Virus record (IMG/VR): IMGVR_UViG_3300042350_004664
Span: 1 to 22,029 of that record
DNA from: a virus
Reading direction: 5' to 3' (one strand)
DNA: 22,029 nt
The notes beneath the pieces are model-generated. The model did not search any database, had not been told where the DNA came from, and saw only the letters and a program-made list of their open reading frames with translations. This document shows positions 1 through 22,029 of this stretch, piece after piece (position 1 is the stretch's first letter; each line of letters opens with the position of its first letter). The position numbers and the translations under genes are program-made.

Positions 1-371
1 TTTACATGAGTTTCTGTTAATATTTTTTCTTTTGCTTTTTCTGACATCTTTTTTTTAGTTTCTTCAGAGAATATAACTTTATCACCACCACTTGTAGCAT
101 TATATCCGTTTTCACTTTTAAATGTATTGTAGTGTTGTATCCAGTACTCTTCTCTTTCATTTAATAAATTTTCATCACATTCATCTATTTCCTGAATACT
201 GAATCTATGATTTCCATATTTTCTCAATGCACGGTGTAATGGTTTATTGCTCATTTTTAGTGCTTCTCTTATATGCTGTTGCCACCTTTTGTTCATTCCC
301 TGAGTTGTTTGTCCGACATATTTGTGCCCGTTGTCTTTGTTTGTAATAAGATAGATGATTCCTCTAGTCAT
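1..371 (-). CDS. GIY-YIG homing-type endonuclease, 3' end cut by window
   Basis: Reading leftwards from the ATG at 371, 123 codons are open to the window edge. Residues 4-22 carry the GIY-YIG signature as GIIYLI...KYVGQT, followed by the helix with RWQQH and the EYWIQHYNTF / GYNATSGG region usual in this nuclease family; near the edge, SEETKKKMSEKAKE matches the NUMOD3 DNA-binding motif found in group I intron and free-standing homing endonucleases. Such enzymes cut specific DNA and spread their own gene. The C-terminal DNA-binding part lies outside the window. It is AT-rich like the structural block and runs opposite to everything else here, which fits a mobile insertion. A T4-late-like core lies just upstream on the same strand. 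Family call sure; free-standing or intron-borne cannot be decided. Confidence 0.88.
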   Translation of the reverse strand, partial: MTRGIIYLITNKDNGHKYVGQTTQGMNKRWQQHIREALKMSNKPLHRALRKYGNHRFSIQEIDECDENLLNEREEYWIQHYNTFKSENGYNATSGGDKVIFSEETKKKMSEKAKEKILTETHV

Positions 372-393
372 TTTTATAATACGCAATATATTT

Positions 394-401
394 TATTTAT
401 G
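394..401 (-). promoter_or_regulatory. late-promoter-like core for the endonuclease gene
   Basis: Minus strand reads CATAAATA, close to the T4 late promoter TATAAATA, about 23 bases upstream of the endonuclease ATG at 371. Only the short core supports it. Confidence 0.4.
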
Positions 402-506
402 ATACACAATGATTAAAATATGCTAAACAATACTAGATTTTATGGAAATGTTGTTTTATGATACAATTTTCAAATATAGGATTAAATTATTGTATGTTTT
501 TGATAA

Positions 507-559
507 CATTCTCAATAATAAGAATAATTGAGAATCATTTAGAGTAATTGTTGAGAATG
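507..559. repeat. nested inverted repeats around TTGAGAAT
   Basis: CATTCTCAA (507-515) is the perfect reverse complement of TTGAGAATG (551-559). ATTCTCAAT (508-516) is also complementary to ATTGAGAAT (527-535). Three half-sites in 53 bases could be a protein binding site or alternative stem-loops. No reading frame overlaps. Confidence 0.6.
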
Positions 560-750
560 CTTATGAATGTGTCTGAGTCTTGTGACCTTTGCCTGCTTAC
601 CATAAGACGCACAGTTTTTCAAGCCCCAGGACACCAAAAAAACTGGCACAAGGCGTCGAGACACTCATATAATGTTAGCGTTATATAACATTTTCATATC
701 ATAAGACCTATATATTCTTATGTGAATCTCGACGAGACTGGCACATGTGC

Positions 751-779
751 TTGAATCTAGTCGAGATTTATGCTATAAT
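751..779 (+). promoter_or_regulatory. sigma70-type promoter of the acidic small gene at 803
   Basis: TTGAAT (751-756), a 17-base spacer and a perfect TATAAT (774-779). The spacer contains TCTAGTCGAGA (756-766) and the leader contains CTCGACGAG (792-800), both members of a motif family that recurs in this window. Confidence 0.75.
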
Positions 780-802
780 ACACACAGTTATCTCGACGAG
801 TT

Positions 803-958
803 ATGTACGACGACTACGATCTCGACTATACATATAGCAACGATTATGCAGGTCTCGACGAGGATACGTATGCCGAACTAGGCACATCAGATCTCGACGA
901 GGATTATGCACGAGATGGGCAAGATTATCAAGATCTTGCATATCGACACTATGCATGA
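803..958 (+). CDS. 51-residue acidic Asp/Tyr-rich protein
   Basis: The ATG at 803 lies 24 bases after a perfect -10 box and the frame is open for 51 codons. The product is dominated by Asp, Tyr, Glu and Ala, with repeated blocks DLDY, GLDED and DLDEDYA; it has no Cys, no membrane segment and very few basic residues. The blocks arise because CTCGACGAG, which also occurs in non-coding parts of this window, is read here as Leu-Asp-Glu (854-862 and 893-901). No Shine-Dalgarno sequence is visible. Function unknown; an acidic small early phage protein could be a DNA mimic, but nothing proves that. The frame could alternatively be a by-product of the repeated motif. Confidence 0.6.
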   Translation: MYDDYDLDYTYSNDYAGLDEDTYAELGTSDLDEDYARDGQDYQDLAYRHYA

Positions 959-995
959 TAGAATCTAGTACACATTACATCGAGTTCTTATGCTA

Positions 996-1139
996 ATGCA
1001 GAAACGCAGAGTCATTGTTACTCTAGATATAGATTGCTATGATGATCTAGATGTACATGATATAGACTGGAAAGACCTTCTGCAATTGGAGGGTGACGAG
1101 AATGTACATGTAAGCACAAAGGAGTTTGATCCGTTTTGA
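996..1139 (+). CDS. 47-residue acidic conserved-type phage protein
   Basis: An ATG at 996 opens 47 codons ending in TGA at 1137-1139. The product starts MQKRRVIVTLDIDCYDDLD and continues with a DWKDLLQLEGDE segment; this beta strand followed by 'D-DLD...W-DLL-LEGDE' resembles small unknown proteins I recall from cyanophages. It is acidic apart from its N-terminus. The stop overlaps the TTG that seems to start the next gene, so the two may be translationally coupled. Function unknown. Confidence 0.7.
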   Translation: MQKRRVIVTLDIDCYDDLDVHDIDWKDLLQLEGDENVHVSTKEFDPF

Positions 1140-1363
1140 AATTCTTCATTGATGAGAACTGGGTTTATTTTTATAAGAACGCAGCACTATATAAGAGCCC
1201 TGTGGACTCCTATGGGTTCTTTAATACAGAGCATGGTGTACCTGTCGATTTTTGTCAAGAGGCAAAAGATTATGGGAGGGCACCACAATTGGAAAGACTG
1301 AGGAGTCTCCTTATGCCAAAACCCGAACTGTCCGATGAGGTGGCACAGACCCTGGTGTTCTGA
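1136..1363 (+). CDS. 75-residue protein of unknown function, probable TTG start
   Basis: This frame has no in-frame ATG before its middle; the TTG at 1136 overlaps the preceding stop as TTGA and has AAGGAG eleven bases upstream, which makes TTG the best start. The product (MKFFIDENWVYFYKNAALY...) is of balanced composition with an aromatic-rich N-terminus and a leucine/proline-rich C-terminus, and has no motif I recognise. The next ATG overlaps its stop as TGATG. Confidence is reduced by the rare start codon. Confidence 0.6.
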   Translation: MKFFIDENWVYFYKNAALYKSPVDSYGFFNTEHGVPVDFCQEAKDYGRAPQLERLRSLLMPKPELSDEVAQTLVF

Positions 1364-1401
1364 TGTACATTGACCTTGTTCAACACCTGAACCACTCATG
1401 A
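1363..1401 (+). CDS. possible 12-residue linking ORF
   Basis: An ATG overlapping the previous stop (TGATG at 1361-1365) opens 12 codons ending in a TGA that overlaps the next ATG (ATGA at 1398-1401). It would link two genes into a continuous coupled chain. It is too short for codon evidence and may be chance. Confidence 0.25.
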   Translation: MYIDLVQHLNHS

Positions 1402-1580
1402 CCATCTACACAGACAACGGTTTCGCCAATCGCACTGAGTACCTGAACGAACTCCGTGAGGAGTACGGTGACCTTGTGGACATCCTCATCGGTGTGCTAC
1501 CATCGTCAGAGGACTTCGACGGTCTTGTAATCGCTCTGGAAGACGCTCTGGAGTCTGGAGAGTACGCAGACCTCCTGTGA
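1398..1580 (+). CDS. 60-residue acidic small phage protein
   Basis: Starts MTIYTDNGFANRTEYLNELREEYG, then DFDGLVIALEDALESG. The pattern TDNGFANR-EYL-EL, followed by an acidic helix, matches small hypothetical proteins I recall from many phages of water bacteria. It is acidic, has no Cys and is predicted helical. There is no Shine-Dalgarno sequence before the ATG, but the start overlaps a tiny upstream frame. GC is higher than in the flanking AT-rich block. Function unknown. Confidence 0.75.
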   Translation: MTIYTDNGFANRTEYLNELREEYGDLVDILIGVLPSSEDFDGLVIALEDALESGEYADLL

Positions 1581-1628
1581 CACTCTGAGAACTGTCCACG
1601 GGGCACACAGACACCTCTCTGAGTGCCC

Positions 1629-1634
1629 TATAAT
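1629..1634 (+). promoter_or_regulatory. -10 box TATAAT before the gene at 1656
   Basis: Perfect TATAAT 22 bases before the ATG, with no good -35 box at the usual distance. Its C/A-rich leader ends in ACACC and has no Shine-Dalgarno sequence. Confidence 0.45.
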
Positions 1635-1655
1635 TCCTTCAGTCACCAAAACACC

Positions 1656-2120
1656 ATGGCAACTCGCTCACGCATCGGTATCGAACTTCCTGATCATTCT
1701 GTGGTTAGTGTCTACTGCCACTGGGATGGTTATCCTGAAGGCAATGGCAAGACCTTGGTTCAACACTATCTGAACCGTGAAGATGTACAAGAACTCATCG
1801 ACGGTGGTTCAATGTCACATCTTCGAACTCGTGGCGAATGGAACTCCAAGGCACTCAGAGATGAGAAAGGGGAATGGATCTGTGATGCCGCAGGTTATCT
1901 GAAGTATGAGAATGATCGTGAACCTCAACCACTGTATCATACAGAACGTGGTGAAGAACTCAACATCATGCACTCTAGTTTCGACGAGTTTGTATCGGGA
2001 AATCTTGGTGGAGAAGAGTACGCTTATCTGTACAATCTCGACGATAACTGGAAGTGCTATAAGATTAACTATAAGGCACCTGTAGAACTCGTCGAGATTC
2101 CTAACTATGTGACAGCATAA
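1656..2120 (+). CDS. conserved phage protein, MATRSRIGIE type, unknown function
   Basis: The ATG at 1656 (ACACCATGGC) is chosen over an in-frame GTG at 1623 because the N-terminus MATRSRIGIELPDHSVVSVY followed by CHWDGYPEGNGKTL is the typical start of a small protein widely found in phages. In this family the CHWDGYPEG-G-TL segment is the conserved core; no function is established to my knowledge. The product has 154 residues, is acidic and has no membrane segment. The C-terminal part (residues about 95-154) contains YHTERGEELNI and a tyrosine-rich stretch. CTCGTCGAG at 2088-2096 is the reverse complement of the recurring CTCGACGAG motif. Confidence 0.85.
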   Translation: MATRSRIGIELPDHSVVSVYCHWDGYPEGNGKTLVQHYLNREDVQELIDGGSMSHLRTRGEWNSKALRDEKGEWICDAAGYLKYENDREPQPLYHTERGEELNIMHSSFDEFVSGNLGGEEYAYLYNLDDNWKCYKINYKAPVELVEIPNYVTA

Positions 2121-2137
2121 GTATTGTCACAAGGGTC

Positions 2138-2167
2138 TTGACAATCTAGTCGAGACCCACCTATGCT
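2138..2167 (+). promoter_or_regulatory. promoter-like element overlapping the tRNA-Met 5' end
   Basis: TTGACA (2138-2143), an 18-base spacer containing TCTAGTCGAGA, and TATGCT (2162-2167). GGGTCT (2133-2138) can pair with AGACCC (2153-2158), placing the -35 box at the loop of a hairpin. The -10 box includes the first bases of the tRNA, so a transcript started here would lack the tRNA 5' end; it may serve the next tRNA or be a decayed copy. Confidence 0.45.
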
Positions 2168-2237
2168 GGTTTAGCAATCTGGTGAATGCACCCGACTCAT
2201 AATCGGATATAGGCGAGTTCAATCCTCGCAACCAGCA
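2165..2237 (+). tRNA. tRNA-Met (anticodon CAT)
   Basis: A 73-base cloverleaf: acceptor GCTGGTT pairs perfectly with AACCAGC; short D stem GCA/TGC; anticodon stem with four pairs and one C-A mismatch, loop CTCATAA with CAT at 2198-2200; T arm GCGAG-TTCAATC-CTCGC; discriminator A. CCA is not encoded. The anticodon loop is the one usual for elongator Met; a lysidine-modified Ile tRNA with the same CAT cannot be excluded. Phage tRNAs of this kind supplement the host pool. Confidence 0.9.
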
Positions 2238-2238
2238 C

Positions 2239-2267
2239 TTGACAATCTAAGCAAGACCTGCTATGAT
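2239..2267 (+). promoter_or_regulatory. promoter of tRNA-Leu
   Basis: TTGACA (2239-2244), a 17-base spacer, TATGAT (2262-2267). The predicted start falls a few bases before the tRNA at 2281. The sequence from CTTGACAATCTA onwards resembles the element at 2137, which suggests a duplicated promoter. Confidence 0.75.
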
Positions 2268-2280
2268 TGTCACATACCAC

Positions 2281-2364
2281 GGGGCGGTGGTGGAATCGGT
2301 AGACACACCAGACTTAAAATCTGTTGGGCTTATGCCCGTGGGGGTTCAAGTCCCCCTCGCCCTA
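2281..2364 (+). tRNA. tRNA-Leu (anticodon TAA)
   Basis: An 84-base type II tRNA: acceptor GGGGCGG with TCGCCCT (two G-T pairs), the leucine-type D arm GGTGGAATCGGTAGACAC, anticodon loop CTTAAAA with TAA at 2315-2317, a long variable arm with stem GGGC-TTAT-GCCC, T arm GGGGG-TTCAAGT-CCCCC and discriminator A. CCA is not encoded. The D arm is nearly that of bacterial tRNA-Leu(UAA). Confidence 0.93.
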
Positions 2365-2366
2365 CT

Positions 2367-2381
2367 GGCACACTGTGTGCC
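2367..2381 (+). terminator. short hairpin after tRNA-Leu
   Basis: GGCACA-CTG-TGTGCC, a perfect 6-bp stem three bases after the tRNA. There is no T tract, so it may be a processing signal rather than a terminator. It contains a copy of ACTGGCACA and is followed at once by TATTAT (2382-2387), a likely -10 box for the gene at 2411. Confidence 0.45.
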
Positions 2382-2410
2382 TATTATCCTACAAGATCCA
2401 AAACAACATC

Positions 2411-2632
2411 ATGCGTAACTTCAAGATCAACAGCACTGCCATCTCTGACCTGAGCGTGGACGGTGATCAGGTGAGCATCCAGTTCACCAGCAGCGACAAG
2501 CAGTACACCTTCCGTGCTGCCGATCCTAACACCTTTGTTGCAGACCTGGAGCAAGTGATCTCTGATCCTGAGGGTTCGGTGGGTTCCTACATCCACCGCG
2601 CCCGCAAGAGCGAGCAGCTTGTGGAAGTCTGA
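2411..2632 (+). CDS. 73-residue KTSC-like small protein
   Basis: The ATG at 2411 follows a likely -10 box (TATTAT, 2382-2387) and a C/A-rich leader. The protein starts MRNFKINSTAISDLSVDGD, continues with two beta strands (QVSIQF and KQYTFRAAD), a helix (FVADLEQVI) and ends GSVGSYIHRARKSEQLVEV. The order 'S-I-x6-G--V-I-F-----YTF', then a helix and 'GS-G-YI', resembles the KTSC domain, a small fold often found in phages and near RNA-related genes. I could not test this. Its stop is followed directly by ACTGGCACA and a strong terminator. Confidence 0.78.
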   Translation: MRNFKINSTAISDLSVDGDQVSIQFTSSDKQYTFRAADPNTFVADLEQVISDPEGSVGSYIHRARKSEQLVEV

Positions 2633-2647
2633 TAACTGGCACAATGG

Positions 2648-2669
2648 GGGGTGGCAACACCCCTTTTTT
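2648..2669 (+). terminator. Rho-independent terminator
   Basis: GGGGTG-GCAA-CACCCC followed by six T. It ends the transcript of the gene before it and lies directly upstream of a TATAGT -10-like box (2675-2680) for the next gene. Confidence 0.85.
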
Positions 2670-2705
2670 GGTTTTATAGTTCCCTTGTCCACAACCACAC
2701 CTCTC

Positions 2706-2840
2706 ATGGAATTTGACACCGATTTCTGGTCTGAGATTCAGGATGCTCCTGGTGAGATCTTCGACATCCCTGAACTGCGGGATGATGATGAGGATGAGCA
2801 GACCTGGAATGAGTTTGTCAACAGCAATGTGACACTCTGA
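2706..2840 (+). CDS. 44-residue very acidic small protein
   Basis: ATG at 2706, after a TATAGT -10-like box (2675-2680) and a C/A-rich leader without Shine-Dalgarno sequence. The product contains two acidic stretches (FDTDFW and RDDDEDEQTW) and almost no basic residues. It is a single-gene unit between a terminator and the next hairpin/promoter. Function unknown. The regular codon pattern and the same cassette layout as its neighbours support it as a real gene despite its length. Confidence 0.68.
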   Translation: MEFDTDFWSEIQDAPGEIFDIPELRDDDEDEQTWNEFVNSNVTL

Positions 2841-2851
2841 GCACTGGTACA

Positions 2852-2886
2852 GGGGGGTTGACATGCCCCCCAATCCGTTCTACATT
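2852..2886 (+). promoter_or_regulatory. hairpin with -35 in its loop, plus -10
   Basis: GGGGGG (2852-2857) and CCCCCC (2866-2871) enclose the loop TTGACATG, which holds a perfect -35 box (2858-2863). Seventeen bases later stands TACATT (2881-2886). A transcript-end hairpin and the next promoter are therefore superimposed. The leader ACCTTTGTTCCTGAGACACC (2887-2906) recurs exactly at 3711-3730. Confidence 0.78.
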
Positions 2887-2912
2887 ACCTTTGTTCCTGA
2901 GACACCAACCCC

Positions 2913-3080
2913 ATGGCAGACACACTCTCCAAGACCATCTACCGCCAACTCTTCACCGAAGATCAGTGGAATCTGATCTACAACTTCATCGGTAATGCAC
3001 TCGATGATGATCTATTTGATGCGGATGATGTTTATGCCATTCGCAACAAGATTCATGCTCTCTTTGATGAGGAGGATTGA
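2913..3080 (+). CDS. 55-residue acidic helical protein
   Basis: ATG at 2913, 27 bases after the -10 box TACATT. The product (MADTLSKTIYRQLFTEDQWN...) is predicted mainly helical with an acidic middle (LDDDLFDADDVYAI) and end (FDEED). No motif recognised. It is the first of five genes joined by 1- to 4-base overlaps up to 3655, so the set is probably co-translated from one transcript. The end of the gene supplies a strong AGGAGG (3070-3075) for the next start. Confidence 0.75.
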   Translation: MADTLSKTIYRQLFTEDQWNLIYNFIGNALDDDLFDADDVYAIRNKIHALFDEED

Positions 3081-3202
3081 TGGTAACATTGATTCTGGGT
3101 GGAGTAATTCTCTCCACCTTTTCTATCCTCTGGTATCTTGAAGACCGCGAAGGTGGTGGTCTTTATGATCCTTCATCCGTTCATCCTCCTGATAAAAAAT
3201 GA
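3080..3202 (+). CDS. 40-residue single-span membrane protein
   Basis: The ATG overlaps the preceding stop (TGATG) with AGGAGG four bases upstream. Residues 2-19 (LILGGVILSTFSILWYL) form one hydrophobic segment, followed by a short charged tail EDREGGGLYDPSS... It is probably inserted in the host inner or thylakoid membrane with the tail outside the bilayer. Its stop overlaps the ATG of another membrane protein, which suggests the two act together. Function unknown. Confidence 0.68.
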   Translation: MVTLILGGVILSTFSILWYLEDREGGGLYDPSSVHPPDKK

Positions 3203-3327
3203 CACCTGACACTTATACTTTCTCTGGTGATGCTGTTACCTTCCTTGGTCTTGTTGGTGTTCTTTCGACGGGCATTATCATTCTCACTGCTTTCCGCCGC
3301 TACTACAATTCTCCTCTTCGCAAATGA
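3199..3327 (+). CDS. 42-residue single-span membrane protein
   Basis: Starts in the ATGA overlap with the previous gene. Residues 12-32 (AVTFLGLVGVLSTGIIILTAF) form a membrane helix, with an acidic/polar N-terminus and a basic C-terminus (RRYYNSPLRK), so the positive-inside rule predicts the C-terminus in the cytoplasm. It forms a pair with the adjacent membrane protein. Two tiny consecutive membrane proteins recall holin-like or membrane-modifying phage gene pairs, but no family signature is visible. Confidence 0.68.
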   Translation: MTPDTYTFSGDAVTFLGLVGVLSTGIIILTAFRRYYNSPLRK

Positions 3328-3482
3328 CTAACCGAACAGAACTTGAGTGGTTTCTGAAAGAGAAGTGTCGTGAAGATCCTGACCTTTTAGATACTATCAT
3401 CAGTGAGTATGTTTGGAACATGAGTGAGAGCAAACTCACTGAACTTGAGGACTTTCTTTCTAACAACTTCGGAGACGATTGA
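3324..3482 (+). CDS. 52-residue soluble small protein
   Basis: Starts in an ATGA overlap. Product MTNRTELEWFLKEKCREDPD... with two likely helices (residues 4-17 and 20-34) and an acidic end (LEDFLSNNFGDD). No recognised domain. Its place in an overlapping chain means its translation depends on the upstream membrane proteins. The end sequence provides GGAG before the next start. Confidence 0.7.
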   Translation: MTNRTELEWFLKEKCREDPDLLDTIISEYVWNMSESKLTELEDFLSNNFGDD

Positions 3483-3655
3483 TGAACCGTTCTGAACTGC
3501 AAGATGCTCTCATTCAGCAGATGCTGGATGACATGGACCTCAAGACGATGACCCAACTCTGTTATGACTACCTCGAAGAAGGTTACGCAAAGTATTCTGA
3601 CGAAGAATTAACCGAAGAGGTGAAAGAATACTACCCCGAACTGCTACAGGGGTGA
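3482..3655 (+). CDS. 57-residue acidic helical protein
   Basis: The ATG overlaps the previous stop (TGATG), with GGAG seven bases upstream. The product starts MNRSELQDALIQQMLDDMDL and ends in an acidic, tyrosine-containing tail (DEELTEEVKEYYPELLQG); mostly helical by composition. Last of the coupled chain. The first third resembles the preceding protein loosely (short helix with E-L), which may reflect a common origin, but the similarity is too short to be sure. Confidence 0.7.
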   Translation: MNRSELQDALIQQMLDDMDLKTMTQLCYDYLEEGYAKYSDEELTEEVKEYYPELLQG

Positions 3656-3675
3656 CGATCTGACAACTGGCACAA

Positions 3676-3710
3676 GGGGTCTTGATCTTCCCCAAGATCC
3701 CTGCCATACT
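3676..3710 (+). promoter_or_regulatory. hairpin with -35 in its loop, plus -10
   Basis: GGGG (3676-3679) and CCCC (3690-3693) enclose TCTTGATCTT, which contains TTGATC (3682-3687) as -35; 17 bases later stands CATACT (3705-3710). An alternative stem GATCTT/AAGATC overlaps. It is followed by the same 20-base leader as at 2887. ACTGGCACA lies just upstream (3666-3674). Confidence 0.68.
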
Positions 3711-3732
3711 ACCTTTGTTCCTGAGACACCTC

Positions 3733-3930
3733 ATGACCTACCAAGAACTTCTGCAACAGTTACAACAACTCACAGAAGAACAACTGAATCAAGATGTTTG
3801 CATCTGCGATTCTAAGTTTGACTGTGGTGATGATACTGACGCAGAGTATTATCAGTATGGTGTAGAGTTTGTGTTTGCAACTGAGGAATGTGATGTCCTC
3901 GATGTTGATCACCCTATCATTCGTTTCTGA
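3733..3930 (+). CDS. 65-residue protein, paralogue 1 of a tandem triplet
   Basis: The ATG at 3733 comes two bases after the conserved leader. Product MTYQELLQQLQQLTEEQLNQ... followed by an acidic segment CGDDTDAEYY and a beta-like end ending HPIIRF. Its first 27 residues align with those of the next two genes: M-[TN]-Y-x2-LL-x3-Q-x-L-x4-L-x3-[VI]-x-[IV]-x-D. It holds four Cys (CICDSKFDC, EEC). The three genes look like a recent tandem expansion. Function unknown; the N-terminal helix plus strand layout recalls other small phage proteins beginning 'M--ELI--L'. Confidence 0.78.
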   Translation: MTYQELLQQLQQLTEEQLNQDVCICDSKFDCGDDTDAEYYQYGVEFVFATEECDVLDVDHPIIRF

Positions 3931-4109
3931 TGACCTACCAACAACTCCTCCAGATCATTCAGACTCTCGACAAGGATCAACTCGACAGAGAGGTTCTCGT
4001 CTATGATTCTTCTACTGATGGTTGGTATGATGACGGAACTCAACTTAAAGTAACGAGTTCTGCAATTCCTGGTCTCGTCGATTCTAATTTCCCTTATCTT
4101 CGTGTTTGA
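3930..4109 (+). CDS. 59-residue protein, paralogue 2 of a tandem triplet
   Basis: The ATG overlaps the stop of paralogue 1 (TGATG). It starts MTYQQLLQIIQTLDKDQLDR and shares the spacing of leucines and the V-x-V-YD strand with both neighbours, but has lost the cysteines. The end (DSNFPYLRV) matches the 'P-[IL]-R' ending of paralogue 1. Coupled translation is likely. Function unknown. Confidence 0.76.
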   Translation: MTYQQLLQIIQTLDKDQLDREVLVYDSSTDGWYDDGTQLKVTSSAIPGLVDSNFPYLRV

Positions 4110-4111
4110 TT

Positions 4112-4294
4112 ATGAACTACCGACAACTGCTTAAAGAACTCCAGAAACTATCTGAGGTTGATCTAGACAAACTGATTCAGATTTATGACTATGAAACCGA
4201 CACCATTCTAGAAGATGCTGTTCCTTCATTTGAGATTGCTAGAGTAGAAATAGAAAACTACGGAACAAATTATCCATTCATTACTATTAACTGA
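4112..4294 (+). CDS. 60-residue protein, paralogue 3 of a tandem triplet
   Basis: The ATG at 4112 is preferred to an in-frame TTG at 4106, because MNYRQLLKELQKLSEVDLDK then lines up with the starts of paralogues 1 and 2. It ends NYGTNYPFITIN, the counterpart of the P-x-[IL] ending of the others. It lies two bases after the previous stop and is AT-richer than the first two copies, which suggests the copies have different ages or have drifted. Function unknown. Confidence 0.76.
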   Translation: MNYRQLLKELQKLSEVDLDKLIQIYDYETDTILEDAVPSFEIARVEIENYGTNYPFITIN

Positions 4295-4298
4295 TATA

Positions 4299-4445
4299 AT
4301 GACCAAACAACTTCTCATTTCTCAACTTCGCAAAGGCAACAATGGGCAACGGATTCTGGAGATTCTCGATGCACTTGCTGCTGGGATGGACTCTAGTGAA
4401 TCTAGTCAGGATATTCTTCCAACCCTAGACGAGATCAAGTTCTAG
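4299..4445 (+). CDS. 48-residue small protein
   Basis: ATG four bases after the previous stop. Product MTKQLLISQLRKGNNGQRIL followed by EILDALAAGMDSSESS... Its beginning (M-T-x-QLL) is reminiscent of the triplet before it, but the remainder does not align. It ends LPTLDEIKF; the LDE codons are CTAGACGAG, a variant of the recurring CTCGACGAG motif. Last gene of this transcription group. Function unknown. Confidence 0.68.
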   Translation: MTKQLLISQLRKGNNGQRILEILDALAAGMDSSESSQDILPTLDEIKF

Positions 4446-4448
4446 AAA

Positions 4449-4497
4449 CTCGACGAGATGTGCCACTGCATCTAGTGGCACACATGATCTCGACGAG
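4449..4497. repeat. two CTCGACGAG motifs flanking a perfect 7-bp hairpin
   Basis: CTCGACGAG at 4449-4457 and 4489-4497. Between them TGCCACT (4461-4467) and AGTGGCA (4474-4480) form a hairpin with loop GCATCT. It lies between the stop at 4445 and the gene at 4540, with no clear -35/-10 pair, so it may be an operator or leader structure. Confidence 0.6.
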
Positions 4498-4539
4498 ACC
4501 TGCATCATCAACTAGATTGCACACATCGAGATCGAGATC

Positions 4540-4728
4540 ATGCAAACCGCAACAGTCACACCCATCTCCAAGAAAGCAAAGAACCGCTTTGCTAACATGA
4601 TGGGGAACAATGCTCACTGTATCATTGAGCAAAGCAAAGGAAACAAGATGTTCCTTGCATCCATGAACAAACGTTACTTCTTCTGGGTCTCTCTTGACAA
4701 TGACCCAGACTGGATGATACAATTCTAA
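4540..4728 (+). CDS. 62-residue conserved-type cyanophage protein
   Basis: ATG at 4540. The product starts MQTATVTPISKKAKNRFANM, has a basic N-terminal third and a C-terminal beta-rich part with RYFFWVSLDNDPDWMIQF. This 'KKAKNRFANMM ... CI-EQ ... FWVSL-NDPDW' pattern resembles a small protein I recall from cyanomyovirus genomes, of unknown function. It is preceded by a leader with GAGATCGAGATC rather than a Shine-Dalgarno box. Followed by two hairpins. Confidence 0.8.
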   Translation: MQTATVTPISKKAKNRFANMMGNNAHCIIEQSKGNKMFLASMNKRYFFWVSLDNDPDWMIQF

Positions 4729-4733
4729 GACAA

Positions 4734-4755
4734 GGGAGGAAGGGGTTTGCCTCCC
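4734..4755 (+). terminator. hairpin GGGAGG/CCTCCC after the gene at 4540
   Basis: A 6-bp stem with ten loop bases, five bases after the stop codon. No T tract follows, so termination is uncertain. Confidence 0.45.
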
Positions 4756-4826
4756 GCTTGATGTAAAGTCACCCTGCGCGTAAGAGCACCGATAATCATA
4801 ACACATAGGGGTCAAGGTGAAACTGG

Positions 4827-4856
4827 GGGGATGGAGTGGTGTCCATCCCCTTTTTT
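4827..4856 (+). terminator. strong Rho-independent terminator
   Basis: GGGGATGG (4827-4834) and CCATCCCC (4843-4850), an 8-bp perfect stem, then six T. About 100 bases separate it from the last stop; that stretch has no reading frame I accept and could be a 3' untranslated region or a small RNA. Confidence 0.88.
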
Positions 4857-5123
4857 CTTATCATCATACAACGATAGCTTTATAGGATTGCAAAACCCAT
4901 CATCCTAGCACCCATCACCACCCACCAGCACCCAGGAGATCCACCAGCACCACCCAGGAGCAGCAGGAGCACCTAGAGGGATTCCTTCTTTATGTAATGG
5001 AGAGAAGACCCATCCTTGTGACAATCAGAGCAGTGTCCCAAGAGTGGTTGTGGTGCTCGGTTCTGGTGGGGCATCATTCACTCAACGGCGCACCACTGAC
5101 GCCGACTCACCAACCCCACCAAG
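4857..5123 (+). other. gene-free stretch: low-complexity CCACCAGCACC repeats and long leader
   Basis: 4905-4970 repeats CACCAGCACC and CCCAGGAG twice with CAGCAGGAG. Further on, TGGTGGGG (about 5065-5072) is the reverse complement of CCCCACCA (about 5114-5121) directly before the ATG at 5124, so a long-range stem could cover that start. I see no strong promoter; a weak TATGTAAT lies at 4991. Confidence 0.5.
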
Positions 5124-5564
5124 ATGAACAACGCCACTCCTTTCTTCTCTCCTATTCTTCCCCTGCATCTGACTGAGGAACAGATCAACAAACTGGATGC
5201 AGTTTGTTTAGAAGTAACCGAAAAGTTTTTCCGCAAAGATTATGCCGATCGCATCATTGATGCCCTTAAGTATTCCCGTTGTGCAAAGAAAGGTTACTAC
5301 CGCACAACTCCCGACTTCCGCCACTTTATCGGAATCTACCATTGGGTTAAGTCTCACTGCAATTATGATGATTATGTTGTTTTCCGCAAGTATCTGCAAA
5401 CTCTGAGTGCAGTCTATCGCTGGCATTTCGGTCATTATGATTCTGTTACCGTCTACAACTATCTGCACGAACGGGTTAAGATTGAAACTCATTGTGAGCA
5501 TTGTGGTTCACTCTCTAAAACCCTGATTGATCGCCTGATTGAAGAGAACCTCTGGGCAGTGTGA
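5124..5564 (+). CDS. 146-residue protein of unknown function with C-terminal CxxC
   Basis: The ATG at 5124 follows a C/A-rich leader. Product of 146 residues, starting MNNATPFFSPILPLHLTEEQ; the middle is rich in Tyr, His and Arg (residues about 60-112), and the C-terminus holds CEHCGS (residues about 124-129), a possible half zinc site; single Cys residues upstream could complete it. No membrane segment. It is the only gene of its transcription unit and is followed by a GNRA-looped hairpin. I do not recognise the family. Confidence 0.8.
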   Translation: MNNATPFFSPILPLHLTEEQINKLDAVCLEVTEKFFRKDYADRIIDALKYSRCAKKGYYRTTPDFRHFIGIYHWVKSHCNYDDYVVFRKYLQTLSAVYRWHFGHYDSVTVYNYLHERVKIETHCEHCGSLSKTLIDRLIEENLWAV

Positions 5565-5585
5565 CAATCCGCAAGGTGTCACAGC

Positions 5586-5603
5586 GGGGGGAGAGATCCC
5601 CCC
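5586..5603 (+). terminator. hairpin GGGGGGA-GAGA-TCCCCCC
   Basis: A 7-bp stem closed by a GNRA-type tetraloop, without a T tract. It belongs to a family repeated at 6347, 7399, 8345 and 8589. TAGGAT (5615-5620), within the palindrome ATCCTGTAGGAT, follows as a likely -10 box for the next gene. Confidence 0.6.
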
Positions 5604-5645
5604 AACCTATCCTGTAGGATAACTGCAGTTCACCACACCACTCCG

Positions 5646-6332
5646 ATGAACACCACTCGCGTCACCATCACCGCCATCTCTGGCAATGCCAAGACTGGTA
5701 AGATCACTACAACGCGCACCGATCGCGCCACCTGCCCAACCACCTGTCCTTTCTACAGCAGCGGATGCTACGCTACGCTGGGGCGTGAGCGGATGCAATG
5801 GGATCGCCTTAATCGTAACGAAACTGGCGTAAGTTGGGATGAGTTTGTGTCACAAATTCGCCGTATTGTTCCCAATGGTGTTCTGTGGCGCCACAATACT
5901 GCAGGCGATCTGCCACACAATGACGGAAACATTGATTACCTGAAACTCAAACAGTTAATCAATGCAAACAAAGGTAAGAAAGGTTTCACCTATTCTCACC
6001 ACATTCTGAACGATCACAACATTATTTGCCTACAGAATGCCAATTCTTTAGGTTTCACTGTGAACGCATCTTGTGAGTCGGTTGATGAAGCTGATCGCGT
6101 GATGAGTGAGTATCGGATACCTGCCGTTGCAGTTGTTCACTCTGAAGAATCACGCCGATTCTTCACAACAACTAGCGGTCGCAAGGTTATCACCTGCCCT
6201 GCAGCATTGCACCCAGGTAAGGTAACCTGCGCCACCTGCGGTTTGTGTCAACAATCCGACCGTGAGTTTGTGATAGCATTCCCTGCACATGGTGCCAGCA
6301 AGCGTAAGGTTGACGCTATTGTGACGGTCTGA
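5646..6332 (+). CDS. 228-residue cysteine-rich phage protein (CPxxCPFY-GCYA type)
   Basis: ATG at 5646. Residues 12-23 (SGNAKTGKITTT) lead into a first cysteine cluster C30-x3-C34-x6-C41 in CPTTCPFYSSGCYA; a second cluster at C184 and C195-x2-C198-x2-C201 (TCATCGLC) is followed by VIAFPAHGASKRK (209-221). The middle, residues 70-165, has an alternating strand/helix pattern ending in PAVAVVHSEESRRFF, suggesting a barrel-like core. I recall uncharacterised phage proteins with these clusters (possibly the family called DUF7227), where the cysteines probably bind zinc or an iron-sulfur cluster. Largest gene of the accessory region. Enzymatic role unknown. Confidence 0.85.
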   Translation: MNTTRVTITAISGNAKTGKITTTRTDRATCPTTCPFYSSGCYATLGRERMQWDRLNRNETGVSWDEFVSQIRRIVPNGVLWRHNTAGDLPHNDGNIDYLKLKQLINANKGKKGFTYSHHILNDHNIICLQNANSLGFTVNASCESVDEADRVMSEYRIPAVAVVHSEESRRFFTTTSGRKVITCPAALHPGKVTCATCGLCQQSDREFVIAFPAHGASKRKVDAIVTV

Positions 6333-6346
6333 GCACTGTCCACCAA

Positions 6347-6364
6347 GGGGGGAGCGATCCCCCC
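6347..6364 (+). terminator. hairpin GGGGGGA-GCGA-TCCCCCC, exact copy at 8589
   Basis: A 7-bp stem with GNRA loop 14 bases after a stop codon; the same 18 bases recur at 8589-8606. A TAGGAT box (about 6374-6379) for the next gene follows. No T tract. Confidence 0.6.
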
Positions 6365-6420
6365 ACCGATCTGATAGGATAAGCACAAGCGGGACAGGAA
6401 CCCGCACCACACCCAGACCG

Positions 6421-6585
6421 ATGAACGAAACTACCCCAGTCACCGTTACCCTCACCCAAGGCGAGTGGGACACTATCAGGATCGCCGTCTTGGTTAGCAG
6501 CGGAACTGCCTATGAAAAGGGCAACTTTGGATGGCACGCAATGCTTCAGAGCGCATACAATGCCCTGAAGGAAACCACCTTCTGA
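6421..6585 (+). CDS. 54-residue small protein
   Basis: The ATG at 6421 follows a C/A-rich leader ending CCAGACCG, about 42 bases after TAGGAT. Product MNETTPVTVTLTQGEWDTIR then an amphipathic helical stretch (HAMLQSAYNALKETTF). 'LT--EW--I--A' with a following helix is common in small phage proteins of unknown role. Single-gene cassette; the stop is followed directly by ACTGGCACA. Confidence 0.74.
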   Translation: MNETTPVTVTLTQGEWDTIRIAVLVSSGTAYEKGNFGWHAMLQSAYNALKETTF

Positions 6586-6596
6586 ACTGGCACACA

Positions 6597-6632
6597 GGGG
6601 GGTTGAAATGCCTCCCACCTATCCTGTAGACT
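6597..6632 (+). promoter_or_regulatory. hairpin with -35 in its loop, plus -10
   Basis: GGGGGG (6597-6602) and CCTCCC (6611-6616, one G-T pair) enclose TTGAAATG, whose TTGAAA is the -35; TAGACT (6627-6632) follows at 18 bases, or TGTAGA at 16. It is built like the element at 2852. Leader CTTCTCTCAGTTCACACCAC follows. Confidence 0.68.
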
Positions 6633-6656
6633 TCTCTCAGTTCACACCACCGAACA

Positions 6657-6851
6657 ATGGCAGCACTACCTTTCACCGAGCACAATCCCGATGGACGGGG
6701 AGACTTCTTCAGTAACACAATCCTGCGCCCACCGCACACCAAACTGGATGCTAATCCTTGGATCTACTATTCTTGGGACATGGAAAGGTTTACAAACCTC
6801 ATGAGGATTCAAGGTAAAGAATTACCCGACTTTGTGAAGTCTAAAGTATAA
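6657..6851 (+). CDS. 64-residue small protein
   Basis: ATG at 6657 after the conserved TTCACACCAC leader. Product starts MAALPFTEHNPDGRGDFFSN and includes WIYYSWDMERFTNLMR, ending with a lysine-rich GKELPDFVKSKV. Soluble, no motif recognised. A strong terminator follows seven bases after the stop. Function unknown. Confidence 0.74.
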   Translation: MAALPFTEHNPDGRGDFFSNTILRPPHTKLDANPWIYYSWDMERFTNLMRIQGKELPDFVKSKV

Positions 6852-6857
6852 TTAAGG

Positions 6858-6879
6858 GGGGCAACTTTTGCCCCTTTTT
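6858..6879 (+). terminator. strong Rho-independent terminator
   Basis: GGGGCAA-CTT-TTGCCCC then five T, directly after the stop at 6851. A second A/T-rich stem of T7/A7 type follows (about 6884-6903). Confidence 0.88.
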
Positions 6880-7000
6880 GTATTCTTTTTTTCTTAAAAA
6901 AAGTTTGCAGGGGGCGTGGCGACCGTTTTCATCTACAGTGCTACCCCGCACCTCCTCTGATTGTCCCCATAGTCTACAGGCACCCAGCACCCATAAAACC

Positions 7001-7047
7001 GCAGCAGTGGACAGTGGGCCCACTGGTTCAAAGTGGTTGACTGCTGC
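7001..7047. repeat. nested palindromes upstream of the winged-helix gene
   Basis: GCAGCAGT (7001-7008) pairs with ACTGCTGC (7040-7047). Inside lies the perfect 14-base palindrome CAGTGGGCCCACTG (7012-7025), plus CCACT/AGTGG. The -35 box TTGACT of the promoter at 7037 is part of the right arm, so a protein bound here, or the gene product itself, could control it. Confidence 0.6.
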
Positions 7048-7066
7048 CCCATGCTGCCTGTATTGT
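7037..7066 (+). promoter_or_regulatory. promoter of the winged-helix gene
   Basis: TTGACT (7037-7042), 18 bases, TATTGT (7061-7066). The leader contains TTCACACCAC (7075-7084). Confidence 0.6.
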
Positions 7067-7090
7067 GATCTCAGTTCACACCACTGAACC

Positions 7091-7390
7091 ATGTTCAACA
7101 CCTTCACCGACCGCAAAGCATTCGGCGCTACCTACCAGTGGGCGATCCTGTCCCTGCTGCCCATGGATGACGGCAGCGGTTGCCTCACCCAAGACGGAAT
7201 GCGACCCACCGACATCAATCAGGCTCTGGGAATGCCCAATGAGGCACGGACTGCCCTCTCCCTGGTTCTCAAGCGCATGGCGCAGCAGGGACTGATCAAG
7301 CGCCACCAACTGGGTAACCGCTGGGTTGAGTACACTCGCATCATGCCCCTACGCAAGCGTGAGCGCATCGCCCGCTGGATTCGCGGATGA
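7091..7390 (+). CDS. 99-residue winged-helix DNA-binding protein
   Basis: ATG at 7091. After an N-terminal helix (AFGATYQWAILSLLPMD), residues 38-77 read as a helix-turn-helix: MRPTDINQALGMP, then a second helix SLVLKRMAQQGLIKR, then the wing HQLGNRWVEYTR (72-83) and a very basic tail (RKRERIARWIRG). Promoter/operator-like palindromes lie just upstream, so autoregulation is plausible. It probably controls transcription of early phage or host genes. The specific family (MarR-like or other) cannot be fixed. The gene has higher GC than the structural block. Confidence 0.8.
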   Translation: MFNTFTDRKAFGATYQWAILSLLPMDDGSGCLTQDGMRPTDINQALGMPNEARTALSLVLKRMAQQGLIKRHQLGNRWVEYTRIMPLRKRERIARWIRG

Positions 7391-7398
7391 TACAATAC

Positions 7399-7418
7399 GG
7401 GGGGACTCACTTCCCCCC
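7399..7418 (+). terminator. hairpin GGGGGGA/TCCCCCC, preceded by TACAAT
   Basis: A 7-bp stem with six loop bases, followed by CTTTCTG. TACAAT (7391-7396) stands directly after the stop codon and before the hairpin, so the hairpin could lie in the leader of the next gene instead of, or as well as, ending the previous one. Confidence 0.6.
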
Positions 7419-7444
7419 TTTCTGACCCAACTCACAATCCTACC

Positions 7445-7591
7445 ATGCGCCGCTTCCCTTTTATCTTCTGCCTGCTGTCGGTTCTGATCGGTCTGCGAAC
7501 ACTCAACGCCATGGCAACCGTTGATCCTAGCATGGATGCCGCCGCTGATCGCATCTGCCTCACCCGTCCTTCTGTCTGTGGTTTGGAATGA
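7445..7591 (+). CDS. 48-residue protein with signal peptide or membrane anchor
   Basis: ATG at 7445. MRR followed by a hydrophobic core (FPFIFCLLSVLIGL, residues 4-17) and LNAMA look like a signal peptide with a possible cleavage after AMA at about residue 24. The remaining 24 residues are VDPSMDAAADRIC...VCGLE with two cysteines that could form a disulfide outside the cytoplasm. Its stop overlaps the next ATG (ATGA). Function unknown. Confidence 0.68.
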   Translation: MRRFPFIFCLLSVLIGLRTLNAMATVDPSMDAAADRICLTRPSVCGLE

Positions 7592-7701
7592 AACTCCTAG
7601 GATTGATCGCGCTTCTGTGGTTGCTCTGGGAACCGATCCGACCCGTCCGCACTGTGACAGCTGAGGCACTGTCCACCGCCGCTGAAATGATCCGCCGCTG
7701 A
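7588..7701 (+). CDS. 37-residue membrane-anchored protein
   Basis: Starts in the ATGA overlap with the previous gene. Residues 2-14 (KLLGLIALLWLLW) are hydrophobic and would form a short membrane segment; the remainder (EPIRPVRTVTAEALST...) is basic and helical. It forms a second pair of tiny envelope proteins in this region, after 3080-3327. Function unknown. Confidence 0.62.
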   Translation: MKLLGLIALLWLLWEPIRPVRTVTAEALSTAAEMIRR

Positions 7702-7736
7702 CCCTGTAGACTTCTCTCAGTTCACCACACCACTCA

Positions 7737-7889
7737 ATGAACTACCCCATCACCAACTGCCGCCAGATCGAAGAGGATCGTTCACTGGATCTTCAAGAAT
7801 ACATTGAACAGCATTGGGAGGAGATTCAAGAGTTCTGGAATCATGAAGATTTCCCCATTGATGATAACGGATACTGCATTCAAAAGTAA
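7737..7889 (+). CDS. 50-residue acidic helical protein
   Basis: The ATG at 7737 follows the leader CTTCTCTCAGTTCACCACAC (7711-7730), nearly identical to the leader before 6657. Product MNYPITNCRQIEEDRSLDLQ, then an acidic/tryptophan-rich helix EEIQEFWNHEDF, ending in YCIQK. A strong terminator follows five bases after the stop. Function unknown. Confidence 0.74.
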   Translation: MNYPITNCRQIEEDRSLDLQEYIEQHWEEIQEFWNHEDFPIDDNGYCIQK

Positions 7890-7894
7890 CATTT

Positions 7895-7926
7895 AAGGGG
7901 AGCAAATACACTCCCCTTTTTTTATA
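7895..7926 (+). terminator. strong Rho-independent terminator
   Basis: AAGGGGAG-CAAATACA-CTCCCCTT followed by a T run. It ends the 7445-7889 group. Confidence 0.88.
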
Positions 7927-8025
7927 CTTTTTGCCACCAAAAAAAGGTTCTACCTTCATCCTAGCACGCCACCCCCACCTTAGGTCAACCCCCTGACCGA
8001 TAAGGATCACTGATCGTTCAGACCC

Positions 8026-8053
8026 TTGGCAGGTGTCACTGATGCTGTAGGAT
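8026..8053 (+). promoter_or_regulatory. promoter of the gene at 8081
   Basis: TTGGCA (8026-8031), 16 bases, TAGGAT (8048-8053). GCTGTAGGATAACTGCAGTTCAC from here matches the leader before 5646 over more than 17 bases. The C/A-rich leader holds TTCACACCAC (8062-8071) and no Shine-Dalgarno box. Confidence 0.6.
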
Positions 8054-8080
8054 AACTGCAGTTCACACCACACCACACCG

Positions 8081-8335
8081 ATGAACCTCTCCACCTTCAC
8101 CGCCGACATCGCATGGGTCACCCGCCTGGATGAAGAACCCGAAATCTACGCTGAGCGCGATGCGCTTTATGTGGACTTCTACAGCACCGTTGATCAGGTG
8201 AGCAAGGCAGCGCCAGACCTGGTGTGCGTCGATCTGCACGATGGTGATTCCTGGGTCGCCTGGGAGGATGCCAGCATCTCAGAGGATGCGATCGACGCCC
8301 TGCAACGGTTCCGCTGGATTGTGACAGTCGATTAA
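8081..8335 (+). CDS. 84-residue acidic protein
   Basis: ATG at 8081. Product MNLSTFTADIAWVTRLDEEP..., acidic, with a beta-strand-like core (ALYVDFYSTV), the segment LVCVDLHDGDSWVAWED and a C-terminal helix IDALQRFRWIVTVD. Rich in Asp, Trp and Val; no membrane segment. Single-gene cassette with its own promoter and hairpin. Not recognised. Confidence 0.78.
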   Translation: MNLSTFTADIAWVTRLDEEPEIYAERDALYVDFYSTVDQVSKAAPDLVCVDLHDGDSWVAWEDASISEDAIDALQRFRWIVTVD

Positions 8336-8344
8336 GATGCACAA

Positions 8345-8364
8345 GGGGGGACTGGGATCCCCCC
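8345..8364 (+). terminator. hairpin GGGGGGA/TCCCCCC
   Basis: A 7-bp stem with loop CTGGGA ten bases after a stop. TACAAT (8375-8380) follows as -10 for the next gene. No T tract. Confidence 0.6.
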
Positions 8365-8405
8365 ACACTGCGCCTACAATGACCTCAGTTCACACCACAC
8401 CACCG

Positions 8406-8579
8406 ATGCGAACCTTCTCACCCGCTTCTGATCTTCAAACCCGCCAGACCGTGTGGGCACTGCTGAAGAACGGATCCCCAGTCTGTGCCAAGGGCGAACC
8501 TGGTACCCTAACCGCAGTTGAGATCGCTGGATTCTTCTTCAGGAAATACGGCGAGGATCTCAAACCGCTGGAGATCTGA
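8406..8579 (+). CDS. 57-residue small protein
   Basis: The ATG at 8406 is chosen because it follows TACAAT and the TTCACACCAC leader (8389-8398). Product MRTFSPASDLQTRQTVWALL, then KNGSPVCAKGEPGTLTAVEI and a basic/aromatic helix FFFRKYGEDLKPLEI. Soluble. Function unknown; stop followed directly by TACAAT and the next hairpin. Confidence 0.74.
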   Translation: MRTFSPASDLQTRQTVWALLKNGSPVCAKGEPGTLTAVEIAGFFFRKYGEDLKPLEI

Positions 8580-8588
8580 TACAATACA

Positions 8589-8606
8589 GGGGGGAGCGAT
8601 CCCCCC
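8589..8606 (+). terminator. hairpin GGGGGGA-GCGA-TCCCCCC, exact copy of 6347
   Basis: An 18-base exact repeat of 6347-6364. TACAAT (8580-8585) stands before it, right after the stop, as at 7391. Confidence 0.6.
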
Positions 8607-8628
8607 ATCACCACCATCACACCACACC

Positions 8629-8784
8629 ATGCAAACCTTTCTCACCGCTGAAGAAATCCTGCAGTTAGTTACCACTGGCATGGTTACATTGACTGAGGAT
8701 CTTATGATCAGAATGTCAGAATCTTATGAGGATTCTGAATGGTACAATGACCCTAACAATGTTATGTCAAAGCATCATTACTGA
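8629..8784 (+). CDS. 51-residue acidic small protein
   Basis: ATG at 8629 after the leader ATCACCACCATCACACCACACC, which has no Shine-Dalgarno box. Product MQTFLTAEEILQLVTTGMVT, then LTEDLMIRMSESYEDSEWYN and a His-rich end (MSKHHY). An acidic two-helix protein by composition. AT-richer than its upstream neighbours from its middle onwards. Function unknown. Confidence 0.74.
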   Translation: MQTFLTAEEILQLVTTGMVTLTEDLMIRMSESYEDSEWYNDPNNVMSKHHY

Positions 8785-8785
8785 A

Positions 8786-8854
8786 ATGGTATTCTCGGCA
8801 TTCTTTATCATCATGGCGATTTTTACATTAGTGTTTGAATCTCGACGAGTATAA
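8786..8854 (+). CDS. 22-residue hydrophobic peptide, possible membrane protein
   Basis: An ATG one base after the previous stop opens 22 codons: residues 2-17 (VFSAFFIIMAIFTLVF) are wholly hydrophobic and the tail ESRRV is basic, a neat single membrane span with a cytoplasmic C-terminus. Length and shape resemble tiny photosystem or cytochrome subunits, but no specific match is visible. The last codons run into a CTCGACGAG motif (8841-8849). Could be chance. Confidence 0.42.
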   Translation: MVFSAFFIIMAIFTLVFESRRV

Positions 8855-8915
8855 TCTAGTCGAGATCACACATCATCATCTAGTCGAGATGCACAACATA
8901 CACATCTCGACTAGA
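8841..8915. repeat. cluster of CTCGACGAG and TCTAGTCGAGA motifs
   Basis: CTCGACGAG at 8841-8849, TCTAGTCGAGA at 8855-8865 and 8879-8889, and its reverse complement TCTCGACTAGA at 8905-8915. It lies in the leader region of the gene at 8952. The opposed copies can pair into a stem-loop (8879-8889 with 8905-8915, loop of 15). Confidence 0.72.
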
Positions 8916-8951
8916 TACACACAAACACACATTCACATCTAGATTCACATC

Positions 8952-9116
8952 ATGCAACACACATCTAGTTCAATCAATTCAATTGGCTTCACAATCACCT
9001 ATCAAACTCCATACAATCAATGTGAATGGCGCACACAATCTTTCACCACAAAAGAAGAAGCAGAAAGAATGATTGCATTCTATCAGTCTTGTGGTTCACC
9101 TGCTAAGTTTATCTGA
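8952..9116 (+). CDS. 54-residue small protein
   Basis: ATG at 8952, just downstream of the motif cluster. Product MQHTSSSINSIGFTITYQTP, then NQCEWRTQSFTTKEEAERMI and AFYQSCGSPAKFI. The 'F-T-EEAERMI-FY' part is a strand followed by a helix, a shape common in small phage proteins of unknown function. Two Cys. No promoter of the usual type is evident. Followed ten bases later by a basic mini-protein gene. Confidence 0.74.
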   Translation: MQHTSSSINSIGFTITYQTPYNQCEWRTQSFTTKEEAERMIAFYQSCGSPAKFI

Positions 9117-9126
9117 GGATAATATC

Positions 9127-9234
9127 ATGGGGAAATGGATTCACAAGGGTGGCAAATCACGCCCTGATAAAAGATTCAAGAACATTCTAACACCTAAGAA
9201 AGGTGCAGCAAAGAATAAAAGAAAGAAAAAGTAG
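9127..9234 (+). CDS. 35-residue very basic protein
   Basis: ATG at 9127, product MGKWIHKGGKSRPDKRFKNI, then LTPKKGAAKNKRKKK and stop. Nearly half of the residues are Lys or Arg, with no acidic residue except one Asp, so it would bind nucleic acid or ribosomes. It resembles in character the basic Gly/Lys-rich protein at 13043. It ends seven bases before the long inverted repeat. Too short for a family call. Confidence 0.58.
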   Translation: MGKWIHKGGKSRPDKRFKNILTPKKGAAKNKRKKK

Positions 9235-9241
9235 AAAGTAT

Positions 9242-9338
9242 AAAGTATAAAGAACTAACTCAGGATTAAGTGTAGTTTGTGAGTCAGTGGTGTGGTTTAA
9301 TTCTCTACACTTAGTCCTGTCTTAGTTCTTTATACTTT
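9242..9338. repeat. 34-bp imperfect inverted repeat with 29-base loop
   Basis: Left arm 9242-9275 and right arm 9305-9338 are complementary at 31 of 34 positions, one of the mismatches being a possible G-T pair. The loop is 9276-9304. The arms contain AAAGTATAAAG, repeated once more just upstream. It could be a DNA cruciform or a long RNA stem-loop; there is no T tract, so it is not an ordinary terminator. It sits directly before the 15-bp repeat array. Confidence 0.88.
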
Positions 9339-9359
9339 GCTGATCCGTATTGCTGCTGT

Positions 9360-9704
9360 GGTTGATCCTGATCCTGATGATACGGATTCGGTTGATCCTG
9401 ATCCTGACCCTACGGATTCGGTTGATCCTGATTCGGTTGATCCTGATTCGGTTGATCCTGATCCTGATGATCCTGATCCTGATGATCCTGATTCGGTTGA
9501 TCCTGATTCGGTTGATCCTGATCCTGACGCTACGGATTCGGTTGATCCTGATTCGGTTGATCCTGATCCTGACGCTACGGATTCGGTTGATCCTGATTCG
9601 GTTGATCCTGATTCGGTTGATCCTGATCCTGATGATCCTGATTCGGTTGATCCTGATCCTGATGATCCTGATCCTGATGATCCTGATTCGGTTGATCCTG
9701 ATTC
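9360..9704. repeat. tandem array, 23 units of 15 bp
   Basis: The array is built from units of GTTGATCCTGATTCG and variants GTTGATCCTGATCCT, GATGATCCTGATTCG and GACGCTACGGATTCG, in a non-random higher order. Being a multiple of three and free of stops, it is open in several frames on both strands. The plus frame from 9358 (GTG) would encode VDPDS/VDPDP/DDPDS/DATDS pentapeptides (frame open to 9873), the minus frame alternating Arg-Ile. Neither frame has a good start, and no Shine-Dalgarno box or promoter is seen, so I treat it as DNA repeats; an acidic repeat protein remains possible. Rich in GATC. Confidence 0.9.
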
Positions 9705-10029
9705 GGATCAGGTCAGCGTAGATTCCAACCACACAAGCGCCCGATCCGTCAAGCGTTCGCCCATAAGCGTCGCTGATCAAACGGATCTGCTTTTTTGTAT
9801 CCGTTGCTACCGTTTGCCTCTTGTGGGATCGGTGCCGCACCTTTATAGTTGCGGAGCGAACCTAGACAACTGAAGAACGGAAACGGGCGGAGCGCGTGGC
9901 AGGCGCACCGCACGCGACACGCGCCACCTATCGGGCGGGATCCTAGGGGTGTGTGCGCGCGACTGTACCGTTCTTTTATAGTTTCAAGTTTCGCCATTTA
10001 GTTCACTTTTGTCCCTTACTTTTGAGACA
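9705..10029. other. gene-free GC-rich stretch
   Basis: Inverted repeat AACGGAT/ATCCGTT (about 9779-9804) nested in CAAACGG/CCGTTTG; a GC-rich segment (about 9885-9965) of alternating GCGCG type; two copies of TTTATAGTT (about 9841 and 9975), of which the second may be a -10 region for the gene at 10030. No credible gene. Confidence 0.55.
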
Positions 10030-10341
10030 ATGATCATCACCGATCCCCGCGCTCAGATCGCCCAACTTATCGAGGCGATTAACGAACAAAAGCAAAAGGT
10101 TGAGTATGAAACTTCCGTGCTAAAAGCACGGCAGGAGATGCTTTTAGCCCTGATGGATTCCCACGGTTTTGATAAGATCAAAACCGATAAAGGTTCCGTC
10201 ACAGTGTGCAACGGAAAGCGTACAGTTGCAGTAACTGACCCCGCCCTAAAAGCGGAGATTAAACTGATCCAAGAACGCGGAGTCCGTACTGGGCGCTGTG
10301 AAGAAAGGATCGGGCAGCGTTACTGTATGATCCGCCGCTAA
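10030..10341 (+). CDS. 103-residue coiled-coil protein, possibly Gp157-like
   Basis: ATG at 10030 is preferred to an in-frame TTG at 10009. Residues 8-45 form a helix or coiled coil (IAQLIEAINEQKQKVEYETS...), followed by LLALMDSHGFDKIKTDKGSV and a short beta strand, then a second helix and a basic end (GQRYCMIRR). Helix, then 'M---G--KI-T--G-V-V' recalls the phage Gp157 family, where a coiled coil is followed by a strand with that motif; tentative. Its stop is followed by a terminator. Start of a group of four genes sharing the TTTCACCC type of leader. Confidence 0.75.
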   Translation: MIITDPRAQIAQLIEAINEQKQKVEYETSVLKARQEMLLALMDSHGFDKIKTDKGSVTVCNGKRTVAVTDPALKAEIKLIQERGVRTGRCEERIGQRYCMIRR

Positions 10342-10350
10342 GTTACACTT

Positions 10351-10374
10351 AAGGGGTGACATTCTCACCCCTTT
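10351..10374 (+). terminator. terminator hairpin
   Basis: AAGGGGTGA-CATTC-TCACCCCTT, a 9-bp perfect stem followed by TT, ten bases after a stop codon. Confidence 0.78.
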
Positions 10375-10406
10375 TCATTCACCTTTCACCCTAACTTTTC
10401 ACCACA

Positions 10407-10607
10407 ATGAAGAACTTTATCGCTGCTGCCGCTAAATTAGATTTAACGGTAGAAGACATTCTTGACATACTTGCATTAGATTTTGATGACATAGAGACCG
10501 AGAATCTATCGGTCAATGAAATACTTGAAGCGGTCAGGGATTGTGATTGCTTTGAGTCGGATTGGGCGTCAGGTTGTGACAGCGTTTCCAACTTTATCGA
10601 CGCCTGA
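10407..10607 (+). CDS. 66-residue acidic helical protein
   Basis: ATG at 10407 after the leader CCTTTCACCCTAACTTTTCA (from 10382). Product MKNFIAAAAKLDLTVEDILD, then LALDFDDIETENLSVNEILE and AVRDCDCFESDWASGCDSVS. Strongly acidic, three Cys near the C-terminus (CDCFESDWASGC). Leucine spacing suggests a helical bundle. Function unknown. Confidence 0.78.
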   Translation: MKNFIAAAAKLDLTVEDILDILALDFDDIETENLSVNEILEAVRDCDCFESDWASGCDSVSNFIDA

Positions 10608-10614
10608 GTTACAT

Positions 10615-10637
10615 TCAGGGGGAGACAATCCTCCCCC
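10615..10637 (+). terminator. terminator hairpin
   Basis: AGGGGGAG-ACAATC-CTCCCCCT, an 8-bp perfect stem soon after the stop at 10607, followed by a C/T-rich stretch. Confidence 0.75.
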
Positions 10638-10673
10638 TTCCTTTTCACCTTTCACCCTACACTTTTCACCACC

Positions 10674-11075
10674 ATGGCAACACTTTTCACCCGTAAGATT
10701 GAGTGGGAGAATGGCACACAGTGGGCGAACTTCCCTGAGTTAGGTTCAATCTACACGCAATCTATGCTCATCTTCGATGAGTACGAGGGCAAATACAACG
10801 TTTCTTTTAGTGTTGGCGACGGACGCAGATTGGGCGTCCTGTTTGTAGATGTAGAGTCCTACGATTGCGACGGTTACGCTCACACAATGCATTATAGTTT
10901 GGGGCAGTTCTACACAAACGAAGGTGCAATGAAGTTCGCTCAGTTTGCTTTTGAGCACTTTTGTTTAGAGTTTAACTGGAAAGTTTGTCCCTCATTTCAG
11001 TGCTTAGATTACATCGACGGCGAACCTTACACGCTCGCTGGTGATGAGGTTGTGAGCGAGATTGTCTACGGTTGA
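10674..11075 (+). CDS. 133-residue acidic aromatic-rich protein
   Basis: ATG at 10674 after the leader CCTTTCACCCTACACTTTTC (from 10648). Product starts MATLFTRKIEWENGTQWANF and is rich in Tyr, Phe and Asp, with strands at about residues 28-60 (MLIFDEY...YNVSFSVGDGRRLGVLFVDV) and a helix FAQFAFEHFCLEF near 98-110. The end is acidic (GDEVVSEIVYG). No membrane segment, no known motif. Translated mainly as a beta-rich soluble protein. Followed by a terminator hairpin. Confidence 0.8.
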   Translation: MATLFTRKIEWENGTQWANFPELGSIYTQSMLIFDEYEGKYNVSFSVGDGRRLGVLFVDVESYDCDGYAHTMHYSLGQFYTNEGAMKFAQFAFEHFCLEFNWKVCPSFQCLDYIDGEPYTLAGDEVVSEIVYG

Positions 11076-11084
11076 TCACACTTA

Positions 11085-11107
11085 GGGGCAGTATTCTCTG
11101 CCCCTTT
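11085..11107 (+). terminator. terminator hairpin
   Basis: AGGGGCAG-TATTCT-CTGCCCCT, an 8-bp perfect stem then TTCTTT, about ten bases after a stop. Confidence 0.78.
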
Positions 11108-11137
11108 CTTTCACTTTTCACCCTACACTTTTCTGCC

Positions 11138-11419
11138 ATGCTTTCCACTTTTGAGACCAACTTTCAGCGTCTCAGGGATGTTGAACAGTTCGCAATCGAC
11201 TCTATCAACCGTGGAGGATTGCACGGCGACGGTATGATCGGAGAGGCAGAACTGCACTGCCAAGGGTATGCTGGGGAGGGCAATCCTCCCCACGACATAG
11301 TGCTAGGTTGCACGGTTAAAGTTACCAAGAACGGCAATCGTCGCCACACGTTCACACTAAACGGGCGACGGATTGCCGCCCATAAAATCACACTTCGTTT
11401 GGGAGAGTTGGGCGCCTAA
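11138..11419 (+). CDS. 93-residue basic protein
   Basis: The ATG at 11138 follows the leader CTTTTCACCCTACACTTTTC (from 11114); frames extending upstream run through the terminator and are not accepted. Product starts MLSTFETNFQRLRDVEQFAI, has a Gly-rich middle (GGLHGDGMIGEAELH...) and a basic C-terminal half with GRRIAAHKITLRLGELGA. It looks like an N-terminal helix followed by a beta-sheet domain. Not recognised. Last gene before the composition change. Confidence 0.78.
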   Translation: MLSTFETNFQRLRDVEQFAIDSINRGGLHGDGMIGEAELHCQGYAGEGNPPHDIVLGCTVKVTKNGNRRHTFTLNGRRIAAHKITLRLGELGA

Positions 11420-11431
11420 GTTATGCGTTCG

Positions 11432-11462
11432 TGGGCGGCAGTTGTTTATACTCTGCCGCCCT
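11432..11462 (+). terminator. GC-rich hairpin at the end of the accessory block
   Basis: GGGCGGCAG and CTGCCGCCC form a perfect 9-bp stem with an 11-base loop, 12 bases after the last stop of the accessory region. Only a weak T content follows. CCGCC-GCGAT-GGCGG makes another hairpin at about 11501-11515. Confidence 0.65.
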
Positions 11463-11597
11463 AATCGCCTGCGTTCGTGCGTGTTTGGCAGTCCTAATCC
11501 GCCGCGATGGCGGATGCGGGGGGGTCATGGGGGCGTTTAAAAACAGCTAACTACCCTAACCTACAAAGTGTTACCCAAGCGTTCAAAATATAAGACT

Positions 11598-11658
11598 CAA
11601 AAACAAAAAAAATCGCCCATCAAAAACAAAAAAAATCGCCCATCAAAAACAAAAAATT
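11598..11658. repeat. A-rich tandem repeat, 23-bp unit
   Basis: Two exact units of 23 bp, CAAAAACAAAAAAAATCGCC plus CAT (11598-11620 and 11621-11643), and a partial third. It lies at the boundary between GC-rich accessory and AT-rich structural DNA and leads to TATATAAAATTG, a possible promoter core for the gene at 11691. Confidence 0.85.
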
Positions 11659-11690
11659 CCTATATAAAATTGAAAAATGAAATCCCCTAG

Positions 11691-11867
11691 ATGAAAAAAA
11701 ATTCCTCAGAAAATTTTAGATCCCTACAAGTCGATCCAATAAACGGTGATTATTATGTTATAATACCAGAGTGGATTGTCAATGATTTAAATTGGTATGA
11801 AGATACCGAAATAGAATTCACAATCGATGGAAAAGAAATTATACTCTCAGAAAAAAAAGATGATTGA
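11691..11867 (+). CDS. 58-residue conserved-type cyanophage protein
   Basis: ATG at 11691. Product MKKNSSENFRSLQVDPINGD, then YYVIIPEWIVNDLNWYEDTE and IEFTIDGKEIILSEKKDD. The 'G-Y-V-IP-WI-ND--WYE-T-I-F--DG--I-L' pattern is like an AbrB/MazE-type swapped-hairpin DNA-binding domain (strand, then 'IP', helix 'L-W-EG/D', strand); such small proteins occur in T4-like cyanophages. Overlaps the next start by eight bases. Function not established. Confidence 0.75.
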   Translation: MKKNSSENFRSLQVDPINGDYYVIIPEWIVNDLNWYEDTEIEFTIDGKEIILSEKKDD

Positions 11868-12051
11868 AACACTTTATCACATATATTTAAAAAATAAATG
11901 CATCTATCATTCATTAACTGAAGATGAATTTAATTTGACATGGAAAATGATTTCAGAGTTTCTTTCAATTACAGATGATTCAAAAAAGAATGATCTTTCT
12001 TATGAAGAAGTAGTACGTTCAAAAGAAGTCGCACTGAATTCATCTCATTGA
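11860..12051 (+). CDS. 63-residue conserved-type cyanophage protein
   Basis: The ATG at 11860, inside the end of the previous gene, is preferred over an in-frame upstream codon. Product MIETLYHIYLKNKCIYHSLT, then EDEFNLTWKMISEFLSITDD and LSYEEVVRSKEVALNSSH. Helical and acidic. It resembles a small conserved cyanomyovirus protein ('Y-IYLK-KCIYHSL-E-EF...W'), function unknown. The stop overlaps the -35 box of the next gene. Confidence 0.75.
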   Translation: MIETLYHIYLKNKCIYHSLTEDEFNLTWKMISEFLSITDDSKKNDLSYEEVVRSKEVALNSSH

Positions 12052-12076
12052 CAATTACCTATATACTTGGTATGAT
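12048..12076 (+). promoter_or_regulatory. sigma70-type promoter of the glycosyltransferase gene
   Basis: Perfect TTGACA (12048-12053), 17 bases, TATGAT (12071-12076). The start would be about 18 bases before the ATG at 12100. An early-type promoter in an otherwise late-type block. Confidence 0.75.
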
Positions 12077-12099
12077 ACTGAAGTAAAAATCATTCAATT

Positions 12100-12861
12100 A
12101 TGGCTAAAGGATTCACTGTAAAAGCAAAGGCACCAATAGCAAGTTCAAATAGTGCTCCCGAATGGGATTACAATTTGGCAAAAGAAATGGTCAGAGGAAA
12201 ATCGATTGTCTTTTGTTTACCCGGAAGAGGAGTTTCTTATACTTACCTGAAGAACTTCGTACAACTTTGTTTTGACTTAGTACAAGCAGGGGCAAGTATT
12301 CAAATCTCGCAAGACTATTCATCCATGGTAAACTTTGCAAGATGCAAATGTTTAGGAGCGAATGTACTGCGAGGACCTGATCAACTTCCCTGGGATGGTA
12401 AGTTAAATTACGATTGGCAACTTTGGATTGACTCGGATATCGTCTTTAGTAGCGAAAAATTCTGGCAATTGATTCTAATGGATAAAGACATTGCATCTGG
12501 TTGGTACTGCACAGAAGACGGTCATACAACTTCCGTAGCGCACTGGATGGAAGAAGATGACTTCCGAAGCAATGGTGGTGTCATGAATCATGAAACCATT
12601 GAAAGTATCAGTAAGCGTCGTAAACCATTTACAGTTGATTATGCTGGATTTGGTTGGTTAATGATTAAGAAGGGAGTCTTCGAGCATCCTGAAATGAAGT
12701 ATCCTTGGTTCGCTCCCAAGATGCAAGTCTTTGAATCTGGAGAGGTACAAGACATGTGTGGGGAAGATGTGTCATTCTGTCTGGATGCAAAAGAGGCAGG
12801 ATTTGAGATTTGGTGTGATCCTCGTATTCGCGTCGGTCACGAAAAAACAAGAGTTATTTGA
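12100..12861 (+). CDS. GT-A-type glycosyltransferase-like protein
   Basis: 253 residues from the ATG at 12100. Residues 33-42 (GKSIVFCLPG) form a first strand, LVQAGASIQISQDYSSMVNF (61-80) the nucleotide-binding Rossmann-like part, WIDSDIVF (109-116) the DxD motif that in GT-A enzymes binds the metal and nucleotide sugar. Further conserved sites are YAGFGWLMIKKGVFE (181-195), CGEDVSFCLDAKEAG (220-234) and the final RVGHEK. Proteins of this type are common in T4-like cyanophages next to baseplate genes; they may glycosylate virion proteins or DNA bases, or change the host surface. No signal peptide. A perfect sigma70 promoter stands directly before it. Confidence 0.85.
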   Translation: MAKGFTVKAKAPIASSNSAPEWDYNLAKEMVRGKSIVFCLPGRGVSYTYLKNFVQLCFDLVQAGASIQISQDYSSMVNFARCKCLGANVLRGPDQLPWDGKLNYDWQLWIDSDIVFSSEKFWQLILMDKDIASGWYCTEDGHTTSVAHWMEEDDFRSNGGVMNHETIESISKRRKPFTVDYAGFGWLMIKKGVFEHPEMKYPWFAPKMQVFESGEVQDMCGEDVSFCLDAKEAGFEIWCDPRIRVGHEKTRVI

Positions 12862-12865
12862 GTCT

Positions 12866-13036
12866 ATGACATATAATCACGAAAAATATAATATCTACTG
12901 CAATGGTCGCAAAATTTATTCCGATCTTTCAGAGAAAGACTATTTGGATGTGATGGAAGACCTGGCGCAGGAGTTCTATGAAAAAGGAACTCCTGCTCCT
13001 CATGAATTAAACACTGTAATTATACAAGGAGATTAA
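12866..13036 (+). CDS. 56-residue conserved-type cyanophage protein
   Basis: ATG at 12866, four bases after the previous stop. Product MTYNHEKYNIYCNGRKIYSD, then LSEKDYLDVMEDLAQEFYEK and GTPAPHELNTVIIQGD. Strand-strand-helix with a signature I recall from small proteins of cyanomyoviruses ('YNIYCNG-KIYSDLSE-DYLDVMEDLAQEFY'). Acidic. No catalytic motif. Function unknown. It is embedded in the group 12100-13836, without a promoter of its own. Confidence 0.82.
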   Translation: MTYNHEKYNIYCNGRKIYSDLSEKDYLDVMEDLAQEFYEKGTPAPHELNTVIIQGD

Positions 13037-13042
13037 AGTCTT

Positions 13043-13198
13043 ATGGCAACTAAAGCAAAAGGTGGATTGAGCAAGAACAATTCTTATAATCCTGGGCCTC
13101 CGAAGAAAACACGTCAAGGAGATGGTGATGGAACCAAGTATGCCGCATCTTCTCGTAATGGAGCACGTAAGAAGTATAGGGGTCAAGGTAAAGGATAA
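13043..13198 (+). CDS. 51-residue basic Gly/Lys-rich conserved-type cyanophage protein
   Basis: ATG at 13043 with AAGGAG eleven bases before it. Product MATKAKGGLSKNNSYNPGPP, then KKTRQGDGDGTKYAASSRNG and ARKKYRGQGKG. A disordered, very basic protein rich in Gly, Asn and Lys; the ending 'SRNGARKKYRGQGK' and the 'NPGPPKKTRQG' part match a short protein conserved in T4-like cyanophages that I recall. Nucleic-acid or virion binding is plausible. Its stop overlaps the next ATG (TAATG). Confidence 0.82.
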   Translation: MATKAKGGLSKNNSYNPGPPKKTRQGDGDGTKYAASSRNGARKKYRGQGKG

Positions 13199-13836
13199 TG
13201 TCTTATTTAAACCATAACCTTCCAGACTGGTCTTGTTACATTCGTAATGAATTTTTATTCAACCATAAAAAAGGTCATGGTGAAGTAACAAAATGTGATG
13301 TACATTCTGTTGCAAGTATCGAAAAAAGAGTGCCTTTGTTTGAGGCGTTTCTTGAAAATGGCGTGAATTGGACTCGGCGTCCTCTTCACGCTTTTTGCTG
13401 GAAACCTGATGCTCTGATTGAACCACTTGAAGACATTATGTATTGGGACTGTTTTTCACCATATATTGATGTACAAAAAAGATCACGTCTTTCTGGATTG
13501 CAAGCAGAATTAATTCGCCCAGATGGAAAAAAAGTTTTAGGAACTTATATGTTCACTCTAGATTGGTCATGGGAGAATAAAGGAATACCAGACTTGAACT
13601 TTTCTGAGACACCAGAGCACAAATGCGCTCACTTATTCAAAGTTGAAACTGGAAATTATTATGCATATCCAAATAATCGTATTATTTGGTATGACAATGC
13701 CTGGACATTTAACAGAATTGATAAAAATCCAGGATATGAAATTGATATGACAATATATTCTGTAGAAAACAAAAGAAAATTGGAGACTTCTGATCATTAC
13801 ATATATGAAATTAATAATTTAGATCAGAATAAATAA
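13198..13836 (+). CDS. 212-residue conserved-type cyanophage protein
   Basis: The ATG overlaps the previous stop. Product MSYLNHNLPDWSCYIRNEFL..., with blocks VPLFEAFLENGVNWTRRPLH (45-64), MYWDCFSPYIDVQKRSRL and GTYMFTLDWSW (about 116-126), a beta-rich middle and an aromatic-rich C-terminus. No signal peptide or membrane segment. I recall this as a conserved hypothetical of T4-like cyanophages; the many Trp/Tyr and beta strands would suit a structural or binding protein, but no function is known to me. Confidence 0.8.
   Translation: MSYLNHNLPDWSCYIRNEFLFNHKKGHGEVTKCDVHSVASIEKRVPLFEAFLENGVNWTRRPLHAFCWKPDALIEPLEDIMYWDCFSPYIDVQKRSRLSGLQAELIRPDGKKVLGTYMFTLDWSWENKGIPDLNFSETPEHKCAHLFKVETGNYYAYPNNRIIWYDNAWTFNRIDKNPGYEIDMTIYSVENKRKLETSDHYIYEINNLDQNK
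13828..13835 (+). promoter_or_regulatory. late-promoter-like core before speD
   Basis: AATAAATA, overlapping the end of the previous gene and 37 bases before the speD ATG. Matches the T4-type late core. Confidence 0.5.
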
Positions 13837-13872
13837 TTTTTTTTGCATAATACCGAATTGGAACAGCACTCA

Positions 13873-14199
13873 ATGGGAAGACACCTACTTTTAGAGGTGT
13901 ATGATGTTGATTTTGAAGCGATTAACGATATGGAATCGCTTCAAAATACCATGATTAAAGGTATAAATCGTGCAAAAATGACTATTTTGAACGTTTTTTC
14001 TCATTGTTTTATTCCTCAAGGGTGTACAATTGTCATTGCACTTGCAGAAAGTCATGTTTCTTGTCATACATGGCCCGAAAATGGATGTCTTGCAATAGAT
14101 GTTTATACTTGTGGTGAAGGAAATCCAAAAATAATTGCACTTGAACTTTTAAAATACTTAAATTCGGACAATTATACGATTAGAGAATTAAATCGTTAA
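13873..14199 (+). CDS. speD: S-adenosylmethionine decarboxylase proenzyme
   Basis: The product decarboxylates S-adenosylmethionine to supply aminopropyl groups for spermidine. MGRHLLLEVYDVDF at the start, the autocleavage site AESHVSCHTWPE (cleavage between Glu and Ser; the Ser becomes the pyruvoyl group) and DVYTCGEG with the catalytic Cys are all present, so both the processing and active-site residues are intact. Length 108 residues, as in the short bacterial class. The ATG at 13873 gives the typical N-terminus; an in-frame TTG at 13843 would add ten residues and cannot be excluded. speD is a known auxiliary metabolic gene of cyanomyoviruses, probably serving polyamine supply for DNA packaging. 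A late-type core precedes it. Confidence 0.95.
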   Translation: MGRHLLLEVYDVDFEAINDMESLQNTMIKGINRAKMTILNVFSHCFIPQGCTIVIALAESHVSCHTWPENGCLAIDVYTCGEGNPKIIALELLKYLNSDNYTIRELNR

Positions 14200-14202
14200 A
14201 TA
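14196..14202 (+). promoter_or_regulatory. late-promoter-like core before the gene at 14267
   Basis: TTAAATA overlapping the speD stop; weaker match to the late core. Confidence 0.3.
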
Positions 14203-14207
14203 GTGAC

Positions 14208-14229
14208 AAGGAGATAGCAACCTCCTTTT
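14208..14229 (+). terminator. weak terminator after speD
   Basis: AAGGAG (14208-14213) pairs with CTCCTT (14222-14227), followed by TT. A 6-bp stem, modest strength. Confidence 0.5.
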
Positions 14230-14239
14230 CAAAAAAGTT

Positions 14240-14261
14240 CTGTTTTTACAAAAAACAGGAG
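14240..14261 (+). promoter_or_regulatory. hairpin touching the ribosome binding site of 14267
   Basis: CTGTTTTT (14240-14247) and AAAAACAG (14251-14258) form an 8-bp stem whose right arm overlaps the first two bases of the Shine-Dalgarno sequence AGGAG (14257-14261), six bases before the ATG at 14267. Folding could reduce translation. Confidence 0.5.
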
Positions 14262-14266
14262 CTAAA

Positions 14267-14518
14267 ATGTCCAATTTACCAGTTGACAGAGACAAAGATT
14301 ACATGTATCAGATGTGGGGAACTACTTCTCTTACATCTGATTACAATAGTTTAGATCAAAAACCCAAAGTGATTCAAGAAATTATGCACGATGATATCTC
14401 AAAAAATCAACATCACCTAAAGGAACAATCTGAACTGCACCAAAAAATTAGAAATTCTAATGATTATGATGATTGGGAATATGGTACAGAACCAAATTAC
14501 GGAATTTCTTGGAAATAA
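14267..14518 (+). CDS. 83-residue conserved-type cyanophage protein
   Basis: ATG at 14267 with AGGAG five bases before it. Product MSNLPVDRDKDYMYQMWGTT, then SLTSDYNSLDQKPKVIQEIM, a charged helix and ending YDDWEYGTEPNYGISWK. Hydrophilic, probably partly disordered; resembles a hypothetical protein found just upstream of gp25 in cyanomyoviruses. No catalytic motif. It stands in its own unit between the weak terminator after speD and the late core for gp25. Function unknown. Confidence 0.8.
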   Translation: MSNLPVDRDKDYMYQMWGTTSLTSDYNSLDQKPKVIQEIMHDDISKNQHHLKEQSELHQKIRNSNDYDDWEYGTEPNYGISWK

Positions 14519-14520
14519 CC

Positions 14521-14527
14521 ATAAATA
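14521..14527 (+). promoter_or_regulatory. late promoter core of gp25-gp6 group
   Basis: ATAAATA (preceded by CC), 23 bases before the gp25 ATG, an excellent match to the T4 late core TATAAATA except its first base. Confidence 0.65.
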
Positions 14528-14550
14528 ACTGAAGAAAAAGTCCTGTTCCG

Positions 14551-14961
14551 ATGGCAGTCAACGCAATTACAAGGATATCTAGATCATTCAAGGACATTAG
14601 TTTGTCTTTTGAACCACATCCAGTAACTAAAGATTTGCCAATTTTAAAAAATGAAAGAGCGATTATAAGATCAGTTCGTAATATTGTAGAAACAATACCA
14701 ACTGAAAGATTTTTTAATCCGGATTTTGGTTCAGATGTAAGATCAAGTTTATTTGGAATTGTTGATTATGCAACGGTGTCTATTATTGAAGATCAAATTC
14801 TCATAGCGATCAATTCCTATGAACCAAGAGTTGAAAATGTTCAAGTTACAGTAGATCCAGGACTTGACAATAATGCTTTAGAAGTTACTGTAATCTTCGA
14901 TATTATTGGACAGGACTTCCCAACACAAGAGTTTACTTTCATCCTAGAGGCAACGAGATAA
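14551..14961 (+). CDS. baseplate wedge protein gp25
   Basis: 136 residues, against about 132 in T4. GPW/gp25 features: an N-terminal arm (SRSFKDISLSFEPHP), then RAIIRSVRNIVETIPTERFFNPDFGSDVRSSLFG, in which the 'ERFF-P-FGS--R--LF' core (residues about 52-70) is the signature of this lysozyme-like wedge protein, and a C-terminal beta domain (EVTVIFDIIG...EFTFILEA). In T4-type and related contractile systems gp25 joins sheath and baseplate. Followed after one base by gp6, its direct partner in the wedge. Late-type promoter core upstream; no Shine-Dalgarno box seen. Confidence 0.95.
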   Translation: MAVNAITRISRSFKDISLSFEPHPVTKDLPILKNERAIIRSVRNIVETIPTERFFNPDFGSDVRSSLFGIVDYATVSIIEDQILIAINSYEPRVENVQVTVDPGLDNNALEVTVIFDIIGQDFPTQEFTFILEATR

Positions 14962-14962
14962 A

Positions 14963-16864
14963 ATGCCTTTTACCAATTATACCAACTTAGATTTTGATCA
15001 GATAAAATCTTCAATTAAAGATTATTTAAGAGCGAACAGTAACTTTACTGATTTTGACTTTGAGGGATCTAATTTTTCAGTTTTAATTGATACCTTAGCA
15101 TATAATACTTATATTAATGCATTTAATTCAAATTTATCTGTTAATGAGGTATTTTTAGATTCTGCAACTCTTCGAGAAAATGTAGTATCTCTTGCAAGAA
15201 ATATTGGGTATGTTCCAAGGTCTAGAAAGTCTTCAACTGCAGTAGTTTCATTCAATATTGAAACTGCAAGTGAAATTCCCACAATTACGCTTCAATCTGG
15301 ATTAGTCTGTGTAGGATCTGCAGATAATAGTTCTTATATATTTTCAATACCAGAAGAAATTACCCGTACTGTATCCAATGGTGTTGCAACATTTGATAAT
15401 ATTCAAATTTCTCAGGGAAGATTTTTAAATTTATCGTTTACTGTAAACGGTTCTTTAGATCAAAAGTTCATAATTCCAAACCCATATGTAGACACCAGTA
15501 CAATTCGAGTGTATGTAAAAGGAATTAATGACCCAGGTATAGGTAAAAAATATTCTTTAGTTGATAATATTATTACAGTAGATAGTACCTCTGAAATATT
15601 TTTGATTCAAGAGGTTAAAGATGAAAAATATGAACTTTTGTTTGGTGATGGAGTTTTTGGCAAACAACTTGAAAATGGAAGTGTAATTACTGTAAATTAT
15701 ATTGTAACTGATGGTAGAGATGGAAATGGTACATCAGAATTTTCATTTGCAGGATCAATCAAAAATTCAAATGGTGCTTTAATTATTCCATCAAATACAG
15801 TAACGGTAACTACAAATCAATCTTCAAAAAATGGATCAAATATAGAATCAGTTGATTCGATTCGTTATTTTGCACCAAGACTTTATTCATCTCAGTATAG
15901 AGCAGTAACTGCTGGCGATTATGAGTCTATTATAAAAAATATAATATATCCAAATGCAGAGGTTGTAAGTGTAGTTGGAGGTGAAGATTTAGATCCTCCC
16001 GAATATGGATCTATAACAATATCAATCAAACCTAAAGATGGATTATATGTTTCTCAATTTGATAAACAGTTAATTTTATCAAAATTGAAGCAATACGCAA
16101 TCACTGGTATAAATCAAAAAATCACAGATATTAAAGTTCTTTATATTGAACTAGATTCATATGTTTATTATAATACTTCAAATTCTCCTGGTGTAGAAAA
16201 TTTAAAAACAAAAATAGAAAATTCTTTAAACACATATTCAAATTCTTTAGATATTAACAAATTTGGTGGTCGTTTTAAATACAGTAAATTACTACAGGTT
16301 ATAGATAACACCGATGTTTCAGTTACATCAAACATTACTAAAATTACAATTAGAAGAAATTTGAATGTATTATTAAACCAATTTGCAGAATATGAATTAT
16401 GTTATGGAAATAAATTTCATGCAAATTCTGAAGGTGCAAATATAAAATCCACAGGATTTAAAATAGCGTCTGAAAGTGCATTTGTATATCTAACAGATAT
16501 TCCAAATGAAGATAAAATTACTGGAACTCTTGCCATAATTAAGTTATCAGAAAATCCATCTCAGTCTCCAACAACAATTATAAGTTCTGCTGGGACAGTA
16601 AATTATCAAACTGGAGAAATAAGATTAAATGCAATTAATATTATTGAAACTGAACTTGCAAATAGTGTTGTTGAAATACAAGCATATCCCGAATCTAATG
16701 ATGTAATAGCTCTTAAAGATTTATATCTTTCTTTAGACATTTCAAAAAGTAAAATAAATATGATTAAAGATGTAATATCTTCTGGAGAAAATACTTCTGG
16801 TGTTTTATTCATCAGAGATTATTATCAATCAAGTTACTCTAACGGAAGTTTAATTAGAAAATAA
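14963..16864 (+). CDS. baseplate wedge protein gp6
   Basis: 633 residues, close to the 660 of T4 gp6. The N-terminus (MPFTNYTNLDFDQIKSSIKD...) and the block NLSVNEVFLDSATLRENVVSLARNIGYVPRSRKS (residues about 60-93) are characteristic of gp6/J-like baseplate proteins. The central part includes ELLFGDGVFGKQLENGSVI (residues about 226-244) and APRLYSSQYRAVTAGDYESI (about 305-324), with the typical 'FGD-V-G----NG' and 'AVT--DYE--I' motifs of the family. gp6 dimers link neighbouring wedges and form the inner baseplate ring. It directly follows gp25 and is followed one base later by the large gene, a contiguous structural operon. Confidence 0.95.
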   Translation: MPFTNYTNLDFDQIKSSIKDYLRANSNFTDFDFEGSNFSVLIDTLAYNTYINAFNSNLSVNEVFLDSATLRENVVSLARNIGYVPRSRKSSTAVVSFNIETASEIPTITLQSGLVCVGSADNSSYIFSIPEEITRTVSNGVATFDNIQISQGRFLNLSFTVNGSLDQKFIIPNPYVDTSTIRVYVKGINDPGIGKKYSLVDNIITVDSTSEIFLIQEVKDEKYELLFGDGVFGKQLENGSVITVNYIVTDGRDGNGTSEFSFAGSIKNSNGALIIPSNTVTVTTNQSSKNGSNIESVDSIRYFAPRLYSSQYRAVTAGDYESIIKNIIYPNAEVVSVVGGEDLDPPEYGSITISIKPKDGLYVSQFDKQLILSKLKQYAITGINQKITDIKVLYIELDSYVYYNTSNSPGVENLKTKIENSLNTYSNSLDINKFGGRFKYSKLLQVIDNTDVSVTSNITKITIRRNLNVLLNQFAEYELCYGNKFHANSEGANIKSTGFKIASESAFVYLTDIPNEDKITGTLAIIKLSENPSQSPTTIISSAGTVNYQTGEIRLNAINIIETELANSVVEIQAYPESNDVIALKDLYLSLDISKSKINMIKDVISSGENTSGVLFIRDYYQSSYSNGSLIRK

Positions 16865-16865
16865 T

Positions 16866-19800
16866 ATGGTACAATCAAACTTTGAATCAAAGGTAAGAAT
16901 TCAAGAAATTATTGATAATCAAATACCAGAATTTATACTAGAAGAAAATCCAAAATTTTCTGAATTTTTGAAGCAATATTACATTTCACAAGAGTATCAA
17001 GGTGCAAGTGTTGATATTGTTGAAAATTTAGTAGAGTATCTTAAATTAGATAATTTAACACCAGAAGTAATTTCAGGAAATACAACTCTTTCTCAACAAA
17101 TTACCGAAACTAGTGATGTAATACTTGTTAATAGTACTTTAGGATTTCCAAATTCGTATGGATTACTCCAAATTGATGATGAAATTATAACTTATAAAGA
17201 AAGACTAGAAGATAGATTTACCGGATGTGTAAGGGGATTTAGTGGAATAGAGTCCTATGATAGTGAACTAGTCTTCAGTACCACTAATGCATCATCTCAT
17301 GTAACTGGATCTAAAGTTACTAATTTAAGTGTTTTATTTTTACAAAAATTTTATGAAAAAATAAAGTTTACATTTTTACCAGGTTTAGAAAAAGTAGACC
17401 TATATGAATATTTAAATGTAAACAATTTCATCAAAAATTCAAAGTCTTTTTATCAGACAAAAGGAAGTAAAGAATCATTTAGGATTTTATTTAATGCTTT
17501 ATATGGAATAGAACCATCCATAATTGATTTAGAAGCATTTTTATTCAAATCTTCTGCGGCAGATTACAAAAGAAGAAAAGAATTATTATTTGAAAATCTA
17601 TCTCCTGATAAAGATCCTCTATTATTAACTGGATATCAAATAATAAAAAATAATAATCCCAATGTATTTGGTTCTGTATCTGAAGCAGAAATATTTACTA
17701 GAAATAATAAAACATATTACAGATTTTATATATTTCTAGGAAATGATGATTCAAATACTGAAAGTAATGGGCAATTTTTAGTTACACCTTCTTCTAAAAT
17801 TGTAGAAAAAATAACATCAACAGATAATTTAAATGTTATTACAGTAGATTCAACAATTGGATTTGAAGATTCTGGAAGTATATTCTGTGATGGAATTGAA
17901 ATTTTTTATACAGACAAGAGTATTAATCAATTTTTTGGATGTTACACAAAAAATAAAGATTATATTGATGCTGACATAGAAAAAACATCTCTTGTATACT
18001 CTAATGATACTTATTTTGGATATGAAAATGGTGATAAAGATAAAAGAATTAATCTTCGCCTTTTAGGAAATATTGTAAATATTGAAATTAAAAACCCAGA
18101 AGAATCTGATTATATTTTTTACGAAAAAGATAAAATATATTCTAAGAATCTGGGAGATTTAATTAAAAATCCACCAGCAAATAAAACTAATTTGCAGAAA
18201 ATTGCAAATACTTTTATTTACAATACTAGTTCCAGATATGAACTTAGTGAATTTAACACAAATTCTAGAGTAGCATTCACTTTAAGTGAGATTGATAACT
18301 CATCGCTTAAAAAAGGTGACTATGTAGAATTTTTAGAAAGAAACACAGAAATATTAGTAAATTCTTTAGTCAATGTAGAAGTAACCTCTATAAACAAAAC
18401 CACTGGTGAAATACAATTTAGGTCAAACTTAAGTTCGCTAAATCCTTTAAAAAAATATGATATCAGAAGAAAATTAAAAACTTCTTCAAGTTCAATAATT
18501 CCTTTACAACATAATAATATTACATGTGATGTAATTAATACATATTCTGAAGATGGTAAAAATTTATACGTTGCTTCAAATTCTTTACCTTCATATACAA
18601 TAACTAAAGACTTATTTTCTTATAATGCATCTTCATTAGTTAATTTTGATACTACTGAAGAAAAATATACTTCAATAAGATTTAATAGTGAAGTATCCTT
18701 TTTAAGTGGAGACAGAGTATATTACTCATATTCAAATTCTCCCATAGTAGGTCTTTCGGAGGGACTATATTATATTATAGTATCTTCTAATAAAAAAGAG
18801 ATAAAATTATTTCTTTCAAAATCATTTATTTCTATAGATAAATTTGTTTATTTGACAAGTATTCCTAGTGGAACACACAATTTTACTTTATCATCGCAGA
18901 AGACTGAAAATGGTAAAATATTCCCACAAAAAATATTTAAAAAAATAGAATCTAATGTTGACACATTTTATGATGGAAAAGATCCTATTGGAACAGAAAC
19001 TATTGGTATTCTTGCAAATGGTGTAGAAATTTTTAGTCCAAAATCCAATGATAAAATTTATTATGGACCTTTGGAATCTGTTCAAGTTATAAACCCTGGA
19101 GAAAAATATGATGTAGTTAATCCACCAGTATTGCAATTATCTAGTGGAAATGCAAAGTTACAACCAGTTGTTCAAGGATCTATCGAAAAAATACACATAG
19201 ATCCTCAAGAATTTAATATTGAAAAACCAATAATTGTAAAAGTTTCTGGTGGTAATGGAAAGAATGTAATTCTTTCCCCAGTAACTAATCTAAAAAATAG
19301 ACAAGTATTTTTTGATGCTAGAACAATAGAAGAAGGAGGTGGATTAAGTATAACATCAGAAACTATTACTTTCTTAACCGATCATGATTTTATTGACGGT
19401 CAAAAAGTAATTTATGATATTAATAATATTAATAATAGCAAAATAGGAATAGGTACATTTCAAGGGTCTGACATTAATAGTGGTAGGTATTTAACAAATA
19501 ATTCATCATTTTATGCGAAAGTAGTTAATTCTAAGACAATTAAAATTCACCCAACTTATAATGATTATGTATCAGGAATAAACACGGTTGGTTTTACAAC
19601 AGTTGGAAATTTTGGTATTCATAAATTTAAAACTGAAGCTAAAGAAGTTTTAGATTCAGTTAAGATTATAAATGGTGGAGAAGGATTTACAAATAGAAAA
19701 TTAATTGTAAAACCGACTGGTATATCAACATATAACCATACAATTAGTTTTACTGATCACGGATTTTTAAGTGGTGAATTAATAACATATGATTTTGAAA

Positions 19801-22029
19801 CAACTCAGATTTCTGGTTTGTCTACTTCAAATCAATATTATGTCTTAAAAGTAGATGAAAATTCATTTAGAGTTTGTAATGCTGGAGTAGGTGGAACAGA
19901 TAACCACAATTACTTGCGTAATAATTACGTTAAATTCTCATCTACAGGACTTGGTTATCAATATTTTAATTATCCAAATATATCTGTAGATGTTACATAC
20001 ACTTTAGCAGATGGTCAAACAGTTAAATCAATTACGGCAACACCTGTAGTCAAAGGATCAATAATTCAAACATATCTTTATGAAAAAGGATCCAATTATG
20101 GATCAAATATATTGAACTTAGAAAATGTACCTGATGTAAAAATATTGAGTGGTAAATCTGCACAACTAACACCTGTAATTTCTGAAGGAAAAATAGTAAA
20201 TGTGTTAGTTTCTTATTATGGTTCGGAATATTATTCAGTACCAGACATAGTTGTTGAAAGTAAAAGTGGATCTGGAGCATTATTTAGAGCTAACATTAAT
20301 AAAACAAATGGTAGATTAGTATCTGTAACTGTTTTAAATGAGGGATATAATTATAATTTAGATGATACTACTTTAAAGGTGGTTACTACTGGAAAAAATG
20401 CAGTGTTTTTTCCCAAAATCAGACCATTAACTTTAGACAATTGTTACAAGTATGGTGTACAATATCAAAATTATAGAAACCAATCATATGAATTTTTATA
20501 TCGGACAAAAAATAATACTCTTCAGTATGTAATAACTGGATATTCTGATTTGTTAAAGTCTTTGTTTGATGAATCTAGTAATAGTCATTCACCAATCATA
20601 GGATTTTCTTATGATGGTATTCCAATTTATGGTCCATTCGGTTTCTCAGATCCGGAGAATTCTGCATCTCGAATAAAACTTATGGAGTCTGGTTATTCCT
20701 TAGTAGAAGTTGAAAATAGAGTTAGTACAACAGATTTTCCTTTAGGTTATTTTATTGATGATTATGAATTTACAAATTCTGGAGATCTAGATGAATATAA
20801 TGGAAGATTTTGCAAAACTCCAGAATATCCAAATGGAGTTTATGCATATTTTGCAACTACTACATTAAATTCAGAAAATGAATATAATGGAGTATTTCCT
20901 TATTTTGTTGGCAAATATTATAGATCAAAAATAATATCAGAAAACATAAATCCAAATTTCAATCAAAAATTTGATTTTAATGCTTCAAATTTATTAAGAA
21001 ATACATTACCTTATAAATCTGGACAGAAACATGGTAGAAATGATTTTATTCCAAATTATTTTGGTCAAGTATGTGAAGTAGATTCTGTAGTTTCTGGTGA
21101 TATTGAGAAAATAACAATATCGGATAGAGGAGATAATTATAAAGTAGGAGATTTACTGCGATTTAATAACAATGGTACGTCCGGATACGGATTAGAATGT
21201 TCCATAGAATCCATAGATGGTAAAAAAATAGACAGTATAACATCAATCTCAAAAATATATGAAAATTCAAAACTTTATTCAAATTCAAACAATGAATTTT
21301 ATGTAAAATATCTGCCAAATTATGATGTTACTAACAATTCTAGAATATCTGTAACTGGATTAACATCAACATTTTCAAATTTAAATGGTCAACATAATGT
21401 TTCTTTAGAAGAATTTACTACTAGATTAGACAGTCCTATTACATATGGTGCTACAGGTATAGTAACTGATATATATTTGCAGAATTTTCCAAAAAGGGTC
21501 TCTATTGGAAGTTCTATTAAAATATCTGGTGAATATGATCAGTATTTTACAATATTGAATTATTTTAATGATTTATCAATTTTAAGAGTAGAAAGAACAT
21601 CATCTGCTGGATTAAGTACCACCAATTCTATCGTTTCATTTTTGCCAGATGTATTAAAAATACGAGCAAAATCTGTTACTCAAACTCAGGTAGAAAATTA
21701 TCTAAGATACTTTAATCCTACCAATTCAATAGGTGTTGGTACTTTGTCCGGAACTTTTGTCAATAAATCTTTTTATAATGGTTCCGAGTTGATTTCTATT
21801 GCAATACCAACTCAATCGATATATATACCAAATCATGGATTTCAAACAAATCAAAAAGTTATATTGAAAAGGCCCACTGGAACCACAGCAATTCAAGTTA
21901 GCAATGATGGAAATGTCTCATTTCAAATTTTATCAGGGGCAGAAACAGAAAAAGAATTATTTGTAATAAACAAATCTAAAGATTATATTGGAATAGTTAC
22001 TTCTGTTGGATTAACATCTACCACTAATG
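16866..22029 (+). CDS. giant virion/baseplate protein with YHYH-like domain, cut by window
   Basis: ATG at 16866, one base after the gp6 stop; 1721 codons are open to the right edge. The N-terminus (VQSNFESKVRIQEIIDNQIP..., then FLKQYYISQEYQGASVD) is that of the large protein that follows gp6 in cyanomyoviruses, often annotated gp7-like or virion structural protein. The middle is beta-rich with repeated 'V---N-G--Y' modules. At about residues 1241-1340 stand DGIPIYGPFG and LDEYNGRFCKTPEYPNGVYA, the hallmarks of the YHYH domain, although the name-giving motif reads YAYF. AT-rich like its neighbours. Probably a baseplate or tail-fibre component; exact role unproven. Confidence 0.9.
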   Translation, partial: MVQSNFESKVRIQEIIDNQIPEFILEENPKFSEFLKQYYISQEYQGASVDIVENLVEYLKLDNLTPEVISGNTTLSQQITETSDVILVNSTLGFPNSYGLLQIDDEIITYKERLEDRFTGCVRGFSGIESYDSELVFSTTNASSHVTGSKVTNLSVLFLQKFYEKIKFTFLPGLEKVDLYEYLNVNNFIKNSKSFYQTKGSKESFRILFNALYGIEPSIIDLEAFLFKSSAADYKRRKELLFENLSPDKDPLLLTGYQIIKNNNPNVFGSVSEAEIFTRNNKTYYRFYIFLGNDDSNTESNGQFLVTPSSKIVEKITSTDNLNVITVDSTIGFEDSGSIFCDGIEIFYTDKSINQFFGCYTKNKDYIDADIEKTSLVYSNDTYFGYENGDKDKRINLRLLGNIVNIEIKNPEESDYIFYEKDKIYSKNLGDLIKNPPANKTNLQKIANTFIYNTSSRYELSEFNTNSRVAFTLSEIDNSSLKKGDYVEFLERNTEILVNSLVNVEVTSINKTTGEIQFRSNLSSLNPLKKYDIRRKLKTSSSSIIPLQHNNITCDVINTYSEDGKNLYVASNSLPSYTITKDLFSYNASSLVNFDTTEEKYTSIRFNSEVSFLSGDRVYYSYSNSPIVGLSEGLYYIIVSSNKKEIKLFLSKSFISIDKFVYLTSIPSGTHNFTLSSQKTENGKIFPQKIFKKIESNVDTFYDGKDPIGTETIGILANGVEIFSPKSNDKIYYGPLESVQVINPGEKYDVVNPPVLQLSSGNAKLQPVVQGSIEKIHIDPQEFNIEKPIIVKVSGGNGKNVILSPVTNLKNRQVFFDARTIEEGGGLSITSETITFLTDHDFIDGQKVIYDINNINNSKIGIGTFQGSDINSGRYLTNNSSFYAKVVNSKTIKIHPTYNDYVSGINTVGFTTVGNFGIHKFKTEAKEVLDSVKIINGGEGFTNRKLIVKPTGISTYNHTISFTDHGFLSGELITYDFETTQISGLSTSNQYYVLKVDENSFRVCNAGVGGTDNHNYLRNNYVKFSSTGLGYQYFNYPNISVDVTYTLADGQTVKSITATPVVKGSIIQTYLYEKGSNYGSNILNLENVPDVKILSGKSAQLTPVISEGKIVNVLVSYYGSEYYSVPDIVVESKSGSGALFRANINKTNGRLVSVTVLNEGYNYNLDDTTLKVVTTGKNAVFFPKIRPLTLDNCYKYGVQYQNYRNQSYEFLYRTKNNTLQYVITGYSDLLKSLFDESSNSHSPIIGFSYDGIPIYGPFGFSDPENSASRIKLMESGYSLVEVENRVSTTDFPLGYFIDDYEFTNSGDLDEYNGRFCKTPEYPNGVYAYFATTTLNSENEYNGVFPYFVGKYYRSKIISENINPNFNQKFDFNASNLLRNTLPYKSGQKHGRNDFIPNYFGQVCEVDSVVSGDIEKITISDRGDNYKVGDLLRFNNNGTSGYGLECSIESIDGKKIDSITSISKIYENSKLYSNSNNEFYVKYLPNYDVTNNSRISVTGLTSTFSNLNGQHNVSLEEFTTRLDSPITYGATGIVTDIYLQNFPKRVSIGSSIKISGEYDQYFTILNYFNDLSILRVERTSSAGLSTTNSIVSFLPDVLKIRAKSVTQTQVENYLRYFNPTNSIGVGTLSGTFVNKSFYNGSELISIAIPTQSIYIPNHGFQTNQKVILKRPTGTTAIQVSNDGNVSFQILSGAETEKELFVINKSKDYIGIVTSVGLTSTTN

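Follow-up and report, generated by a model that had tools for sequence, protein, structure and literature searches.

The window, by which we mean the whole stretch of 22,029 nucleotides analysed here, is syntenic with Synechococcus phage S-SRM01 (Kyanoviridae) and carries speD and two baseplate wedge genes downstream, in line with the T4-like cyanophage origin implied by an earlier note made from the letters alone. That note had drawn attention to a nearly 800-base gap, which measures approximately 795 nt between the stop codon of a 35-aa ORF at 9234 and the ATG at 10030, and which holds a long hairpin, an array of 15-bp units and, from 9721 up to the gene at 10030, a conserved noncoding stretch (Table 1). 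All genes neighbouring the hairpin are on the + strand, and the hairpin may lie within the 3' UTR of the 35-aa ORF (9127-9234); neither Pfam nor PHROGs gave a match for the two small ORFs immediately preceding the hairpin. In the gene island, stem-loop terminators and promoter-like leaders separate the small genes, and 19 terminator-like sites were counted compared to 6.1 expected. Several other features were observed in the window. A tRNA-Met and a tRNA-Leu gene adjoin at 2165-2365, with 86% identity to the S-PM2 pair. Three copies of the palindrome-containing ATCTAGTCGAGAT lie in both orientations at 8854-8929, and at the matching place S-SRM01 has variants of TCTCGACGAGA. The conserved gene after the gap (10030-10341) matches Mu Gam-like end-protection proteins weakly in PHROGs (E 0.0006), and a perfect 23-bp tandem repeat at 11597-11656 (2.6 copies of TCAAAAACAAAAAAAATCGCCCA) lies where the GC-richer island of small genes gives way to the AT-rich structural genes.

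Table 1. Positions of the features of the locus in the window
Feature	Position	Strand	Remark
9-nt loop complement	2693..2701	+	leader of ORF with ATG at 2706
10-nt loop complement	5091..5100	+	24-33 nt before ATG at 5124; weak case, further from start
11-nt loop complement	5632..5642	+	leader of gene 5646-6332 (DUF7227)
8-nt loop complement	6406..6413	+	leader of ORF with ATG at 6421
8-nt loop complement	6643..6650	+	leader of ORF with ATG at 6657
11-nt loop complement	7077..7087	+	leader of ORF with ATG at 7091
11-nt loop complement	7724..7734	+	leader of ORF with ATG at 7737
10-nt loop complement	8067..8076	+	leader of ORF with ATG at 8081
10-nt loop complement	8394..8403	+	leader of ORF with ATG at 8406
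8-9-nt loop complement	8618..8629	+	reaches the A of ATG at 8629
Basic 35-aa ORF	9127..9234	+	ends immediately before the hairpin
Conserved hairpin, candidate small RNA	9242..9338 (97 nt)	+	imperfect pairing, internal loop, 29-nt terminal region
Invariant apical loop GTCAGTGGTGTGGTT (UCA-GUGGUG-UGG)	9283..9297	+	proposed pairing site
23 tandem 15-bp units	9362..9706	.	variable and lineage-specific, within a repeat hotspot; probably without function
boxA-like site	9858..9877	+	16/20 to picocyanobacterial rRNA boxA; in the conserved right flank

The inverted repeat has the geometry given in the earlier note, with two arms of 34 nt (9242-9275 and 9305-9338) that are complementary at 31 of the 34 positions (91%) and enclose a loop of 29 nt. 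Folded as + strand RNA, the hairpin reaches -48.8 kcal/mol, compared to -19.7 +/- 2.9 in dinucleotide shuffles (z = -10), none of the 200 shuffles being as low. Using two neighbouring proteins (encoded at 5646-6332 and 10030-10341), 70 loci were fetched from viral contigs, and in many of these T4-like cyanophage loci the hairpin is found in the same syntenic position. Searching for the loop motif raised the set to 53 distinct hairpins; as the added ones were chosen by their loop, many of the 53 were picked by an exact loop, the invariance of which holds there by construction. Among the loci fetched by the neighbouring proteins, the loop GTCAGTGGTGTGG is exact in 27/28 (26 contigs), the exception being locus L019 with one extra T, and in these protein-anchored loci the stem varies more than the loop core. 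The same loop is moreover common to at least three stem classes of differing sequence, and the internal loop of the stem is conserved as well.

The inner stem shows double compensatory changes in 9 of its 14 pairs over the 53 distinct sequences, with 99% of the cells paired. Its covariation score is above that of 500/500 shuffles, a test which is inflated by the relatedness of the sequences, and above that of every slid control, in which this relatedness is preserved. Among the stem mismatches, G.T is seen in 92 cells compared to 25 for A.C (37 loci versus 7), which indicates that the + strand is the one that folds, as RNA, and this wobble asymmetry argues against a role of the hairpin as single-stranded DNA; the + strand also folds better in 48 of 56 sequences. 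Having a covarying stem, an invariant loop and no ORF, the hairpin shows the sequence features of a conserved structured noncoding RNA element. Judged from these alignments, it is a long hairpin whose base pairing is under selection and whose G/U-rich apical loop is invariant, and we regard it as very probably a selected structured element. Of the options raised in the earlier note, a structured RNA is supported for the hairpin by covariation, invariant loop and G-U asymmetry.

The complement of the loop, AACCACACCAC(TGAC), includes the 8-mer most enriched before start codons in hairpin-bearing contigs. When 8-mers were counted de novo in the 25 nt before the ORF ATGs of 56 hairpin-bearing loci, a count in which the loop was not consulted, ACCACACC came out on top (106 genes compared to 7.2 expected), followed by CACACCAC, CACCACAC and CCACACCA, with AACCACAC in seventh place; ranks 1, 2, 4 and 7 fall within the reverse complement of the loop. 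At least 8 nt of loop complement precede 163 of the 1380 starts in these 56 loci, compared to 3/570 in hairpin-less relatives, which is background, and 1/680 on the other strand. The matches form a sharp peak 11-20 nt before the ATG. The genes having such a leader belong to 48 families without detectable protein similarity between families; the gene counts take in homologues from related phages, which the family count excludes, and the window was entered twice in the family clustering as well as in the shuffled-loop and 8-mer controls. The loop is by sequence a seed complementary to the translation-initiation regions of several mRNAs encoded elsewhere, and its exact complement is located just upstream of the ATG in dozens of unrelated small genes near the hairpin. 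With the window counted once, and where at least 3 kb upstream was available, 27 of 31 hairpin-bearing loci have at least two leaders and 0/31 have none, compared to 0/16 hairpin-less loci with two, an association that is confounded since both groups of loci differ in phylogeny.

In the window itself, ten genes possess at least 7 nt of loop complement at most 30 nt from their ATG, all on the coding strand and nine of them with 8-11 nt, while the other strand holds only the hairpin itself and one 8-nt match. These leaders, which lie outside the positions given in the earlier note, make the complementarity to the loop the most telling feature of the locus. In six of them the motif is preceded, at 10-11 nt, by a -10-like hexamer; three of the six hexamers were also returned by a promoter scan, the total of which was near chance.

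The conserved right flank of the gap contains a site resembling the boxA of picocyanobacterial rRNA operons, for which the published sequence was used as comparison (PMC9769826). This site is present in twelve distinct hairpin loci and in S-SRM01 (positions 8116-8135 of locus L004) and nowhere else on the + strand of about 540 kb; in locus L036 (5457-5476) it reads GAACCTTGACAACTGAATAG, a single base off the picocyanobacterial boxA (19/20). It is by sequence a match to the boxA of the host 16S-23S spacer, and in the three cyanobacterial genome matches that were checked, the boxA sequence lies close 3' of tRNA-Ile or tRNA-Ala, as in rRNA operon spacers. After the boxA-like site a GC-rich stretch follows (9876-9990), the ends of which look complementary (AAGAACGG/CCGTTCTT), and its counterpart in locus L008 has a different sequence with ends AGCAGGATCGG/CCGATTCTGCT. 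RNAalifold predicted no consensus pairs for the right flank, the complementary ends being visible by eye in single sequences; the stretch is possibly a second structured element.

Since the invariant tip of the hairpin is the exact complement of a motif that precedes dozens of the phage's own small genes, the hairpin is probably a small regulatory RNA. We propose it as a candidate phage small RNA, the loop of which would pair with the leaders of the phage's own small genes as an antisense in trans, and give this reading a probability of about 60%. The hairpin would be transcribed as + strand RNA, perhaps to be released by cleavage from the 3' end of the mRNA for the small ORF 9127-9234. The spacing of the -10-like hexamers in the six window leaders suggests that the target mRNAs start just before the motif, which would leave a leader of some 20-25 nt. 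Over 8-11 nt beside the AUG, the loop would pair with these short A/C-rich leaders and thereby cover the ribosome-binding region, and this pairing could coordinately control the translation or stability of the leader genes, repression being the simplest outcome. The wider proposal, which we put forward tentatively as slightly short of an even chance, is that this clade of lytic T4-like cyanophages has an RNA regulon in which the invariant loop of one hairpin controls dozens of unrelated, separately promoted genes with complementary leaders, beside a leader that copies the boxA of host rRNA. If true, a lytic phage would have a regulon built into its genome, one that acts on islands of functionally uncharacterised small genes and provides these with a common control, and it would offer a handle on timing in T4-like cyanophages.

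The leaders are generally A/C-rich, and a preference for CA-rich start sites could account for part of the enrichment. This leaves room for a different explanation, in which the hairpin is a structural mRNA element (an RNase III or processing site, a stabiliser or a protein-binding hairpin) and matches the leaders only because CA-rich leaders are favoured in the absence of a Shine-Dalgarno sequence. The long stem, the conserved internal loop and the location just after a small ORF would suit such an element, as would the good match of the reversed loop, which also scores high (121); the reversed loop is a poor control, however, because the leader core ACCACACCA is mirror-symmetric and A/C-rich. 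For the A/C-richness of the leaders, composition-matched controls were used, and these still single out the true loop: none of 200 dinucleotide-shuffled loops pairs as well with the A/C-rich leaders, and among the 56 8-mers composed of three A and five C the ones from the loop complement rank 1, 2 and 4. As a processing site would moreover not need a loop core that is steadier than its stem in the protein-anchored loci, we consider a structural element unlikely.

The near-fixed distance of 10-11 nt between the -10-like hexamer and the motif in the six window leaders would also be expected if the motif were a double-stranded DNA operator, a phage protein binding CCACACCACTGA just downstream of the island promoters and at the hairpin site as well. 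A duplex site, however, has no need of a covarying stem around the motif, the G.T over A.C asymmetry is a signature of RNA, and the motif is almost always on the coding strand (163 versus 1), so that an operator appears quite unlikely. Read from the - strand, the loop AACCACACCACTGAC is identical to the leader motif, and a - strand hairpin copying the leaders could in principle be a decoy (sponge) for a leader-binding protein; the wobble asymmetry and the folding energies, which favour the + strand in the 48 sequences mentioned, and the neighbouring genes, which are all on the + strand, make this very improbable.

Single-stranded DNA hairpins serve as origins and recombination sites, and the earlier note had taken hairpin and array together as a possible replication origin with iterons, or as a packaging or recombination site. 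Its description of the array was accurate: 23 ordered 15-bp units are in register at 9362-9706, starting 21-23 nt after the hairpin (9360-9706 according to Tandem Repeats Finder), and they are open in three frames with ORFs of 178, 123 and 172 aa. The two do not form a single element, the hairpin being conserved in relatives and the array not. The window's 15-bp array is limited to near-identical contigs, and a shorter related array is found in locus L028. More generally, tandem repeats cover 14.4% of the 450 bp 3' of the hairpin, compared to 1.3% of the remainder of these loci, and their units measure about 15, 22-28, 34 and 50 bp. Loci L028 and L106 have 3.9 and 8.9 copies, respectively, of TACGGATCCTGATGA at the same position, of which the array in the window is a longer, diverged relative; the copy number varies between phages in steps of 15 bp. 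The 3' arm of the hairpin is reused in several arrays (e.g. loci L083 and L097), which would fit slippage or recombination at the hairpin.

As relatives have unrelated units or other copy numbers, the array is unlikely to be coding or a conserved origin. Although the hairpin adjoins a repeat-rich spacer in many phages, an iteron-type origin or a packaging or recombination site is highly improbable: the units of different phages are not related to one another and frequently there is no array at all, so that no conserved direct repeats are found among the relatives, the complementarity between loop and gene leaders is left without an account, and the cumulative GC skew shows only a shallow minimum near 9000, where gene content changes as well. 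In relatives, hairpin and synteny are retained without any array or with unrelated, mostly non-triplet units, an outcome that the note itself had named as evidence against a function of the array. An acidic VDPDS-repeat protein, also suggested there on the basis of a + frame open for 178 codons from a TTG, is hardly credible, as this frame has no ATG start and no Pfam match, the three frames are equally open, changes occur at all three codon positions of the + frame, and other phages have repeats at the same site whose units are mostly not multiples of three, or have no array. The array is probably a separate, neutral and variable tandem repeat, expanded in a spacer prone to repeats on the 3' side of the hairpin.

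Returning to the hairpin as a candidate trans-acting RNA, phage small RNAs are known mostly from temperate phages and have few known targets. The antisense RNA c4 acts on its own operon in temperate phages, and CfrI of cyanophage S-PM2 is a cis-antisense RNA at psbA. CfrI is a noncoding RNA of a lytic T4-like cyanophage, as is proposed for the hairpin; the hairpin, however, is intergenic, occupies a different part of the genome and has other genes as putative targets. In phages P1, P7 and P22, c4 is phage-encoded and pairs with phage mRNA near the translation start (PMC12197685). The likeness lies in this antisense pairing near the start, which is proposed for the present hairpin, and the difference in that a single loop would here reach dozens of T4-like phage genes, each with a promoter of its own. 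VpdS of the temperate phage VP882 is a small phage RNA with phage mRNAs as trans targets and the host chaperone Hfq as partner (PMC12197685); the same mode of action is proposed for the hairpin, the pairing region of which is, in contrast, a rigid apical loop. The wcaG, manA and PhotoRC-II motifs are conserved structured RNAs of T4-like cyanophages and marine metagenomes (PMC2864571), as the hairpin would be in such phages, but these are cis-regulatory leader structures. PeSLs are cited in PMC4503421 as repeated terminator-promoter stem-loop units of T4-like phages, and the island of the window resembles them in its small genes with stem-loop terminators and promoter-like leaders. The hairpin differs from PeSLs in being a single locus with a loop complementary to leaders; it is single-copy in the window, and no T-run terminator and no strong promoter match were found downstream of it.

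Rfam scans of the window and four relatives gave nothing at or above the gathering score except the two tRNAs, and no match to wcaG, manA or PhotoRC-II; c4 (RF01695) gave no cmscan match at E up to 1. No reports of the hairpin RNA were found in open-access full text. By its sequence features the hairpin would be filed under no named family, resembling phage antisense RNAs such as c4, and would constitute an RNA family that Rfam does not contain.

When 50,697 phage records were searched by BLAST with three classes of the hairpin, no isolate carrying it was returned. A near match in the isolate DSL-LC03 was rejected, as it concerned flanking AT-rich DNA and not the hairpin; this isolate has no loop, and its leaders are not above background. 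Relatives lacking the hairpin and three 50-kb segments of S-SRM01 (approximately 150 of 241 kb) were scanned with a covariance model of the hairpin, which detected no diverged copy, its sole further match being locus L019 with the T inserted in the loop. S-SRM01 has kept three leaders with the loop complement, indicating that leaders can outlive the hairpin, for which any model has to make room, and at the place where the hairpin would be expected from its relatives it has an HNH endonuclease gene (91021-91458, i.e. 7481-7918 in locus L004). This gene contains ctacacttagtcttg, which matches the 3' arm of the hairpin (CTACACTTAGTCCTG) at 14 of 15 positions and may be a remnant of a hairpin lost from this place, or of a homing site.
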